Source of the DNA: Agromyces protaetiae
GTDB taxonomy: Bacteria > Actinomycetota > Actinomycetes > Actinomycetales > Microbacteriaceae
DNA: 64,000 nucleotides
Direction of reading: 5' to 3'
Assembly (NCBI RefSeq): GCF_004135405.1
Contig: NZ_CP035491.1
Span: 3,162,001 to 3,226,000, forward strand
The notes under the pieces are model-generated. The model did no database searches, was not told the DNA's origin, and worked only from the letters and a program-made list of their open reading frames with translations. Of this stretch, positions 1 through 64,000 are shown in pieces (position 1 is the stretch's first letter; each line of letters starts with the position of its first letter). Position numbers and translations under genes: made by a program.

Positions 1-441
1 GCGCGCGGCGATCGTCACGAGGAGGAAGCCGTCCTCCGACGCCGTCTCGAACGACCGCGGCACGCCCTCGCCGTCGGTCACGCTCGTGATCCGGATCTCG
101 GTCGGGTGGCCGTCGTATCGCTCGGGGATCGCGCGGCGGATGCCGTGGTTCTGGTCGAAGTCGGGGAACACGGCGACGAGTCGCTCGGTCGTCGTGAGGG
201 TCGAGTGCCCTTCGTCGTCGCGGCCGAGGTCGTAGACGGCGTCGAAAGAGGCGAACGAGAAGTCGTCGACGTCGGCGGGGAGAGCCGCGACGGGTGCGAG
301 AGCGGTGGATGTCCCGGTACCGGTGGATGTCTCGCCGACGGCGTTGCCCGCCGCGGCGGGCGCGACCGCGAGGAACCACGCGGCGGCGAGCGCCCCTGCG
401 GCAGCGACTCGGCGCAATCCGATCGGTCGGCGACGGGACAT
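1..441 (-). CDS. DUF2207-type membrane protein, N-terminal part (cut by window edge)
   Basis: The minus frame from the ATG at 441 runs uninterrupted to the window edge, giving 147 residues. It starts with a basic segment and a hydrophobic Ala-rich signal or membrane segment (residues 10-33). A mature domain follows, with the motif DFSFASFDAVYDLGRD near residues 61-76 and VFPDFDQNHGIRRAIP further on. This pattern is typical of the N-terminal domain of DUF2207 predicted membrane proteins, whose function is unknown. A -10-like TAGCGT lies 6 nt upstream of the ATG, so the transcript is probably leaderless. The C-terminal transmembrane part lies outside the window. Confidence 0.8.
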   Translation of the reverse strand, partial: MSRRRPIGLRRVAAAGALAAAWFLAVAPAAAGNAVGETSTGTGTSTALAPVAALPADVDDFSFASFDAVYDLGRDDEGHSTLTTTERLVAVFPDFDQNHGIRRAIPERYDGHPTEIRITSVTDGEGVPRSFETASEDGFLLVTIAAR

Positions 442-447
442 GGCCCC

Positions 448-453
448 ACGCTA
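448..453 (-). promoter_or_regulatory. -10 box of leaderless promoter, DUF2207 gene
   Basis: On the minus strand TAGCGT is followed by 6 nt and then the ATG at 441. No Shine-Dalgarno sequence is visible. The arrangement matches many other starts in this window. Confidence 0.55.
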
Positions 454-504
454 TCGGCCGCGAGTCTTCCTCGGATACAGCCGCCTGCGAGCCGGTGGCC
501 TGCG

Positions 505-2738
505 TCAGCGGCGGCGGAGCCGCAGGCTGTTGAGGACGACGAACACGCTCGAGAACGCCATCGCCGCGCCCGCGATCATGGGGTTCAGGAACCCCGCCGC
601 CGCGAGCGGGATCGCCGCGACGTTGTATGCGAAGGCCCAGAACAGGTTGCCGCGGATCGTGCCGAGCGTCGCCCGCGAGAGCCGCACGGCCTCGGGGATG
701 ACCGCCGGGTCGTCGCGGAGGAGCGCGAGGTCGCTCGCCGCGGCGGCGGCGTCGGCACCCCCGCCCATCGCGATGCCGAGATCGGCCCCGGCGAGCGCAG
801 GCGCGTCGTTCACGCCGTCGCCCGCCATCGCGACCGTGCGCCCGCGCGCCTGCAGGTCGCGCACGAGCGCGAGCTTGTCTTCGGGGCTCAACGCCGCGTG
901 CACCTCGTCGATGCCGAGCGCTGCCGCGACGCGCGCGGCTGGGCGCTCGGCGTCGCCCGTTGCGAGCACGGGCTCGAGCCCGAGCGCCTTGAGGTCGTCG
1001 ATCGCGCCCCGCGCCGAGTCGCGCACGGTGTCGTCGATCTCGAGGACGGCGCGCATCCGGCCGTCCCAGCCGACCGCGACGGCCGTCGCGTCGGAGGCAG
1101 CGACGCGAGCGCGGAGCTCGTCAGGAACCGCGTATCCGAGCGACTCGAGGAAGGCGAGACGGCCGCACGCGGCCGCGATGCCGTCGATCTCGGCGGTCAC
1201 CCCGAGCCCGCGGTGGGCGCGGAATCGCGCGACGGTCGGCAGGGCCAGGCCGTCGCGTTCGGCGGCCTCGACGACCGCTCGGGCGATCGGATGCTCCGAG
1301 CCGTGCTCGAGGGCGGCCGCCACGGCGAGCGCGTGCGAGGCATCCGCCCCTCTTCGGCGACGACGCCCGTGAGCCGCATGCGCCCCGTCGTGAGCGTGCC
1401 GGTCTTGTCGAGGACGATCGTGTCGGCCTGGCCCGTGCGATCGAGCGCCTCGGGCCCCGTGATGAGGATGCCGCGCGCCGCGCCGCGGCCCGTGCCGACG
1501 AGGATCGCCATCGGCGTCGCAAGCCCGAGGGCGCACGGGCACGCGATGACCAGGACGGCGACGGCCGCAGTGAGCGCGTGCTCGACGGGGCTGCCCGTGA
1601 GGCTCCAGACGATCCCGGTGGCGATCGCGAGGGCGATGACGACGGGCACGAACACCGCCGAGATGCGGTCGGCGAGCCGTTGCGCACGCGACGAGCCCAC
1701 TTGCGCGTCGTCGACGAGCCGCGCGATCTGCGCGAGCCGCGCGTCGGCGCCGACCCGCGTCGCCTCGATCACGAGCCGCCCGTCGACGACGATCGTCGCG
1801 CCCGTCACGTGGGAGCCCGGTTCGACGTCGACGGGTGCGGGTTCGCCTGTGAGCATGCGCTCGTCGACGGCGGCCTCGCCCTCGACGACGACGCCGTCGG
1901 CGGCGATGCGCTCCCCCGGCCGGACCGCGAAGCGGTCGCCCGCGCGGAGGTCGGCGAGCGGGATGCGACGTTCGGCGGCCTGCCCCGAGGCATCCGTCTC
2001 GACGAGCGTCGACTCGCTCGGCGCGAGGTCCGCGAGGGCGCGGAGCGCCCGGCCCGCGCGCCGCTTGGAACGCGCCTCGAGCACCCGGCCGGCGAGGATG
2101 ACCGCGACGACGCCCGCCGCGACCTCGAAGTAGACGTCGCCGCCCGGCATGCCGCGGACGCCCCACACCCACTCGTGGCGCATGCCGATCTCGCCCGCGT
2201 GCCCGAAGACGAGCGCCTGCACCGACCACAGGTATGCCGTGAGCGTGCCGAGCGAGACGAGGGTGTCCATCGTGAGGGCCCCGTGGCGGAGGTTCACGGC
2301 CGCGGCCCGGTGGAACGGCCACCCGCCCCACAGCACGACCGGCGTGGCGAGCGCGAGCGACGCCCACTGCCAGCCCGGGAACTGCAGCGCCGGGATCATC
2401 GCGACGAGCACGACGGGGATCGCGAGCGCGGCAGAGACGGCGAGCCGTCGCGTGAGCGGGTCGCGGCGGGCGGATGGCTCGGTGCCGACGCCTTCCGTCG
2501 CCGTCGCCGTCGCCGGTGGCTCGGGCTCGACGAGGGTCGCGCGGTACCCCGCGGCGTCGACCGCCTCGAGGAGCGTGTCGACCGGGACATCCGCCGGATA
2601 GCTCACGCGGGCCCGCTCGGTCGCGAGGTTGACGCGCGCGTCGACGCCCTCGATGCGCGTGAGGCGCTTCTCGACGCGCGCGACGCAGCTCGCGCACGTC
2701 ATGCCTTCGATGTCGAGGTCGACGGTCAGGGTTTCCAC
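505..2738 (-). pseudogene. copA: Copper-translocating P1B-type ATPase, apparent single-base frameshift
   Basis: This is a Cu(I)-exporting ATPase. It has an N-terminal heavy-metal-binding domain with GMTCASC, transmembrane helices, the phosphatase motif MLTGEPAPVD, CPC in ACPCALGLATP, the phosphorylation site DKTGTLTTG, and GDGVNDAPAL. The C-terminal helices carry FAYNVAAIPLAA and MAFSSVFVVLNSLRL, as expected for the copper class. The frame with the first two thirds (from 2738) and the frame with the ATP-binding domain (to 505) do not join. They meet at the C4 run 1347-1350, and one extra base there would restore a protein of about 744 residues. The GTG at 2738 follows TACACT by 7 nt and lies next to the CsoR-type operator. 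It is divergent from the regulator at 2791. The break is either a true lesion or a sequencing error, and I favour the latter. Confidence 0.88.
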
Positions 2739-2745
2739 GAACTCG

Positions 2746-2751
2746 AGTGTA
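2746..2751 (-). promoter_or_regulatory. -10 box of the copA leaderless promoter
   Basis: Minus-strand TACACT lies 7 nt before the GTG at 2738. It touches the operator at 2750-2764, so a bound repressor would cover it. Confidence 0.5.
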
Positions 2752-2764
2752 CCCCAGGGGGGTA
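2750..2764. promoter_or_regulatory. CsoR-type operator between copA and its regulator
   Basis: TACCCC-AGG-GGGGTA is a perfect inverted repeat with 6-nt arms. GC-tract palindromes of this kind are the usual operators of the CsoR/RcnR family. The site sits between the divergent copA and csoR-like genes and overlaps the copA -10 box. Confidence 0.75.
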
Positions 2765-2778
2765 TGCGGTTCGTGGGG

Positions 2779-2784
2779 TATCCT
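2779..2784 (+). promoter_or_regulatory. -10 box of the csoR-like leaderless promoter
   Basis: TATCCT is followed by 6 nt (TGGAGG) and the GTG at 2791. GGAGG abuts the start codon, too close to act as a ribosome binding site. The leaderless reading therefore decides this start over the in-frame ATG at 2764, which lies at the operator's edge. Confidence 0.5.
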
Positions 2785-2790
2785 TGGAGG

Positions 2791-3069
2791 GTGATCGAGG
2801 ACATCAAGAAGCGCGCGCTCCACCGCACGAAGATCATCGAGGGGCAGCTGCGCGGCATCGAGAAGATGATCGAGAACGAGGAGTACTGCGTCGACATCAT
2901 CACGCTCTCGCTCGCCGTGCAGAAGTCGCTCGCCTCGCTCAACAAGCTGCTCGTCGAGAACCACCTCCGCACGCACGTCACGCATCAGTACGAGGCGGGC
3001 GGCGAGGAGCGCGAGGCCGCGGTCGCGGAGCTCCTCCGCATCTTCGAGCTGTCGAACAATCGCGGCTGA
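2791..3069 (+). CDS. CsoR/RcnR-family metal-sensing repressor
   Basis: This is a 92-residue all-helical DUF156 repressor beginning VIEDIKKRALHRTKIIEGQL. In this family metal binding at the dimer interface releases operator DNA. The first-sphere positions are Cys33, His58 and His62 (spacing 25 and 4). Classical CsoR has Cys-His-Cys, while RcnR has Cys-His-His at the equivalent positions. The neighbouring ATPase has the copper signature, so copper is the likely effector, but the ligand set leaves room for another metal. The gene is divergent from copA with a palindromic operator between them, so it probably represses copA and itself. Confidence 0.88.
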   Translation: MIEDIKKRALHRTKIIEGQLRGIEKMIENEEYCVDIITLSLAVQKSLASLNKLLVENHLRTHVTHQYEAGGEEREAAVAELLRIFELSNNRG

Positions 3070-3093
3070 CCGGGCGTCGGGGCGACGCGAAGC

Positions 3094-3123
3094 ACCGAGT
3101 ACCGAAGAACCGAGTACCGAAGT
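3094..3123. repeat. Tandem 15-nt repeat ACCGAGTACCGAAG(A/T)
   Basis: Two consecutive units share ACCGAGTACCGAAG and differ only in the last base. Each unit is itself made of two ACCGA-led halves. The core resembles the GTGCCGAAGTGCC arms found about 90 nt downstream. Confidence 0.75.
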
Positions 3124-3182
3124 ACAACGACGTTCGGCGACCCTGGGCTTCGCACGCCGGTGGCAAGCCCTTCTGGTCGACG

Positions 3183-3279
3183 CGGCGGTGCCGAAGTGCC
3201 GCGGCCCCGAAGCATCCGCTGCATTCGCATCGCCGATGCGCAGCATCTGCGACCGCCGGTGCCGAAGTGCCGCGTGCGG
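3183..3279. repeat. Dispersed structured repeat, copy A
   Basis: Two direct copies of GGTGCCGAAGTGCCGC start at 3187 and 3258, 71 nt apart. A potential hairpin (arms CGCAT 3226-3230 and ATGCG 3236-3240) lies between them. The same arms with the same 71-nt spacing and a different central hairpin occur in reverse orientation at 52,262-52,348. Confidence 0.7.
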
Positions 3280-3381
3280 CGGGACCGCAAGGAGACTCCG
3301 GGGCGAGGCGGTCGGTCGGCGCGGACCGGGCGGCGCGGACCGGGCGGCGGAGTCCGCCGCTTTCGGGGGCGAGGAGACGGC

Positions 3382-4263
3382 CTACGTGCCGGGCGCGGTC
3401 GCCGCGAGCCACGCGTCGAGGTCGCTCGGCTCGTCGGTGATGATGCCGTCGACGCCGAGCGCGCTCACCTTCGCCCAGTCCTCCTGCGAGTTGAGGGTGT
3501 AGCACAGCACCGAGACCCCGGCCGCGTGCAGCCGCTCGACAGCGACTTTCGCGCGCCGCACCGACGCCGCGGTCGTGCCGAATCCGATGACGCCGAATCG
3601 CTCCACGAGCGGCAGCGGGTCGTCGGGCAGTTCGCGCGTGAGCATGATCCGGGGCGTCGTGGGCGAGGCGGCCTTGATCGCGAGGAGCGACTCGATGCTG
3701 AAGCTCTCGAGGATGATGCGAGAGCGGAGGTTGTGCCGTTCGATGAGCCCCACGATCTTGCGGACGCCGGCGGGGGTCCAATCGGCTTTGAGCTCGACGA
3801 GCGCCCGGGCATCGGGCCGCTCGGCGAGCGCCGCAAGGAACGCGTCGAGGGTCGGAACGCGCTCGCCCGCGAACTCCTCGCCGTACCAGGAGCCGACGTC
3901 GATCGTCGAGAGCTCTGCGAAGGTCAGGTCTTCGACGCGCTTCGCGACCCCCGCGACGCGCTCGAGGGTGACGTCGTGGAACAGCACGGGCACGCCGTCG
4001 CTCGTGAGCCGCACGTCGGTCTCGACGTACGCGAGCCGATCCATCGCGAGTTCGAGCGAGACCATCGTGTTCTCAGGGGCGCTCGCGCGGTCGCCGCGGT
4101 GGCCGACCGTGAACGCCGGCTCCCCCGGCGCGCGCATGGCGCCGAAGACGTCGGCCGCGAGCACCCGCGGCGGCACCTGCGCGCCGATGAGCACGCTCGT
4201 GAGCGCGATCGAGCAGAGGACCAGCAGCGAACGGCGGGCGACCGTTCGGAAGGCTGAATTCAC
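3382..4263 (-). CDS. Secreted or membrane-anchored glycerophosphodiester phosphodiesterase
   Basis: This GDPD-family phosphodiesterase hydrolyses glycerophosphodiesters to an alcohol and glycerol-3-phosphate. The visible active-site elements are HRGDRASAPENT (catalytic His and metal Glu), ETDVRLTSDG and VLFHD (second His). The TIM barrel ends with DGIITDEP. A hydrophobic N-terminal segment, RSLLVLCSIALTSVLIGAQ, suggests export. I chose the GTG at 4263 because GGGGAAAGG lies about 9 nt upstream. An in-frame GTG at 4314 would add 17 residues before the signal sequence. The gene is monocistronic and convergent with the csoR-like gene. About 293 aa is normal for the family. Confidence 0.88.
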   Translation of the reverse strand: MNSAFRTVARRSLLVLCSIALTSVLIGAQVPPRVLAADVFGAMRAPGEPAFTVGHRGDRASAPENTMVSLELAMDRLAYVETDVRLTSDGVPVLFHDVTLERVAGVAKRVEDLTFAELSTIDVGSWYGEEFAGERVPTLDAFLAALAERPDARALVELKADWTPAGVRKIVGLIERHNLRSRIILESFSIESLLAIKAASPTTPRIMLTRELPDDPLPLVERFGVIGFGTTAASVRRAKVAVERLHAAGVSVLCYTLNSQEDWAKVSALGVDGIITDEPSDLDAWLAATAPGT

Positions 4264-4423
4264 GGGTTCGGGCCTTTCCCCGATCTCGCTCCGTTGCGCG
4301 ATCGGTAGGGTCACGCTAGCACAGCCCGTTACCCTTTCGTTACCTTCAATTCAGGGGACATCGATCGAGTCGATGAAGCGATCGACGGATGCCGCGGGGT
4401 CGCCGCCGACCGCAGAGACCCGC

Positions 4424-4663
4424 TCAGCCCCGCTCGTTCCCCCGCTTGTAGTCACCGCTCGCGCGCGCGAGCACGTACTGCGACTCCGCCTCGTCGGCGC
4501 GCTGCAGTGCGGCCACGAGGCGCGCGGCATCGCGACCGCCGACCGTCATGACCGCACGACCGCCGCGCGACACGATGACCGCGCCCTCTTTCGTGACGCG
4601 GTAGTCGAACGGATCGATCACGAGTCGATCGCGGGCGTCGGAAGCACCCTCGCGTCCAGCCAT
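4424..4663 (-). CDS. Small conserved-type protein of unknown function
   Basis: This 79-residue protein starts at an ATG 11 nt downstream of the second aldehyde dehydrogenase, so it is likely the last gene of the deoC operon. It reads MAGREGASDARDRLVIDPFD and then a compact segment with VTKEGAVIVSRGGRAVMTV and DAARLVAALQRADEAESQ. This would fit a short beta hairpin and a helix. There is no membrane segment and no cysteine. I do not recognise the family. Codon use matches its neighbours. Confidence 0.65.
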   Translation of the reverse strand: MAGREGASDARDRLVIDPFDYRVTKEGAVIVSRGGRAVMTVGGRDAARLVAALQRADEAESQYVLARASGDYKRGNERG

Positions 4664-4674
4664 CCCGTGCCCCA

Positions 4675-5535
4675 CTACTTCAGGCTCTTCGTGTGCCAGA
4701 TCGTCTTCGTCTCGGTGAACGCGCGGATGCGCTCGAGCGACGGCGCCGCGGCGTCGGGCCCCTGCTCGGGCCGAAGGACACGCGTGAGCGTCTCGGCCGC
4801 GGCGATCTCGAGGTCGACCCACTCGAGGTCGGCCGCGCCGACGAGGTCGAGCGCGTTGACGTCGGCGTGCGATGCGAGCCACGGCGCGATCTCGGCCGGC
4901 GAGCCCGTGAGCACGTTGACGACGCCCTTCGGCACGTCGCTCGTCGCGAGCACTTCGGCGAGCGAGATCGCCGACAGCGGGAACCGCTCGCTCGCGACGA
5001 CGACGACCGCGTTGCCCGTCACGAGCGCCGGAGCGATCGCCGACACGAAGCCGAGGAGCGCCGAGTCCTGCGGCGCGACGATCGCGACGACGCCCGTCGG
5101 CTCGGGCACCGAGATGTTGAAGAACGGGCCTGCCACCGGGTTCGCGTTGCCCGCGACCTGCGCGAACTTGTCGGCCCACCCGGCATACCAGACCCAGCGG
5201 TCGATCGCCTCGTCGACCTGCGCGCTCGCCTGCGCGTGCGTCACGCCCTCCTGCTCCTCGATCTCGGCGATGAACTGGATGCGTCGCCCTTCCAGGAGCT
5301 CGGCGATGCGGTACAGCACCTGCCCGCGGTTGTACGCCGTGGCTCCGGCCCAGCCGCCGACGGCGGCACGCGCGGCGACGACCGCGTCGCGCGCGTCTTT
5401 CCGCGACGCGAGCGCGGCATTCGCGAGGAACGCGCCCGCAGCCGACCGCACCTCGTAGATGCGACCCGACTCGCTGCGCGGGAACGCCCCGCCGATGAAC
5501 AGCTTGTACGTCTTGGGCACGGCCAGGCGGCTCAT
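4675..5535 (-). CDS. Truncated aldehyde dehydrogenase-family protein without catalytic residues
   Basis: This 286-residue protein aligns with the N-terminal NAD-binding part of aldehyde dehydrogenases: KTYKLFIGGAFPRSESG, the WAGATAYNRGQVLYRIAELL region, PTGVVAIVAPQDSALLGFVS and GVVNVLTGSPAEIAPWLASH. It stops where full enzymes carry the catalytic Glu and Cys, and neither the ELGGK nor the GQxC motif is present. Full-length family members have about 480-500 aa. The start overlaps the stop of the complete dehydrogenase upstream by 4 nt (ATGA), so the two are made together. A structural or regulatory partner role is an inference. Confidence 0.8.
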   Translation of the reverse strand: MSRLAVPKTYKLFIGGAFPRSESGRIYEVRSAAGAFLANAALASRKDARDAVVAARAAVGGWAGATAYNRGQVLYRIAELLEGRRIQFIAEIEEQEGVTHAQASAQVDEAIDRWVWYAGWADKFAQVAGNANPVAGPFFNISVPEPTGVVAIVAPQDSALLGFVSAIAPALVTGNAVVVVASERFPLSAISLAEVLATSDVPKGVVNVLTGSPAEIAPWLASHADVNALDLVGAADLEWVDLEIAAAETLTRVLRPEQGPDAAAPSLERIRAFTETKTIWHTKSLK

Positions 5536-7154
5536 TTCGCCGCTCCCTTCTTCGCGGTGCGGGTCGATCGGGTCGCGCGGACGCGCTTGGGAGCGGGCGC
5601 ATCGGCACCGGCGGCGGATGCCTCGGCACCGGCCGCTGCGGACACGAGCGCGGGTGAGGCATCCGAGGCCCCGACGCGGCGCTGCGCGCCGCCGCGCCCG
5701 CCCGACACGGCCGACGACGACGCCGGCGCGAGGTACGCCCCGAGCCCGTGGCGGCCGCCCTCGCGGCCGTAGCCCGACTCCTTGTAGCCGCCGAACGGGC
5801 TCGCGGGGTCGAACCGGTTGAACGTGTTCGCCCAGATGACCCCCGCACGAAGCTGGTCGGCGAGCTGCAACATGCGGCTGCCCTTCTCGGTCCAGATGCC
5901 CGCCGACAGGCCGTAGGGCGTGTTGTTCGCCTTCGCAACCGCCTCTCCGGGCGTGCGGAACGTCAGCACCGACAGCACGGGGCCGAAGATCTCTTCGCGT
6001 GCGATCGCGTGGCTCGTCTGCACGTTCGTGAAGATCGTCGGCGCGAACCAGAACCCGTTGTCGGGGATCTCGCACTCGGCCGTCCAGCGCTCCGCGCCCT
6101 CGGCGTCGCCGAGGTCGCTCAGCCGCGTGATGCGCTCGAGCTGTTCGCGCGAGTTGATCGCGCCGATATCGGTGTTCTTGTCGAGCGGGTCGCCGAGCCG
6201 CAGCGTCGAGAGCCGCAGCTTCAACCGCTCGACGACCTCGTCGTGGATCGACTCCTGCACGAGCAGGCGGCTGCCCGCGCAGCACACGTGCCCCTGGTTG
6301 AAGAAGATGCCGTTGACGATGCCGTCGACGGCCTGGTCGATGGGGGCGTCGTCGAAGACGATGTTCGCGGCCTTGCCGCCGAGTTCGAGGGTGACCTTCT
6401 TGTTCGTGCCCGCGACGGTGCGCGCGATCTGCCGGCCGACGGACGTCGACCCCGTGAACGCGACCTTGTCGACGTCGGGGTGGGCGACGAGCGCCGCGCC
6501 CGTGTCGCCGGCGCCCGTGACGATGCTGACGACGCCGGGCGGGAGGTCGGCCTGCTGGAGGATCTCGGCGAAGATGAGCGCGGTGAGCGGCGTCGTCTCG
6601 GCGGGCTTCAGCACGACCGTGTTGCCCGTCGCGAGGGCGGGCGCGATCTTCCACGCGAGCATGAGGAGCGGGAAGTTCCACGGGATGACCTGGCCCGCGA
6701 CGCCGAGCGAGCGCGGGTTCGCGCCGAGGCCCGCGTAGTCGAGCTTGTCGGCCCAGCCCGCGTAGTAGAAGAACCAGGCCGCGACGAGCGGGATGTCGAC
6801 ATCGCGCGACTCTTTGATGGGCTTGCCGTTGTCGAGCGACTCGGCGACCGCGAGTTCGCGCGCGCGCTCTTGCACGAGCCGGGCGATGCGGAAGAGGTAC
6901 TTGCCGCGATCGCGCCCGCTCATCTTCGACCAGACCCGGTCGTAGGCGCGGCGGGCCGCGGCGACGGCATCGGAGACATCCGCCTCGTTCGCGTTCGCGA
7001 TCGTCGCGAGGCGCTCCTCGGTCGCCGGGGAGATCGTCTGGAAGGGCGTGCCGCGCCCCTCGACGAACTCGCCGTCGATGAAGAGGCCGTAGCTCTCGCG
7101 AAGCGCGAGGACCGAGCGCGACTCGGGCGCCGGTGCGTAGTCGAGGAAGCTCAT
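5532..7154 (-). CDS. NAD(P)-dependent aldehyde dehydrogenase with basic Ala-rich tail
   Basis: This is a full-length aldehyde dehydrogenase of 540 aa. The NAD-binding motif FTGSTSVGRQIA, catalytic Glu257 (in TLELGGK) and nucleophile Cys291 (in FFNQGHVCCAGSR) are all present, as is PFGGYKESGYGREGG near the C terminus. About 65 extra residues follow, rich in Ala and Ser and ending in basic KRVRATRSTRTAKKGAAK. It lies directly downstream of deoC (13 nt), whose product reaction yields acetaldehyde, so acetaldehyde oxidation to acetate is the likely job. It is coupled to the truncated homologue by an ATGA overlap. Confidence 0.88.
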   Translation of the reverse strand: MSFLDYAPAPESRSVLALRESYGLFIDGEFVEGRGTPFQTISPATEERLATIANANEADVSDAVAAARRAYDRVWSKMSGRDRGKYLFRIARLVQERARELAVAESLDNGKPIKESRDVDIPLVAAWFFYYAGWADKLDYAGLGANPRSLGVAGQVIPWNFPLLMLAWKIAPALATGNTVVLKPAETTPLTALIFAEILQQADLPPGVVSIVTGAGDTGAALVAHPDVDKVAFTGSTSVGRQIARTVAGTNKKVTLELGGKAANIVFDDAPIDQAVDGIVNGIFFNQGHVCCAGSRLLVQESIHDEVVERLKLRLSTLRLGDPLDKNTDIGAINSREQLERITRLSDLGDAEGAERWTAECEIPDNGFWFAPTIFTNVQTSHAIAREEIFGPVLSVLTFRTPGEAVAKANNTPYGLSAGIWTEKGSRMLQLADQLRAGVIWANTFNRFDPASPFGGYKESGYGREGGRHGLGAYLAPASSSAVSGGRGGAQRRVGASDASPALVSAAAGAEASAAGADAPAPKRVRATRSTRTAKKGAAK

Positions 7155-7167
7155 GTCTGGATGCCTC

Positions 7168-8175
7168 TCAGTCGATCGTCACGTAGTCGGGGCCCGAGTA
7201 GCGGCCGGTGGTGAGCTTCTGACGCTGCAGGAGCACGTCGTTCAAGAGGCTGGATGCCCCGAAGCGGAACAGGTGCGGCTGCAGCCAATCTTCGCCGACG
7301 ATCTCGGCGACGGTCACGAGGTACTTGACGGCGTCTTTCGAGGTGCGGATGCCGCCCGCGGGCTTGACGCCGATGCGCTGGCCGGTGAGCAGGTGCCAGT
7401 CGCGCACGACCTGCAGCATGAGGAGCGTGACCGGGAGGGTCGCGGCGGGGGCGACCTTGCCCGTCGACGTCTTGATGAAGTCGCCGCCCGCGAGGATCGA
7501 CAGCCACGACGCCCGCCGCACGTTGTCGTACGTCACGAGCTCGCCCGTCTCGAGGATGACCTTGAGGCTCGCACTGGTGCCGTCGGGCCGCACGCACGCG
7601 GCCTTGACGGCCGCGATCTGGTCGAACACCTCGCCGTACCGGCCCGCGAGGAACGCGCCGCGGTCGATGACCATGTCGATCTCGTCGGCGCCCGCCGCGA
7701 CCGCGTCGGCCGTGTCGGCGAGCTTGATGTCGAGCGACGCGCGCCCCGACGGGAACGCCGTCGCGACGGCCGCGACCGAGACGAGCCCATCGTCGGGGTC
7801 GCCGTGGGCGGCGCCGAGCGCATCGACCGCGACGCCCACGAGGTCGCCGTACACGCACACGGCCGCGACGCGCGGCGTCGTGATGTCGGTCGAGTCGGGC
7901 TTCAGCGCCTTGCCGACGAGCGAGCGCACCTTGCCGGGCGTGTCGGCGCCCTCGAGGGTCGTGAGGTCGATGAGCGAGATGATCTTGTCGAGCGCCCACG
8001 CCTTCGAGCTCGTCTTGATCGACCGCGAGCCGAGCCCCGCGGCGCGCTGCTCGAGCCCGACCGCGTCGACGCCGGGGATGCCGTGCAGATAGCGACGGAG
8101 CGTCGCGTCGTCGGGTTCGCCGCCGAGCACCGCGAGCGCGCGCTCGCGGGCCGTGACGAGTGAAGTGCCTGCCAT
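7168..8175 (-). CDS. deoC: Deoxyribose-phosphate aldolase
   Basis: DeoC cleaves 2-deoxyribose-5-phosphate to glyceraldehyde-3-phosphate and acetaldehyde in deoxynucleoside catabolism. The class I aldolase barrel shows the Schiff-base lysine Lys235 in FIKTSTGK, the second lysine in GVKPAGGIR, and DEIDMVIDRG earlier in the barrel. At 335 aa it belongs to the longer form with an N-terminal extension (E. coli DeoC has 259 aa). It lies 60 nt downstream of a SorC/DeoR-type regulator and just upstream of the aldehyde dehydrogenase pair, so the four genes look like one operon. Confidence 0.93.
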   Translation of the reverse strand: MAGTSLVTARERALAVLGGEPDDATLRRYLHGIPGVDAVGLEQRAAGLGSRSIKTSSKAWALDKIISLIDLTTLEGADTPGKVRSLVGKALKPDSTDITTPRVAAVCVYGDLVGVAVDALGAAHGDPDDGLVSVAAVATAFPSGRASLDIKLADTADAVAAGADEIDMVIDRGAFLAGRYGEVFDQIAAVKAACVRPDGTSASLKVILETGELVTYDNVRRASWLSILAGGDFIKTSTGKVAPAATLPVTLLMLQVVRDWHLLTGQRIGVKPAGGIRTSKDAVKYLVTVAEIVGEDWLQPHLFRFGASSLLNDVLLQRQKLTTGRYSGPDYVTID

Positions 8176-8235
8176 GATGACCTGCCGTTCGATCGGTGGT
8201 GCGGTGCTTCGTGAAGTCGGTGGATGTCTCGGGCG

Positions 8236-9180
8236 TCAGCCGTCGAGCACGTGGAGGGCGGTGGCCTCGTCGGTGACGAGGACGGTGCAGAGCCCGCTTC
8301 TGACGACCGCGTCGGCGACGGCGTGCTTCGCGGAACCGGAGACGACGGCGATCGTGAGCGGCGCCGCGCGGAGTTCGTCGAGGGTGAGTCCGACCGTGCG
8401 CGCGTCGAGCGCGGGGTCGACGATGTTGCCGTCGGAGTCGAGGTAGCGGCCGACGACGTCGCCGACGGCGCCCTTCTGCACGAGGAGGTCGACGTCGCCC
8501 GCCGAGAGGTAGCCGCTCTCGACGTGCACGGAGGTGTGGTCGGCGGCGCCCGCGCTGAACAGGTAGGCGTCGGCCGAGCGTGCGAGGTCGATGACGCCCG
8601 CGACGACGCGATCGGACTCGATGGCCTCTTTCGTCTCGAGCCGTTCGAGGATCGCGGGGCTCGGGAGGAGGGTCGCGCTGCCGCCGCCCTTCTGGGCGAT
8701 GCCGACGGCCGTCGCCGCCGCGGTGCCCGCGCGCCGGTTGAGGCTCACGCCGCCGTTGATCTGCACGACGTTGACGCCCGTCGCCCACCCGGTGCGGAGG
8801 TGCTGCGAGATCTCGAAGAGCGTACGCCCCCAGCTCACGCCGAGCGTGCGCGGCACGGGCCGGAGCGCCGTGAGGTAGTCGGCCGCGGCCTGCGCCGTGC
8901 GTGCCTGGAGCTCTTCGGCCGACGTCACGCCCGCCGAGGACACGACGATGGCGTCGACGAGCCCGCGCTCGTCGCGCAGCCGACGCTCGATCGCGAGCCG
9001 ACGCGCACGCGGGTGCAGGATCTCGATGCGGATGAACCCGCGCTGCTTCGCCTGCGCGAGGAGTCGCCCGACCTTCCACCGCGTGAGCCGCAGCGCCTGG
9101 CCGATCTCGTCCTGCGTCTTGTTCTCTTCGTAGTACAGCTCGGCCGCCCGGATCGAGAGCAGTTCGTCGATCTCGTCCAT
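8236..9180 (-). CDS. deoR: SorC/DeoR-family sugar-phosphate-responsive repressor
   Basis: This 314-residue regulator has an N-terminal helix-turn-helix (AELYYEENKTQDEIGQAL then RWKVGRLLAQA) and a C-terminal sugar-phosphate-binding domain. That domain carries GVSWGRTLFEI, VVQINGG and LFSAGAAD, typical of the SorC family that includes Bacillus DeoR. Its place in front of deoC suggests that it senses a deoxyribose phosphate. A clear ribosome site, GGAGGAGG, precedes the ATG. A perfect 16-bp palindrome at 9259-9274 upstream is a candidate operator controlling this operon and the divergent ROK gene. Confidence 0.85.
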   Translation of the reverse strand: MDEIDELLSIRAAELYYEENKTQDEIGQALRLTRWKVGRLLAQAKQRGFIRIEILHPRARRLAIERRLRDERGLVDAIVVSSAGVTSAEELQARTAQAAADYLTALRPVPRTLGVSWGRTLFEISQHLRTGWATGVNVVQINGGVSLNRRAGTAAATAVGIAQKGGGSATLLPSPAILERLETKEAIESDRVVAGVIDLARSADAYLFSAGAADHTSVHVESGYLSAGDVDLLVQKGAVGDVVGRYLDSDGNIVDPALDARTVGLTLDELRAAPLTIAVVSGSAKHAVADAVVRSGLCTVLVTDEATALHVLDG

Positions 9181-9258
9181 GTGCCTCCTCCGCGTCGCGA
9201 ATCCCCCTCGATCCAGGGTAGGCATCACGTGCGCACGAAACAACAGTCGCTGCGATTC

Positions 9259-9274
9259 CTGCTCATATGAGCAG
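9259..9274. promoter_or_regulatory. Palindromic operator candidate CTGCTCATATGAGCAG
   Basis: This perfect 16-bp palindrome lies between the divergent SorC/DeoR-type repressor (start 9180) and the ROK kinase (start 9311). It is centred about 30 bp upstream of the ROK -10 box. Position and symmetry fit an operator for the adjacent regulator, but binding is inferred. Confidence 0.6.
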
Positions 9275-9297
9275 CGAGCGCCCCGATTCCACCGCTT

Positions 9298-9303
9298 TAT
9301 GCT
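9298..9303 (+). promoter_or_regulatory. -10 box of leaderless promoter, ROK kinase
   Basis: TATGCT is followed by 7 nt and the ATG at 9311. No Shine-Dalgarno sequence is visible. Confidence 0.5.
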
Positions 9304-9310
9304 GGTGCGT

Positions 9311-10242
9311 ATGCCCTCACCCCTCGCCCTCGCCGTCGACTTCGGCGGCACGAAAGTCGAGGCCGCGCTCGTCGCCGCCGACGGCTCGCTCGTACCCGGC
9401 ACGCGCCACCGCCGCCCGACCGGCCACGCGGCATCCGCCGAAGATCTCGCTCGCGCCGTCGCCGACGTCGTGATCGCCGCCCGCGACTCACTCCCTGCCG
9501 ACGCCGAGCTCGTCGGCGTCGGCATCGGCTCCGCAGGCCCCGTCGATCTCGAGGCCGGCACGGTCTCCCCGTTGAACCTCCCCGTGTGGCGCGGCCACCC
9601 GCTCGCGGCCGAGGTCGCAAAGCTCGTCCCCGGCGTCCCCGTCGACCTCCGCATCGACGGTCTCTGCATCGCCCTCGCCGAGAAGTGGGTCGGCGCAGGG
9701 CAAGACGCCCACAACCTCATGGGCATGATCGTCTCGACGGGCGTCGGCGGCGGCATCGTGCTCGGCGACCGCGCCGTGCCGAGCCCCAGCGGCAACGCGG
9801 GCCACATCGGCCACATCGAGGTCGGCGGCTTCGACACGCCCTGCAAGTGCGGCGGCGTCGGATGCCTCGAGGCCGTCGCCTCGGGCCCCAGACCGTCGCG
9901 TGGGCCCGCACCCAAGGCTTCACCGGCGAGACCGGCGAAGACCTCGCGAAGGCCCACGCCGAGGGCGACCCCGTCGCGGTCGCGGCCGTCGCCCGCGCCG
10001 GCACCGCGATCGGCCGCGCGATCGCGTCGGCCACGAACCTCGTCGACCTCGACGTCGTCGCGATCGGCGGCGGCTTCTCGCGCGTCTCCCCCGCGCTCTT
10101 CGAACATGCTCGCACGGCCCTCGACGAGCGAACGGCGTTCGACTTCGTGCGGCGCGTGCAGATCGTGCCGTCGGGCCTCTCCGACGAGGGCCCGCTCATC
10201 GGCGCCGCCGCGCTCGTGCACCGCGCCGACCTCGTCGGCTGA
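9311..10242 (+). pseudogene. ROK-family sugar kinase, apparent single-base frameshift
   Basis: ROK proteins phosphorylate glucose or other hexoses, or act as sugar-responsive repressors. This one lacks a helix-turn-helix and begins with the phosphate-binding motif LAVDFGGTKVEAAL. GIGSAGPVD, GMIVSTGVGGGIVLGDR and the ROK zinc motif GHIEV...CKCGGVGCLE follow. The frame breaks at the C4 run 9886-9889. One added base joins it to the C-terminal half, which begins QTVAWARTQGFTG and ends at 10242 with AIGGGFSRVSP and LIGAAALVH. The restored length is about 310 aa, normal for the family. Glucokinase is the default guess, and a deoxyribose-related substrate is possible from the context. Confidence 0.82.
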
Positions 10243-10689
10243 TCACCCGTTGTCGGCTCGCGGCGGCGCCGCCCCCTGACGGGCGGCCCGCTGCGCCGCC
10301 GTCTGCTGGGACTCGACCCGCTGCGACTCCGCGCGCTGCACCGCTCGCATCGCCCGATGCCGCACGAGCACGAGCGCCGCGATCCCGGCCAGCACGACGA
10401 ACGCGGCGCTCAGCGCGATGAACGCGAACCAGTTCCGGTCGAGCGCGAGCACAAGCCCGGCCGCGACGACCGTGATGCCGGCGGCGGCGAGCTTCGACCC
10501 CGTCTTGAGCCGGAGCGCCGGGCTCAACCGGCCGCCGGGCGCATCGCCCGAGGCGAGGAGGATGTCGGCGAACGAGTCGATCGTCGCGAAGAGCGCCCCC
10601 GAATAGGCGAGCGCGCAGCCGAGCGCTCCCCACAGGTTGGGCGCCTTCGGCGCGGTCGCGGCTTCGGCGAGCACCTCGATGAGCCCCAT
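10243..10689 (-). CDS. Small membrane protein, three predicted helices
   Basis: The 148-residue protein has three hydrophobic stretches (about residues 19-41, 68-86 and 88-111). A polar, Gln/Arg/Ala-rich cytoplasmic tail follows with VQRAESQRVESQQTAAQRAA. No family was recognised. It follows the MFS transporter by 11 nt and is likely its operon partner. Its stop codon abuts the stop of the convergent ROK gene with no intergenic space. Confidence 0.7.
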   Translation of the reverse strand: MGLIEVLAEAATAPKAPNLWGALGCALAYSGALFATIDSFADILLASGDAPGGRLSPALRLKTGSKLAAAGITVVAAGLVLALDRNWFAFIALSAAFVVLAGIAALVLVRHRAMRAVQRAESQRVESQQTAAQRAARQGAAPPRADNG

Positions 10690-10700
10690 GGGAGCGGATG

Positions 10701-11936
10701 CTACGGGCGCACGCCCTCGCGACGCAACCGTTCGTCTTCGAAGAACCGCGGCCGGGCCACGATCGCACCGCACAGCGCCGCGGGCAGCGCCGAGACGAGC
10801 AGCACGATGAGCGCGGCCGTCCAGCCCCCGCTCTGCTCGTGCAGCATGCCGATCACGAGCGGGCCTGCGGCGACGATGAGATAGCCGACGGACTGCACGA
10901 AGCCGCTCACGGCGATCGCGCCCGAGTGGGTGCGCGTGCGGAGGTTGATGAGCACGAGCGACAGCGGGAAGGTCAAGGGTCCGGCCCCGGCGAGCGCCAC
11001 CCAGAGCCAGGTCGCGACGTGGGGTGCCAGCAGCAGGCCGCCGTAGCCGACGACGTACGAGACCGACGCGACGGCGACGAGCAGTCCGACTCGGCCGTAC
11101 CGTGCCGCGACGACGGGCACGATGAGCCCTGCCGGCAAGCCGACGGCGGCGTAGAGCGAGAGGAGCGCGCCTGCCGCGACGGGCGTCGTGCCTGCGACGT
11201 CGTGCAGCAATTGCGGCAGCCACGCGAACATCGAGTAGGCGTTGAAGCCCGACACCGCGAAGACGATCGCGAGCGCCCACGCGAGCGGCGACCGCACGGC
11301 TTCGCCGAGGCGCGCCGGCGCGGCCTGCTCGGGCATCGCCTCGGGCACGCGGCGCTTCGGGTGCACGAGGAGCGCGATCCACGGCACGAGCGAGAGCGCG
11401 GCCACGATCGCCCATTGCGCGAGTGAGATCTGCCACCCCGCGGCATCCGCGACCGGCACGGCGATGAGCGGCGGCGTGAACGTCGAGACCGACATGGCAG
11501 TGACGTAGATCGTCGTCATGAGTCCGACGCGGTCGGGGAAGTAGCGCTTCACGAGCGGCGGCAACAGCACGTTTCCGACGCCGATCGCCGCGAACGTGAG
11601 CGCGCTCGCGGCGACGAGCCAGCCCGCGTCGGGGGCGAGTCCGCGACCCGCGAGCCCCGTGGCGAGGGCGACGAGGGCGCCGACGAGGGTCGCCTCGAGG
11701 CCGAAGCGACGCGCGATGAGCGGCGTCAGGATGCCGAAGATCGCATAGCAGAGCGGCGGCAGCGTGCCGAGGAACCCGACGAGCGCGGGCGAGAGCGGGA
11801 TGTCGCGTTCGAGTTCGGCGAGGATCGGCGAGAGCGACGCGACGGCGGTGCGCAGGTTGAACGCGACGAGGACGATGCCGACGAGCGCGAGCGCGCGGCC
11901 CGCCCAGAGCGGCGCGGGCGGCGCCGGATGGCTCAT
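10701..11936 (-). CDS. MFS transporter, CynX/NimT-like
   Basis: This 411-residue major facilitator superfamily protein has about twelve hydrophobic helices. The N-terminal region (LVGIVLVAFNLRTAVASLSP) and LPPLCYAIFGILTPLIARRFG resemble the cyanate/nitroimidazole transporter group CynX/NimT. The substrate cannot be read from sequence. Its ATG overlaps the ribF stop (ATGA), which points to co-translation with ribF. Confidence 0.8.
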   Translation of the reverse strand: MSHPAPPAPLWAGRALALVGIVLVAFNLRTAVASLSPILAELERDIPLSPALVGFLGTLPPLCYAIFGILTPLIARRFGLEATLVGALVALATGLAGRGLAPDAGWLVAASALTFAAIGVGNVLLPPLVKRYFPDRVGLMTTIYVTAMSVSTFTPPLIAVPVADAAGWQISLAQWAIVAALSLVPWIALLVHPKRRVPEAMPEQAAPARLGEAVRSPLAWALAIVFAVSGFNAYSMFAWLPQLLHDVAGTTPVAAGALLSLYAAVGLPAGLIVPVVAARYGRVGLLVAVASVSYVVGYGGLLLAPHVATWLWVALAGAGPLTFPLSLVLINLRTRTHSGAIAVSGFVQSVGYLIVAAGPLVIGMLHEQSGGWTAALIVLLVSALPAALCGAIVARPRFFEDERLRREGVRP

Positions 11937-12862
11937 GCCAACAGTTTCTTCGCGACGTCGACGTCGTCTCGGATGCCGTCGACGAGCGACTCGATGCTCT
12001 CGAACGCGACCATACCGCGGATGCGGTCGACGAACTCGACGTCGACGAGGTGGTCGTAGAGGTCGAGTTCGCGGTCGATGACGTACGCCTCGACCTGCTT
12101 CTGCGGCACGCCCTCGAACGTGGGGTTGTCGCCGACGGAGATCGCGGCCGGGTAGCGGACGCCCGCGTCGGTCAGCCAGCCCGCGTAGACGCCGTCGCCG
12201 GGGACGAGCCCCTCGGACTCGGGCGAGAGGTTCGCCGTCGGGTAGCCGAGCTCGCGCCCGCGCTTCGCGCCGTGGACGACGATACCCGACACGGTCGGCG
12301 TGTGGCCGAGGAGGGCGGTCGCGGCGCGCACGTCGCCCGCCGCCAGCAGCTCGCGGATCCACGTCGACGATACCCGCCGCTCGCCGTCGGGCAGCACGTC
12401 GGCGACGACCTCGACCTCGAACCCGTGGCGCTCGCCGAGCTCCTCGAGGAGCGCGACATCGCCGGCGCCCTTCGCGCCGTACCGGAAGTCGCGGCCGACG
12501 AGGACGACGTCGGCGCGGAGCACCTCGACGAGCACGCGCTCGACGAACTCCTCGGCGGGCACCGACGCGAGCTGCCGGTCGAACGCGAGCAGGACGGTCG
12601 CGTCGAGGCCGGTCGTCGCGAGCAGGCCGAGCTTCTGCCTGACGCTCACGAGCGAGTCGGGGCAGCGGTCGGGCGCGAGGAGGGCGAGCGGATTGCGGTC
12701 GAACGTCACGACGGTCGAGAGGATGCCTCGCTCGGCCGCGATCTCGCGCAGCCGCGCGATGATCGCGCGATGCCCCTCGTGCACGCCGTCGAACTTGCCG
12801 ATCGTGACGACCGACGGTCCGAAATCGGCCGGAACGGCCGCGAGCCCCTTGAAGGTCTTCAT
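11933..12862 (-). CDS. ribF: Bifunctional riboflavin kinase / FAD synthetase
   Basis: RibF makes FMN from riboflavin and then FAD. The N-terminal nucleotidyltransferase domain shows TIGKFDGVHEGHRAII and VGRDFRYGAKGAGD. The C-terminal flavokinase domain shows GRELGYPTANL and the GVYAGWLTD and PTFEG segments. The length of 309 aa is typical. Its start overlaps the stop of the 163-aa membrane protein and its stop overlaps the MFS start, both by 4 nt. It sits downstream of truB, as in many bacteria. Confidence 0.95.
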   Translation of the reverse strand: MKTFKGLAAVPADFGPSVVTIGKFDGVHEGHRAIIARLREIAAERGILSTVVTFDRNPLALLAPDRCPDSLVSVRQKLGLLATTGLDATVLLAFDRQLASVPAEEFVERVLVEVLRADVVLVGRDFRYGAKGAGDVALLEELGERHGFEVEVVADVLPDGERRVSSTWIRELLAAGDVRAATALLGHTPTVSGIVVHGAKRGRELGYPTANLSPESEGLVPGDGVYAGWLTDAGVRYPAAISVGDNPTFEGVPQKQVEAYVIDRELDLYDHLVDVEFVDRIRGMVAFESIESLVDGIRDDVDVAKKLLA

Positions 12863-13350
12863 CCGGCGGCGGCCTCGGAGGTGTCGGATGCCACGGTCGC
12901 GCTCGGGCGGTGCTTGGCGAGCCACCACATGCCGAGGAAGGGCAGCACGAGCGGGATGAGGAGGTACCCGGCGCCGAAGAGCGTCCACACGGTCGACGTG
13001 CGGCCGAACGGGTTGCCCGTGCCCGCGCCGAGGAGGTCGGGCCAGAGCCACGTGATCGCGCCGACGACGAGGACGCCCGCGGCCTCGAAGCCGATCGTGA
13101 TCCACGCGACGCGGTACCACGCGCGGCCGGGTGCGACGAGGGCGATCGTCGCGACGATGTAGACGACGGCCGAGAGCCCCGACAGGGTGAACGCGACGGG
13201 CGCCTCGTCGAAGCGCTCGATGATCTGCACGGCCGTGCGGCCGGTCGCGGCGATCGCCAGGATGCCGTAGACGGCGACGAGCACGCGCCCGACCCCGCTC
13301 ATTCGACGGGTGCGGGCGGGGGTCTCGGTGATCGGGCTCGGTGCAGTCAT
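12859..13350 (-). CDS. Four-helix integral membrane protein of unknown function
   Basis: The 163-residue protein has four hydrophobic helices beginning near residues 22, 55, 80 and 122 (VLVAVYGILAIAATGRTA, GLSAVVYIVATIALVA, ITIGFEAAGVLVVGAITWLW, LFGAGYLLIPLVLPFLGMWW). The ends are polar. It is co-translated with ribF through an ATGA overlap. A GAGAAT box 8 nt before the ATG suggests that it may have its own leaderless promoter. No family was assigned. Confidence 0.75.
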   Translation of the reverse strand: MTAPSPITETPARTRRMSGVGRVLVAVYGILAIAATGRTAVQIIERFDEAPVAFTLSGLSAVVYIVATIALVAPGRAWYRVAWITIGFEAAGVLVVGAITWLWPDLLGAGTGNPFGRTSTVWTLFGAGYLLIPLVLPFLGMWWLAKHRPSATVASDTSEAAAG

Positions 13351-13358
13351 GACGTTCG

Positions 13359-13364
13359 ATTCTC
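13359..13364 (-). promoter_or_regulatory. Possible -10 box of leaderless promoter for the ribF operon
   Basis: Minus-strand GAGAAT lies 8 nt before the ATG at 13350. It would start a unit of 163-aa protein, ribF, MFS gene and 148-aa gene, separate from truB. Confidence 0.35.
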
Positions 13365-13382
13365 TCAGACGGCAAGGCCCCC

Positions 13383-13751
13383 TCAGGCCTGCTGCACGGT
13401 CCAGATCTGGAACATGCGATAGATCATGACGGCGACCGCGAGGGCTGCGACGCCGAGGATCACGGTCGACCAGCGGTTCCGTTCGAGGAGCGCCCAGAAC
13501 GCGGCGGCGAGTGGGAGGAGCACGACCGTCACCAGGTAGATCCAGAACTCGAGCACGCTGCCCGTCGGCTCGTTGCCGAGCGCGGGCGCGACGATCGCCA
13601 CGACGAGTTGGCCCACGAGGAGGAGCTCGACGACCGCGAGCGCACCGATCGAGAGGTCGCTCGGCTTGCGGCCCGCAAGCCCCAGCCCGACGCACAGGAG
13701 GCCTGCGGCGACCGCGACCCCGAGCTGCAGCCAGGTGTACCAGTCGATCAT
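13383..13751 (-). CDS. Small four-helix membrane protein downstream of truB
   Basis: The 122-residue hydrophobic protein has four helices: WLQLGVAVAAGLLCVGLGLA, SIGALAVVELLLVGQLVVAI, FWIYLVTVVLLPLAAAFWAL and STVILGVAALAVAVMIYRMF. Its ATG overlaps the truB stop (ATGA), so translation is coupled. I know no function for it. The position between truB and ribF suggests a lineage-specific envelope protein. Confidence 0.75.
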   Translation of the reverse strand: MIDWYTWLQLGVAVAAGLLCVGLGLAGRKPSDLSIGALAVVELLLVGQLVVAIVAPALGNEPTGSVLEFWIYLVTVVLLPLAAAFWALLERNRWSTVILGVAALAVAVMIYRMFQIWTVQQA

Positions 13752-14668
13752 GCGCGTCCTTCTCCTGCTTGTGCCGACGTCTCCGACGGGAACCCCGTCA
13801 CGACCTTGAACTGCGCGGCGCCGCGGCGCTCGACGATCGCGACGAGCCGCCCGTCGGGGGCGACGGCGGCGATCGGGATGTCTCTGGGAGCATCGTCGGG
13901 GGCCGCGATGCGCTTGCCGTGGCCGAGATCGACGGCCTGCCGGTCGTCGAGCGTCACGACCGGCAACGCTCGGGCGGCGGCGTCGGCCGCGGAGAGCATC
14001 GAGTCTTCGACGACGAGATCGTCGAGCTCAGGGGCATCCGCCACCGCGAAGCGGCCGATGCGCGTGCGACGCAGTGCCGTGAGATGCCCGCCCACCCCGA
14101 GCGCGTCGCCGAGGTCGCGCGCGAGCGCGCGGACGTAGGTGCCCGACGAGCACTCGACGCGCACGTCGAGGTCGACGGTGTCTGGCGCGCGGCGCGTCTC
14201 GAGGACCTCGAACGCCGAGATCGTCACGCGGCGCGGCGCGATCTCGACGGTCTCGCCGTCGCGCACGCGCTGGTATGCGCGCTTGCCGTCGATCTTGACG
14301 GCCGACACGGCGCTCGGCACCTGGTCGATCTCGCCAGTGAGTTTCGCGATCTCTTCGGCGATCGCCTCGCCGGAGACGGCCGCGATCGATGCTTCGGATG
14401 CCTCGGCGACGACCTCTCCCTCGGCGTCGTCGGTCGTCGTCGACGCCCCGAGCCGGATGGTCGCGAGGTACTCCTTGTCGAGCCCGACGAGGTGGTGGAG
14501 GAGCCGGGTGGCATGGTTCACGCCGAGGACGAGGAGGCCCGTCGCCATGGGGTCGAGGGTGCCCGCATGCCCGACCTTGCGGGTGCCGGCGAGGCGGCGC
14601 ACGCGCGCGACGACGTCGTGGCTCGTGATCCCCTTCGGCTTGTCGACGAGGAGGATGCCGCTGTTCAC
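13748..14668 (-). CDS. truB: tRNA pseudouridine(55) synthase
   Basis: TruB converts U55 of tRNA to pseudouridine in the T-arm. The protein of 306 aa starts MNSGILLVDKPKGITSHDVV. It shows the catalytic motif HAGTLDPMATGLLVLG with Asp, then KEYLATIRLG, and SAVKIDGKRAYQRVR further on. The GTG at 14668 is preceded by TAGCCT with 7 nt between, so it is probably leaderless. It heads the minus-strand unit leading toward ribF and is separated from rbfA by an 8.5-kb accessory block. Confidence 0.95.
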   Translation of the reverse strand: MNSGILLVDKPKGITSHDVVARVRRLAGTRKVGHAGTLDPMATGLLVLGVNHATRLLHHLVGLDKEYLATIRLGASTTTDDAEGEVVAEASEASIAAVSGEAIAEEIAKLTGEIDQVPSAVSAVKIDGKRAYQRVRDGETVEIAPRRVTISAFEVLETRRAPDTVDLDVRVECSSGTYVRALARDLGDALGVGGHLTALRRTRIGRFAVADAPELDDLVVEDSMLSAADAAARALPVVTLDDRQAVDLGHGKRIAAPDDAPRDIPIAAVAPDGRLVAIVERRGAAQFKVVTGFPSETSAQAGEGRA

Positions 14669-14675
14669 GCGATCC

Positions 14676-14681
14676 AGGCTA
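14676..14681 (-). promoter_or_regulatory. -10 box of the truB leaderless promoter
   Basis: Minus-strand TAGCCT is followed by 7 nt and the GTG at 14668. It is back to back with the promoter of the divergent reductase at 14697. Confidence 0.5.
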
Positions 14682-14696
14682 ACAGCCGCCCCGCCC

Positions 14697-14702
14697 TAGG
14701 CT
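14697..14702 (+). promoter_or_regulatory. -10 box of leaderless promoter, ketopantoate reductase-like gene
   Basis: TAGGCT is followed by 6 nt and the ATG at 14709. Confidence 0.5.
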
Positions 14703-14708
14703 TGAGGG

Positions 14709-15701
14709 ATGCGGATCGGCATCATCGGCGCGGGCGCCCTCGGCGGCATGTTCGCGGCGCTCTTCGCGCGCGCAGGCCACGACGTCGAAGCGACCGCGCG
14801 CGGCGCGGGCCTCGCGGCGATCCGCGAGGGGGGCATCCGGCTCTCGGGCGGCTACGGCTCGACGCACGCGATCATCGCGGCGAACGAGACGCTCACCGTG
14901 CGACCCGACCTCGTGCTCCTCTGTACGAAGGCGCAAGACGGCGAGGCCGCGCTCGCCGCGAATGCCGACGTGATCGACGGCGTGCCCGTCGTCGTCGTCC
15001 AGAACGGCCTCGAGGGCGTCGACACCGCCGCCCGCCTCCTCCCCCGGTCGACGTGCTACGGGCTCCTGTCGATCGTCGCCGCGAACTACACGGAGCCGGG
15101 CGTCGTGCGCGTGACGGCGACGGCGCAGAGCTACCTCGGCCGAGGCGACGGCGAGCCCGACGCCGAGTGCACGCGTCTTGCGGCCGTGCTCTCCGACGCG
15201 ATCCCCGTCATTGCGATCCCCGGATTCCGCGGCGCGCAGTGGACGAAGCTCACGGTCAACATGCTGAACGCCGTGCCCGCGATCGTCGGGCAGAGCGTGC
15301 AGGAGGTCATCGCCGACCGCGGTCTCCGCCGTGTCGTCACGGCGTCGATGCGCGAGTGCGTGCGCGTCGGCATCGCGCGCGGCGTGCGGTTCGGCACGTT
15401 GCAAGGACTCGACGACCGGATGCTCCGACGGCTCGCCCGTTCCCCGCTGCGCGTCGCGCAGGCCGTGCCCCGCCGGTTGGCCGCGCGGATGGGCGACGTG
15501 CCGAACCTCGGGTCGACGCAGCAGAGCCTCCGCCGCGGGCAGCCCACCGAGATCGACTTCCTGAACGGAGCCGTCGTGCGCGAGGCATCCCTCGCCCGTG
15601 TCGACGCGCCCGTCAACGCCGCGCTCGTCGCGCTCGTGCACGAGGTCGAACGCGGCGGATACCTGCCGCGCGAGCGCGTGCTCGCCGTGCTCGGCGGCTG
15701 A
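14709..15701 (+). CDS. Ketopantoate reductase family protein (2-dehydropantoate 2-reductase-like)
   Basis: The 330-residue NADPH-dependent reductase has an N-terminal Rossmann motif, IGIIGAGALGGMFAALFARAG. LLCTKAQDGEAAL and VVVQNGLEGVD are at the places usual for PanE. The C-terminal helical domain has the lysine in WTKLTVNMLNAVPAIVG and a QSLRRGQPTEIDFLNG segment typical of the family. PanE makes pantoate for coenzyme A, but the family contains paralogues with other 2-oxo acid substrates and no pan genes are nearby. It is convergent with the LAXTG protein, with a strong shared hairpin between them. Confidence 0.82.
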   Translation: MRIGIIGAGALGGMFAALFARAGHDVEATARGAGLAAIREGGIRLSGGYGSTHAIIAANETLTVRPDLVLLCTKAQDGEAALAANADVIDGVPVVVVQNGLEGVDTAARLLPRSTCYGLLSIVAANYTEPGVVRVTATAQSYLGRGDGEPDAECTRLAAVLSDAIPVIAIPGFRGAQWTKLTVNMLNAVPAIVGQSVQEVIADRGLRRVVTASMRECVRVGIARGVRFGTLQGLDDRMLRRLARSPLRVAQAVPRRLAARMGDVPNLGSTQQSLRRGQPTEIDFLNGAVVREASLARVDAPVNAALVALVHEVERGGYLPRERVLAVLGG

Positions 15702-15759
15702 CGGCCCCGACGCCGCAACGGCGTTCTCGGCGCGGCACGGCCGCCCTCCGACACCGAAA

Positions 15760-15783
15760 CGGGGCCCGGTCGCCCGGGCCCCG
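15760..15783. terminator. Bidirectional hairpin between two convergent genes
   Basis: A perfect 10-bp stem CGGGGCCCGG/CCGGGCCCCG with a 4-nt loop lies between the reductase (ends 15701) and the LAXTG protein (ends 15807). A-rich and T-rich flanks (GAAA, CAGTTT) make it usable in both directions. Confidence 0.75.
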
Positions 15784-15806
15784 CTTCAGTTTCGGTGGTG
15801 TTCGGG

Positions 15807-17945
15807 CTAGGCGCGCTTGCGCTTGCGGACCACCGAGATCACGACGAACGCGATGCCTGCGAGCACGATGATGCCCGCGCCGATCGCGAACGGCGTGCCG
15901 TTGAAGCCCGTCGAGGCGAGGCCGGCTGCGCGGGCCTCACCGTCGCCGCCGCCGCGCGGACCCGAGACGCACTCGGGCGTCGCGGGCGGGTACGAGACGT
16001 CGACGGCGAGGTCGGGGTTGACCTCGATCGTCGCGGTCGTGAGGCTGCGCGTCCAGGCGAAGTTGCCCGTGGTCTCGACCCACTCGCCCGAGGCGTCCTG
16101 GGTCCAGCCCGGCCAGCCGGTCGGGTTGCCGGCGCCGTCGACCGACGCGCCGGGCCACAGCACGCGGTCGTCCAGCACGCCCGTCACCGGGTCGATCTCG
16201 CCGAGGGCGATGCGCTCGGTGTTGGTGCCGTCGGTGAAGACGAGGAACGCCTCGCGCGACGTCGACTGCTGGTCGGGGTCGTCGAGTGCGACGTGGAAGT
16301 AGATCCACGGGACATCCGCTTCGCAGACGCCCGTCGCGACCGACCCCAGGAGCGACGCGGGGATGCAGTCGACGTCGCTGAACTGGAACCCGAAGGTGCG
16401 CTCGCCGGTGCCGTCGGCGAAGGTGAAGCCTTCGTCGGTCGAGGCGATCGCGGTCGCGAAGCCCGACTTCGCGTCGCCCTCGATGCGCCAGGTCAGGTGC
16501 TCGACCGCGGCGGACGGCAGCACGATCCCGTCGAGGTCGACGCCGCAGAGGTCGGTGGCGGTGGGCTCGGCGCCGAGCTCGACGCACGGGGTGTTCACGT
16601 AGCCGAACACCCACTCCTGCTGCTGACCCTCGTCGAACGTGAAGCCCTCGTCGGCGACGGCGGTGACGACCACCCGGCCCTCGGCCTCCGAGCCGTCCAC
16701 GACGAAGCGATAGTGCGCGCCTTCGGCGACCTGCGGGATCTCGAGGACCCCGTTGTCGGGACCGCAGGTGTCGCTCCCGGTCGGCGCGTCGCCGAAGGTC
16801 ACGACCTTCGGCGGACACGGCTTGTCGTCGATCACGAACGGCGGCCAGGTCTTAACCGGCTCGTGGGTGTCGAAGAAGTATCCGGGCTGGGGCGCGGCCG
16901 TGACCGTGATGGTGCCGTCGCCGTACACCGTCGTCCAGTCGATCGACACGGTGTCGACCGGTTCGGTGAACGATTCGTTGTCGGGACCGCAGGAGTCGGA
17001 GAACGCGGGCTGCACAGGCACGGAAATCTTGCACAGCGCGTCGCTGAACTTGAACGTCCACGTCTCCGACGTCTTGCCGTCGGCGAACTTGAAGCCCTCG
17101 AGGGTCTTCGCCGTCGCGGTCGCCTTGCCGTTCTTCACGGCGGAGATCTCCCAGACGACGCCCGTCACGGGCGCGGGCTCGATGATCCGGTCGCCGGCCG
17201 TACCGCACACGTCTTCGCGCGAGGGCTTCGCGGGCACGGGCACCTTCGTGACGGGCTTCTCGCAGTTCTCGTACTGGAGGAGGCTCTGGTCGCCCTGGGG
17301 GCCGCCCGAGTAGGTCTTCTTGTTCTTCGTGTACGAGTAGTACGGGTAGATGTCCTTCGAGTGGTGCGCGTGCCCGTTCTCGAGTCCGGCGTAGTCGATC
17401 TCGATGCGCTGGTACTTGCCGCCCGACCAGTGGCAGATCTTCACCTTCGTGAATTCGCCGCCACCGCCGCCGCAGTCGCCCTTGAGGTTCTCGACACGGC
17501 CGTCGGAGCCCTTCCCGAAGCGGTCGTTCCACTCGGTGTAGGCGTACACCCACGGGCCGTTGCCCTTCGTGTTCCCCGGCAGCGTCCGGGTGCCGAGCTT
17601 CAGGGTGACGTTGCCCTTCGACGCGATCGGACCCTCGTTCATGCCCTTCGAGCTCGTCGGGGTGCCGTCGAAGTCGTCGTCGCCGACGCGCCACTTCGTC
17701 GACCCGGTGAGATTCTTGTCCACCTGCGTGAGTTCGAGGGTGTAGGCGACGTCGTAGTCGCCCGTCTTCGGGTTGCAGACGGCCGTAGCGTGCAGGTCGC
17801 CCGTGTGGGCCGACGCGGGCGCTGCGGCGCCGACGACGACGAGGCCGCCGGCGACGAGTGCCGCGGCTGCGATCGCCGCGGCGGCTCTCACGAGGCGCGG
17901 CCTTCGACCGGGTTGCTGTGACGTTCGAGGACTGCGATTGCGCAT
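15807..17945 (-). CDS. LAXTG-anchored secreted surface protein with Cys-bracketed repeats
   Basis: The 712-residue protein begins with a twin-Arg-rich basic segment and a hydrophobic signal peptide ending around PASAHTGDLHA. It ends with LASTG, a transmembrane helix (FAIGAGIIVLAGIAFVVISVV) and basic KRKRA. LAXTG is the signal of class E sortases in high-GC actinobacteria, so cell-wall anchoring is likely. The middle holds about four similar domains of 60-70 residues. Each begins near a Cys-Gly or CGPDN, contains EGF(K/T)FADG or a variant and WTFKFSD, and ends with Cys. A distinct N-terminal domain of about 200 residues comes first. No enzymatic motif was seen. Adhesion or wall structure is an inference. 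Confidence 0.8.
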   Translation of the reverse strand: MRNRSPRTSQQPGRRPRLVRAAAAIAAAALVAGGLVVVGAAAPASAHTGDLHATAVCNPKTGDYDVAYTLELTQVDKNLTGSTKWRVGDDDFDGTPTSSKGMNEGPIASKGNVTLKLGTRTLPGNTKGNGPWVYAYTEWNDRFGKGSDGRVENLKGDCGGGGGEFTKVKICHWSGGKYQRIEIDYAGLENGHAHHSKDIYPYYSYTKNKKTYSGGPQGDQSLLQYENCEKPVTKVPVPAKPSREDVCGTAGDRIIEPAPVTGVVWEISAVKNGKATATAKTLEGFKFADGKTSETWTFKFSDALCKISVPVQPAFSDSCGPDNESFTEPVDTVSIDWTTVYGDGTITVTAAPQPGYFFDTHEPVKTWPPFVIDDKPCPPKVVTFGDAPTGSDTCGPDNGVLEIPQVAEGAHYRFVVDGSEAEGRVVVTAVADEGFTFDEGQQQEWVFGYVNTPCVELGAEPTATDLCGVDLDGIVLPSAAVEHLTWRIEGDAKSGFATAIASTDEGFTFADGTGERTFGFQFSDVDCIPASLLGSVATGVCEADVPWIYFHVALDDPDQQSTSREAFLVFTDGTNTERIALGEIDPVTGVLDDRVLWPGASVDGAGNPTGWPGWTQDASGEWVETTGNFAWTRSLTTATIEVNPDLAVDVSYPPATPECVSGPRGGGDGEARAAGLASTGFNGTPFAIGAGIIVLAGIAFVVISVVRKRKRA

Positions 17946-18213
17946 TCGTGTGCTCCAGGGGGTGGAAGCGGCACGTCCGAACCCGGGGCGGATGACTCGA
18001 CTGCGACATGGACGGACGTCGGGGAACGCCGTCGGCGAATCGACGCGCTCGCGCGGGGGCACGAGTGCGAGCAGGTCGGGTCTCAGGGGTGGGGCTTCAG
18101 GGGGCTCAGGGCATGCCGATCGGGGGATGGCAGTGATCCTCAGTATGTCGGGGGTCGGCCGCAGAAGTCCAGAGCTTTCCGAAGAAACATCCGACTTTCT
18201 TCGAAAGTTGCGG
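17946..18213. other. Intergenic region upstream of the LAXTG protein
   Basis: This 268-nt region lies between the two minus-strand genes. It has an imperfect hairpin at 18,175-18,207 near the kinase stop. The rest would hold the promoter of the surface protein, which I could not place with confidence. Confidence 0.5.
18175..18207 (-). terminator. Imperfect hairpin downstream of the P-loop kinase
   Basis: Arms CTTTCCGAAGAAA and TTTCTTCGAAAG pair with one bulged base across an 8-nt loop, a few nt after the kinase stop at 18214. There is no clear T-tract, so terminator function is tentative. Confidence 0.45.
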
Positions 18214-18813
18214 TCACGGTTGTCGAACGACTCGCTTCGGACGTGCCGGAAGCGACAGATCGACGACGACATCCGCGATCTCGCGCGGGTCGGATGCCTC
18301 GTACGCGATGACGTCGGCGGGGTCGACAGGATCGCCCGCGACCGCGATGCGGGAGTCCCACAGCCCCTCGAGCCGCTCGCGCAGCACGAACCGGCCGTCG
18401 ACCACGAGGATCGCGTCGGGGGGTCCCGTGAGCCACTTCGGCTCGACCCACACGTCGCGCGCGGGGTCGAACACCTTCGTCACGAACGCCGCCGATCCCC
18501 CGAGGCGGAACGGCTCCACGAGCGAGCGTCTGAGCGCCGACTCGTCGTATCCGTACCGGTAGTACCGCTCGGCCGTGTCGGGGCCGAACTGCGCCTGATC
18601 GGCGCGCGAGCGGTGGAAGTCCTCCATGCGCGCGCGGAACACGGCGTGCCCGCGTTCGTCGAGCACGGCCGCGAGATCGTCGGCGAACGCCGACTTGCCG
18701 CTTCGGAGCGGTCCGTCGATCGCGACGATCATGCGTCCTCGCCCGAAGCGGGCGAGGACCGTGTCGGCGATCCCCCGCAGGAATGCCACTCTCGGCGTCG
18801 TCACGAGTCGCAT
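18214..18813 (-). CDS. Uridine kinase-like P-loop NTPase
   Basis: The 199-residue protein has a Walker A motif in VAIDGPLRSGKSAFADDLAA. A downstream DFHRSRA segment resembles the phosphate-acceptor region of uridine kinases, and DAILVVDGRFVLRERL is at the Walker B position. It resembles actinobacterial proteins annotated as uridine kinase-like, but the nucleoside substrate is not evident. The ATG at 18813 follows TACGCT by 6 nt. An in-frame ATG at 18837 is possible but would overlap that promoter. It is divergent from mutY. Confidence 0.78.
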   Translation of the reverse strand: MRLVTTPRVAFLRGIADTVLARFGRGRMIVAIDGPLRSGKSAFADDLAAVLDERGHAVFRARMEDFHRSRADQAQFGPDTAERYYRYGYDESALRRSLVEPFRLGGSAAFVTKVFDPARDVWVEPKWLTGPPDAILVVDGRFVLRERLEGLWDSRIAVAGDPVDPADVIAYEASDPREIADVVVDLSLPARPKRVVRQP

Positions 18814-18819
18814 GCTTCG

Positions 18820-18825
18820 AGCGTA
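18820..18825 (-). promoter_or_regulatory. -10 box of leaderless promoter, P-loop kinase
   Basis: Minus-strand TACGCT lies 6 nt before the ATG at 18813. Confidence 0.5.
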
Positions 18826-18884
18826 GCGGCGAGGCATCCGCCCGTCTCCCGCCGGTTCGGGGCACTGCGCGACATCCGCGCGCC

Positions 18885-18890
18885 TACGCT
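18885..18890 (+). promoter_or_regulatory. -10 box of the mutY leaderless promoter
   Basis: TACGCT is followed by 6 nt and the ATG at 18897. Confidence 0.5.
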
Positions 18891-18896
18891 GGTGGA

Positions 18897-19802
18897 ATGC
18901 CCACCACCGCGACGACGATCGACGCGCACGCCGTCGCGTTCGCGGCGCGCGCGAACGCGTGGTTCGCGGATGCCGCGCGCCCGCTGCCGTGGCGAGCGGC
19001 CGACGTCTCGCCGTGGGCGGTCCTCGTGAGCGAGCTCATGCTGCAGCAGACGCAGGTCGCGCGCGTGCAGCCCAAGTGGGAGGCGTGGATCGAGCGCTGG
19101 CCGACTCCCGCCGCCCTCGCCTCCTCGCCGCCCGCCGACGCCGTGCGCGCGTGGGACCGCCTCGGCTACCCGCGCCGCGCTCTGTGGCTGCACGCTGCCG
19201 CGACCGAGATCGTCGAGCGGCACGGCGGCGAAGTGCCGCGCGACCTCGACGCGCTCCTCGCCCTCAAGGGCGTCGGCCCGTACACGGCACGCGCGGTCGC
19301 GGCCTTCGCGTTCGGCGACCGGCATCCCGTCGTCGACACGAACACGCGACGCGTCATCGCACGTGCCATCGAGGGCCGCGCGAGCGCCGGGGCGCCGTCG
19401 CCGGCCCGCGACCTCGCCGCGATGGCGGCGCTCCTCCCCCGCGACCCGGCCGACGCGCGCGCGTTCAACGCGGGAGCGATGGAGCTCGGCGCGGTCGTCT
19501 GCACGGCGCGCGCCCCGCAGTGCGACGGATGTCCCGTGGCCGATCTGTGCGCGTGGCGCGCGGCGGGTTCGCCGCCCGACGACGCCCCTCGCGTGCGCAC
19601 GCAGGCGCGCTACGAGGGCAGCGACCGGCAGGCCCGCGGGGCGGTGCTGAAGTCGCTCCGGGATGCCGCGCCGCTCGCCGTCCCGCTCGACGAGGTGCTC
19701 CCCGAGTGGCCCGATCCGGCGCAGCGCGAACGTGCGATCGCCTCGCTCATCTCAGACGGCCTCGCCGAGGCATCGGATGGAGTGCTCGCGCTTCCGGGTT
19801 GA
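18897..19802 (+). CDS. mutY: A/G-specific adenine glycosylase
   Basis: MutY removes adenine mispaired with 8-oxoguanine. The 301-residue protein carries catalytic Glu46 (in SELMLQQTQV), the helix-hairpin-helix LKGVGPYTARAVAAFAFG, the catalytic Asp147 in VVDTNTRRV, and the iron-sulfur ligands Cys202, Cys209, Cys212 and Cys218 with C-x6-C-x2-C-x5-C spacing. It is shorter than the 350-aa E. coli enzyme because the C-terminal 8-oxoG-recognition domain is reduced to about 70 residues, as is common in actinobacteria. Confidence 0.9.
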   Translation: MPTTATTIDAHAVAFAARANAWFADAARPLPWRAADVSPWAVLVSELMLQQTQVARVQPKWEAWIERWPTPAALASSPPADAVRAWDRLGYPRRALWLHAAATEIVERHGGEVPRDLDALLALKGVGPYTARAVAAFAFGDRHPVVDTNTRRVIARAIEGRASAGAPSPARDLAAMAALLPRDPADARAFNAGAMELGAVVCTARAPQCDGCPVADLCAWRAAGSPPDDAPRVRTQARYEGSDRQARGAVLKSLRDAAPLAVPLDEVLPEWPDPAQRERAIASLISDGLAEASDGVLALPG

Positions 19803-19829
19803 CGCGGGGCCTCGGGCGCGCCACCTCGA

Positions 19830-20972
19830 CTACTCGCTCGCCGCACCCGCCCGGACCGCGGCGCGCGTGGTCAGGACGCGCTCGATCCGGTCCGCCGCCG
19901 CTGCGGCGCCGTCGCGCTCGCGGAGCCGCTCCCCCATGCCGGAGGCCTCCGCGGCGACCCGTCCGTCCTGCAAGACGTCCGAAACCGCGCTGCGGATCGC
20001 GGCAGGCGACGCCTTCTTCGGGAGCATCCGTCCGAGTCCGGCTCGTTCCACCGCACGGCCGACGATCGGCTGGTCGATGAGCGGATGCATCGGGAGGACG
20101 ACCACCGGCACGCCGTGCGCGAGTGCCTTGAACGTCGTCGAGTGGCCGCCGTGCCCGATGACGAGCGACGCGTGCGGCAGAATCTCCTCGTGCGGCGACC
20201 GCACCCGGATCTCGACGTTCGGCGGAGCGTCGAGCACGCCTTCGATCTCGGCGCCGCCCGTCGTCACGATCGCCCGCACCGGCAGTTCGGCGAGCGCCGT
20301 CAGGATGCGACGGTAGACGTCCGCCTGCCCAGGCATCCACATCGAGCTGAGGCTGACGAGGACGAGAGGCGGAAGCGCCGGGTCGCGCGGGGCGGGGGCC
20401 GCACCCTGCTCGGTCGTCCCCGTCCACTCGGCGTGCTCGAGCGGCAGCCCGTGCTCGAATCCGTCGAGATCTCGCTCGGTCGCGATCAGCATCGCGTCGG
20501 CGGCGCGCCACACCGCGAGGGGCCGCGACCCTCGCGCGCCGGCGATGAGGCCGATCGGGCCGGTTCGCCAGCCGCGGAGGAAGAACGATGCGAGGGAATG
20601 CATGAGCACGACCGTCGGGACGCCCGCACGCACCGCAGCGCCGACCGACGACAGCATCATGCAGTCGACGACGGCGACGTCGGGGCGGCGGGTCTCGATG
20701 AGCGCGGAGATCTCAGCCGCTATGTCGCGCGAGGCGGCGAGCCCGGCGAAGTCCGCGATGGTGCGGAGCGTCGTCGACTTCGCCGTACGAGGGAAGCCTT
20801 CGAGGCTCGCGAGGGGGGTGGTCCGGATGTCTCCGCCCGAGGGTCGATCCCGGCGGAGCCGGATGCCGGCGATGCGGACGTCGTGTCCGCGTGCCGCGAG
20901 GGCGCTCGCGACGGCGACGGTCGGCGGCACGTTGCCGCCGCCCTCGACGCCGATGAAGAGGATGCGTGGCAT
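19830..20972 (-). CDS. GT1-family glycosyltransferase (MGT/UGT-like)
   Basis: This 380-residue glycosyltransferase has an N-terminal acceptor domain starting ILFIGVEGGGNVPPTVAVA. The C-terminal nucleotide-sugar domain shows VLVSLSSMW, LPHASLVIGHGGHSTTFKAL and GVPVVVLPMHPLIDQPIVG, as in macrolide and UDP-glycosyltransferases. Such enzymes often glycosylate small hydrophobic molecules. The acceptor is unknown. It lies directly downstream of a TetR regulator with an 11-nt gap if the regulator's frameshift is corrected, so it is probably part of that unit. Confidence 0.85.
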   Translation of the reverse strand: MPRILFIGVEGGGNVPPTVAVASALAARGHDVRIAGIRLRRDRPSGGDIRTTPLASLEGFPRTAKSTTLRTIADFAGLAASRDIAAEISALIETRRPDVAVVDCMMLSSVGAAVRAGVPTVVLMHSLASFFLRGWRTGPIGLIAGARGSRPLAVWRAADAMLIATERDLDGFEHGLPLEHAEWTGTTEQGAAPAPRDPALPPLVLVSLSSMWMPGQADVYRRILTALAELPVRAIVTTGGAEIEGVLDAPPNVEIRVRSPHEEILPHASLVIGHGGHSTTFKALAHGVPVVVLPMHPLIDQPIVGRAVERAGLGRMLPKKASPAAIRSAVSDVLQDGRVAAEASGMGERLRERDGAAAAADRIERVLTTRAAVRAGAASE

Positions 20973-20983
20973 GACGATGCCTT

Positions 20984-21615
20984 TCAGTCCGCGGGGTCTG
21001 AGCGGTGCGAGCCGGCGTGCCGGCCGGAGAGGCGTCGTTCGCCGCGAGCACGGCGTCGACGAGGCCGCGCATGCGGCGGGCGGTGGTGGCGAGGTCGAGG
21101 CCGCGGTCGCGGCGCAGGAGCTTCCACGCGTAGACGTCGGTGACGACGACGAGTTGGTCGGTGAGTGCGTCGGGGTCGATCGCCTGGGCGAGCTGCGGGG
21201 CGAAGAGCCGTTCGACCCAGTCGCGGTGCAGTGCCTTGCCGCCCGCGGTCGCCTCGCGTGCGACGGGCTCCCAGCTCTCTTGGCCGAGGAGCAGGAGCAC
21301 GCCGTCGCCGCGCAATTCGTAGTGGTCGATGAGCGCCTCGAAGGATGCCTCGAACTGCGCGGGGTCGGCGGGCCGTTCGTCGAGCACGACGCGAGTCGCC
21401 CATGCGTTCGCGGACTCGAGCAGCGCCTCTCTGCTGCCGAACTGGCGGAGCACGGTCTGCACCGAAACCCCGGCCTGCCGACCGACGCGCTCGAGCGTCA
21501 GGAGTGAGAGGGGGGTCGTGTAGGCGAGCGCGACGACCGACGCGAGGATCGCGTCGCGGGTGCGCTCGACCTGTTCGGCCCGATCGCGCATGACGTAGTC
21601 GCGCTTCGTTTTCAT
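20984..21615 (-). CDS. TetR-family transcriptional regulator (3' end frameshifted)
   Basis: The regulator has an N-terminal helix-turn-helix in LTLERVGRQAGVSVQTVLRQFGSREALL and a helical ligand domain containing ALIDHYELRGDGVLLLLGQE. In the raw sequence its frame does not stop before the glycosyltransferase start and runs on to 20713, 260 nt inside it. One added G in the run 20,993-20,996 would end the protein at 20984 after TAQTPAD, giving about 210 aa. It is divergent from the CMD-family gene, and an inverted repeat at 21,640-21,675 between them is a likely operator. Confidence 0.8.
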
Positions 21616-21639
21616 GACAATGCCCATTAACGCCGATCG

Positions 21640-21675
21640 GATATTCCGTGTCAATACGCATTCACACGAAATATC
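21640..21675. promoter_or_regulatory. TetR operator candidate in the divergent region
   Basis: Arms GATATTCCGTGT (21,640-21,651) and ACACGAAATATC (21,664-21,675) match at 11 of 12 positions around a 12-nt spacer. A minus-strand TTGACA (the tetR -35 candidate) lies inside the element, and the plus-strand gene's -10 box follows at 21,700. Confidence 0.65.
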
Positions 21676-21699
21676 GGAAAAGCGACCGGCCCGCCGTCG

Positions 21700-21705
21700 T
21701 AGACT
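21700..21705 (+). promoter_or_regulatory. -10 box of leaderless promoter, CMD-family gene
   Basis: TAGACT is followed by 7 nt and the ATG at 21713. Confidence 0.5.
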
Positions 21706-21712
21706 CCCCGGC

Positions 21713-22258
21713 ATGGCGTTCCTCCCCGAGACCGACCTCGATCGGCTCACCCCCGAACAGCAGGCCGCAGCCGACCGGCAGCTCAGGCTCCACGGCGGCC
21801 GCATCACGAACATGAAGGCGACCCTCCTCGGCCACGTGCCGAGCTTCGACGCATACATGGAGTGGTACACGCTGAAAGACGAACTCGTCCCCCTCGTCGG
21901 CGAGCGCGCCGTCACGCTCTTCTCGTACGCGATCAGCGACGAGAACGACTGCCTCATCTGCTCGGTGTTCTTCCGACGCATCCTCATCGACTCGGGCGCC
22001 GATCCCGACGACCCGCAGCCGACCGACGCCGAGGCAGTCCTCATGCGCTGGGGCCGCGCGATCGCCCGAACCCCGAACGACATCCCGGCCGATGTCGTCG
22101 CGCAGGTCGAGTCGACGTTCGATCCGCACACGCGGCTCGTGCTCCTCGCGTTCGCGGGGCTCATGGTCGCGACGAACCTCATCAACACCGTCGGGCGCGT
22201 TCCGCTCGACGAGGTGCTCTACGACTACCGCAAGGCGGGTGACACCCGTGTCGACTGA
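21713..22258 (+). CDS. Carboxymuconolactone decarboxylase-like protein
   Basis: This 181-residue, mostly helical protein has the AhpD/CMD-like core with VPSFDAYMEWYTLKDELVPL and the segment AISDENDCLICSVFFRRIL. That segment contains the two-cysteine C-x2-C pattern of peroxidase-type members and is followed by DPHTRLVLLAFAGLMVATN. The family covers decarboxylases and alkylhydroperoxidases, and the cysteine pair favours a redox role. It overlaps the following SDR gene by 11 nt and lies opposite a TetR regulator. Confidence 0.75.
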   Translation: MAFLPETDLDRLTPEQQAAADRQLRLHGGRITNMKATLLGHVPSFDAYMEWYTLKDELVPLVGERAVTLFSYAISDENDCLICSVFFRRILIDSGADPDDPQPTDAEAVLMRWGRAIARTPNDIPADVVAQVESTFDPHTRLVLLAFAGLMVATNLINTVGRVPLDEVLYDYRKAGDTRVD

Positions 22259-23057
22259 CCTCGCCGGCCGCGTCGCCTTCGTCACGGGCGCCGCCCACGG
22301 GCAGGGCCGCGCGATCGCCCTCGCCCTCGCGGCCGACGGCGCAGACGTCGCCGCGTTCGACGTCGCCGCGAAGATCTCCTACCCCGCCTACGGCCAGGGC
22401 ACTCCCGACGAGCTCGTGTCGCTCATCGCCGAGATCGAAGGGCTCGGGCGCCGCGCGCTCGCGTTCACGGGCGACGTGCGCGACGCCGATGCCGTCGGAC
22501 GCGCCGTCACGGCGACCGTCGACGAACTCGGCGGGCTCGACATCCTCGTCAACAACGCCGGCATCGTCGCCTACGCGGCCGCCGACGAGATGACGGAAGA
22601 CGAGTGGGACGCGATGCTCGACATCAACCTCAAGGGCCCGTTCCTCGTCGGCCGCGCGGCGATCCCCCACCTGAAGGCGTCGAAGCACGCCGTCATCGTC
22701 AACAACTCGAGCGTCATGGGGCTCCGCGGCGGCAATCGCCTCTCGCACTACGTCGCCTCGAAGCACGGCCTCACAGGCCTCACGAAGGCGTGGGCGATCG
22801 AGCTCGCCCCGTTCGGCGTGCGGGTCGTCTCGATCCACCCCACCGGCGTCGACACGCCCATGAACGACGGCCTCGCAGCCCTCGAGGGCTCGACGCCCGC
22901 CGAGATCGCCGAGCGCAGCGCGGGCAACCTCCTTCCGGGGGTTCCGTGGATCGAGACGCGGGATGTCGCGGAGCTCGTGCGCTATCTCGCAAGCGACCGT
23001 GCGCGCTACGCGACGGGCGCCCAGTTCGTGCTCGACGCGGGGCTCCTCACTGCATAA
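22248..23057 (+). CDS. Short-chain dehydrogenase/reductase, resembling mycofactocin-type SDRs
   Basis: The 269-residue SDR has the cofactor motif VTGAAHGQGRAIALALA, NNAG, catalytic Ser in NNSSVMGLRGG and the YVASKHG Tyr/Lys pair. It has an insertion after the second strand containing YPAYGQGTPDELVSLIAEI. The GxxxGQGR form of the glycine motif and this insertion resemble SDRs that use mycofactocin-coupled, non-exchangeable NAD. No mycofactocin genes are in the window. The GTG at 22248 overlaps the CMD stop, and AAGGCGGG upstream serves as its ribosome site. Confidence 0.83.
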   Translation: MSTDLAGRVAFVTGAAHGQGRAIALALAADGADVAAFDVAAKISYPAYGQGTPDELVSLIAEIEGLGRRALAFTGDVRDADAVGRAVTATVDELGGLDILVNNAGIVAYAAADEMTEDEWDAMLDINLKGPFLVGRAAIPHLKASKHAVIVNNSSVMGLRGGNRLSHYVASKHGLTGLTKAWAIELAPFGVRVVSIHPTGVDTPMNDGLAALEGSTPAEIAERSAGNLLPGVPWIETRDVAELVRYLASDRARYATGAQFVLDAGLLTA

Positions 23058-23101
23058 GGGCCCCGCACGCCCCACGCCCCGCGCCCCGTACCCAGAAACA
23101 C

Positions 23102-23160
23102 GCGATCCGTCGCAGATCGCCCTCTTCGCAGTGCGCGAAGGGCGATCCGCGACGGATCGC
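23102..23160. terminator. Long near-perfect inverted repeat between convergent genes
   Basis: GCGATCCGTCGC pairs with GCGACGGATCGC at the ends. The stem continues inward through GATCGCCCT/AGGGCGATC and TTCGC/GCGAA with single bulges. The 59-nt structure lies between the SDR stop (23057) and the rbfA stop (23183) and is placed for bidirectional termination. It is longer than usual terminators. Confidence 0.7.
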
Positions 23161-23182
23161 GGTGGTGCGAAGCGGTTCGCGT

Positions 23183-23686
23183 CTAGCGCGCACCGCCCAG
23201 TTCTGCATCGTCGGCGAGGTCGGATGCCTCGTCGTCGATCTCGTCGTACTCCACGTCGTCTTCGACCTCGCGAGGCTTGACGTAGGGGTCGGCGTCGCCC
23301 GCGTATTCGGCGGTCGCCGCCGCTGCCGCGGTCTCGGCGTCGCGCTCGCGCGCCTCACGGAGGAGGTCGGCGATGTGCTGCGCGTTCTCGGGCACCGCGT
23401 CGGCGATGAACTCGAGCGTCGGCGTGAGCCGCGCCGTGATGTTGCGCCCCACCTCGGAGCGCAGCATGCCCGTCGCAGCTTTGAGGGCGGCGGCGGAGTC
23501 GGTGCGCTCCTCGTCGGTGCCGTACACCGTGTAGAAGATCGACGCGTGCTGCAGATCGCCCGTGACGCGCACGTCGGTGATCGTCACGAACCCGAGGCGC
23601 GGGTCGCGCAGCCCCTTGTCGAGGCGGCGCGCGACGATCTCCTTGATGCGGTCGGCCATCTTCCTGGCCCGTTGCGGGTCGGCCAT
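23183..23686 (-). CDS. rbfA: 30S ribosome-binding factor
   Basis: RbfA helps mature the 16S rRNA 5' end of the small subunit. The KH-like domain is clear: MADPQRARKMADRIKEIVAR, DPRLGFVTITDVRVTGDLQH, VGRNITARLTPTLEFIAD. The protein of 167 aa has an acidic, Ala/Asp-rich C-terminal tail of about 40 residues (VEDDVEYDEIDDEASDLADD) beyond the domain. It follows infB on the same strand, with a strong hairpin between them. Confidence 0.94.
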   Translation of the reverse strand: MADPQRARKMADRIKEIVARRLDKGLRDPRLGFVTITDVRVTGDLQHASIFYTVYGTDEERTDSAAALKAATGMLRSEVGRNITARLTPTLEFIADAVPENAQHIADLLREARERDAETAAAAATAEYAGDADPYVKPREVEDDVEYDEIDDEASDLADDAELGGAR

Positions 23687-23716
23687 GATTCCTCTCCTTG
23701 CCCTCGCCCGAGGTGG

Positions 23717-23745
23717 GAACGGCCCTCGCTCCGCGAGGGCCGTTC
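23717..23745 (-). terminator. Hairpin between infB and rbfA
   Basis: A perfect 13-bp stem, GAACGGCCCTCGC with a 3-nt loop, lies 8 nt after the infB stop and upstream of the rbfA start. Termination may be partial, since rbfA usually shares the infB transcript. Confidence 0.7.
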
Positions 23746-23753
23746 ACCTGGGA

Positions 23754-26573
23754 TTACGCGCGAGGCTTCTCGCGCATCTCGATCGTCTCGATCTCGTCGC
23801 CGATCTGGATGTCGTTGTACTTGCCGAGGCCGATGCCCGCCTCGAAGTCCGTGCGGACCTCGGTGACGTCGTCCTTGAACCGACGGAGCGACTCGATGGC
23901 GAGGTTGTCGCCGACCACGACGCCGTCGCGGATGACCCGCGCCTTGGCGTTTCGCGTGATCGTGCCCGAGCGCACGATGACACCCGCGATGTTGCCGAAC
24001 TTCGAGGAGCGGAACACCTCGCGGATCTCGGCGACACCCGACTGGACCTCTTCGTACTCGGGCTTGAGCATGCCCTTGAGCGAGTTCTCGATGTCGTCGA
24101 TCGCGTTATAGATGACCGAGTAGAACCGCACGTCGACACCCTCGCGGGCGGCGCGCTCGCGCGCCTTGACGTCGGGGCGCACGTTGAACCCGATGACGAT
24201 CGCGTTGTCGATCGTCGCGAGGTCGATGTCGCTCTCGGTGATCGCACCGACACCGCGGTGGAGGATGCGCAGCTGCACCGAGTCGTCGACCTCGATCTTG
24301 AGGAGCGACTCTTCGAGTGCCTCGACGGCACCCGACACGTCGCCCTTGATGATGAGGTTGAGCGACTCGACCTTGCCCTCTTCGAGCGCACGGGTGAAGT
24401 CCTCGAGCGAGATGCGCTTGCGGGCCTTGGCCAGCAGGGCGTTGCGCTCGGCGGCTTCGCGCTTCTCGGCGATCTGACGCGCGGTGCGGTCTTCTTCGGT
24501 GACGAGGAAGGTGTCGCCGGCGCGCGGAACGCTCGAGAGACCCTGCACCTGGACGGGACGCGACGGGGTCGCGGCCTCGACGGGGGCGCCGTTCTCGTCG
24601 GCCATCGCACGCACGCGGCCGTAGGCCGTTCCCGCGACGATCGCGTCGCCGACGCGCAGCGTGCCCGACTGGATGAGCACGGTCGCGACGGCGCCGCGGC
24701 CCTTGTCGAGCTTCGCCTCGATCGCGACACCGCGCGCGTCCTTGTTGGGGTTCGCACGGAGGTCGAGACCGGCGTCGGCCGTGAGCAGCACGGCGTCGAG
24801 GAGCGCGTCGATGCCGATGCCCTCGCGAGCCGACACGTCGACGAAGATGACGTCGCCGCCGTACTCCTCGGCGACGAGGCCGAACTCGGTGAGCTGCTGG
24901 CGCACCTTGGCGGGGTTGGCGTCGGGCTTGTCGATCTTGTTGACCGCCACCACGATCGGCACGTCGGCCGACTGGGCGTGGTTCAACGCCTCGATCGTCT
25001 GCGGCATGATGCCGTCGTCGGCCGCGACCACGAGGATCGCGATGTCGGTCACCTGCGCACCACGGGCACGCATGGCGGTGAACGCCTCGTGACCCGGGGT
25101 GTCGATGAAGGTGATCGCGCGCTCGATGCCCTCGTGCTCGGTGTGCACCTGGTACGCACCGATGTGCTGCGTGATGCCGCCGGCTTCGCCCGCGACGACG
25201 TTCGCGTTGCGGATGGCGTCGAGGAGTCGCGTCTTACCGTGGTCGACGTGACCCATGACGGTCACGACCGGCGGACGCTGCTCGAGGTCTTCGTCGGTCT
25301 CGTCCTCGAGCTCCTGGTCGAGGTCGATGTCGAAGCCCTCGAGGAGCTCCTTGTCTTCGTCTTCAGGAGACACGATCTGGATCTTGTAGCCGAGCTCGGC
25401 GCCGAGCACCTCGAAGGTGGCCTCGTCGAGAGACTCGGTCGCCGTCGCCATCTCACCGAGGTGGAAGAGCACGGTGACGAGCGAACCGGGGTTCGCGTCG
25501 ATCTTGTCGGCGAAGTCGGAGATGGACGCGCCACGGCGCATCCGGATGACGGTGTTGCCGTCGCCGCGGGGAACGCTCACGCCGCCGAGCGACGGGGCCT
25601 CCCGCATCTCGAATTCTGCCCGCTTCGTCCGCTTCGACTTGCGCGACTTGGACTTGCCGCCGCCACGACCGAACGCGCCGGCCGTGCCGCCGCCGGGGCC
25701 GCGACCGCGACCGCCGCCGCCGCCCGCGGGACGCGGGGCGCCGAAGCCGCCGGGGCCGCCGCCGGGCGCGCCGCCCGGACGAGGCGCGCCGAAGCCGCCG
25801 GGGCGACCAGCGCCTCCACCGGCGCCGCCGGGACGCTGGAAGCCGCCGCCGCCACCCGGGCGGGGGCCGCCCGGACGAGGCGCGCCGGGACGCGGAGCAC
25901 CAGGACGCGGAGCACCGGGGCGCGGAGCCTGCGGCCGCGGGATGTTGCCCGGGGAGGGCCGCTGGCCCATGCCCTGCGAGCTCGAGAACGGGTTGTTGCC
26001 CGGGCGCGGCTGAGCGGGGCGCGAGCCCATGCCCTGCGAGCTCGAGAACGGGTTGTTGCCGGGGCGCGGGGCTGCGCCGCCGGGCTTCGGGCCGGCCGCG
26101 GGGCGCGGAGCGCCGGGCTTGGGTGCGCCCGAGGCGGGCTTCGCGACATCCGACGCCGCAGCCTCGGCCGCGGACTCGGCCGGAGCGGCCTTCTCAGCGG
26201 CGGCCTTCTCAGCGGCCGCCTTCTCGGCGAGCGCCTGGCGCTCGGCCACCGTCAGCGGTGCCGCGGGGACGGGCGCTGCAGGGGCGTCGGTCGCAGTCGG
26301 CGCGCTCGGCGCGGGCGTCGGGGCGGGGGCCTGCGCCTTGGGGCCGGGCTTGGGCGCGCCGGGGCGCGCAGCGGCGGCGGGCTTGGGAGCCTCCGCAGCC
26401 TTGGGGGTGCCCGCAGCCTCGAGCGCGGCCTTCAGCCGGCGGGCGACGGGGGGTTCGATCGAGGACGACGGGCCCTTGACGTATTCGCCCATCTCTTTGA
26501 GCTTCTCGAGTGCGACCTTGCTGTCGACTCCGAGCTCGGATGCGATCTCGTGTACGCGTGGTTTGGCAGCCAC
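23754..26573 (-). CDS. infB: Translation initiation factor IF-2
   Basis: IF-2 is the GTPase that brings fMet-tRNA to the 30S subunit. The protein of about 939 aa starts [20 protein letters not shown], the usual IF-2N start, with GGAGAGAA before the GTG. A long Ala/Pro/Gly/Arg-rich linker follows, containing two near-identical copies of [15 protein letters not shown]. The G domain has [22 protein letters not shown] and NKIDKP, and the C-terminal domains are complete to REKPRA. It lies downstream of ylxR and nusA in the classic order. Confidence 0.96.
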
Positions 26574-26654
26574 TTCTCTCCTGTTCCGGGTCTGCACCCG
26601 GACAGGGCAGACCGATTTAACGGACGGGTCTCATTTCGAGCCGCTCATTAGTTG

Positions 26655-26918
26655 TCACTCATGAGGAATCACTGTGCCGTTCAGCCTGTTCTCTACTTCG
26701 CTCGGGTCTACCGGCCCCACCGCTTTGAGCGCTCGCGCGAATGCGCGGCGTCGGTCGGCGAGGTGGAAGCACTCGAGCGTCGGATGCAGCCACGCGCCTC
26801 TGCCGGGAAGCACGGCCGACACATCGGTGACGACCTGGGAATCTCGGAGGACGACCCTCATGAGCGAGGATCGCGGAGCGCGCGCACGGCAACCGATGCA
26901 CGTTCTGACGGGGTCCAT
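26655..26918 (-). CDS. rnpM: YlxR/RnpM RNA-binding protein
   Basis: This small DUF448 protein is known from Bacillus to bind RNase P RNA and modulate its activity. The core motif DPVRTCIGCRARAPRSSLMR and GRGAWLHPTLECFHLADRRR are both present. I chose the ATG at 26918, giving 87 residues, because AGAGGTGTA precedes it. A start at 26933 would add five residues. It lies between nusA and infB, its usual place. Confidence 0.88.
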   Translation of the reverse strand: MDPVRTCIGCRARAPRSSLMRVVLRDSQVVTDVSAVLPGRGAWLHPTLECFHLADRRRAFARALKAVGPVDPSEVENRLNGTVIPHE

Positions 26919-26982
26919 GTTACACCTCTGCACCGGCCCGCCCGCTGAACGCCCCGATCGGGCGCAGCGGGCGGCCGCGCGC

Positions 26983-27972
26983 TCAACCTGCCGTGTCGGG
27001 CTGGATGTCGATCTTCGCGCCCGTGAGCTTCGCAGCGAGGCGGGCGTTCTGGCCCTCCTTGCCGATCGCGAGCGACAGCTGGTAGTCGGGGACGAGCGCG
27101 CGCACGGCGCGGAGCGACTCGTCGACGACGTAGGCCTTCGTGACCTTCGCGGGCGAGAGCGCCGAGGCGACGAACGTCGAGAGGTCTTCGTTCCAGTCGA
27201 CGATGTCGATCTTCTCGTTGCCGAGTTCGGCGGTGACGGCGCGCACGCGCTGGCCGAGTTCGCCGATGCACGCGCCCTTGGCGTTGACGCCCGGCTGGTT
27301 CGCTCGGACCGCGATCTTCGTGCGGTGGCCGGCCTCGCGAGCGAGCGAGACGATCTCGACGACGCCCGACGCGATCTCGGGCACCTCGAGCGCGAAGAGC
27401 TTGCGGACGAGTGCGGGGTGGGTGCGCGAGACCGTGATCTGCGGCCCCTTCGCGCCCTTCGCGACGCTCGTCACATAGACGCGGATGCGCTGACCGTGAG
27501 GGTACTCCTCGCCGGGCACCTGCTCTTCCGGCGGCAGGATCGCCTCGACCGAACCGAGGTCGATGTGGATCATCCGCGGGTTGGGGCCCTGCTGGATGAC
27601 GCCCGCGACGATGTCGCCCTCGCGTCCGCGGAACTCGCCGAGGACGGCGTCGTCGGCGAGGTCGCGCAGGCGCTGGTTGATGACCTGCTTCGCCGCGAAG
27701 GCCGCGATGCGGCCGAAGTCGCTCGGGCTGTCTTCGGCTTCGCCGATGACGTTGCCCTCATCGTCGTACTCGGAGATGTACACCGAGACGTGACCGGTCT
27801 TGCGATCGAGTTCGGCGCGCGCGCCGCTCGGGTTCGCGTGGCCGTGCTGGCCGGGGTTGGTGTGCTTGAGATAGGCCATCAAGATGGCCTGTTCGATGAT
27901 CTGCACCAATTCGTCGAACGGAATCTCCTTCTCGCGCTCCATCATGCGAAGCACACTGAGGTCGATATCCAT
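26983..27972 (-). CDS. nusA: Transcription termination/antitermination factor NusA
   Basis: NusA binds RNA polymerase and controls pausing and termination. The N-terminal polymerase-binding domain starts MDIDLSVLRMMEREKEIPFD. The S1 domain (GDIVAGVIQQGPNPRMIHID) and two KH domains follow (GACIGELGQRVRAVTAEL and LAIGKEGQNARLAAKLTG). The length of 329 aa is standard for actinobacteria, which lack the acidic C-terminal repeats. The gene rimP, which often precedes nusA, is not here. A LOG-family gene is upstream instead. Confidence 0.96.
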   Translation of the reverse strand: MDIDLSVLRMMEREKEIPFDELVQIIEQAILMAYLKHTNPGQHGHANPSGARAELDRKTGHVSVYISEYDDEGNVIGEAEDSPSDFGRIAAFAAKQVINQRLRDLADDAVLGEFRGREGDIVAGVIQQGPNPRMIHIDLGSVEAILPPEEQVPGEEYPHGQRIRVYVTSVAKGAKGPQITVSRTHPALVRKLFALEVPEIASGVVEIVSLAREAGHRTKIAVRANQPGVNAKGACIGELGQRVRAVTAELGNEKIDIVDWNEDLSTFVASALSPAKVTKAYVVDESLRAVRALVPDYQLSLAIGKEGQNARLAAKLTGAKIDIQPDTAG

Positions 27973-28134
27973 GGCCGCCGGCCTCCTCTATTCAGCTCTC
28001 AGTCCGCATCCCCTCGTTGCGGACCTCACTACGTTACCGGATGACGGCTGGGAAGGCGCCACCAGCGGTCGCCGGAGCGGCGGCCGCCGCGAGGCATCCG
28101 GATGTCTCGGTGCGCCCGACGCGCAGGCGAGCCG

Positions 28135-29187
28135 TCAGCGCGCCTCGACGGGCCCTGCGGGCGCGCTCGCAAGCTCGTTGATCGCGCGGATGAGGTGGAA
28201 GAGCGAGCCGACCTCGTGCTGGTCGTAGCGCATGACGAGCCTCGGCAGCTCGACCCGGTCGTCGTCTTCGCGTTCGACCTTGAGCGGCCCGCGCCGCTTG
28301 ATCGCGCCCGACAGGAGCAGATCGCCGAAACGCTCGTTGAGCGAGGCGACTTCGCCGTCGGTCGGCTCGGCGCGCAGCCGCAGCACGAGCCGGTCGCCGA
28401 CCCACCGCAGCGAGTCGTAGTTGCGCCAGAAGTCGGTGATCTCGTGCGCCGCGGCCTCGACGGAGTCGGTGATGAGCACGCGGTCGAGGTCGTCGGGCGA
28501 CACGACGCCCGAGGCCACGAGCTGCTCGTCGACGAAGCGCTTGAGGCCCGTCCAGAACGTGCCGCCCGGCTCGTCGAGGAGCACGATCGGCACGGGCTCG
28601 GCCTTGCCGGTCTGCTGCAGCGTGAGGAGCTCGAACATCTCGTCGAGCGTGCCGAAGCCCCCGGGGACGCACACGAACCCGCGCGACTCCTTCACGAGCA
28701 TGAGCTTGCGCGTGAAGAAGTACTTCATCGACACGACGTTCGCCGACTGGGCGATGACCGAGTTCGCCTTCTCCTCGAACGGCAGCCGGATCGCGACGCC
28801 GAGCGACCGGTCTGCCCCGGCGCCCTCGGCCGCGGCCTGCATGATGCCGGGACCGGCGCCCGTGACGACCATCCAGCCGCGCTCGGCGAGCGCCGCGGCG
28901 ACCTCGGACGCCGCGCGGTAGGGCGCGTCGTCGGGCTTCGTGCGCGCCGACCCGAACACGGTGACCTTGGGCACGTCGCGGTAGGGCGCGAACAGCCGGA
29001 ACGCCGAACGCATCTCGGAGAGCGCCGCGGCGGCGATCTTGAGATCGAGCCGTTCGGTGCCGTCTTCGCCGAGGCCGACACCCGTCGCGAGGATGCGCGC
29101 GACGAGTTCGACATTGTCGGTGATGCCGGCATCGACGATGATCGCCCTGAGGTCGGCTGCGACATCCGTGAGCTCGCCGCCCGTCAT
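28135..29187 (-). CDS. LOG-family protein (TIGR00730-like)
   Basis: The 350-residue protein has the LOG (lonely guy) core: VTVFGSARTKPDDAPY, VVTGAGPGIMQAAAEGA and the signature VCVPGGFGTLDEMFELLTL. LOG enzymes release cytokinin-type bases from nucleotide phosphates, and many bacterial members are nucleotide 5'-monophosphate nucleosidases. It carries extra N- and C-terminal regions compared with the short 190-aa type. The ATG at 29187 lies 4 nt after the proS stop, so it is probably co-transcribed with proS. Confidence 0.85.
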   Translation of the reverse strand: MTGGELTDVAADLRAIIVDAGITDNVELVARILATGVGLGEDGTERLDLKIAAAALSEMRSAFRLFAPYRDVPKVTVFGSARTKPDDAPYRAASEVAAALAERGWMVVTGAGPGIMQAAAEGAGADRSLGVAIRLPFEEKANSVIAQSANVVSMKYFFTRKLMLVKESRGFVCVPGGFGTLDEMFELLTLQQTGKAEPVPIVLLDEPGGTFWTGLKRFVDEQLVASGVVSPDDLDRVLITDSVEAAAHEITDFWRNYDSLRWVGDRLVLRLRAEPTDGEVASLNERFGDLLLSGAIKRRGPLKVEREDDDRVELPRLVMRYDQHEVGSLFHLIRAINELASAPAGPVEAR

Positions 29188-29191
29188 GGCG

Positions 29192-30958
29192 TCAACCCCG
29201 CAGCGCCTCGACGACGCCGTCGATCGGCACCGTCGCACGGTCGCCCGAGCGGCGATCCCACACCTCGACGACGCCCTCGGCGACACCGCGCCCCGCGATG
29301 ACGATCTTCGGGATGCCGACGAGCTCGGCGTCGGCGAACTTGACGCCCGGCGAGAGCTTCGGGCGGTCGTCGTAGAGGACGTCGAATCCGGATGTCTCGA
29401 GGTCGCCCACGATCGTCTCGGCGGCGTCGAACGCCGCGGCGTCCTTGCCCATCGCGAGCACCTCGACGTCGAACGGCGCGACCTGCGGCGGCCAGATGAG
29501 GCCCTTGTCGTCGTTGTTGAGCTCGGCGATGATCGCGAGGATGCGCGTGACGCCGATGCCGTAGGAGCCCATCGTGACGGTCACGAGCTTGCCGTTCTCG
29601 TCGAGCACCTTGAGCCCGAGCACCTCGGCGTACTTGCGGCCGAGCTGGAAGACGTGGCCGATCTCCATGCCGCGCGCGAGCTCGACAGGACCGGAACCGT
29701 CGGGCGCGGGGTCGCCCTCGCGCACGTTCGCGGCCTCGACGGTGCCGTCGGCCGTGAAGTCGCGGCCTGCGACGAGCCCGAAGACGTGCTGTTCATCGAG
29801 GTTCGCACCCGTGATCCACTCGGTGCCGGAGACGACGCGCGGGTCGAGGAAGTAGCGGATGCCCGTCGACGACTCGCTGCCGAGCACGGCGCCATCGGCC
29901 GACCACGGCCCGATGTAGCCCTTCACGAGCCCGGGGTGGTTCTTGAAGTCGTCGTCGGTCGCAGCCTCGACTGCGGCGGGCGCGAACGCGACCTCGACGC
30001 GCTTGTCGTCGATCTCACGGTCGCCGGGGATGCCGACGACGACGACCTCGCGCGTGCCGTCGAGGTGCGTGAGGGCGAGCACGACGTTCTTGAGCGTGTC
30101 GGCCGCCGTCCACGCGCGGCCGTCGGGCCGCGGGTACTCGGCATTCGCGAGGTCGACGAGGGTCGCGATCGTGGGCGTGTTCGGCGAGGGCAGCACCTTC
30201 GGCTCGGGGAGCCCGTCGAACGGGATCGGCTCGGGTGCGATCGTCGTGAACGCCTCGACGTTCGCGGCGTAGCCGCCGGCCGAACGCACGAAGGTGTCTT
30301 CGCCGACAGGGGTCGGGTGCAGGAACTCCTCGGACTTGGAGCCGCCCATGGCGCCCGCGTCGGCCTTCACGATCACGTACTCGAGCCCCAGGCGGGTGAA
30401 GATGCGCTCGTACGCGTCGCGCTGCGCCTGGTAGCTCGCGTCGAGCCCGGCGTCGGTGTAGTCGAACGAGTACGCGTCTTTCATCGTGAACTCGCGCCCG
30501 CGCAGGAGGCCCGCGCGCGGACGCGCCTCGTCGCGGTACTTGTCTTGGATCTGGTAGATCGCGAGGGGCAGGTCTTTGTACGACGAGTACAGGTCTTTCA
30601 CGAGGAGCGTGAAGACCTCTTCGTGCGTCGGCGCGAGAAGGTAGTCGCCGCCCTTGCGGTCCTGCAGGCGGAAGAGCCCGTCGCCGTACTCGGTCCACCG
30701 GTTCGTCGCCTCGTAGGGCTCGCGCGGCAGCAGCGCCGGGAAGTGCACCTCGTGCGCGCCCGCGGCCGTCATCTCTTCGCGGATGACGCGCTCGATCTTC
30801 TCCTTGACGCGGAGCCCGATCGGCAGCCACGCGAAGATGCCGGGCGCCTGGCGGCGGATGTAGCCCGCGCGGACGAGCAGCTTGTGGCTCGCGACCTCGG
30901 CGTCGGCCGGGTCTTCGCGGAGCGTGCGGAGGAAGTAGTTCGAGAGGCGTGTGGGCAC
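29192..30958 (-). CDS. proS: Prolyl-tRNA synthetase
   Basis: ProS charges tRNA-Pro. The 588-residue class II synthetase has [20 protein letters not shown], the motif 2 region EHEV-like [20 protein letters not shown], an editing-type insertion domain in the middle (about residues 220-400), and motif 3 in [12 protein letters not shown]. The anticodon-binding domain ends the protein. The GTG at 30958 follows TAGAAT by 6 nt, so a leaderless mRNA is likely. It is divergent from the RNB-domain gene. Confidence 0.95.
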
Positions 30959-30964
30959 CCGACG

Positions 30965-30970
30965 ATTCTA
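30965..30970 (-). promoter_or_regulatory. -10 box of the proS leaderless promoter
   Basis: Minus-strand TAGAAT, close to consensus, lies 6 nt before the GTG at 30958. Confidence 0.6.
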
Positions 30971-31000
30971 ACGACGGGCGGATGCCTCGGGCTGCGGCCC

Positions 31001-31006
31001 TAGGCT
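31001..31006 (+). promoter_or_regulatory. -10 box of leaderless promoter, RNB-domain gene
   Basis: TAGGCT is followed by 6 nt and the ATG at 31013. Confidence 0.5.
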
Positions 31007-31012
31007 GAGGCC

Positions 31013-32449
31013 ATGCCGGCGCGCACCCCACTCCTCGCCCGATCCGCTGCCCAGAACGAGCTCGCCGCGTCGCTCGCGGCGCTCCGCGAGGAGTTGGAGC
31101 TCCCAGGGGCGTTCGCTCCGGAGGTGCTCGCCGAGGCGGATGCATCCGTTCGTGCCTATCGCCTTCCCGATCACGACAGCCGGGACATCCCGTTCGTCAC
31201 CATCGACCCTCCCGGCACGACCGACCTCGACCAGGCCCTCCATCTCGAACGCGAGGGTCGCGGCTACCGCCTGCGGTACGCGATCGCCGACGTGTCCGGC
31301 TTCGTGCTGCCGGGCGGCGAGGTCGACGCCGAGGCGCGCCGCCGCGGGCAGACGCTCTACGCGATCGACGGTCGCGTGACGATGCACCCGCCCGCGATCG
31401 GCGAGCGGGCCGCCTCGCTCCTGCCGGGCGTCGACCGCGGCGCGTTCGTGTGGGACGTCTCGCTCGACGCCGACGGCGCCGTCACACGAGTGGATGTCTC
31501 GCGCCAGGCCGTGCGGTCGCGCGCACAGCTCAGCTACGCCGAGGTGCAGGCCGCGATCGACGCGGGACGTCTCGACGACGACGACCCGCTCACGCTCCTC
31601 TCGCGCGTCGGACCGCTCCGCATCGAGCAGGAGGCGGCGCGCGGCGGCGCGAGCCTCAACACCCCGCAGGTCGAGGTCGTGAAGGGCGACGACGGCTACG
31701 CGCTCGTCCGTCGCATGTCGCTGCCCGTCGAAGACTGGAACGCGCAGATCTCGCTCCTCACGGGCATGGCGGCCGCGTCGATCATGCTCGAGGCGAAGGT
31801 CGGCGTGCTCCGCACGATGCCCGCCGCCGCGGACGACGCGATCGCGAAGTTCCGCGCGCAGACCGTCGCGCTCGGGCTGCCCTGGGCCGAGGGCGTGCAG
31901 TACGGCGAGTACTTGCGCTCCCTCGACCGCTCCGACCCGCAGGCGATGGCCGTGCTCGAAGCCGCCGGCGGGCTCTTCCGCGGCGCCGGCTACGCGGCCA
32001 TGAACGGCACCGCCCCCGACGACCCGGTGCAGGCCGCTCTCGCGGCGCCGTACGCGCACGTCACGGCACCGCTCCGCAGGCTCGTCGATCGCTGGAACCT
32101 CGTCGTGTGCGAAGCGCTCGCGGCGGGCGACGACGTGCCCGACTGGGCGCGCTCCTCGCTCGACGAACTGCCGAAGCTCATGGGCGTCTCGGGCAACCTC
32201 GCCTCGCGGCTCAGCGGGTCGACGATCGCGCGCGTCGAAGCCGCCGTGCTCTCGGGTCGGGTCGGCGAGCGGTTCTCGGCGATCGTCACGCGCGTGCGCG
32301 ACGGCAAGGCCGAGGTGCACCTCGACGAACCGGCCGTCGAGGCGAATTGCCCGGCCGCACCGGATTGGCGCGCGGGGTCGCGCGTCGAGGTCGTGCTCAC
32401 GTCGGCCGACGTGGCGACGGGTGCCATCCGGCTCACTCCCGTCGCCTGA
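31013..32449 (+). CDS. RNB-domain exoribonuclease (RNase II/R-like, short form)
   Basis: This 478-residue protein has the RNB catalytic motif FVTIDPPGTTDLDQALHLER with its aspartates, YAIADVSGFV, and MHPPAIGERAASLLPG. It also has the conserved ITAPLRR-type segment HVTAPLRRLVDRW. It lacks the cold-shock domains of full RNase R, and only a short C-terminal region with KAEVHLDEPAVEANC remains for an S1-like fold. Hydrolytic 3'-5' RNA degradation is expected. Short RNB proteins of this size are common in actinobacteria. Confidence 0.87.
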   Translation: MPARTPLLARSAAQNELAASLAALREELELPGAFAPEVLAEADASVRAYRLPDHDSRDIPFVTIDPPGTTDLDQALHLEREGRGYRLRYAIADVSGFVLPGGEVDAEARRRGQTLYAIDGRVTMHPPAIGERAASLLPGVDRGAFVWDVSLDADGAVTRVDVSRQAVRSRAQLSYAEVQAAIDAGRLDDDDPLTLLSRVGPLRIEQEAARGGASLNTPQVEVVKGDDGYALVRRMSLPVEDWNAQISLLTGMAAASIMLEAKVGVLRTMPAAADDAIAKFRAQTVALGLPWAEGVQYGEYLRSLDRSDPQAMAVLEAAGGLFRGAGYAAMNGTAPDDPVQAALAAPYAHVTAPLRRLVDRWNLVVCEALAAGDDVPDWARSSLDELPKLMGVSGNLASRLSGSTIARVEAAVLSGRVGERFSAIVTRVRDGKAEVHLDEPAVEANCPAAPDWRAGSRVEVVLTSADVATGAIRLTPVA

Positions 32450-32458
32450 GGCGATCGG

Positions 32459-32647
32459 TCAGACGCCCTCGACGTCTTCCTCGTCGCTCAGCCCGAACTC
32501 CTCGAGCTCGACCTCGGCCGTGTCGGCCTCGGCGGCCTGCCGCCGCGCCGCCGTGTTCGCGTCGGCGTCGCCCGTGCCCTCGTCGAGGGTGCCCATGCCG
32601 TCGGGATACCCCGCCTCGTCGGGATATTCGAACCCGCTGCCGCTCAT
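32459..32647 (-). CDS. Small acidic protein of unknown function
   Basis: This 62-residue, strongly acidic protein (MSGSGFEYPDEAGYPDGMGT ... VELEEFGLSDEEDVEGV) has no cysteine and no hydrophobic segment, so it is probably disordered. GGAGGGGGAGACG before the ATG is an excellent ribosome site, which supports the gene. It is convergent with the RNB gene, with 9 nt between the stops, and lies downstream of ispG. Confidence 0.65.
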   Translation of the reverse strand: MSGSGFEYPDEAGYPDGMGTLDEGTGDADANTAARRQAAEADTAEVELEEFGLSDEEDVEGV

Positions 32648-32750
32648 CGTCTCCCCCTCCCGCAGACGCCGCGCACGAGGCATCCGCCATCGTCACGCTA
32701 CGCGCGTCGGCGGGCGACCGCGACCGGAACGAGACGGCCGGATGCCTCGG

Positions 32751-33892
32751 CTACGCCGTGACGACCGTCGGCGAGCCGACCGCGGCGTCGGGCCCCATCT
32801 CGTCGGCGAGACGGTTGGCCTCGGCGATGAGGGTCGCGACGATCTCGGACTCGGGCACGGTCTTGATGACCTCGCCCTTGACGAAGATCTGGCCCTTGCC
32901 GTTGCCCGATGCGACGCCCAGGTCGGCCTCGCGGGCCTCGCCGGGGCCGTTCACGACGCAGCCCATGACGGCGACGCGGAGCGGCACGCTCATGCCCTCG
33001 AGGCCGTCGGTGACATCGTTCGCGAGCTTGTACACGTCGACCTGCGCGCGGCCGCACGACGGGCACGAGACGATCTCGAGCTTGCGCTCGCGGAGGTTCA
33101 GCGACTGGAGGATCTGCAGGCCCACCTTGACCTCTTCGGCGGGCGGCGCCGACAGCGAGACGCGGATGGTGTCGCCGATGCCTTCGCCGAGGAGGATGCC
33201 GAACGCCGTCGCGCTCTTGATCGTGCCCTGAAAGGCGGGGCCCGCCTCGGTGACGCCGAGGTGGAGCGGCCAGTCGCCGCGCTCGGCGAGGAGCCGGTAG
33301 GCCTTCACCATGACGATGGGGTCGTTGTGCTTGACCGAGATCTTGAAGTCGTGGAAGTCGTGCTCCTCGAAGAGCGAGGCCTCCCAGACGGCCGACTCGA
33401 CGAGCGCCTCGGGCGTCGCCTTGCCGTACTTCTGCAGCAGTCGCGGGTCGAGCGAGCCCGCGTTGACGCCGATGCGCAGGCTCACGCCCGCCTCTTTCGC
33501 GCGCCTGGCGATCTCGCCGACCTGGTCGTCGAACTTGCGGATGTTGCCGGGGTTCACGCGCACCGCGGCGCACCCCGCGTCGATCGCCGCGTACACGTAG
33601 TTCGGCTGGAAGTGGATGTCGGCGATGACCGGGATCTGGCTCTTCTTGGCGATGATGGGCAGCGCCTCGGCGTCGTCGCGGCTCGGCACCGCGACGCGCA
33701 CGATGTCGCAGCCCGACGCCGTGAGCTCGGCGATCTGCTGAAGCGTCGCGTTGATGTTCGTCGTGGGCGTCGTCGTCATGGATTGCACGCTCACTGGGGC
33801 GTCGCCGCCGACGAGCACCTTGCCCACCTTGATCTGGCGCGACTTGCGTCGGGGGCCAGGACTTCGGGGATTTTCGGCATTCCGAGATTCAC
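32751..33892 (-). CDS. ispG: 4-hydroxy-3-methylbut-2-en-1-yl diphosphate synthase, 5' frameshift
   Basis: IspG makes HMBPP in the MEP isoprenoid pathway. The iron-sulfur motif [11 protein letters not shown] and the third Cys and Glu in [11 protein letters not shown] are present, as are [20 protein letters not shown] and [12 protein letters not shown]. The natural N terminus [14 protein letters not shown] is encoded from the GTG at 33892, but in another frame. One extra G in the run 33,851-33,855 would join it to [11 protein letters not shown]. The restored length is about 380 aa. dxr and the protease, its usual neighbours, are 22 kb upstream on the same strand. Confidence 0.9.
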
Positions 33893-33946
33893 AGCAGGCA
33901 CGATCCGAGTCTACTTGCGCGCGACTGGGCGAGGGCTGCGATGGGC

Positions 33947-33976
33947 GGATGCCTCGGGGTGCACCCCGAGGCATCC
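33947..33976. terminator. Perfect 30-bp palindrome at the end of the catabolic operon
   Basis: GGATGCCTCGGGGTG followed by its exact reverse complement lies 14 nt after the stop at 33990 and before ispG. It is built from two head-to-head copies of the window's abundant GGATGCCTC motif. It can form a 13-bp or longer stem and probably separates the operon from ispG. Confidence 0.7.
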
Positions 33977-33989
33977 ACTCGCCGTTTCC

Positions 33990-35057
33990 TCAGCCGATGA
34001 TCGCGAGGAGCGCCGCACGGAACTCGTCGGGCCGTTCGAGATGCGGCGAGTGACCGCAACCCTCGAGTGCGAGCTCGGTGAACGCCCCGCCGCGCTCGGC
34101 GTACCGCTCGAGCAAGGCCCTCGTCTGGGCGAGCATGGGCTGCGGCGGAGCGACGTCGACGCCGGGCCATCCGGGCACGATGCCCGCCGCACCCAGCTGG
34201 TTGAAGTCGAAGAACGACGCGTCGCCGACGATCGCGTCGAGCGCGCCGTGGATCCACAGCACGGGCGGTTTCGGCTCGACGTCGACGATCGCAGACGTGT
34301 CGAAGACGGTCGGGGCCATGGTGTTGAGCACACCGCTCACGCCCGGGGCGAAGCCCGGCCAGTGCTCCGACGCCGTCGACGTCCCGGGGTAGTTGTCGTC
34401 GCCGATCGCCGTCGTGAGCATCGACTCGACCCAGAGGCCTTCGAACTCCGAGACGAACCCGGGTGCGACATAGCTCGACCGGTAGACGGCGAGGGGCGAG
34501 GTGCCGGCCTCGTCGGTGCGGTCGCCCGCGGCGAGCCGCGCGACGAAGTCGGGGTTCACTCCCCCGCCGCCCGTGCCGGCGCCGTCGTCGCTGAGCAGCG
34601 ATCCGTCGAGGGCTGTGCCGCCGAACCCGTACGGCGACACCGTCGACTCGAGCGTGAGGCTCGCGACGAGCTCGGGCCGGTCGAGCAGGAGCTGCATGAT
34701 GACTCCGCCGCCCATGCTCCAGCCGACGAGGTGCGCGGCGCCGATCTCGAGCGCGTCGAGGACGGAGGCGACATCGTCGCTGAAGTCCCGGATACCCCGG
34801 CTCGCGTCGACCGGCAGCGTCTCGCTGCCGCCGAATCCGCGGAGGTCCACAGCGAGCGCCCGCACTGCCGTCGGCAGCGCCGACATGAGCGGGAGGAAGA
34901 AGAGCGAGCTCGAGACGTTGCCGTGGACGAACACGACGGTCGGGGCGGATGCCTCGTCGCCCGTGCCTGCCGCTCGCTCGAAGACCTGCGCGGCATACCG
35001 CGGGGTCGTGACGAGCCGCGACGAGACGGTCGGGAACGCGGTGCGGATGTCGGTCAT
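33990..35057 (-). CDS. Alpha/beta hydrolase, last gene of the catabolic operon
   Basis: The 355-residue alpha/beta hydrolase has the oxyanion region [12 protein letters not shown], the nucleophile elbow GWSMGG, the acid near [16 protein letters not shown] and the final His in [14 protein letters not shown]. An unusually long lid of about 110 residues (from [10 protein letters not shown] to VSGVLNTM) covers the active site. The ATG overlaps the CoA-transferase B stop (ATGA). Ester or oligomer hydrolysis supplying the pathway is an inference. Confidence 0.8.
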
Positions 35058-35704
35058 GCCGGTCCTCCTTCGAGAGCGACGCGAAGCGGCGGCTCGGTCG
35101 CGGCGGCGACCTCGTCGACGGTGACGCCGGGGGCGAGTTCGACGAGCACGAGCCCGTCGTGCGTGACGTCGATGACGGCGAGGTCGGTGATGATGCGGTC
35201 GACGACGCGCTTGCCCGTGAGCGGGAGCGAGCACTCGTCGACGATCTTGGGGCTTCCGTCGCGCGCGACGTGCTCCATGAGGACGATGCGTCGGCGGGCG
35301 CCGTGCACGAGATCCATCGCGCCGCCCGGGCCCTTCACCATCTTCCCCGGGATCATCCAGTTCGCGAGGTCTCCCGCCGCCGACACCTGCATGGCGCCGA
35401 GGATCGCGGCGTCGACCTTGCCGCCGCGGATCATGCCGAAGCTCGTCGCCGAGTCGAAGAACGCCGCGCCCGGCAGCACCGTCACGGTCTCCTTGCCGGC
35501 GTTGATGAGGTCGGGGTCGACGGCGTCCTCCGTCGGGTACGGCCCGACGCCGAGGATGCCGTTCTCGGACTGCAGCACGACCGTGACCCCGTCGGGCACG
35601 TAGTTCGGCACGAGCGTCGGGAGCCCGATGCCGAGGTTGACGTACGCGCCGTCCTCGAGTTCGGCCGCAGCCCTCGCCGCCATTTCGAATCGCGTGAGCG
35701 CCAT
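35054..35704 (-). CDS. scoB: 3-oxoacid CoA-transferase subunit B
   Basis: Subunit B carries the catalytic Glu that forms the CoA thioester. It is seen here in [14 protein letters not shown], preceded by [19 protein letters not shown] and followed by [20 protein letters not shown]. The length of 216 aa is standard. It lies 3 nt after subunit A. With 3-hydroxybutyrate dehydrogenase and thiolase nearby, acetoacetate is the expected acceptor, with succinyl-CoA as the usual donor. A 3-oxoadipate role is less likely because no aromatic-ring genes are present. Confidence 0.9.
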
Positions 35705-35707
35705 CGG

Positions 35708-36481
35708 TCAGTTCCCTTCTCGCACGGTGCGCCGTTCGATGCGCTTCTCGATGCCCCGCCCGACCTCGACGACGCGGTCCACGAAGATGCCCGGCAGATG
35801 CACGGCGTCGGGGTCGAGAGCGCCCGGCTCGACGAGCTCTTCGACCTGCGCGATGCACACGCGCCCCGCCATCGCCGCGAGGGGCGAGAAGTTGCGCGCC
35901 GACTTGTCGAAGACGAGATTGCCGTGCCGGTCGCCCTTCAGGGCGTGCACGAGCGAGTAGTCGGTCGTGATGGCCTCTTCGAGCACGAACTCGCGCGGCT
36001 CGCCGCGCACGTCGAACACCGCGGTGGGCTTGGCGGGCGAGGCATCCGCGATGCTGCCGTCCGCCGCATAGCGGCGGGGCAGGCCGCCCTCTGCGACCTG
36101 GGTGCCGACGCCGGTCTGCGTGTAGAACGCCGCGATCCCCGAGCCGCCCGCGCGGAGCTTCTCGGCAAGCGTGCCCTGCGGGGTCAGTTCGAGTTCGAGC
36201 TCCCCCGAGAGGTACTGCCGCTCGAACTCCTTGTTCTCGCCGACGTACGACGACGTCATCTTGCGGATGCGCCCGGCCGCGAGCAGCACCCCGAGCCCCC
36301 AGTCGTCGACGCCGCAGTTGTTCGAAACGACCGACAGGTCGCCCGTGCCGCGGTCGAGGAGCGCGCGGATGAGCACCATGGGGATGCCGCACAGGCCGAA
36401 CCCGCCGACCGCGAGCGACGCGCCCTCGGGGATGTCGGCGACCGCGTCGGCGGGCGATGCCACGGTCTTGTCGAGTGTCAC
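35708..36481 (-). CDS. scoA: 3-oxoacid CoA-transferase subunit A
   Basis: Subunit A, 257 aa, shows the family motifs VGGFGLCGIPMVLIRALL, VSNNCGVDDWGLG, YVGENKEFERQYLSGELELE and GTLAEKLRAGGSGIAAFYT. It pairs with the B subunit to move CoA onto acetoacetate or another 3-oxo acid. The GTG start at 36481 overlaps the stop of the upstream hydrolase (GTGA). Confidence 0.9.
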   Translation of the reverse strand: MTLDKTVASPADAVADIPEGASLAVGGFGLCGIPMVLIRALLDRGTGDLSVVSNNCGVDDWGLGVLLAAGRIRKMTSSYVGENKEFERQYLSGELELELTPQGTLAEKLRAGGSGIAAFYTQTGVGTQVAEGGLPRRYAADGSIADASPAKPTAVFDVRGEPREFVLEEAITTDYSLVHALKGDRHGNLVFDKSARNFSPLAAMAGRVCIAQVEELVEPGALDPDAVHLPGIFVDRVVEVGRGIEKRIERRTVREGN

Positions 36482-37404
36482 GGTGCGACCTCCTTGTCGA
36501 CGGTGATGGATGCCTCGTCCGAGGCGAGTGCGAGACGGGCGCGCAGCACCGGGGTGATGTGCTGCAGGCCCGCCTCGGTCATGAGGATCGTGTAGTGGTT
36601 GACGTCCGGCGCCTCGTGCACCCGCAGCGCCGGAAGGCGTCGCGCCCAGTCGTCGGCCGCAGCCGACGGGTAGAGCGGTTCGGGCTGGTCGAGGAGTCCG
36701 CGCTCGGCGCGCACGAAGTCGAGCGGCGGAACGAGGGCGGCGAGCGCGTCGAGGTATCCCGCGCTGCCGTCGAGTTCGAGCGCATTCACGCCCACAGCGT
36801 CGGCGTTCGACGCCGACCGCAGCTCGGGCGCGACGCCGTCGAGGTCGTAGCGCACATAGTCTTCGATCGCGTCGTTCCAGTAGGGCCCGAGGCCCGGATG
36901 CCTCCGCCAGAACCCGATGTATTCCGAGGCCGTGTCGAATCGCATCGAGAGCCGTTCGACGGCGGGGCCGAGGACGGCCTGCGGCACGTCTTCGGGGGCG
37001 ATGCCCGCGGGCGGCGGCAGCGGGAGGCCGCCGTCGATGAGCACGAGTCCCGCGACCCGATCGGGGTGCCGCTCGGCGAACCGCACCGAGACGAACGCGC
37101 CCATCGAGTGGCCGACGACGAGCGCACGGTCGATGCCGCGGTCGTCGAGCACTCGGGCGAGGTCGTCGGCGTGGTCGACGAGGCGGTAGGGCGCGGGGAG
37201 CGCATTGCTCCGGCCGCGGCCGCGAAGGTCGGGGGCGACGATGCGCACGTCGTCGAGCTCTTCGGCGACGAGGTCCCAGGCCCGGTGGCTCGCCGTGATG
37301 CCGTGCACCGCGAGGAGCGCCGGCCCCGAGGCATCCGCTCGCCATTCGCCGCCCGCGAGGGCGCCGCCCGCGACGGGCGCGCCGAACGTCTCGTAGCCGG
37401 TCAT
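36478..37404 (-). CDS. Alpha/beta hydrolase of the catabolic operon
   Basis: The 308-residue hydrolase carries AVHGITASHRAWDLVAEEL, DLRGRGRSNALP, the nucleophile elbow GHSMGAFVS and the late His in VNHYTILMTE. It resembles esterases and enol-lactonases. It sits between the 3-hydroxybutyrate dehydrogenase and CoA-transferase genes with 4-nt overlaps on both sides, so it is made in step with them. It may release the hydroxy acid from an ester or dimer. The substrate is unproven. Confidence 0.82.
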   Translation of the reverse strand: MTGYETFGAPVAGGALAGGEWRADASGPALLAVHGITASHRAWDLVAEELDDVRIVAPDLRGRGRSNALPAPYRLVDHADDLARVLDDRGIDRALVVGHSMGAFVSVRFAERHPDRVAGLVLIDGGLPLPPPAGIAPEDVPQAVLGPAVERLSMRFDTASEYIGFWRRHPGLGPYWNDAIEDYVRYDLDGVAPELRSASNADAVGVNALELDGSAGYLDALAALVPPLDFVRAERGLLDQPEPLYPSAAADDWARRLPALRVHEAPDVNHYTILMTEAGLQHITPVLRARLALASDEASITVDKEVAP

Positions 37405-38147
37405 CTCGCGCTCCACCCGCCGTCCATCGTGTAGCTCGCGCCCGTCACCATGCGCGAGTCGGCGCCCGCGAGCCACAGCGCGAGGCTCGCGACCTCGGCG
37501 GGCTCCACGAGGCGTTTGATCGCCGACTCGGTCAGCATGATGCGGTCGACGACCTCGGCCTCGGGGATGCCGTGCACCTTCGCCTGGTCGGCGATCTGCT
37601 TCTCGACGAGCGGCGTACGCACGTAGCCCGGGTTGATGCAGTTCGAGGTGACGCCGTGCGGTCCGCCCTCGAGCGCCGTGACCTTCGAGAGTCCCTCGAG
37701 GCCGTGCTTGGCCGCCACGTACGCCGACTTGTACGGCGATGCGCGCAGTCCGTGCACGCTCGACACGTTGATGACACGGCCGAAGCCGCGTTCGTACATG
37801 CCGGGCAGCGCCGCCCGGATGAGCAGGAACGGCGCCTCGAGCATGATGCGCAGGAGGAGCGAGAACCGTTCGGGCTCGAACTCCTCGATGGGTCGCACAT
37901 GCTGGATGCCCGCGTTGTTGACGAGGATGTCGGCGTCGAGGGAGAGGTCGCCGAGCGCAGCGGTGTCGCCGAGGTCGACCGCCCAGGCCTCGCCGCCGAG
38001 CCCCGCGGCCGCCTGCGAGGCCGCTTCGGCGTTGAGGTCGGCGATGACGACGTGCGCCCCCGCCTCGGCGAACGCGCCCGCGATCGCGAGCCCGATGCCG
38101 CTCGCACCGCCAGTCACGATCGCACGCTTTCCGGTCAGATCGGTCAT
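37401..38147 (-). CDS. bdhA: 3-hydroxybutyrate dehydrogenase
   Basis: This SDR oxidises (R)-3-hydroxybutyrate to acetoacetate with NAD. The 248-residue protein shows VTGGASGIGLAIAGAFAEAG, NNAGIQHVRPIEEFEPERF, the active-site SSVHGLRASPYKSAYVAAKHG-like region, and NCINPGYVRTPLVEKQIADQ. The C terminus GASYTMDGGWSAR is also typical of bacterial BdhA rather than generic SDRs. It overlaps both neighbours by 4 nt, downstream of a TetR gene and upstream of a hydrolase and the CoA-transferase. Confidence 0.88.
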   Translation of the reverse strand: MTDLTGKRAIVTGGASGIGLAIAGAFAEAGAHVVIADLNAEAASQAAAGLGGEAWAVDLGDTAALGDLSLDADILVNNAGIQHVRPIEEFEPERFSLLLRIMLEAPFLLIRAALPGMYERGFGRVINVSSVHGLRASPYKSAYVAAKHGLEGLSKVTALEGGPHGVTSNCINPGYVRTPLVEKQIADQAKVHGIPEAEVVDRIMLTESAIKRLVEPAEVASLALWLAGADSRMVTGASYTMDGGWSAR

Positions 38148-38812
38148 GACGCCTCCCCGTTCATGCTCCAGCCGGGACGCCCGAGGGCGCCGCCGATGAA
38201 GCGCATCATCTCGTCGAGCACGTGCTCGGGCACGGCGCTCGTTCCCGCGGCCGTCGGATCGGCGTCGCCGCCGCCCTCGCCGTTCGCGGAGTCTCCCCAC
38301 AGCACCCAGCGCATGCCGATCATCTCTCCGATGCCCATGAGCGCCCACGCCGCGACGGTCGGATCGATGTCGCCGATCTCGCCGTCGGCACGCGCCTGCT
38401 CGAGGCCCGCGATGTACCCCTCGACGATGCGCGTGTAGTGCAGACGCAACGCGTCGGGCGAGACGAACTCGGCCTCGCGCACGACGCGGTAGAGCGCGGG
38501 GTGCTCGGCCGTGAACCGGAAGAACGCCGCGAACCCGGCCCGCTCGGCCTCGAGGCGCGTCGTCGCATCGGCCGACCCCTCGCTCATCGCCTGGCGCACG
38601 CGCCGGTTCAAGTCTTCGACGAGTTCGTCGAAGAGGTCGAGTTTCGAGGCGAAGTAGAGATAGAAGGTGCCCTGCCCGACGCCTGCGCGGTCGGTGATGC
38701 GCGAGACGGATGCCTCGGTGTACCCGAGTTCGGCGAACACGTGCTCGGCGGCCTCGAGGATGCGCCTGCGCGTCTGCTCGCCGCGCGCCGTGCGCGGAGT
38801 CGTCGCGGTCAT
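38144..38812 (-). CDS. TetR-family regulator of the catabolic operon
   Basis: The 222-residue TetR protein has a clear helix-turn-helix, ARGEQTRRRILEAAEHVFAE then ITDRAGVGQGTFYLYFASK, and a C-terminal helical ligand domain with FFRFTAEHPALYRVVREAEF. It is embedded in the operon with ATGA overlaps on both sides, which suggests autoregulation. The inverted repeat at 45,086-45,107, between the operon head and the divergent thiolase, is a candidate site. An acyl-CoA or acid effector is plausible from context. Confidence 0.88.
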   Translation of the reverse strand: MTATTPRTARGEQTRRRILEAAEHVFAELGYTEASVSRITDRAGVGQGTFYLYFASKLDLFDELVEDLNRRVRQAMSEGSADATTRLEAERAGFAAFFRFTAEHPALYRVVREAEFVSPDALRLHYTRIVEGYIAGLEQARADGEIGDIDPTVAAWALMGIGEMIGMRWVLWGDSANGEGGGDADPTAAGTSAVPEHVLDEMMRFIGGALGRPGWSMNGEAS

Positions 38813-40362
38813 GCGATCCCCTCCCGGATGGCCTGCGCGCGGGCCGCGAGCACGCGCCGCAGTGGCTTGTTCGCGGTGGACCGCGGGATCTCGTCGACGA
38901 AGTGCACTTCGCGCGGCAACTTGAACGATGCGAGCTGGGGACGCGCGAAGTCGAGGAGCTCGTCGGCGTCGGTATGCGTACCGGGTCGCAACACGACCCA
39001 TGCCGACCCGGCCTCGCCCCAACGCTCGTCGGGGACGCCCACGACCGCGACGTCGGCGACGGCCGGGTGCGCTGCGAGCACCGACTCGACCTCGGCCGGG
39101 GCGACGCCCTCGCCGCCCGAGATGTAGAGGTCCTTCAGCCGGTCCACGATCGTGAAGTACCCTGCGGCGTCGCGCCGCACGAGGTCGCCCGTGTGCAGCC
39201 AGCCGTCGCGCAGGGCGAGCGCCGTCGCGTCGGGGTCGCCCAGGTATCCCGCGAAGACGCCGGGGCCGGCGACCAGGAGCTCGCCCTCGGCGGGGCCGTC
39301 GAGCCGCTCGCCCGTCACGGGGTCGGCGACGGCGACGTCGACGTGCGGGTAGGGAGTGCCCGCTGACCCGACGCGGTCGCGTGCGTGGTCGTCGGGCAGG
39401 CACAGCACGTTGGGCGAGGCCTCGGTGAGCCCGTAGCCTTGCGTGAGCGCGACGCCCCTCGCATGCCACGTGCGGAGCAGCGCGGGCGGCATGGGCGCGC
39501 CGCCGACGACCGCGTGTCCGAGGCTCGACAGGTCGGCGCGTTCGAAGTCGGGGTGCTGCGCGAGGAAGAGGTAGCTCGCGGGCACGCCCATCATCGTCGT
39601 GATGCGCCGCTCGGCGATGAGGTGCAGAACGCGTCCCGGGTCGAAGGTCCGCTCGAGGACGACCGTCGCACCCGTCCACCACGCGAGGAGCGGTTGGATG
39701 TTCCATCCCCCGACGTGGAACTGCGGCATGACCGAGAGCACGATGTCGCCAGGTGCGATCGCTGTCGTCTTCGAGAGCGAGAGATTCGTCCAGAAGCAGT
39801 TCGCGTGGGTCAGCACCGCGCCCTTCGGCCGCGACGTCGTGCCCGACGTGAAGATCACGAGGAGCGCGTCGTCGTCTGCGACGTCGGTGCGGGCGGATGC
39901 CTCGGCGTCGCCGTCGCCTGCACGCGCGGCACGAGGCATCCGCTGCTCGACGCCGTGGGCGCCGAGTTCTGCGACGGGCACCCGTCGCGGGGACCGCTCG
40001 AGGGTCGCCCGCGCGAGCGTCGCGAACTCGTCCTCGACGAGCAGGAGCGCGGGCTCGGCGATCTCGAGCTGCTCGGCGAGCTCGCGCGGCGAGAGCCGCC
40101 ACGACAACGGCACGAGCGCGAGCCCGGCCTTCGCGCACGCGAAGAACAGCACGACATGATCGGCGCTGTTGCCCGTGAGGGTCGCGATGCGGTCGCCGAT
40201 GCGGTACCCGGCCTCGCGGAACGCCGACGCGAGCCGCGCCGCGCGAGCGTCGAGGTCTCGGTAGGCGAGCACGACGCCGCGATCGTCGATCGCGATCCGG
40301 TCGGGGGTCGAGAGCGCCCGGTCGGAAGTCCAGCGCCCGAGGGTGTGCAGTCCGTCAGGCAT
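38809..40362 (-). CDS. Acyl-CoA synthetase (AMP-forming), medium-size ligase
   Basis: The 517-residue adenylate-forming ligase shows the P-loop FTSGTTSRPKGAVLTHANC, the A5 region GYGLTEASP, the A7 GDLVRRDAAGYFTIVDRLKD and the C-terminal lysine in IPRSTANKPLRR. It activates a carboxylic acid to its CoA thioester. In the raw sequence it is in frame with the upstream permease without a stop. I set the start at the ATG at 40362, since MPDGLHTLGRWTSDRAL is a natural ligase N terminus. A missing base before it would give the permease a stop overlapping this ATG. Confidence 0.86.
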   Translation of the reverse strand: MPDGLHTLGRWTSDRALSTPDRIAIDDRGVVLAYRDLDARAARLASAFREAGYRIGDRIATLTGNSADHVVLFFACAKAGLALVPLSWRLSPRELAEQLEIAEPALLLVEDEFATLARATLERSPRRVPVAELGAHGVEQRMPRAARAGDGDAEASARTDVADDDALLVIFTSGTTSRPKGAVLTHANCFWTNLSLSKTTAIAPGDIVLSVMPQFHVGGWNIQPLLAWWTGATVVLERTFDPGRVLHLIAERRITTMMGVPASYLFLAQHPDFERADLSSLGHAVVGGAPMPPALLRTWHARGVALTQGYGLTEASPNVLCLPDDHARDRVGSAGTPYPHVDVAVADPVTGERLDGPAEGELLVAGPGVFAGYLGDPDATALALRDGWLHTGDLVRRDAAGYFTIVDRLKDLYISGGEGVAPAEVESVLAAHPAVADVAVVGVPDERWGEAGSAWVVLRPGTHTDADELLDFARPQLASFKLPREVHFVDEIPRSTANKPLRRVLAARAQAIREGIA

Positions 40363-41442
40363 CCGTCGCCCCTCCGGCTCGGCCGGGTGCTGCTTGCGGC
40401 CCGTGCGGATGCGGTTCGGCAACCCGGCGATACCGCCGGGGAGGAAGAGCACGACGAGCACGAAGAGCGTCCCGAGGATGAACAACGGCTCGGACAACGG
40501 CACACGGAGCACATCGGGCAGCGCCGCGATCGCGTCGGAGCCCGCGAGCGCCGTGAGCCGCTGATCGAGCAGTGTGTAGACGATACCGCCGACGATCGCA
40601 CCCCACCGGTAGCCGACGCCGCCGAGGACGACGATGACGAGGATCGTGAGCGTGAAGTCGGCGGTCGCGATCCGCGGTGCCGCACCCGACTGCAGGAGCA
40701 GATAGCCCATGCCCGCGACCGCCGCGAGCACCGAGGCGACGATGAAGACGAGCAAGCGCACGTTGTAGGGCCGGATGCCGAGCACCCGCACGCGCAGCTC
40801 GTTCTCGCGCGCGGCCTCGGCGACGTGGCCCGCGCGACTCCGCTCGACCCACAGCACGACGAGGTAGACCACCACGAGAATGCCGAGCGCCGTCCAGTAG
40901 AGGTTCCGCGTGTTGACGACGCCGACGAGCTCGGCGGGCACGTGCGTGATGTCGAGCGCGAGACCCTCGTCGCCGCCCGTCGCGCCGCCCGGATTGCGGC
41001 GGATGAGCACCGACCCGGCCTGCGCGAATGCGAGCGTCACCATGGCGAACGAGATGCCCGTGACCCGGAGCGCGAGTGCCCCGACCGTCGCGGCGAGGAC
41101 GAGCCCGAAGACGAGCGTGATCGCGATCGCGAGGACGAACACGAGTCCCGACGGCCACGTGCTCGGCGCGAACGCGTCGAGGGCGACGCCCAGGCCGTAC
41201 GCGCCTGCCGCGAAGAAGAGCGCGTGTCCGAACGAGAGCATGCCGGCGAGGCCGAACATCATGCGGTAGCTGAGCGCGAGCGCCGCGATGAGGAGCGCGA
41301 ACGCGAGCAGCTGCAGGGTGCCGGGCGTGTACGTCGGGCCGGGCAGCACGCCCGGGATCTCGATCGCGAGGAGCGGGAGGATCGCGAGCAGGACGACGAG
41401 CGCGATGCCGCCGCCCGCGGTCAGGAGCGTCTTCTTGGTCAT
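40363..41442 (-). CDS. livM: HAAT-family ABC transporter permease LivM-type
   Basis: This is a second permease of branched-chain amino acid/amide type, with about ten helices. It begins MTKKTLLTAGGGIALVVLLA and has MFGLAGMLSFGHALFFAAGA, NPGGATGGDEGLALDI and VLGGVGYRWGAIVGGIVYTL, all typical of LivM. The frame runs without a stop into the acyl-CoA ligase. If one base is missing near KQHP, the protein would end at 40355 with GGATDA and overlap the ligase start by 8 nt, matching the overlapping style of the operon. Confidence 0.85.
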
Positions 41443-42317
41443 GCCGCCGCCTTCCCGAGGAGTCCGCGCGGGCGGACGAGGAGCACTGCGGCGAGCGCGA
41501 CGACGACCACGAGGTCGCCCGTGCCGCCGAGGTAGAAGTTCGCGAGCTGCTGCAGCACCGCGACGAGGATCGATGCGATCGCGGCGCCCGTGAGCGAACC
41601 GAGCCCGCCGATGACGGTCACGATGAACGCGAAGATCAGCAGGATGCTTCCGAGGTGCGCCGAGACGTAGCCGTAGTAGACCGACGCGAGCACGCCGCCG
41701 AGGCCGGCCGCCGCGCCGCCGATCGCGAACACGAGGGTGAACGCGCGGCGCACGTCGATGCCGAGGGCGGTGACCATGTGCCGGTTCTCGACGCCCGCGC
41801 GGATGATGAGCCCGTAGCGCGTGCGATTCAGGAAGAGCACGATGCCGCCGAGCACGACGAGGGCGCACGCGATGAGGAGGAACCGGTCGTTCGGGATTCG
41901 CGCGCCGAGGATCGTCGTCGTCTCGGTGAGCCAATCGGGTCTCACCGTGTAGATCGGGTCGGTGCCCCAGGTGCCCTCGAAGAGCGCGACGCTTGCGAGC
42001 GAGAGTCCGACGGTCACGAGCGCTTGCTCGATGTGCCGTTCGTAGAGGCGGCGGATGATGAGGAACTCGGTGAGCGCCGCGACGATCGCGCCGACTGCCA
42101 TGCCGACGACTGCGGAGATCGCGAGCCCGAGCCAGGTGCCGTCGGAGACCCGGCGACCGACCTCCCAGCCGAGGAACGCCGAGATCGTGAGGAACGCGCC
42201 GTGGGCGAAGTTCAAGACGCCCATGAGGCCGTAAATGAGGGAGAGGCCGCTCGCGACGAGGAAGTAGAGCGCCCCGAGCCCGAGGCCCGTGATGACGAGG
42301 AGGATGATCGTGTCCAT
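41439..42317 (-). CDS. livH: HAAT-family ABC transporter permease LivH-type
   Basis: This first permease of the importer has 292 aa and eight or more helices: MDTIILLVITGLGLGALYFL, SGLSLIYGLMGVLNFAHGAF (the LivH signature), NRTRYGLIIRAGVENRHMVT and VTVIGGLGSLTGAAIASILV. It overlaps livM by 4 nt downstream, and the livF stop overlaps its start by one base. Confidence 0.92.
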   Translation of the reverse strand: MDTIILLVITGLGLGALYFLVASGLSLIYGLMGVLNFAHGAFLTISAFLGWEVGRRVSDGTWLGLAISAVVGMAVGAIVAALTEFLIIRRLYERHIEQALVTVGLSLASVALFEGTWGTDPIYTVRPDWLTETTTILGARIPNDRFLLIACALVVLGGIVLFLNRTRYGLIIRAGVENRHMVTALGIDVRRAFTLVFAIGGAAAGLGGVLASVYYGYVSAHLGSILLIFAFIVTVIGGLGSLTGAAIASILVAVLQQLANFYLGGTGDLVVVVALAAVLLVRPRGLLGKAAA

Positions 42318-43030
42318 CAGGCGGCCTCCCCCGCGTCGTGCACGCCGAGGTAGCGCTGGATGCGCGCGTCGTCGTCGAGGAGTTCGGATGCCTCGCCCGT
42401 GAACACGACCCGTCCGCCCGAGAGCACGACCACGCGGTCGGCGAGCGCCCGGATGACCTTGAGGTTCTGTTCGACGAGCAGGATCGGCACGGTCTTCGCC
42501 GCTTCGGCGAGCGCGACGGCGACCTCGTCGACGATGCGCGGCGCGAGGCCCTTCGTGGGCTCGTCGACGAGGAGGAGCCGGTTGTCGTTGATGAGGGCGC
42601 GCGCGAGCGACACCATCTGCTGCTGCCCGCCCGAGAGCGTGCCGGCGCGCTGCGCGAGCCGCGCCTCGAGGTCGGGGAAGAGCTCGGCGACGAGCGCCCG
42701 CCGAGGCGAGCGGTCGCGTTCGGCCAGCCGGAGGTTCTCGGCGACCGTGAGCCCGCCGAACACCTCGCGGTCTTCGGGGACGTAGCCGACGCCGAGCTGC
42801 ACGATGCGGTGCGTCGGCAGACGGTCGACGCGACGTCCGCCGAGCACGACCTCGCCGGTGCGGTCGATGAGCCCGAGGACCGACTTGATCGTCGAGGTCT
42901 TGCCGACGCCGTTGCGGCCGAGGAGGGCGGTGACGCCCGTCGCGGCGACGTCGAGCGAGACGTCTTCGACGACCTGTTGCCCGGCGATCCGGCCGGTGAG
43001 TCCGCGGACGGAGAGGATGGGCTCGTTCAC
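42317..43030 (-). CDS. livF: HAAT-family ABC transporter ATPase LivF-type
   Basis: This 237-residue ATPase has Walker A GRNGVGKTSTIKSVLGL, GYVPEDREVFGGLTVAENL, the signature LSGGQQQMVSLARAL and Walker B LLLVDEPTKGLAPRIV. EQN after the Walker B matches the LivF subgroup. The GTG at 43030 overlaps the livG stop (GTGA). Confidence 0.92.
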   Translation of the reverse strand: MNEPILSVRGLTGRIAGQQVVEDVSLDVAATGVTALLGRNGVGKTSTIKSVLGLIDRTGEVVLGGRRVDRLPTHRIVQLGVGYVPEDREVFGGLTVAENLRLAERDRSPRRALVAELFPDLEARLAQRAGTLSGGQQQMVSLARALINDNRLLLVDEPTKGLAPRIVDEVAVALAEAAKTVPILLVEQNLKVIRALADRVVVLSGGRVVFTGEASELLDDDARIQRYLGVHDAGEAA

Positions 43031-43782
43031 AGGCCCTCCCCGAGGTACGCGGATTGCACGGTCGGGTTCGCCATGACGGCCTCCGGGGTGTCGGCGGCGA
43101 GCAGTTCGCCGTGGTGCATGACGGCGATGCGGTCGGCGAGACCGAGCACGACGTCCATGTGGTGTTCGACCATGAGCACGGTGCGACCGCTCGCGTGCAG
43201 GGCGCGGATGACCTCGGTGAGGGCGGGCACGTCTGCGGAGCCGACACCCGCCATGGGCTCGTCGAGGAGGATGAGGGTCGGCTCGGTCGCGATGCACATC
43301 GCGATCTCGACCTTCCGCTTCTCGCCGTGCGCGAGGTCGCCTGCGACGCGGTCGGCCCGACCGGCCATGCCGACCTCGGCGAGTGCGTCGAGTGCGCGTG
43401 CGGACGCGGCATCCGTCGCTTTCGGCGCTCGAAGGACGCTCGTCGCACCGCCGAGCTTCGCCTGGGCGGCGAGGCGCACGTTCTCGAGGACGCTGAGCGC
43501 CGGGAAGAGACTGGATGTCTGGAAGGTGCGGCCGAGGCCCGCATCCGCTCGCCGGTGGACGGGTTCGCCCGTGACATCCCGGCCGGCGAGGAGCACGCGC
43601 CCCTCGGTCGGGCGCACGATGCCCGACACGACGTTGAAGAGCGTCGTCTTGCCCGCGCCGTTGGGGCCGATCACTCCGAGGAGTTCGCCCTGCCGAACGG
43701 TGAGCGACACGTCTTTCAAGATCCGTGCGCCGCCGATCTGCAGGCCGATGTGCTCGAGTTCGAGCACCGCGTGGTCGGTCAT
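43027..43782 (-). CDS. livG: HAAT-family ABC transporter ATPase LivG-type
   Basis: This 251-residue ATPase has Walker A GPNGAGKTTLFNVVSGI, the LivG feature AGLGRTFQTSSLFPALSVLE and Walker B LILLDEPMAGVGSADV. The signature motif reads LAHGEKRKVEIAM, with HGEKR instead of the more usual HGEQR. It is the first gene after the livK hairpin and overlaps livF. Confidence 0.92.
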   Translation of the reverse strand: MTDHAVLELEHIGLQIGGARILKDVSLTVRQGELLGVIGPNGAGKTTLFNVVSGIVRPTEGRVLLAGRDVTGEPVHRRADAGLGRTFQTSSLFPALSVLENVRLAAQAKLGGATSVLRAPKATDAASARALDALAEVGMAGRADRVAGDLAHGEKRKVEIAMCIATEPTLILLDEPMAGVGSADVPALTEVIRALHASGRTVLMVEHHMDVVLGLADRIAVMHHGELLAADTPEAVMANPTVQSAYLGEGL

Positions 43783-43800
43783 GGTTCTCTCTCGTTCGGG

Positions 43801-43828
43801 CCGGCGGCCGCCTCGCGGCGGCCGCCGG
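43801..43828 (-). terminator. Strong hairpin between livK and livG
   Basis: A perfect 12-bp stem, CCGGCGGCCGCC with a TCGC loop, lies 28 nt after the livK stop and 18 nt before the livG start. Partial termination here would let the binding protein be made in excess over the membrane components. Confidence 0.7.
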
Positions 43829-43855
43829 TCGTCGTGGAAGGGCTGGGTGCGCCGG

Positions 43856-45055
43856 TCAGCCCGCGACGGGCGGCGCGACCTCGTCGGCGTCGATCGTCTC
43901 GATGAGTTCGGGCACCCAGTTCGCGCCGTCCTGCACGAGCTTGACCTGGTACATGGGCTGGATGAGCGCGTGGTCCTCGGCGCGCACGGTGACCTCGCCC
44001 TTGACCGACTCGAACGACCAGCCCTCGAGGGCCGCGATCATGCCGTCGACGGTGTCGCCGCCTTCGCGGATCGCCTGCACGATCATCTGCGCCGCGACGA
44101 ACCCGTCGGGCGAGAAGAGGTCGGGCGTCGCACCCGCCGCATCGAGCGACTCGATCATCGCCGCTTCGACGTCGGTGCCCGCAGCGCCGGCGAAGTAGTG
44201 GTTGAGGAAGGAGATGTCGGCGCTCGCGTCGCCGTAGGCGTTGTACGTCGAGACATCCCCGAGGCCCGTGACGACGGGCGTCGACTCGAACACGCCCTGC
44301 TGCTGGAGCGCCGTCCACATCGCGCCCGACGAGGCGCCGGCCCACGCGACGAAGACGAGGTCGGGCTGTGCTGCGAGGAGCTGCTGCGCGAACGGCGTGA
44401 ACTCGGTCGCGTCCTCGGCGACGAGGACCCCCTCGACCGTCGCGCCCTTGCCGCCGAGCACCGCTTGCACGCCCGCGAGGTTGCCCTGGCCGAACGCGTT
44501 GTCCTGGGCGAAGACGACGACCTTCTTGCCGTCGGGGTCGCCGATGAAGGTGCCCGCGGTCGCGACGTCCTGGTAGGTCTGACGACCCGAGCGGAAGGTG
44601 TACTCGTTGACGCCCGTGACGGCGTCGGTCGCCGCGGGGCCCGAGATGTAGAGGATCTTGTTCTGGGCGGCCTGCTCGGCGAGGGTCGTCGCGATGCCCG
44701 AGACGACGGTGCCCGCGATGATCTGGACGCCCTGGCCGATGAGGTCCTTCGCCTTGGCGACGGCGGTGTCGGGATTGCCCTGGTCGTCTTCCCACACGAG
44801 GTCGATCTCGCGGCCGTCGACCGTGCCCGTGCCGTCGGTCGCGTAGTCGAGGCCCGCTTCGAAGCCCGCCGTGTAGGCGGCGCCGTACGCGGCGAGCGGG
44901 CCGGTCTGCGAAGTGATCATGCCGACCGTGACCGGGGCTGCGGCGTCAGCGGTGGCATCACCGCCTCCCGGGGTCGCGGTCGGCGCGCAGCCGACGAGCG
45001 CGAGGGCGGCGACGGCGAGCACCGCCGGTGCCAGGTACTTCCTTGTAACCCGCAT
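43856..45055 (-). CDS. livK: ABC transporter substrate-binding lipoprotein, LivK-type
   Basis: The 399-residue receptor has a lipoprotein signal with lipobox LVGC (Cys23), then a type I periplasmic-binding fold. TVGMITSQTGPLAAYGAAYT, DDQGNPDTAVAKAKDLIGQG and VVFAQDNAFGQGNLAGV place it in the HAAT (branched-chain amino acid/amide/urea) cluster. The ligand is not readable, and the downstream enzymes suggest a carboxylic acid rather than an amino acid. GGAAGAGG precedes the ATG. It heads the operon and is divergent from the thiolase. Confidence 0.9.
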   Translation of the reverse strand: MRVTRKYLAPAVLAVAALALVGCAPTATPGGGDATADAAAPVTVGMITSQTGPLAAYGAAYTAGFEAGLDYATDGTGTVDGREIDLVWEDDQGNPDTAVAKAKDLIGQGVQIIAGTVVSGIATTLAEQAAQNKILYISGPAATDAVTGVNEYTFRSGRQTYQDVATAGTFIGDPDGKKVVVFAQDNAFGQGNLAGVQAVLGGKGATVEGVLVAEDATEFTPFAQQLLAAQPDLVFVAWAGASSGAMWTALQQQGVFESTPVVTGLGDVSTYNAYGDASADISFLNHYFAGAAGTDVEAAMIESLDAAGATPDLFSPDGFVAAQMIVQAIREGGDTVDGMIAALEGWSFESVKGEVTVRAEDHALIQPMYQVKLVQDGANWVPELIETIDADEVAPPVAG

Positions 45056-45085
45056 GATGTGCCTCTTCCAGTGACGACGATGTCT

Positions 45086-45107
45086 AACCTGACAGGTGGT
45101 TCAGGTT
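45086..45107. promoter_or_regulatory. Operator candidate between livK and the thiolase
   Basis: AACCTGA and TCAGGTT form a perfect 7-bp inverted repeat around 8 nt. It lies in the 115-nt divergent region, over the likely promoters of both transcripts. The TetR protein of the operon is the natural candidate to bind it. Confidence 0.6.
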
Positions 45108-45170
45108 TCAGAAACGTACACTAGAGTCAGCGAAGACGCACCGCAACCCCGACGAAGGAGTCAGCCGAAG

Positions 45171-46355
45171 ATGCCCACCACCGATGTCGTCCTCATCGCC
45201 GGATCCCGCACCCCGTTCGGCCGCATCAGCGGCAATCTCGGCGCACTCACGGCCGTCGAACTCGGCACGATCGCGATCCGCGGCGCGCTCGCAAAGGCGG
45301 GCGTCTCTCCCGACGACGTCGACGCCGTCATCCTCGGGCAGGTGCTGCAGGCCGGTGCGGGGCAGAACCCCGCCAAGCAGTCGGCCGTCGCGGCCGGCAT
45401 TCCGTGGCGTGTGCCCGCGACGACCGTCAACAAGGTGTGCCTCTCGGGGCTCGTCGCGATCACCGACGCGGCGCGACTCATCCGCTCGGGAGAGGCCGAC
45501 GTCGTCGTCGCGGGCGGCCAGGAGTCGATGACGAACGCGCCGCACCTGTTGCCGGGCTCGCGCGCGGGCAAGGCGTACGGCTCGTGGGAGCTCCTCGACC
45601 ACGCCGCGAACGACGGCCTCACCGACGCGTTCGACCACGACTCGATGGGCGCCTCGACCGAGCGCTTCAACGCGCGCTACGGCCTCGAACGCCTCGAGCA
45701 AGACGAGATCGCGGCCGCCTCGCACGTGCGTGCGGGCGCTGCGCAGGCCGGCGGCGTCTTCGCCGACGAGATCGTGCCCGTCGAGATCCCGCAACGCAAA
45801 GGCGCCCCGCTCATCGTCGACGCCGACCAGGGCGTCCGCCCCGACTCGACCGTCGAGACCCTCGGAGGCCTCCGCCCGGCGTTCGCCGAGGGTGGCTCGA
45901 TCACGGCGGGCAACTCGTCGCCGCTCTCCGACGGCGCCGCCGCGGTCGTCGTCGCGAGCCGCGCGTGGGCCGAGGCGCGAGGCCTCCCGTGGCTCGCGCT
46001 CGTGGGCGCACCCGGCCAGGTCGCGGGCCCCGACAACTCGCTCCACTCGCAGCCCGCCAACGCGATCGCCGCCGCCCTCGCCCGCGAAGGATGGAACGCG
46101 GAAGACCTCGACCTCGTCGAGATCAACGAAGCCTTCGCCGCCGTCTCGCTGCAGTCGGCCCGCGATCTCGGCCTCGACCACGAACGCGTCAACATCCACG
46201 GCGGAGCGATCGCCCTGGGACATCCCATCGGCGCCTCCGGCGCACGCCTCGCCCTCCACGCCGCCCTCGAACTCTCGCGTCGCGGCGGCGGCAAGGCGGC
46301 CGTCGCATTGTGCGGCGGCGGCGGGCAGGGCGAGGCGCTGCTGCTCTCGCGATAG
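45171..46355 (+). CDS. atoB: Acetyl-CoA C-acetyltransferase (thiolase)
   Basis: The 394-residue thiolase has the acyl-carrying Cys90 (VNKVCLSG), NEAFAAVSL, the catalytic His in GGAIALGHPIGASGAR and the second Cys in ALCGGGGQGEA. It cleaves acetoacetyl-CoA to two acetyl-CoA, or runs in reverse. I chose the ATG at 45171 because AAGGAG lies upstream and MPTTDVVLIAGSRTPFGR is the usual N terminus. It is divergent from the livK operon, whose CoA-transferase would supply acetoacetyl-CoA. Confidence 0.92.
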   Translation: MPTTDVVLIAGSRTPFGRISGNLGALTAVELGTIAIRGALAKAGVSPDDVDAVILGQVLQAGAGQNPAKQSAVAAGIPWRVPATTVNKVCLSGLVAITDAARLIRSGEADVVVAGGQESMTNAPHLLPGSRAGKAYGSWELLDHAANDGLTDAFDHDSMGASTERFNARYGLERLEQDEIAAASHVRAGAAQAGGVFADEIVPVEIPQRKGAPLIVDADQGVRPDSTVETLGGLRPAFAEGGSITAGNSSPLSDGAAAVVVASRAWAEARGLPWLALVGAPGQVAGPDNSLHSQPANAIAAALAREGWNAEDLDLVEINEAFAAVSLQSARDLGLDHERVNIHGGAIALGHPIGASGARLALHAALELSRRGGGKAAVALCGGGGQGEALLLSR

Positions 46356-46451
46356 GGACGATACGGAGGACGGTCTCAGGGTGCGCCCTGATCACGCCCC
46401 GCCAGGACACGCGTAGACCGCTGGATGACCCGACGATCGAAGGAGATCGTC

Positions 46452-47218
46452 ATGAACATCCGGCGTCGTTTCAAGGTGCTCGCCGCGGCCGGCATCACCG
46501 CCGCGCTCGCCGCCACCGCCGGCATCGCCCAGCCCGCGACCGCGGCGCCCACGACGGTCGCGCTCTGGACCCCGCCGCCGGGATGGGATGATGCGCTCCG
46601 CAACCTCGGGAACAAGGTCGACGACATGATCAGGGGTCTCGGGTCTGCTTCCAAGAGCAAGAAGATCGAGATTCCCGCTCCCCTGCAGAAGCTCCCGAAG
46701 CAGCAGGAACCGGGCATCTCGTCGCGGACCTGGGCGGAGATTCTGGAAGCTGCTCGGGTTCGGGCCCTTGCGATCGCCTGGAATGCTGCGATCCGGCAGG
46801 CCGACGCGCTCACCACCGGCATCGCGAACGACGCGGTCTCCATCGCCGGTCAAGCGGCCATGCCGTTCATCACGACACCGGCCAGGAAAGCGGCCGCGAC
46901 CGTCGCCGTCAAGCGCACACTCCGCGCCATCGTCTGCGGCGAAGCCCGGAAGTACCTCGATGCCGAGGCGAGCGCCGTGGTCGATGCCTCTCCGGAACGC
47001 TTCGAACTCGGCGTTCCAGGGATGTGCTCACCGTCGACCGCGTGCTGACCGCGCAACTCGGCGAATCCGGCCGAATCGTGCTGAGCTTCGCGACTCTCCT
47101 CAGCGCCACGGTCAACACGGGCGTGAGCCGCGTGAACGGATTCCTCAGGATCCTGTCGGCACCCGACGCGGCAACGTTCACAGGCGAGCTCGTCTTCTTC
47201 AGGATGTGCACGCTCTGA
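46452..47218 (+). CDS. Secreted protein of unknown function, probable frameshift near its end
   Basis: AAGGAG precedes the ATG of a protein with a basic start (MNIRRRFK), a hydrophobic signal and the cleavage region PATAAPTT. The mature part is helical with KAAATVAVKRTLRAIVCGEA. The raw frame stops at 47048. From 47022 another frame with the same strong coding bias runs to 47218, reading VLTVDRVLTAQLGESGRIVL to FFRMCTL. One extra G in the run 47,019-47,021 joins them into about 255 aa, with VPGDVLTV at the seam. I do not recognise the family. If frame-corrected, Cys in VCGEA and the late RMCTL could form a disulfide. Confidence 0.65.
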
Positions 47219-47285
47219 CCCACCCCGGAGATCGCGAGACGCACGGCCCTCGCGTCGGCGTCACGGCGCGTGCGACGATGCACGC

Positions 47286-48539
47286 ATGACGCACGAGACA
47301 TCCGGGCGCCTCGACCACCGACTGCGGCGCATGACGGGCCGCGACCCGAACGAGCCGCACCGCGCGGCGACGCCGCTCGAACTGCTGTACGACCTGACGT
47401 TCGTCGTCGCGTTCAGCCAGGCGGGCACGCAGATGGCGCACCTGCTCGAACTCGGGCACTTCGCGTCGGCGTTCTGGGCGTTCTTCCTCGCGGTGTTCGC
47501 GATCTGCTGGGCGTGGATCAACTACTCATGGCTCGCGTCGGCGTTCGACACCGACGACGTCTTCTTCCGCATCGCGACGATGGTGCAGATGGTGGGCGTG
47601 CTCATCATGGCGCTCGGGATGCCTCCGCTGTTCGACTCGTTCGACGAGGGCGTGCACATCGACAACGGCATCCTCGTCGCGGGGTACGTCGTGATGCGCG
47701 TCTCGACGCTCGCCCTGTGGCTGCGGATCGCGAAGCAGGCGCCCGGCTACCGCCGGACCGCCCTCGTCTACGCGACCGTCCTCGCGATCTCGCAGGCCGG
47801 CTGGATCGTCATGATCTTCGTCAACCCGCCGTTCGCGCTCACGATCGTGCTGTGGATCGCGCTCGCGGCGTTCGAGGTCGTCGGGCCGGTCGTCGCCGAG
47901 CGGATGCGCGGCGGCGGCACGCCGTGGCACGCGCACCACATCGCCGAACGCTACAGCCTGCTCGTCATCATCACGCTCGGCGAGATCATCCTCGGCACGA
48001 TCCTCGCGATCTCGGCCGTCGTCGAGGAGCAGGGGTGGACGCTCGAAGCGGTGCTCGTCGCCTTCGGCGGCACGCTCCTCGCCTTCGGCCTGTGGTGGGT
48101 GTACTTCATGATGCCGTCGGGCGAGGTGCTCGCGCGCCACCGGCGACGGTCGTTCACGTGGGGCTACGGTCACATCGTGCTGTTCGGCGCCCTCGTCGCG
48201 ACGGGCGCAGGCCTCCATGTCGCGGCCTTCGTCATCGAGGGCGTCGCACATATCGACGACGTGCAGGCGATGCTGACGCTCACGATCCCCGTCGCGGTGT
48301 TCCTCGCGGGCCTCGCGACGCTGCACGCGTTCCTCCTGCACGAGGTCGACCTCTTCCACGCGCTGCTCTTCGCGGGCGCGCTCGTCGTGCTCGCGCTCGC
48401 GGTCGTCGCGGTCGCGGCCGGAGCGACGCTCGGATGGGGCATCCTCATCACGGCACTCGCGCCCGTCGTCGCGATCGTCGGCTACGAGACGGCGGGGCAC
48501 CGGCACGTCGAGGCGGCGCTCGCACGCACGCTCGGCTGA
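47286..48539 (+). CDS. Low temperature requirement protein A (LtrA) family membrane protein
   Basis: The 417-residue membrane protein has about twelve helices and the LtrA features TPLELLYDLTFVVAFSQAG near the N terminus, WAWINYSWLASAFDTDDV and ERYSLLVIITLGEIILGT. LtrA is named after a Listeria mutant that grew poorly in the cold, and its biochemical role is unknown. It is convergent with the NhaA-DsbA gene with only 16 nt between the stops. Confidence 0.9.
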   Translation: MTHETSGRLDHRLRRMTGRDPNEPHRAATPLELLYDLTFVVAFSQAGTQMAHLLELGHFASAFWAFFLAVFAICWAWINYSWLASAFDTDDVFFRIATMVQMVGVLIMALGMPPLFDSFDEGVHIDNGILVAGYVVMRVSTLALWLRIAKQAPGYRRTALVYATVLAISQAGWIVMIFVNPPFALTIVLWIALAAFEVVGPVVAERMRGGGTPWHAHHIAERYSLLVIITLGEIILGTILAISAVVEEQGWTLEAVLVAFGGTLLAFGLWWVYFMMPSGEVLARHRRRSFTWGYGHIVLFGALVATGAGLHVAAFVIEGVAHIDDVQAMLTLTIPVAVFLAGLATLHAFLLHEVDLFHALLFAGALVVLALAVVAVAAGATLGWGILITALAPVVAIVGYETAGHRHVEAALARTLG

Positions 48540-48555
48540 GCGTCGCGCGCGCGGC

Positions 48556-50595
48556 TCAGGGCTGCGGCTCGGCGCTTCCGGATGCCTCGGCGTCGCGCTG
48601 CGGACCTACGTCGCGCTGCGGGTCTACGTCGCCCCGCGGCGACAGGGCGGCATCGCGTGCGGCGACCTCGGGCGGGTCGGGCAGATCGTTCGAGAGGGCG
48701 CCTTCGACCGGGCGGTCGCGGCGCGTGGGGTCGGGGCCGGATGTCTCGAGCTCGCGGATCAGGGTCGCCGCATCGTAGGGGCCGACATGCCGACGGCCGT
48801 TGAGGAAGAACGTCGGCACCGCCGTGACATCCATCGACTCGGCGTCGAGCATGTCGTCGCGCACGCGGCCCGCGATGATGGGCGAGCGCAGATCCTCCTC
48901 GAAGCGCGCCGTGTCGAGTTCGAGCTCTTGCGCGCGGCGCATGATGTCGCTCGGCAACTGGTGCTCCTGGTCGGCGAACAGGCTGCGGGCGAACTCGCGG
49001 AACTTGCCCTGCCGGTCGGCCGCCTCGGTCGCCTCGGCCGCGGCGAGCGCATTGGGGTGGTACTCGGTGAGCGGCGCGTGCCGCCACACGTACCGCAACC
49101 GGTCGCCGAGGGCCTTCCGCACTTCGTCGATCGATCCCGACGCGCGCGAGCAGAAGAAGCATTGGAAGTCGCCGTACTCGACGATCGTGAGCGGCGCATC
49201 GGGCGGGCCCGAGATGTGGTCGCGCCCGGGCATGACGGGCCGTTCGAGCACCTTGCCGCGCTCTTCGACGGGGTGCTTCAGCTCCCCTACCTTGAACAGG
49301 AACCAGCCGAACAGGAACGCGAGCACCGAGGCGGCGAGCACGCCCACGCGCGCGGCGTTCTGCATCTCCTCGTCGGTGATCGCGAGGTCGACGATGAAGA
49401 GCGCGATCGTGAACCCGATGCCGCAGAGCGCCGCGCCGCCCGCGATGCGCGACTGCGTGAGCCCCGGCCCGAACTGTCCGATGCCGAACCGTCGCATGAG
49501 CGCCGTCGACCCGAAGATGCCGATGAACTTGCCCGCCACGAGCGCGACGACGATGCCCCACGTGATCGGCGAGCGCAGCGCGTCGGCGAGGATCTCGCCG
49601 CTCACGTGCACGCCCGCGTTGGCGAGTGCGAAGAGCGGCAGGATGACATACGCGACCGACGGCGCGAACGCCGACTGCAGGCGCTCGTTGATCGAAATCG
49701 ATTCGCGGAGGCTGTTCGCGGCGGCGCGCGCGTACTCGGTGTTCGGCGACTGGCGGAACATCCGGGCCAGTTCGAGGGCCTGCTCCACCTCGCGCCGGTC
49801 GGGCCGGTACACGGGCACGAGGAGCGCGATCGCGACGCCCGCGAGCGTCGGATGCACGCCCGACGCGAGGAACGCGAACCACACGACGACCGCGAGGATG
49901 ACGTAGATGGGCCCGCGCCCTCGGCGGAGGTAGCGCGTGAAGTAGACGCCCGCGAGTCCGACGGCGGCGACGATGAGCGGCAGGGGCGTGAAGTTCGACG
50001 TGTAGACGAGGGCGATGATCGAGAGCGCGCCGATGTCGTCGACGACGGCGAGCGCGAGGAGGAACACCCGGAGGCGCCCCGGCGCCCTCGGCCCGACGAG
50101 CGCGAGCGCGCCGACGAGGAAGGCCGTATCGGTCGAGATGACGACGCCCCACGCGTGCGCCTGGCCGGTGTTCCACGCGATGAGGACGAACAGCAGCGCG
50201 GGCACGGCGAGGCCGAAGACCGCCGCGACGACGGGCACCACGGCGCGCGACCAACTCGTGAGCTCGCCGATCGCGAACTCGCGGCGCACTTCGAGGCCGA
50301 CCGTGAAGAAGAAGATCGCCATGAGCGCATCGTTGACGATCGCGTGCAGGGTGAACTCGAGGTTGAGATCGTCGCCGATCCCGAACCGTAGGTGGGTGTC
50401 CCAGAAGCCCTCGTACGAGTCGGGCGAGGCGTTCGCCCACACGATCGCGAGGACGGTCGCGATGACGAGGAGGAGTGCGGCGATCCGCTGCTCGCCGAGC
50501 GCGTGGATCTTCTCGGCGATCGACGGGTGCGACGTGTGCTCGTGCGGGTGCTCGGGGTCGGGCGAGCGCTCGATGAGGGTCAGATTCGTGCTCAT
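48556..50595 (-). CDS. nhaA: NhaA Na+/H+ antiporter fused to a DsbA/thioredoxin-like domain
   Basis: Of the 679 residues, the first 430 form a complete NhaA antiporter: FFFTVGLEVRREFAIGEL, the Asp in VVISTDTAFLVGALALVG, the paired Asp in LAVVDDIGALSIIALVY and GFTIALFIVDLAI. About 200 residues of a DsbA-like domain follow, with FGDFQCFFCSRA-type active site (C-x2-C as CFFC) and the cis-Pro region VTAVPTFFLNGRRHVGP. A disordered, Asp/Arg-rich tail ends the protein. Such fusions are known in actinobacteria. The start overlaps a 71-aa ORF by ATGA. Confidence 0.9.
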   Translation of the reverse strand: MSTNLTLIERSPDPEHPHEHTSHPSIAEKIHALGEQRIAALLLVIATVLAIVWANASPDSYEGFWDTHLRFGIGDDLNLEFTLHAIVNDALMAIFFFTVGLEVRREFAIGELTSWSRAVVPVVAAVFGLAVPALLFVLIAWNTGQAHAWGVVISTDTAFLVGALALVGPRAPGRLRVFLLALAVVDDIGALSIIALVYTSNFTPLPLIVAAVGLAGVYFTRYLRRGRGPIYVILAVVVWFAFLASGVHPTLAGVAIALLVPVYRPDRREVEQALELARMFRQSPNTEYARAAANSLRESISINERLQSAFAPSVAYVILPLFALANAGVHVSGEILADALRSPITWGIVVALVAGKFIGIFGSTALMRRFGIGQFGPGLTQSRIAGGAALCGIGFTIALFIVDLAITDEEMQNAARVGVLAASVLAFLFGWFLFKVGELKHPVEERGKVLERPVMPGRDHISGPPDAPLTIVEYGDFQCFFCSRASGSIDEVRKALGDRLRYVWRHAPLTEYHPNALAAAEATEAADRQGKFREFARSLFADQEHQLPSDIMRRAQELELDTARFEEDLRSPIIAGRVRDDMLDAESMDVTAVPTFFLNGRRHVGPYDAATLIRELETSGPDPTRRDRPVEGALSNDLPDPPEVAARDAALSPRGDVDPQRDVGPQRDAEASGSAEPQP

Positions 50596-50807
50596 CGGGC
50601 GGTCTCCGCGCCGGCCGTCGCTTCCGCTGTCGCATCCGGAATCGCACGCACCGGGATGCCTCGTGCGTCGGGATTCTCGGAGACCGCGCCGCCGCCCGCG
50701 CCCGCGCCCGCGCGGCGCGACCCGATGACGACCGTGTGCCCCGCCGCGGCGAAGCCCGCGGCGAGCGTGTCGCCGAGCCGCCCGCTTCCGAGCACCGCGA
50801 TCCGCAT
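50592..50807 (-). pseudogene. Short remnant of an F420-dependent NADP reductase-like protein
   Basis: The 71-residue ORF begins with a good Rossmann dinucleotide-binding start, MRIAVLGSGRLGDTLAAGFA and AGHTVVIGSRRAG. It then turns into low-complexity Gly/Ala sequence and stops. Full proteins of the family have about 210 aa, so this is a remnant or a recoded short peptide. Its stop overlaps the nhaA start (ATGA), so it may persist as a translational leader for nhaA. Confidence 0.5.
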
Positions 50808-50908
50808 CCGAACCCCCTGCCGTGGCCTGCCTCACACCGGTCGCCGAGCCTGTCGGCGCCGCTGGAAGTCCAGTATCGTCCGGTTCTGCGGCGAATGGGA
50901 GGGCGAGC

Positions 50909-51721
50909 ATGGACGTGCGGGCGGGAACCGTGGTCGTCACAGGTGCGACGAGCGGGATCGGCCTCGAGACGGCGCGCATCCTCGCCAGGACGGCGAGGCG
51001 GCTCGTCGTGCAGGGACCCGAGGCTCCCGAAGCCGTGGCGGGCGCGCTCGCGCGCATCGGCGACGGGCCCGCCGAGGTCGTGTACGTGCGGTGCGATTAC
51101 GCGAGGCTCCAGGATGTCTCGGATGCCGCGGCGACGATCGCGCACGAGGCCGGCGGCCCGATCGACGGGCTCGTGAACAATGCGGGCGTGCCCGGCGCGG
51201 AGGTCCGCCGGGTGACCGACGACGGCCACGAGCGCACCCTGCAGATCGACTACCTCGCGATGGCGCTCCTCACCGAGTGGCTGCTCGGCTCGCTCGCCGA
51301 CGGGGCGCGGATCGTGAACCTCGCGTCGGCGACGCACGAGATGGCGAGCCTCGACCTGCCGAACCTCGAACTCGAGCGCGGCTACGACCCAGTTCGCGCC
51401 TACGCCCGCTCGAAGCTCGCGATCATCCTCTTCACGCGATCGCTGCAGCGGCGCCTGCCGCGCGAGATCACGGCCGTGAGCCTCCAGCCGGGGGTGATCT
51501 CGACCGACCTGCTGCACGCGATGTTCGCGTCGCGCGGCGCGAGCGTCGAGTCGGGCGCCGAGAACGTCGTCGCGGCGCTTTCGGCGGATGCCTCGGGCGG
51601 CGAGTACTTCGACGAGCGGCGCGTTGCCGCCCCGAGCGCCGAAGCCAGGGACGACGCGCTCGCGGCCGCCCTCGCGGAGTGGACGGCGGCCGCGCTCACG
51701 CCCTACTTGCCTGCGCGCTGA
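50909..51721 (+). CDS. SDR-family oxidoreductase
   Basis: The 270-residue SDR has VVVTGATSGIGLETARILAR, NNAGVPGAEVRRVTDDGHER, SATHEMASLDLP and the catalytic YARSKLAIILFTRSLQRRL. The pattern resembles WW-oxidoreductase/retinol-dehydrogenase-like SDRs. The substrate is unknown. GGGAGGG lies just upstream of the ATG. It is convergent with the SHOCT gene. Confidence 0.85.
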   Translation: MDVRAGTVVVTGATSGIGLETARILARTARRLVVQGPEAPEAVAGALARIGDGPAEVVYVRCDYARLQDVSDAAATIAHEAGGPIDGLVNNAGVPGAEVRRVTDDGHERTLQIDYLAMALLTEWLLGSLADGARIVNLASATHEMASLDLPNLELERGYDPVRAYARSKLAIILFTRSLQRRLPREITAVSLQPGVISTDLLHAMFASRGASVESGAENVVAALSADASGGEYFDERRVAAPSAEARDDALAAALAEWTAAALTPYLPAR

Positions 51722-51727
51722 CCCTCG

Positions 51728-52051
51728 TCAGCCCGCGTTCGGCCGGTTCGCCCGCAGCACCTCGAGGCGGGCGCGGTACTCGACCTCGTCGATGTCGCCC
51801 TTCGCGAACCGCTCGGCGAGGGTCCGCTCGGCGCTCGCCGACGCACCCCGCGCCCACGGCGGGCCGTACGGGTGCTCGCCAGACCACGCCGCACGGCGCC
51901 AGCGGCGCCCCACGAACGTGAAGAGGAGCACGAAGAACAGGATCCAGAAGATCGGGATGAGGAAGAACACCCACCCGAATCCGGCCGCCCACGGACCCGC
52001 CCACGGACCGGCGTGGGCGGTGATCGCCGCGGCGGCGAGTGCTGTCGACAT
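51728..52051 (-). CDS. SHOCT-domain membrane protein
   Basis: The 107-residue protein has one strong helix (WVFFLIPIFWILFFVLLFTF), a basic stretch (GRRWRRAAW) and a C-terminal SHOCT motif, TLAERFAKGDIDEVEYRARL. SHOCT domains are short helical modules, often at the ends of membrane proteins and thought to aid oligomerisation. It starts 440 nt from the next gene upstream and ends 6 nt from the convergent SDR. Confidence 0.85.
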   Translation of the reverse strand: MSTALAAAAITAHAGPWAGPWAAGFGWVFFLIPIFWILFFVLLFTFVGRRWRRAAWSGEHPYGPPWARGASASAERTLAERFAKGDIDEVEYRARLEVLRANRPNAG

Positions 52052-52491
52052 GGTGTCGCCTTTCGATTCGCGCGGCCCTGGGTCGGGCCGACGAATCGAG
52101 TCAAGCCGCCGGCGGCCGATCGCGAATCCGCCTCGGGGAGACACCTCGACTGCTCCCCCGGGAGCACCGCTGACCGGTCCCGGGATCAACGTCCACCCGC
52201 GCACTCCTCTCCACCCGCCGACCCCGCGAGCCCCACCGAAATGCATCCTCCGGCCGCGCACGCGGCACTTCGGCACCATCCTCCCCACGATCCGCGAACG
52301 CGCCGCGCGCGGATCGCAGCACCTTCGCACCGGCGGCACTTCGGCACCGCCGCGCGGAACCGAGGGCTCATCCCCTGGTGACGGTCTCCGCTCCGGGCGC
52401 CGGCCCCGAGGTCGAAAGAAGCGGCGGTTGGAGGCGCGACGAAGGAGGGTCGCGAGACCCGTCGAACGGTCTCGGAGGCTTGCTGCGCTCG
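52052..52491. other. Intergenic region with structured repeat copy B
   Basis: This 440-nt region between two minus-strand genes has no credible gene. The segment 52,256-52,352 is the sister, in inverse orientation, of the repeat at 3183-3279. The promoter of the SHOCT gene should lie at its left end. Confidence 0.65.
52256..52352. repeat. Dispersed structured repeat, copy B (inverted relative to copy A)
   Basis: GCGGCACTTCGGCACC occurs at 52,262-52,277 and 52,333-52,348, again 71 nt apart. Between them the arms CGATCCGCG (52,288-52,296) and CGCGGATCG (52,308-52,316) form a 9-bp hairpin. Arms and spacing match copy A, and the central hairpin sequence differs. Confidence 0.7.
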
Positions 52492-53811
52492 CTACTCGGC
52501 CGACGGAGGCGCGGCCTGCGACGACTCGTCGGCGGCCGGCTTCGGCGTCACGAGGAGTTCGGCGATGCGGCGGCGGTCGACGGCCGTGACCTGGATCGTC
52601 GCCCCCGGAACCTCGATCGTGTCGCCGACGCGCCCGAGATGCCCGAGATGCTCGACGACGAACCCCGCGATCGTGTCGGAGGCGCCGCGTTCGAGGGCGA
52701 TGCCCGTGACATCCTCGAAGTCCTGGAAGTTGAGCCGTCCGTCGACGAGCCCGCCCCCTTCGGCGAGTTCGCCGGGCGCCTCGTCGGTGTCGTACTCGTC
52801 GAAGATCTCGCCCACGACCTCTTCGACGAGGTCTTCGAGGGTCACGATGCCGTCGGTGCCGCCGTACTCGTCGACGACGACGGCGATCTGGTGGCCGTCG
52901 GCGCGCATGCTCGTGAGCGTCGGCAGCACGCGCGCGGTCGACGGCAGGTACGGGATGTCTCGGCTGATGCCCATGAGCGGCGAGGTCGGGTCGTCGAGCG
53001 CCGCCTCGAAGAGGTCGCGCACGTGCACGAACCCCGTGATGTCGTCGATCGAGCCGTCGAGCACCGGGTAGCGCGAGTACGGCAGGTCGCGCACGCGCTC
53101 GACGGCGTCGGCGACGGTGCCGAGTCCGTCGAGGGCGACGACCTCGGGCCGCGGCCGCATGACCTCGCTGATCTGGCGGTGGCGGAGCGAGAGCACGTCG
53201 TCGAGGATGCGCCGCTCGTCTTCGGGAAGCCCGCCGTGCGTCGACACGATGTCGCGCAGCTCTTCGTCGCTCAGCGCGTCGACGGTCTTGTTCGGATCGC
53301 CGCCGAACAGCCGCACGAGGAAGTCGGTCGAGACCGACAGCAACCAGATGACGGGCCGCACGAGCGTCGCGAAGCCGCTGAGGATCGGCGCGACGGCGTA
53401 CGCGAAGCGCGCGTTGTGCTGCAGGGCCAGGCGCTTGGGCACGAGCTCGCCGAGCACGAGCGAGAGGTACGCGATGACGAGGGTGAGCGCGATCGTCGCG
53501 ACCGTCGAGGCGACCTGCTCGCCCATGCCGATCGACGTGAGCGCGGGCACGAGTGCCGGGGCGATCGACGACGCGCCGTACGCGGCCGATGCGAAGCCCG
53601 CGACGGTCACGCCGATCTGGACGGCGGAGAGGAATCGGTTCGGGTTGCGCGCGAGCTCGGCGACCTTCTGCCCGCGCCTGCCGCGCTCGGCGATCGCGTT
53701 GACCTGGCTTTCGCGGAGGGTGACGAGGGCGATCTCGGTCGCCGCGAATACGCCGCCGATGAGCACGAACACGATGACGAGCGCGATGCTGAGCCAGAGT
53801 TCGCCGGTCAC
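52492..53811 (-). CDS. CNNM/CorC-family CBS-domain membrane protein
   Basis: The 439-residue protein has an N-terminal CNNM domain with three to four helices (LWLSIALVIVFVLIGGVFAA, ATIALTLVIAYLSLVLGEL, NPNRFLSAVQIGVTVAGF). Two CBS domains follow (VMRPRPEVVALDGLGTVAD and SMRADGHQIAVVVDEYGG), then a CorC/HlyC C-terminal domain. Relatives move magnesium or related ions. Calling them hemolysins is historical. A polar Pro/Ala/Ser-rich tail ends the protein. It appears monocistronic. Confidence 0.88.
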   Translation of the reverse strand: MTGELWLSIALVIVFVLIGGVFAATEIALVTLRESQVNAIAERGRRGQKVAELARNPNRFLSAVQIGVTVAGFASAAYGASSIAPALVPALTSIGMGEQVASTVATIALTLVIAYLSLVLGELVPKRLALQHNARFAYAVAPILSGFATLVRPVIWLLSVSTDFLVRLFGGDPNKTVDALSDEELRDIVSTHGGLPEDERRILDDVLSLRHRQISEVMRPRPEVVALDGLGTVADAVERVRDLPYSRYPVLDGSIDDITGFVHVRDLFEAALDDPTSPLMGISRDIPYLPSTARVLPTLTSMRADGHQIAVVVDEYGGTDGIVTLEDLVEEVVGEIFDEYDTDEAPGELAEGGGLVDGRLNFQDFEDVTGIALERGASDTIAGFVVEHLGHLGRVGDTIEVPGATIQVTAVDRRRIAELLVTPKPAADESSQAAPPSAE

Positions 53812-53908
53812 CCCTCACGCTCCCCTCGCGCGCCGTGCTCGCGTATTCTCATGAGGCTATCGCGCCGCCGCCCCGGGCGAGTAGCGACGCGGCGGGCGGG
53901 AGCCCGCG

Positions 53909-54574
53909 TCAGTTCTGCCAGCCGGGCGCGACGAGTCCGGTCTCGTAGGCCGTCACGACGAGTTGGACGCGGTCGCGCGCGCCGAGCTTCGCCATGATGC
54001 GCGACACATGGGTCTTCGAGGTGAGCGGGCTCATGACGAGCCGCTCGGCGATCTCCTCGTTCGTGAGCCCGAGGCCGACGAGTCCGAGCACCTCGCGTTC
54101 GCGGTCGGTGAGGACGTCGAGCGCCTGCGCGTCGGCCGTCTCGCGGAGCCCGCTCGCGACGCGGTCGAGGAGCCGCCTGGTGACCCCCGGCGAGAGCAGC
54201 GCGTCGCCCGCGGCGACGACGCGCACGGCCCGTACGAGGTCGGCGGGCTCGGTGTCCTTCACGAGGAACCCGCTCGCGCCCGCGCGCACCGCCCGGGCGA
54301 CGTACTCGTCGAGTTCGAACGTCGTCACGACGACGACCTTGACCCCGTCGAGGGCCGCGTCGGCGGCGATCCGCTCGGTCGCCCAGAGCCCGTCGCCGCC
54401 GGGCATGCGGATGTCCATGAGGACGACGTCGACGGATGTCTCGGCGAGCCGCGCGAGGAGCTCCTCCCCCGTCGCGGCCTCGGCGACGACCTCGATGTCG
54501 TCCTCCGAGTCGAGGAGGGCGCGGAAGCCCGCGCGCACGAGGTGCTGGTCGTCGGCGAGCGCGACCCGGATCAC
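53909..54574 (-). CDS. NarL/FixJ-family response regulator
   Basis: The 221-residue regulator has a receiver domain (RVALADDQHLVRAGFRALL, phospho-acceptor Asp54 in VVLMDIRMPGG, Lys in GFLVKDTEPADL) and a LuxR-type helix-turn-helix. In that helix-turn-helix, LTDREREVLGLVGLGLTNEE is followed by SKTHVSRIMAKLGARDRVQL. The GTG at 54574 lies 13 nt after the kinase stop. It forms a two-component pair with the histidine kinase, which in turn is joined to the site-2 protease gene. Confidence 0.9.
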   Translation of the reverse strand: MIRVALADDQHLVRAGFRALLDSEDDIEVVAEAATGEELLARLAETSVDVVLMDIRMPGGDGLWATERIAADAALDGVKVVVVTTFELDEYVARAVRAGASGFLVKDTEPADLVRAVRVVAAGDALLSPGVTRRLLDRVASGLRETADAQALDVLTDREREVLGLVGLGLTNEEIAERLVMSPLTSKTHVSRIMAKLGARDRVQLVVTAYETGLVAPGWQN

Positions 54575-54587
54575 CGCGTGCCCCGCA

Positions 54588-55757
54588 TCACACGGCGCTC
54601 CACGGGAGCCTCGCGACGACGCGGGTGCCGCCGCCCTCGCGCGGGACGAGCTCGATCTCGCCGCCGAGGAGCTCCGCACGCTCGCGCATGCCGAGGAGGC
54701 CCGCGCCCGAGACATCCGCCTCGGAGTCGAACCCGCGACCGTCGTCTTCGACGGTCACGACGACGTCGTCGGCGGCCCGCTCGACGCACACCGACGCGTG
54801 CGACGCGTGCGCGTGCCGCACGATGTTCGTGAGCGCCTCCTGCGCGATGCGGTACACCGCCCACTGCACCGAGCGGCCGGGGCGGTCGGCCTGAGTCGCG
54901 CCGAGCCGGTCGTCGAGCGACACGTCGAGGTCGGGCGACCGCACGCCCGCCACGAGCCGCGGCAGCTGGTCGAGCTCGGCCTGCGGCGCGAGCGGCGCGT
55001 CGCCCATGCGGATGACGCCGACGACGCTGCGCACCTCGTCGAGCGCGAGCTTCGAGGTCTCTTTGACGGTCGCGAGCGCCTGTCGCGCCTGCTCGGGATC
55101 GCGGTCCATGAGGTGGAGGCCGACGCTCGCCTGGACGTGGATCTGCGAGAGCGCGTGGCCGATGACGTCGTGGAGTTCGCGCGCGATGCGCACGCGCTCG
55201 CGCTGCTCGGCGATCTGGCGTCGGCGCTGGGCCTCGACTCGGTAGGCCTGCGCACGACCCCGGCGGACGCGGATGAACCAGCCGATGCCGAAGCACAGCG
55301 CGAGCGCCGCGGTGGTCGCGGCGATGCGGATCGGATGCCAGTCGACGCCCGCGAGCGTGCCGAGGACGACGGCTGCGACCCAGGCGACGCCCGCCGAGAC
55401 GGCCGTCCAGACGAGCGCCCCGCGCGCGACGCCGAGGATGATCGCGAACCCCACGGCGATGTAAGGCGGTCCAATGTCGGGGAGGAGGAGCACGTCGGCG
55501 AGTGCGAGCGCCGCGACGACCGCGACGGTCGGGCCGGGCCACCGCCTCGACGCGAGGAGCGCGAGCGGGCCCGCGACGGCGAGCGAGATCGAGAGTGCGG
55601 CCGTCGACGCGGACTCGTGCGTCCAGACCGCGATGCCGACGGACGCGGGCACCTGGACGAGGAAGCTCACGACGGCCGGGATCACGACCGCGAGCACCGC
55701 GGGCGGGCGGAACCCGCCTGGCTGCGGACCGCGTTCGCTCCAGTACCCTCCCGGCAT
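54588..55757 (-). CDS. Sensor histidine kinase, DesK/NarX-type
   Basis: The 389-residue kinase has about five N-terminal helices (residues 19-165) and a HisKA_3 dimerisation motif with His196 in ARELHDVIGHALSQIHVQ. The ATPase domain has AVYRIAQEALTNIVRHA, DDGRGFDSEADVSGAGLLGM and GGTRVVARLPW. There is no large extracellular sensor, so the membrane part probably senses. The stop of the upstream protease gene overlaps its start by one base. Confidence 0.9.
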   Translation of the reverse strand: MPGGYWSERGPQPGGFRPPAVLAVVIPAVVSFLVQVPASVGIAVWTHESASTAALSISLAVAGPLALLASRRWPGPTVAVVAALALADVLLLPDIGPPYIAVGFAIILGVARGALVWTAVSAGVAWVAAVVLGTLAGVDWHPIRIAATTAALALCFGIGWFIRVRRGRAQAYRVEAQRRRQIAEQRERVRIARELHDVIGHALSQIHVQASVGLHLMDRDPEQARQALATVKETSKLALDEVRSVVGVIRMGDAPLAPQAELDQLPRLVAGVRSPDLDVSLDDRLGATQADRPGRSVQWAVYRIAQEALTNIVRHAHASHASVCVERAADDVVVTVEDDGRGFDSEADVSGAGLLGMRERAELLGGEIELVPREGGGTRVVARLPWSAV

Positions 55758-57079
55758 CAGAAGAGCGCCACCGGCTTCACGATGTCGGCGTAGATGAGCA
55801 GGGCACTCATCGCTCCGAGGAGGATCGCGACGCCGAGGGTGAGCGGCATGAGCTTCGCGAGGTCGACGGGCCCCGGGTCGGGGCGCTTGAAGAGCTTCGC
55901 CCAGCCGCGGCGGATGCCCTCCCACAGTGCGCCCGCGATGTGGCCGCCGTCGAGCGGGAGCAGCGGGATGAGGTTGAAGACGAAAAGCGCGATGTTGAGC
56001 GACGCGAGGATGCCGACGATGCCGGCGGCCCGGTCGACGAACTCGAGCTGCTCGGCGGCGGCGACCTCGCCCGCGACGCGGCCGACGCCCACGACGCTCA
56101 TGGGGCCGTTGGGGTCGCGCTCACCGGGGCCGAAGGCGGCGTTCGCGGTGTCGATCATGCGCTGCGGGAGGTTCAGGATGACGCCTGCGACGCCCTGGAT
56201 CTGCTGGCCGACCGTCGGCAGAACCTCGGTGATCGGCCCTTGCACCCGGACTGCGGCCGGCCCGATGCCGACGAACCCGGCCTCGACGGTGAGTTCCTTG
56301 CCCGACGCGTCGGTCACCACACGCCCGTTCTCGTCGAGCGCGGGCCGCTCACTCAGCATGGGCGTCACCGTGAGGTCGACCGACGTGCCGTCACGCTCGA
56401 CGACGAAAGCGAGCGGGTCGCCAGGATGGTCGCGGATGATCTGCGTCGAGTCGTTCCAACTCGTGATCGGCGTGCCGTCGATCGAAAGGATGCGGTCGCC
56501 GGGCTTGAGTCCGGCGAGAGAGCCGGGTGCCTGCGGATCACCGGGTTCGCACGTGTCGCGTGCGCTCGAGGCGGGGAGCGCGCACTCCGACACCGAGCCG
56601 ACGAAGTTGTCCCGCGGAATGCCGAATCCCGTGACCAGCACCCCGAACAGCAGCACCCCGAGCACGAGGTTCATGAACGGGCCGCCGAGCATGACGATGA
56701 TGCGCTTCCACACGGCGAGCTTGTAGAACGCGCGGTCCTCGTCGCCGGGCGTGATGGAGTCGGTGCTCGAGTCGCGCGCGTCCTGCACGAGCCCGCGGAA
56801 GAAGCCCGTCGATGCGGCTTTCGTCTCGCCGTCCTTGCCGGGCGGGAACATGCCGATCATCGAGATGTAGCCGCCGAGCGGGATCGCCTTGATGCCGTAC
56901 TCGGTCTCGCCCTTCTTGCGCGACCACACGGTCGGCCCGAAGCCGATCATGTACTGCACGACCTTGACGTTGAAGAGCTTCGCGGGCACGAGGTGCCCGA
57001 TCTCGTGCAGGCCGATCGACAGGGCGAGGCCGACGACGACGATGAGTACGCCGATCACGAATGCGAGCACGGAATCCAC
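55757..57079 (-). CDS. rseP: Site-2 (M50) intramembrane metalloprotease, RseP/Rip1-like
   Basis: The 440-residue protein has the zinc motif HEIGH (His25-His29) in its first helix, a PDZ domain (LAGLKPGDRILSIDGTPITS) and the second metal-binding motif NLIPLLPLDGGH. In actinobacteria such proteases cut anti-sigma factors or other membrane proteins. The GTG at 57079 follows TACGCT by 6 nt. It is downstream of dxr, the usual order, and is followed by a two-component system instead of ispG. Confidence 0.92.
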   Translation of the reverse strand: MDSVLAFVIGVLIVVVGLALSIGLHEIGHLVPAKLFNVKVVQYMIGFGPTVWSRKKGETEYGIKAIPLGGYISMIGMFPPGKDGETKAASTGFFRGLVQDARDSSTDSITPGDEDRAFYKLAVWKRIIVMLGGPFMNLVLGVLLFGVLVTGFGIPRDNFVGSVSECALPASSARDTCEPGDPQAPGSLAGLKPGDRILSIDGTPITSWNDSTQIIRDHPGDPLAFVVERDGTSVDLTVTPMLSERPALDENGRVVTDASGKELTVEAGFVGIGPAAVRVQGPITEVLPTVGQQIQGVAGVILNLPQRMIDTANAAFGPGERDPNGPMSVVGVGRVAGEVAAAEQLEFVDRAAGIVGILASLNIALFVFNLIPLLPLDGGHIAGALWEGIRRGWAKLFKRPDPGPVDLAKLMPLTLGVAILLGAMSALLIYADIVKPVALF

Positions 57080-57085
57080 CGGATG

Positions 57086-57091
57086 AGCGTA
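57086..57091 (-). promoter_or_regulatory. -10 box of leaderless promoter, site-2 protease
   Basis: Minus-strand TACGCT lies 6 nt before the GTG at 57079. Confidence 0.5.
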
Positions 57092-57148
57092 GCGCCGCTT
57101 GCTTCGAGCGCGCTTGCCGTCGCCTGTGAAGGACCGATGACGGATGCC

Positions 57149-58240
57149 TCAGGCCGACGCCGCGGCGATGCGCTCCCCCGCCGCACGGCGCGCGGTGCGC
57201 TCGGCTTCGCCGAGCGAGTCGACCGTGAGCGCGCCGCTCGCGGCCTCGTGCTCCTCGACGACCGCGCGCACGGTGTCGACGATGTCGGTGAACCCGATGC
57301 GGCCCGCGTGGAAGGCTGCGACGGCTTCTTCGTTGGCGGCGTTGAAGACGGCGGGGTACTCGCCGCCCGCCCGACCGACCTGCTTGGCGAGCCGCACGGC
57401 GGGGAACGCCTCCTCGTCGAGCGGCTCGAACGTCCACGACTGCGCGGTCGTCCAATCGAGGGGCTTCCCGACGCCGGCCACCCGGTGCGGCCAGTCGAGG
57501 CCGAGCGAGATCGGCAGCCGCATGTCGGGCGGCGACGCCTGCGCGATCGTCGAGCCGTCGTCGAACTCGACCATCGAGTGGACGATCGACTGCGGGTGCA
57601 CGACGACGTCGATGCGGTCGTAGTCGACGTCGAAGAGGAGGTGCGCCTCGATGACCTCGAGACCCTTGTTGACGAGGGTCGCGGAGTTCGTGGTGACGAC
57701 GAGCCCCATGTCCCACGTGGGGTGCGCGAGCGCGTCGGCGGGCGAGACATCCGAGAGCTCTGCGCGCTTCCGCCCCCGGAACGGACCGCCCGACGCCGTG
57801 AGCACGAGCCGGCGCACCTCGTCGGGCGTGCCCGAGCGCAGCGCCTGCGCGATCGCCGAGTGCTCGGAATCGACAGGCACGATCTGGCCGGGCGCAGCGA
57901 TCCGCGTCACGAGGTCGCCGCCGACGATGAGGGACTCCTTGTTGGCGAGCGCGAGGGTCGTGCCGCGCTCGAGCGTCGCGAGCGTCGGGCCGAGGCCGAC
58001 CGAACCGGTGATGCCGTTCAGCACGACGTCGGCGTCGACGTCGCGCACGAGCTGCACGGCCTCGTCGATGCCGACGGCCGTGTGCTCGACGTGGAGCTCG
58101 GCGGCCTGCTCAGCGAGCACCTCGCGGTTGCTGCCGACCGCGAGGCCGACGACCTCGAACCGGTGCGGGTTCGCGCGTACGACGTCGAGCGCCTGCGTGC
58201 CGATGGAACCCGTGGACCCGAGGATGATGACGCGCTTCAC
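57149..58240 (-). CDS. dxr: 1-deoxy-D-xylulose-5-phosphate reductoisomerase
   Basis: Dxr makes MEP, the second step of the isoprenoid pathway that ispG later serves. The 363-residue protein starts [20 protein letters not shown] (NADPH site) and has [24 protein letters not shown] (metal ligands), ASGGPFRGR and HPTWDMG. These are all hallmark motifs. GTG is the start codon, 6 nt after TAGGGT. The length is slightly shorter than the 398-aa E. coli enzyme, as in actinobacteria. Confidence 0.96.
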
Positions 58241-58246
58241 GCGTCC

Positions 58247-58252
58247 ACCCTA
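58247..58252 (-). promoter_or_regulatory. -10 box of the dxr leaderless promoter
   Basis: Minus-strand TAGGGT lies 6 nt before the GTG at 58240. Confidence 0.5.
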
Positions 58253-58281
58253 CGGCGATGCACGCGCTCGGCGCGTGGGGC

Positions 58282-58938
58282 TCAGCGTGCGGACGGCAGC
58301 ACCGCGACGGCGACCGCGAACCCGTCGGCCGACGGCAGGTCGTGCAGCTCGATCTTCGACCACGACGTGCCGAACTCGGGCACGCTCCGCGCGAGGCGGG
58401 CGATGCCGCGGTCGTCGGCGGGCGTGAGTTCGATGCGGGCGGGCTCGAGGAACGTGCGATGGCGGAGGGCGCGCGCGAGCGCGGCCTTCCGCGCCCAGAC
58501 CGCGGTGCGCTGGGCGCTCCGTTCTGCGTCGTCGAGGGTCGCGAGCCACGCGATCTCGTTCGCGTGGAACGACACTTCGTCGACGACCTGCGCGACGAGC
58601 GGCTCGACCGTCATGGCGAGCGCGAACGGATGCTTCGAGCCGGCGCCTGCGTAGACGACGCCCGCCGCCGACACGGCATCGGCGTACCAGGGCGCACCCG
58701 AGCCGCGCACGGGGTACTCGACGGTCGGGGTGCCGTGGCGCGCGCCGCACTCGGGGCACCGCCAGGACAGCTCGACGTCGTCGGTCGGCACCGTCGCGAC
58801 ACGTGCGATGAGCTGTCGGAGCGTGTGGTCGGTCGAGGGCTGCCGCCGCGTGGGCACGCGCACGAGGGTGAGACCGTGGGCCTCGAGCACCCACGTCGCC
58901 TCCCCCGCGGCATCCTCCATGTCGACATCTTCGCGCAT
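58282..58938 (-). CDS. 4'-phosphopantetheinyl transferase superfamily protein
   Basis: The 218-residue protein resembles Sfp-type transferases that load the phosphopantetheine arm on carrier proteins. It has LSWRCPECGARHGTPTVEYP at the N-terminal end, a central SKHPFALAMTVEPLVAQVVD region and the motif TAVWARKAALARALRHR in place of the usual WxxKEA. The Glu of KEA is replaced by Ala here, and the VDE acidic residues follow the AMTVEP segment loosely, so the enzyme is divergent. The start is uncertain. ATGs at 58938 and 58920 are both possible. No carrier-protein synthase is nearby. Confidence 0.65.
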   Translation of the reverse strand: MREDVDMEDAAGEATWVLEAHGLTLVRVPTRRQPSTDHTLRQLIARVATVPTDDVELSWRCPECGARHGTPTVEYPVRGSGAPWYADAVSAAGVVYAGAGSKHPFALAMTVEPLVAQVVDEVSFHANEIAWLATLDDAERSAQRTAVWARKAALARALRHRTFLEPARIELTPADDRGIARLARSVPEFGTSWSKIELHDLPSADGFAVAVAVLPSAR

Positions 58939-58975
58939 CCGCGCGGGCGTGCGCGCGACCGCGCGCCTACGCTTC

Positions 58976-58997
58976 GATATGCCTCGTGCGACATATC
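58976..58997. promoter_or_regulatory. Inverted repeat in a divergent promoter region
   Basis: GATATG and CATATC are separated by 10 nt between the transferase-like gene and the acyltransferase gene. Position suggests an operator, but the arms are short. Confidence 0.35.
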
Positions 58998-59005
58998 CGC
59001 AGACG

Positions 59006-59011
59006 TAGCGT
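59006..59011 (+). promoter_or_regulatory. -10 box of leaderless promoter, acyltransferase
   Basis: TAGCGT is followed by 6 nt and the GTG at 59018. Confidence 0.5.
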
Positions 59012-59017
59012 CGTTTC

Positions 59018-59779
59018 GTGAGCGAGATCGAAGCCGACGCCGTTCCGAGCCTGCCCAAACGGCCCGGAACGTTCTACTGGGTCGCGCGCGCAGTCATCCG
59101 TCCGCTCGTCCTCGCGTTCTTCCGGCCGAAGATCGAGGGCGCCGATCGCGTGCCCAAGCGCGGCGCCGTGCTCTTCGCCTCGAACCATCTCTCGTTCATC
59201 GACAGCGTCGCTATCCCCATCGCGTCGCCGCGGCCCGTGCAGTTCCTCGCCAAGTCGGTGTACTTCACGGGCACGGGCTTCAAGGGGTGGGTGTCGCGGT
59301 CGTTCTTCGGCGCGATCGGCGCCGTCCCCGTCGTGCGCGGAGCGGGCTCGCAGGCGCAGGAGGCGCTCGATCAGGGGCGGCGCATCCTCGAGGCCGGCAG
59401 CGTCTTCGCGATCTACCCCGAGGGCACGCGCTCGCTCGACGGGCGCCTCTACCGCGGCCGCACGGGTGTCGCGTGGCTCGCGCTCACGACGGGCGCGACG
59501 GTCGTGCCGGTCGGCCTCGTCGGCACCGAGGAGATCCAGCCCGTCGGCGCGCGCTTCCCGCGCCGCCGCCCCGTCTCGATCCGGTTCGGCGAGCCGCTCG
59601 ACCTCTCGCACCACGGGCCCGCAACCTCGGGCAAGGCCCGCCGCGAGGCGACCGACGAGATCATGGCCGCGATCCACGCCCTCTCGGGGCAGGAACTCGC
59701 GGGCGCCTACAACGAGGTGCCGCCGCAGGGCGCGATCGCGAAGATCGCCGACCGCATCGCGCCGCGCGAGCGGGTCTGA
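59018..59779 (+). CDS. 1-acyl-sn-glycerol-3-phosphate acyltransferase (PlsC-like)
   Basis: The 253-residue acyltransferase has the catalytic SNHLSFIDS (H-x4-D), FFGAIGAVPVVRG, YPEGTRSLDGRLYRG and the later VVPVGLVGTEEI motif. It acylates lysophosphatidic acid or a related acceptor in membrane lipid synthesis. The N terminus has a hydrophobic helix (YWVARAVIRPLVLAFF). The GTG start follows TAGCGT by 6 nt. It is the first of two closely spaced plus-strand genes. Confidence 0.9.
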   Translation: MSEIEADAVPSLPKRPGTFYWVARAVIRPLVLAFFRPKIEGADRVPKRGAVLFASNHLSFIDSVAIPIASPRPVQFLAKSVYFTGTGFKGWVSRSFFGAIGAVPVVRGAGSQAQEALDQGRRILEAGSVFAIYPEGTRSLDGRLYRGRTGVAWLALTTGATVVPVGLVGTEEIQPVGARFPRRRPVSIRFGEPLDLSHHGPATSGKARREATDEIMAAIHALSGQELAGAYNEVPPQGAIAKIADRIAPRERV

Positions 59780-59824
59780 GCACGAGGCATCCGCGATTCT
59801 CAGCCTCCGGCGACCGTCACCCGC

Positions 59825-59830
59825 TAGCGT
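59825..59830 (+). promoter_or_regulatory. -10 box of leaderless promoter, secreted lipoprotein
   Basis: TAGCGT is followed by 7 nt and the ATG at 59838. Confidence 0.5.
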
Positions 59831-59837
59831 CGTCGGA

Positions 59838-60728
59838 ATGAGACGGGTCGGAGTCGCCGCTGCCATCGCCGCCGTCGTGGCATCCGTCGCCCTCGCCCTC
59901 ACCGGGTGTGTGCCGGCCGACGACCCCGCCGCGACCGAGCGCTTGCGCGAACGCGCCGCGGCGGTCGACCCCGTCGAGCCGCCGACGACCGAGTTCGACC
60001 CCGGCCTCATCGTGAGCGATGAGAGCTTCTTCGACAGCGGCGCCCTCACCGAAGCGCAGATCCAGGCCTTCCTCGAGTCGGTGTCGTGCCGGCCCGACGC
60101 GGACGTCGACTGCCTCGCCGAGTATCGGCAGACGACAACCGACCAGCCCGCCGAGGCGCCCGGCCACTGCGCAGCGTACGAGGGCGGCATCCGCGAGCGC
60201 GCGAGCCGGATCATCCACAAGGCGGCCGTCGCCTGCGGCATCAGCCCGAAGACGCTCCTCGTGCTCCTGCAGAAGGAGCAGTCGCTGCTCACCCGGCCGA
60301 CGGCCGACGGCTACCTGCGGGCGACGGGCTACGGATGTCCCGACACGGCCGACTGCGACCAGAAGTACTTCGGGTTCTTCAACCAGGTGTGGAACGCGGC
60401 GTGGCAGTTCCGCCAGTACACCCAGTTCCCCGACCGCGCGTACAAGATCGGCACGATCGACGTCCGCTACAACCCCGACGAGGCGTGCGGCGCCTCCCCC
60501 GTCGCGATCGGCAACCAGGCGACTGCGAACCTCTACAACTACACGCCCTACCAGCCGAACGCCGCGACGCTCGAGAACCCCGACGCGGGCGACGGGTGCT
60601 CTGCGTGGGGCAACCTCAACTTCTGGCGCATCTGGAACCGTTGGTTCGGCGACCCGACGGCCGTGCGGTTCCCGGCCTTCCTGCCGCCGTGCACGCGGCT
60701 CGTCGGGGGCAGTCGTGCGCCGGGCTGA
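59838..60728 (+). CDS. Secreted lipoprotein of a lysozyme-like/hemagglutinin-annotated family
   Basis: The 296-residue protein has a lipoprotein signal with lipobox LTGC (Cys24). Its domain contains ALTEAQIQAFLESVSC, AAVACGISPKTLLVLLQKEQ, GYGCPDTADCDQKYFGFFNQ, LYNYTPYQPNAATL and FWRIWNRWFG. This set recurs in actinobacterial secreted proteins often labelled hemagglutinin, and the KEQ segment with its helical surround resembles lysozyme-type active sites. Many cysteine pairs suggest an oxidised extracellular fold. A wall-hydrolytic role is an inference. Confidence 0.75.
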   Translation: MRRVGVAAAIAAVVASVALALTGCVPADDPAATERLRERAAAVDPVEPPTTEFDPGLIVSDESFFDSGALTEAQIQAFLESVSCRPDADVDCLAEYRQTTTDQPAEAPGHCAAYEGGIRERASRIIHKAAVACGISPKTLLVLLQKEQSLLTRPTADGYLRATGYGCPDTADCDQKYFGFFNQVWNAAWQFRQYTQFPDRAYKIGTIDVRYNPDEACGASPVAIGNQATANLYNYTPYQPNAATLENPDAGDGCSAWGNLNFWRIWNRWFGDPTAVRFPAFLPPCTRLVGGSRAPG

Positions 60729-60757
60729 CGCTCGGGCCGTGACGATCGCGCCGCAGC

Positions 60758-61264
60758 TCACGCGCCGAGCACGCGCACGGTCGGCGCGTGGCGGACGGGG
60801 AACGCCACCGAGGCGGCGATGAAGCACTTCTCGGATGCCTCGTGGTGGAGCGTCTGCGCAAGGTCTGCCATCGAGGCATCCGCCACGACGACCTCGGGCC
60901 GCAGAACGGCCTCGACGAACGCGCCGCCGCCGCGACCGTCTTCGCGCATGAGGCCCGTCGCGGCGTCGGTGTAGCCGCGCACGACGACGCCGTGGTTCGC
61001 CGCGACGTGCAGGTACGAGAGCATGTGGCAGTCCGCGAGCGCCGCGAGGAGGAGTTCTTCGGGGTTCCAGCGCTCGCGGTCGCCGTGGAAGGTGCGGTCG
61101 CTCGACGCCGCGAGCTCGTGGAGCTTGCCCGCAGCGCGCACGACGTGCGCTCGGCTGTACGACCGGTACGACGCCGTGCCCTCGCCGCGGTCGCCCGTCC
61201 ACTCGACCTCGACGGCGTAGCGGTGCTCGCCGAGCGCGAGTCGAGGTGCGATGAGTTCGGCCAT
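60758..61264 (-). CDS. OsmC family protein
   Basis: OsmC-type proteins detoxify organic hydroperoxides with a Cys pair. The 168-residue protein has Cys79 in LLAALADCHMLSYLHVAA and Cys147 in HEASEKCFIAASV, the two expected thiols, together with GDRERWNPEELLLAALA. The ATG follows CAGAAT by 6 nt, pointing to a leaderless mRNA. It is divergent from gabT and convergent with the lipoprotein gene. Confidence 0.92.
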   Translation of the reverse strand: MAELIAPRLALGEHRYAVEVEWTGDRGEGTASYRSYSRAHVVRAAGKLHELAASSDRTFHGDRERWNPEELLLAALADCHMLSYLHVAANHGVVVRGYTDAATGLMREDGRGGGAFVEAVLRPEVVVADASMADLAQTLHHEASEKCFIAASVAFPVRHAPTVRVLGA

Positions 61265-61270
61265 GCGTCG

Positions 61271-61276
61271 ATTCTG
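61271..61276 (-). promoter_or_regulatory. -10 box of leaderless promoter, OsmC gene
   Basis: Minus-strand CAGAAT lies 6 nt before the ATG at 61264. Confidence 0.45.
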
Positions 61277-61316
61277 CACCCCCGCGCCGACACTCCGGCC
61301 GTGCCCGACCCGGCGA

Positions 61317-61322
61317 TAGGCT
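61317..61322 (+). promoter_or_regulatory. -10 box in front of gabT
   Basis: TAGGCT lies 9 nt before the ATG at 61332, so the transcript would be leaderless or have a leader of 1-3 nt. Confidence 0.45.
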
Positions 61323-61331
61323 GAGCGCACC

Positions 61332-62708
61332 ATGACCGACACCCACGACGCCGCCCAGCCCGCCGTCGCTCCCGTGTACACCGTCACGCAAGAGCGCAAG
61401 ATCGTGACCGCGATCCCCGGTCCCAAGTCGCAAGCCCTCCACGAACGCCGACGAGCGGTCGTCTCCGATGGCGTGTCGAGCGCGCTCCCCGTCTACATCG
61501 AGCGCGCGAACGGCGCGATCCTCGTCGACGTCGACGGCAACCAGTTCGTCGACTTCGGGGCCGGCATCGGCGTGACGACGATCGGGCACACCGAGGCATC
61601 CGTGGTCGAGGCCGCCGCGTCGCAGCTGCAAGAGGTCATCCACACGCTCTTCACGATCACGCCCTACGAAGAGTACGTGCGCGTCGCCGAGCTCCTCGCC
61701 GAGCACACGCCCGGCCTCTGGGCGAAGAAGACCGTGCTCGTGAACTCGGGCGCCGAAGCCGTCGAGAACGGCGTCAAGATCGCCCGCAAGCACACGGGCC
61801 GCCGCGCCGTCGCCGTGCTCGACCACGCCTACCACGGGCGCACGAACCTCACGATGGCCATGAACTTCAAGGCGAACCCGTACGGCGCGGGCTTCGGGCC
61901 GTTCGCCGGCGACGTCTACCACGCGCCGGGCTCCTACCCGTACCGCGACGGGCTCTCGGGCGAAGACGCCGCGGCCCGCACGATCGGCTACCTCGAGAAG
62001 GTCGTCGGCGCGGCAGACCTCGCGTGCCTCGTCGTCGAGCCCATCCAGGGCGAGGGCGGCTTCATGGTGCCCGCCGAGGGCTTCCTGCCGGCGCTGCAGC
62101 GCTGGTGCACCGAGCACGGCGTCGTCTTCATCGCCGACGAGATCCAGTCGGGCATGGCGCGCACGGGCCGCTGGTTCGCGAGCGAGCACTTCGGGCTCGC
62201 GCCCGACCTCGTCCTCTCGGCGAAGGGCATCGCGGGCGGCCTTCCGCTCGCGAGCGTCACGGGGCGCGCGGAGATCATGGATGCCTCGCAGCCGGGCGGT
62301 CTCGGCGGCACCTTCGGCGGCAACCCCGTCGCGTGCGCCGCGGCGATCGCCGTGTTCGAGTCGATCGAGCAGAACGGGCTCCTCGCCGAGGCCGAGCGCA
62401 TCGAGCGCGCCCTCGTCACGGGTCTCGCCCGCCTGGAGTCCCGCTACGACGTGATCGGCGAGGTGCGCGGCAAGGGCGCGATGATCGCGATCGAGCTCGT
62501 CCAGCCCGGCACGCGCGACACCACGAAGCATCCGAACCCCGAAGCGGTCGCCTCGATCATCGCATACGCCGCCGAACGCGGCGTGCTGTTCCTCTCCGCA
62601 GGCACGTGGGGCAACGTCCTGCGGTTCCTCCCGAGCCTCGCCGTCACCGATGCCCTCATCGACGACGCGCTGTCCGTGATCGACGACGCCCTCGCGGCAC
62701 TGGGGTGA
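61332..62708 (+). CDS. gabT: 4-aminobutyrate--2-oxoglutarate aminotransferase
   Basis: GabT converts GABA and 2-oxoglutarate to succinate semialdehyde and glutamate. The 458-residue class III aminotransferase has VNSGAEAVENGVKIARKHTG, AYHGRTNLTMAMNFKANPYG, IADEIQSGMARTGRWFA and the PLP lysine in LVLSAKGIAGGLPLASVTGR. It lies 3 nt before the asparaginase gene. A polyamine-type ABC permease ends at the window edge on the opposite strand, so the locus may serve putrescine/GABA catabolism. Confidence 0.92.
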   Translation: MTDTHDAAQPAVAPVYTVTQERKIVTAIPGPKSQALHERRRAVVSDGVSSALPVYIERANGAILVDVDGNQFVDFGAGIGVTTIGHTEASVVEAAASQLQEVIHTLFTITPYEEYVRVAELLAEHTPGLWAKKTVLVNSGAEAVENGVKIARKHTGRRAVAVLDHAYHGRTNLTMAMNFKANPYGAGFGPFAGDVYHAPGSYPYRDGLSGEDAAARTIGYLEKVVGAADLACLVVEPIQGEGGFMVPAEGFLPALQRWCTEHGVVFIADEIQSGMARTGRWFASEHFGLAPDLVLSAKGIAGGLPLASVTGRAEIMDASQPGGLGGTFGGNPVACAAAIAVFESIEQNGLLAEAERIERALVTGLARLESRYDVIGEVRGKGAMIAIELVQPGTRDTTKHPNPEAVASIIAYAAERGVLFLSAGTWGNVLRFLPSLAVTDALIDDALSVIDDALAALG

Positions 62709-62711
62709 AGC

Positions 62712-63701
62712 ATGTCAGGAACGTTCTCGGTCTCCGACGCCGTGGAGCTCGCCGTGGTTGAGCGCAGCGGATTCGTCGAGTCCCGCCACGCGGGCTCGGC
62801 CGTCGTCCTCTCGCCCGAGGGCGAGACCATGCGCACGCTCGGCGACGCCCACTCCCCGATCTTCCCCCGCTCGACGCTCAAGCCCTTCCAGGCGATCGCG
62901 GTCATGACCTCGGGCGTGACGCTCCGCGGCGAAGACGCGGCGATCGCGACGGCGAGCCACTCGGGCACGGCCGCGCACGTCGCGCTCGTCCGCGGTCTCC
63001 TCGCGCGCGAGGGCATCCCCGAGCACGCGCTCGGCTGCCCCGACGCGCTCCCCGGCGACACCGTCTCGCGCGAGCAGGTCATCCGCACGGGCGGCGGGCG
63101 CGAACGCGTCTACATGGAGTGTTCGGGCAAGCACGCCGCGATGCTCCTCGCGTGCCGCGCGAACGACTGGCCGCTCGAGAGCTACCTCGAGATGTCGCAT
63201 CCGCTCCAGAAGCGCGTGCTCGACGTCATCGAGCGCCTCACCGGAGAGCGGCCCGCCGCGACGGGCGTCGACGGGTGCGGCACGCCCGTGCACGCGATCT
63301 CGCTCACGGCGCTCGCACGGGGCATCCAGAAGATCACGACGTCGCAGCCCGGCTCGCCCTTCGCGCTCTTCCGCGAAGCCGCCGCGCTCACCGAGGCGGT
63401 GCGCGAGCATCCGTGGGCCGTCGGCGGCCCAGGTCGGCCCGACACCGTCGCGATCGAGCGCCTCGGCGTCTTCGCGAAGATCGGCGCCGAGGGCGTCATG
63501 GTCATGACTGCGCCGAACGGCACGACGACGGCCGTCAAGGTGCTCGACGGCAGTGCACGCGCCTCGGCGATCGTCGCGCTCCGCCTCCTCGCCGACGCGG
63601 GCGCGATCGAGCACGACGGCGTCGACGCCGTGCACGCCGAACTCGACCTCTGGATCATGGGCGCCGGGCGACCCGTGGGCGAGATCCGCGCGACGGTCTG
63701 A
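62712..63701 (+). CDS. Asparaginase, Rhizobium AnsA/II-type
   Basis: The 329-residue protein belongs to the asparaginase family first described in Rhizobium etli, unrelated to the E. coli type. Motifs visible are ESRHAGSAVVLSPEGE, FPRSTLKPFQAIA, SHSGTAAHVALVRGLL and MECSGKHAAMLLACR with the Ser-Gly-Lys core. GVDGCGTPVHAISL is also there. It hydrolyses asparagine to aspartate and ammonia. It is co-transcribed with gabT, with a 3-nt gap. Confidence 0.9.
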   Translation: MSGTFSVSDAVELAVVERSGFVESRHAGSAVVLSPEGETMRTLGDAHSPIFPRSTLKPFQAIAVMTSGVTLRGEDAAIATASHSGTAAHVALVRGLLAREGIPEHALGCPDALPGDTVSREQVIRTGGGRERVYMECSGKHAAMLLACRANDWPLESYLEMSHPLQKRVLDVIERLTGERPAATGVDGCGTPVHAISLTALARGIQKITTSQPGSPFALFREAAALTEAVREHPWAVGGPGRPDTVAIERLGVFAKIGAEGVMVMTAPNGTTTAVKVLDGSARASAIVALRLLADAGAIEHDGVDAVHAELDLWIMGAGRPVGEIRATV

Positions 63702-63725
63702 GCGGGCTCGCTCTTCTCCGAAGAA

Positions 63726-63761
63726 CGGATGTCGCGCCGCGCCGTTGCGGCGCGACATCCG
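63726..63761. terminator. Bidirectional hairpin at the end of the asparaginase gene
   Basis: CGGATGTCGCGCCGC and its complement form a 15-bp perfect stem around a 6-nt loop. It lies between the asparaginase stop at 63701 and the convergent permease stop at 63784. Confidence 0.75.
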
Positions 63762-63783
63762 GGTATCGGCTGATCCGGGACCG

Positions 63784-64000
63784 TCAGCCGAGCTTTGCGA
63801 GCCGTTTCGCGCGGGCCGCCCGCGACACCTGCGCGATCACGACGAGGGCGATCGCGAAGAGGAACACCGCCGATGCGATCACGTTCGCCTCGGCGGGGAT
63901 GCCGCGCGACGCCGAGATGTACACGTACTTCGGGAACGTCGATACGGAGCCCGAGTTGAAGTTCGTGATGATGAAGTCGTCGAAACTGAGCGCGAACGAG
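63784..64000 (-). CDS. ABC transporter permease, PotC-like (C-terminal part)
   Basis: The last 71 residues of a minus-strand permease are visible. SFALSFDDFIITNFNSGSVS is the typical C-terminal segment of spermidine/putrescine permease PotC. A final helix (IASAVFLFAIALVVIAQVSR) and a basic end (AARAKRLAKLG) follow. The rest lies beyond the window. The proximity to gabT supports polyamine import. Confidence 0.82.
   Translation of the reverse strand, partial: SFALSFDDFIITNFNSGSVSTFPKYVYISASRGIPAEANVIASAVFLFAIALVVIAQVSRAARAKRLAKLG

Follow-up and report, generated by a model that had tools for sequence, protein, structure and literature searches.

A gene cluster of the soil bacterium Agromyces protaetiae probably encodes a dedicated system for importing and using extracellular breakdown products of PHB, a natural storage polymer that is also a commercial biodegradable plastic. 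The initial annotation had proposed dedicated import and use of 3-hydroxybutyrate, a short oligomer or ester of it, or a related acid. Comparison with relatives supports this through co-occurrence of the genes, linkage to depolymerase-family genes, co-occurrence with bdh and a regulator site, from which we infer the substrate. The window, i.e., the whole stretch of DNA analysed, comprises 64,000 nt (GCF_004135405.1, NZ_CP035491.1, positions 3,162,001-3,226,000, forward strand). At window positions 33990-46355 the twelve minus-strand genes and the divergent thiolase described in that annotation were all recovered, the minus-strand genes in the order livKGFHM, acyl-CoA ligase, tetR, bdh, hyd1, scoA, scoB and hyd2:

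43856..45055, minus strand: livK, HAAT-type substrate-binding protein (PF13458, 222.5 bits)
43027..43782, minus strand: livG, ATPase (PF00005 and PF12399)
42317..43030, minus strand: livF, ATPase, GTG start (PF00005)
41439..42317, minus strand: livH, permease (PF02653)
40355..41442, minus strand: livM, permease, 3' end placed by comparison with relatives (PF02653)
38809..40362, minus strand: acyl-CoA ligase, AMP-binding (PF00501, 293 bits, and PF13193)
38144..38812, minus strand: tetR-family regulator (PF00440)
37401..38147, minus strand: bdh, predicted (R)-3-hydroxybutyrate dehydrogenase (TIGR01963, 316.2 bits, cut-off 307.05)
36478..37404, minus strand: hydrolase 1 (hyd1), alpha/beta hydrolase (PF00561)
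35708..36481, minus strand: scoA, 3-oxoacid CoA-transferase subunit A, GTG start (TIGR02429, 232.9 bits, cut-off 128.5)
35054..35704, minus strand: scoB, 3-oxoacid CoA-transferase subunit B (TIGR02428, 328.4 bits, cut-off 243.55)
33990..35057, minus strand: hydrolase 2 (hyd2), alpha/beta hydrolase (NF050089, 104.3 bits, under the cut-off of 300)
45171..46355, plus strand: thiolase, acetyl-CoA acetyltransferase type, ATG start (TIGR01930, 413.3 bits, cut-off 240.55)
45086..45107: palindrome AACCTGA-N8-TCAGGTT (core ACCTGA-N8-TCAGGT) between livK and the thiolase, proposed TetR operator

livK and livG are separated by 73 nt. Beyond livG, eight of the nine measurable junctions are overlaps, in agreement with the earlier description: 4 nt at livG/livF and livH/livM, 1 nt at livF/livH, and 4 nt at each of ligase/tetR, tetR/bdh, bdh/hyd1, hyd1/scoA and scoB/hyd2, with a spacing of 3 nt at scoA/scoB. 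The treatment of livM and the ligase as separate genes holds for the relatives but not for the window sequence, where both form a single unbroken ORF of 877 aa (38809-41442). The 27 ligase-bearing Agromyces loci compared all have two genes here, with an 8-nt overlap (ATGCCTGA) in which livM ends, and relative to these loci the window sequence is 1 nt short just ahead of the ligase ATG. A comparable 1-nt shortfall in a C-run occurs in ispG, 15 nt downstream, relative to the nine of nine relatives shown. With the two genes split in all of these ligase-bearing loci and the ispG shortfall so close by, an assembly indel most likely accounts for the fusion; on the same two observations, the idea that fused LivM and ligase couple uptake to CoA activation was rejected.

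In profile searches, bdh, scoA, scoB and the thiolase all exceed their curated family cut-offs. All 13 PDB sequences listed for bdh at E<=1e-40 bear the name hydroxybutyrate dehydrogenase. ScoB has succinyl-CoA:3-ketoacid CoA-transferases as its nearest solved relatives, and those of the thiolase match it in function. The family match of the ligase is broad; its nearest solved relatives are 8weu/8wev, the two nearest being a fatty-acyl-CoA synthase and a feruloyl-CoA synthetase. Neither profile nor structure searches gave hyd1 a specific family assignment beyond its PF00561 match, and its Ser100 (of GHSMG) and His270 are invariant among relatives. A PHROGs comparison returned a generic esterase match and nothing else. 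The nearest solved relative of hyd2 is the poly(3HB) depolymerase 8ynv/8ynw (1.1e-28; next other protein, 1.5e-16), suggesting a distant relative of the PHB depolymerase PhaZ; hyd2 was not filed in the intracellular nPHA(scl) family NF050089 because its score lies under the cut-off.

The HAAT-family importer set is complete, with a Peripla_BP_6-type protein over the PF13458 cut-off, two BPD_transp_2 permeases and two ABC ATPases. LivK, whose Cys23 is nearly invariant among relatives, is probably a lipoprotein. Its nearest solved relative is RPA4397 (3n0x), with aromatic-acid binders among the next, and the LivK profile scores RPA4397 at 7e-68 but E. coli LIVBP at only 1.5e-15. The LivK model aligns with 3n0x at Z 43.6 and rmsd 2.6 over 355 residues (32% identity), and proteins that bind 4-hydroxybenzoate or vanillate are among its fold neighbours; these searches name folds, not functions. 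E. coli LivJ has a Glu that presumably holds the amino group of the ligand. Around this position, where the alignment is ambiguous, no acidic residue is conserved in 17 LivK family members, six of which carry one a few positions away. The initial annotation regarded a HAAT importer for such a substrate as unusual. It is not very unusual, because HAAT-type proteins in a ligand screen bound, besides other amino acids, aromatic, fatty and dicarboxylic acids (PMC3223731, in the portion available). No ligand of RPA4397 was found in the open-licence literature searched.

Regulator and palindrome go together. The palindrome, with at most two mismatches, lies within 150 nt of livK in 63 of 65 sequences with tetR (window included) but in only 1 of 44 without it, the control figure being 0.18% of shuffles. 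The genome holds one site at up to one mismatch, and the scan at that tolerance found no extended TetR regulon. Two loci, L163 and L164, have a tetR relative yet lack a site within 150 nt of livK at two or fewer mismatches. Half-sites appear at -28 and -14 in L163 when another livK start is used, and L141, without tetR, retains one half-site.

The initial annotation had listed absence of co-occurrence in relatives among the outcomes that would refute its proposal, and had suggested a synteny search. The genes do co-occur. Their order is the same in all 31 Agromyces loci fetched, four of which lack the ligase and tetR (two of these four also hyd2), and in 27 of 27 fetched loci from other Microbacteriaceae, with some genes lost and, in L159 and L160, the thiolase relocated to the 3' end; the arrangement is therefore far beyond chance. 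The loci fetched comprise 27 of 31 new hits from the search of other Microbacteriaceae, 21 of at least 84 Streptomycetaceae (chosen over the identity range before any depolymerase look-up), all 19 new hits among other actinomycetes, and five of six from one further search (G470 left out). Since the codon-usage gene-calling script misses genes (e.g., in L142, L158 and L202-L205), counts were taken from tblastn. Across the 102 loci found through livK, livM or the ligase (seven chosen through bdh being left out), hyd1 is present in 98, bdh in 80, scoA in 65, the ligase in 60 and hyd2 in 54. A rule that every locus keeps bdh or the ligase fails, as 19 of the 102, including 15 from Streptomycetaceae, have neither in the stretch. 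scoAB adjoins livK in 12 of the 21 fetched Streptomycetaceae stretches, and livKGFHM with hyd1 recur across actinomycetes.

At genome level, a bdh match (TIGR01963, E<=1e-70) occurs in 33 of 33 livK-bearing Agromyces genomes, 32 of them over the cut-off, and in at least 9 of 27 without livK (p 5e-9, phylogeny not corrected). Absences are lower-bound statements both here, where at most 36 candidates per genome were scored, and in the searches of relatives, where the first 4 to 7 were. Distant LivK relatives stand in other contexts, one with an acetamidase and another ligase (L162) and one on a Rhodococcus plasmid, so the wider LivK family is not uniform. Plasmid relatives in general stand in other contexts or, for H7 and H9, carry no annotation in the collection used. 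Alphaproteobacterial plasmid relatives (~30% identity) lie beside an alpha/beta hydrolase, an AMP-binding protein, a MaoC-like protein and an enoyl-CoA hydratase, a set that might represent a putative CoA-ligase route for the same acid.

The source of the substrate is suggested by linkage to secreted depolymerase-family genes. Among 39 livK-bearing genomes (21 Streptomycetaceae and 18 others), 17 have a depolymerase-family gene within 15 kb of livK against 0.17 expected at random, phylogeny being ignored. NF050058 is matched over its cut-off in 29 of the 39 and not in the other 10; in 12 of the 29 the match lies more than 15 kb from livK, and the linked cases span three families (f5, f94 and f8). 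All nine linked genes scanned (7/7 and 2/2) exceed the NF050058 cut-off. In L175, L196 and L104 the gene lies downstream of the liv genes and shares their strand, directly after liv-ligase-tetR-hyd1 in the case of L196. Three of seven scanned (L168, L175 and L176) combine a catalytic domain with fn3 behind a signal-like N-terminus. For the L104 depolymerase, the closest solved structures are those of feruloyl and acetylxylan esterases. No depolymerase was detected near the operon in 60 fetched Microbacteriaceae stretches by tblastn, at a threshold that missed the diverged L196 gene, and none of the NF050058 matches in Microbacteriaceae genomes lies by livK. In A. protaetiae one family member was found elsewhere in the genome (NF050058, 144.2 bits over half the model); it is split over two frames and does not exceed the cut-off in a single frame. 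Microbacteriaceae with livK have a depolymerase over the cut-off in 5 of 33 cases and those without in 9 of 266 (Fisher p 0.012, phylogeny ignored), a weak association. A rule that an own-genome depolymerase goes with the operon was rejected in Agromyces, where PF10503 exceeds its cut-off in 6 of the 33 livK-bearing genomes and also in 6 of the 27 that lack livK.

In the proposed mechanism, LivK would capture (R)-3-hydroxybutyrate and probably also short oligomers of it, and LivHMGF would carry them inward. Cleavage of oligomers or esters to give (R)-3-hydroxybutyrate would fall to hyd1, with the PhaZ-like hyd2 assisting in this lineage. BDH would then yield acetoacetate, ScoAB would transfer CoA to it from succinyl-CoA, and the thiolase would form two acetyl-CoA. 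A second entry is probably provided by the ligase, through ATP- and CoA-dependent activation of 3-hydroxybutyrate or acetoacetate. TetR bound to the palindrome may repress livK, with the thiolase as a possible second target, and would be released by a metabolite of the pathway. We tentatively extend this scheme, at somewhat below even chances, to actinomycetes widely: LivKGFHM with hyd1 would serve them for the uptake of 3-hydroxybutyrate oligomers, whereby depolymerase-bearing streptomycetes and their kin would harvest their own release and the Microbacteriaceae, mostly without a depolymerase over the cut-off, would live on that of others.

The importer could instead take only the monomer, (R)-3-hydroxybutyrate or acetoacetate, with the hydrolases acting elsewhere, e.g., on intracellular oligomers, esters or lactones. 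We consider this unlikely. BDH, ScoAB and the thiolase require only the monomer, hyd2 is dispensable, being found in about half of the loci, and the products of characterised depolymerases are monomers in some cases and monomers, dimers and trimers in others (PMC11893044, in the text available). Relatives of an MHS-family symporter also lie within three loci (L108, over the TIGR00883 cut-off; L049, under it; L050, by clustering only). However, hyd1 beside the importer is steadier than bdh, which suggests that the incoming compound must first be hydrolysed. It is less probable still that PHB is not the natural source and that the compound is another hydroxy or oxo acid or ester, such as 3-hydroxyvalerate or a plant or microbial 3-hydroxybutyrate ester. 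Such a substrate would fit the 28 of 33 operon-bearing Microbacteriaceae without a depolymerase over the cut-off, the breadth of the ligase family and the other accessory genes of L162 and L163, but not the secreted depolymerase-family genes beside the same importer in three families.

An operon for uptake and catabolism of aromatic acids (hydroxycinnamates), built from a HAAT importer, a feruloyl-type esterase and a feruloyl-type CoA ligase, is very improbable. The aromatic-acid binders among the LivK fold neighbours, the feruloyl-CoA synthetase near the ligase and the feruloyl esterase nearest to the L104 enzyme all point that way, yet bdh, scoAB and an acetoacetyl-type thiolase do not fit, and all nine linked genes scanned score over the NF050058 cut-off, three genes carrying fn3. 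Moreover, the conserved set contains no hydratase/lyase, vanillin dehydrogenase or ring-cleavage gene (non-conserved neighbours being mostly outside the annotation). Almost no credence attaches to an ordinary branched-chain amino acid importer standing by chance beside ketone-body genes: the livKGFHM set and its family names are standard, but hyd1, bdh and depolymerase linkage recur over several families, the LivK profile places LIVBP far behind RPA4397, and the acidic residue at the amino-group site is not conserved, as far as the ambiguous alignment allows. Import and use of PHB breakdown products stays our preferred reading.

The initial annotation knew of no description of this exact combination, and no paper on it was found among open-licence papers (several searches were narrow), nor was the importer-hydrolase pairing. 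The BDH, CoA-transferase and thiolase enzymes are already known. PHB production by Agromyces indicus is reportedly the subject of one paper. The preferred reading would supply an uptake step that accounts of PHB degradation usually pass over. Should the wider actinomycete reading also be correct, LivKGFHM would be, within the literature searched, the first importer named for these products. By keyword search of their available text, two recent reviews do not contain the word "transporter", and one review (PMC11893044) does not contain "transport", "uptake" or "ABC". If LivKGFHM does carry these products, a function would be assigned to many proteins whose family takes its name from branched-chain amino acids, soil bacteria living on PHB products without a depolymerase would become recognisable, and the TetR-palindrome pair could serve as a sensor of PHB breakdown.

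Among known systems, RPA4397 of R. palustris and other LivKHMGF importers have all five subunit types that are also present in the window; unlike RPA4397, the actinomycete importers go together with bdh and, in some cases, with depolymerase genes. PhaZ of Bacillus thuringiensis (8ynv), which we take to be an intracellular enzyme, is the nearest solved match to hyd2 of the window, although hyd2, unlike members of the intracellular depolymerase family, falls under the NF050089 cut-off. PhaZSa, a proven PHB depolymerase of Streptomyces ascomycinicus, is described with a catalytic domain and fn3 (PMC3741128, in the portion available). The L168, L175 and L176 genes resemble it, each having a type 1 catalytic domain and an fn3 domain after a signal-like N-terminus; the window itself has no extracellular depolymerase gene of this kind. 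All three steps of ketone-body catabolism (BDH, SCOT/ScoAB and acetoacetyl-CoA thiolase) are encoded in the cluster, which, unlike plain ketone-body catabolism, joins them to a HAAT importer, two alpha/beta hydrolases, a CoA ligase and TetR in an operon-like arrangement.

The row of minus-strand genes with a divergent thiolase that the initial annotation described is borne out by the genes found at 33990-46355, in a genome that consists of one contig of 3.68 Mb. The stop/start overlaps it had reported for nearly all junctions after livG were also recovered: nine junctions between livG and hyd2 could be measured, eight of which overlap by 1-4 nt, while scoA and scoB are separated by a 3-nt gap. 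The region is laid out as follows, bdh being the gene for (R)-3-hydroxybutyrate dehydrogenase, hyd1 and hyd2 those for two alpha/beta hydrolases, and scoAB those for a 3-oxoacid CoA-transferase.

43856-45055, minus strand: livK, first gene of the row
after livK in this order, minus strand: livG, livF, livH, livM, AMP-binding acyl-CoA ligase, tetR, bdh, hyd1, scoA, scoB
3' end at 33990, minus strand: hyd2, last gene of the row
15 nt past hyd2: ispG, its start taken from the open frame as it stands
45086-45107, between livK and the thiolase: perfect inverted repeat AACCTGA-N8-TCAGGTT
45171-46355, plus strand: thiolase, diverging from livK

This operon probably serves the uptake of products of PHB breakdown. 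A depolymerase of the cell itself or of a neighbour would free (R)-3-hydroxybutyrate and short oligomers, LivKGFHM would bring both into the cell, and hyd1 would cleave the imported oligomers or esters. BDH, ScoAB and the thiolase would then carry 3-hydroxybutyrate on to acetyl-CoA, and the ligase may directly activate 3-hydroxybutyrate or acetoacetate.

A first line of evidence is a link to 3-hydroxybutyrate. The window bdh scores over the cut-off of its family (TIGR01963), and every one of the 13 solved sequences listed at E<=1e-40 is named as a hydroxybutyrate dehydrogenase. Each of the 33 Agromyces genomes with livK contains a single bdh match at E<=1e-70, over the cut-off in 32 of them, versus 9 of 27 genomes without livK (p 5e-9, ignoring phylogeny), with at most 36 candidates scored per genome, so that the absences are lower-bound statements. 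In other actinomycetes (L168, L170, L188, L189, L191, L192, L194, L195 and other loci), bdh and a GAF-PucR regulator gene lie convergent to liv-hyd1. Among 21 Streptomycetaceae stretches scoAB adjoins livK in 12; however, no bdh was found in 15 of them, which counts against the link.

A second line of evidence is the proximity of livK to genes of the type 1 PHA-depolymerase family (NF050058). The loci of Catelliglobosispora koreensis (L104) and Nocardiopsis alkaliphila (L110) include a secreted member. In 39 livK-bearing genomes (21 of the 84 Streptomycetaceae with LivK and 18 others from the class-wide search), 29 carry family members that score over the curated cut-off, 41 in total. Such a gene lies within 15 kb of livK in 17 of the 39 (14 at a limit of 10 kb and 19 at 20 kb), the random expectation within 15 kb, calculated from gene numbers and genome sizes and ignoring phylogeny, being 0.17; in 12 of the 29 it is found elsewhere. 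All seven linked genes scanned are over the cut-off. At locus L175, livKGFHM, hyd1 and the depolymerase gene share one strand, with scoAB divergent, and at L104 the depolymerase gene comes after the liv genes in the same orientation. Locus L196, whose operon is of the window's own type, reads livKGFHM-ligase-tetR-hyd1-depolymerase on one strand, its depolymerase-family gene being the weakest of the seven (180 bits). A caution on the link to PHB is that, among solved proteins, the L104 protein comes closest to a feruloyl esterase. Within Microbacteriaceae, no depolymerase gene was found near the operon in 60 fetched stretches, nor any family match by livK in a profile search, so the members of this family that carry the operon would be secondary consumers of PHB products.

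Among solved proteins the best match of the LivK profile is RPA4397 of R. palustris (3n0x, also 3nnd) at 7e-68; the runner-up reaches 2.5e-28 and E. coli LIVBP 1.5e-15. The predicted LivK model (mean pLDDT 89.5) aligns to 3n0x at Z 43.6, and aromatic-acid binders are among the entries that follow in the structure search. In E. coli LivJ a Glu holds the amino group of the ligand; near it our alignment contains no conserved acidic residue, but in 6 of 17 members there is one a few positions off, and the alignment is ambiguous there. In R. palustris it is common for HAAT binding proteins to bind something other than a branched-chain amino acid (PMC3223731).

In hyd1 the GHSMG serine and the C-terminal histidine are invariant and the predicted model is confident (pLDDT 95.1), and profile and structure searches assigned no specific family. 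For hyd2 the nearest solved protein is PhaZ of Bacillus thuringiensis, yet hyd2 itself scores under the family cut-off. Counts from 102 loci found via livK, livM or ligase (leaving out 7 further loci selected via bdh) are 98 for hyd1, 80 for bdh, 65 for scoA, 61 for tetR, 60 for ligase and 54 for hyd2. Because hyd1 is thus the importer's most constant partner, we think that oligomers, or esters, belong to the cargo and that hyd1 would split them.

LivK has orthologues in 33 of 60 Agromyces genomes and in 33 of 299 Microbacteriaceae sampled; the latter 33 span 18 of 85 genera and include two Agromyces. With a Streptomyces LivK as query, one was found in 84 of 249 Streptomycetaceae and, across the class, in 26 of 394 genomes. 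The initial annotation had made co-occurrence in relatives a check on its proposal, and gene order is indeed kept in all 31 fetched Agromyces loci, with ispG within the stretch in 30. Beyond Agromyces the check also holds for a core, since all 27 fetched loci of other Microbacteriaceae contain livKGFHM and hyd1; the rest of the set varies, with scoAB, bdh, hyd2, the thiolase next to livK, or ligase plus tetR missing from some. The ligase and tetR are jointly missing from four Agromyces loci (L049-L052), two of them also without hyd2, and the ligase is found in none of the 21 Streptomycetaceae stretches. The thiolase lies at the 3' end instead in L159 and L160, and even in low-GC small genomes (L202-L205) livKGFHM has hyd1 beside it, together with a bdh relative that is more distant (40-44%).

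Several loci have additional genes. A relative of MHS-family MFS symporters, which might be an additional carrier of the same acid, lies inside L049 (1951-3309), L050 and L108 (1289-2683), two of which are Agromyces loci without ligase and tetR. An IclR-family regulator gene stands between hyd1 and scoA on the opposite strand in L061 (11737-12498), L159, L197 and L200. In L163 (10480-14777), genes for a KASIII-like protein, a MaoC dehydratase and an SDR come after the liv, ligase and tetR relatives and may form a route via crotonyl-CoA. Alphaproteobacterial plasmids (L209, L210) encode LivK relatives (about 30%) with liv genes and an alpha/beta hydrolase, and an AMP-binding/MaoC/enoyl-CoA hydratase/TetR set diverges from the liv genes.

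Across loci, the inverted repeat goes together with the presence of tetR. Allowing up to 2 mismatches, its core ACCTGA-N8-TCAGGT stands in the 150 nt ahead of livK in 63 of the 65 sequences with tetR (the window included; 53 perfect), in 1 of 44 without tetR, and in 0.18% of shuffled sequences. The full palindrome is absent upstream of livK in the Microbacteriaceae loci without tetR (L049-L052, L141). At up to 1 mismatch the site occurs once in the whole genome, so this locus is most likely the only target of the TetR protein. A different near-perfect palindrome, of the ATGTGCAGAA-TGCACAT type, lies ~140 nt ahead of livK in L051 and L052, where tetR is lost.

In the window sequence livM and the ligase form a single stop-free frame (38809-41442, minus strand) with an 877-aa product. 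A real LivM-ligase fusion was set aside, as all 27 ligase-bearing Agromyces loci compared have the two as separate genes overlapping by ATGCCTGA, and the window has 1 nt fewer directly ahead of this overlap; the ligase keeps its start, preceded by a ribosome-binding-like sequence. Two other frames are disturbed. In ispG a C-run near the start (33851-33860, minus strand) is one C shorter than in the 9 of 9 relatives shown, so that the true start is out of frame, and the only depolymerase-family gene found in the same genome (L167, 1884694-1885143 and beyond), with a membrane-anchor-like N-terminus, shifts frame midway and is split over two reading frames. Given these three irregularities, the fusion is likely an assembly error.

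The initial annotation knew of no description of this exact combination, and the open-licence literature searched, in several cases narrowly, likewise yielded no HAAT importer paired with a hyd1-type hydrolase and PHB depolymerases; by keyword, the word 'transporter' is absent from two reviews of PHA degradation. The enzyme steps of the pathway are all already known. The proven PHB depolymerase of S. ascomycinicus is built, in order, of a signal peptide, a type 1 catalytic domain, fn3 and a binding domain, and its product is (R)-3-hydroxybutyrate (PMC3741128). Three of the seven linked depolymerase-family genes (L168, L175 and L176) have an fn3 domain over its cut-off and, like the S. ascomycinicus enzyme, combine it with membership of the type 1 family.
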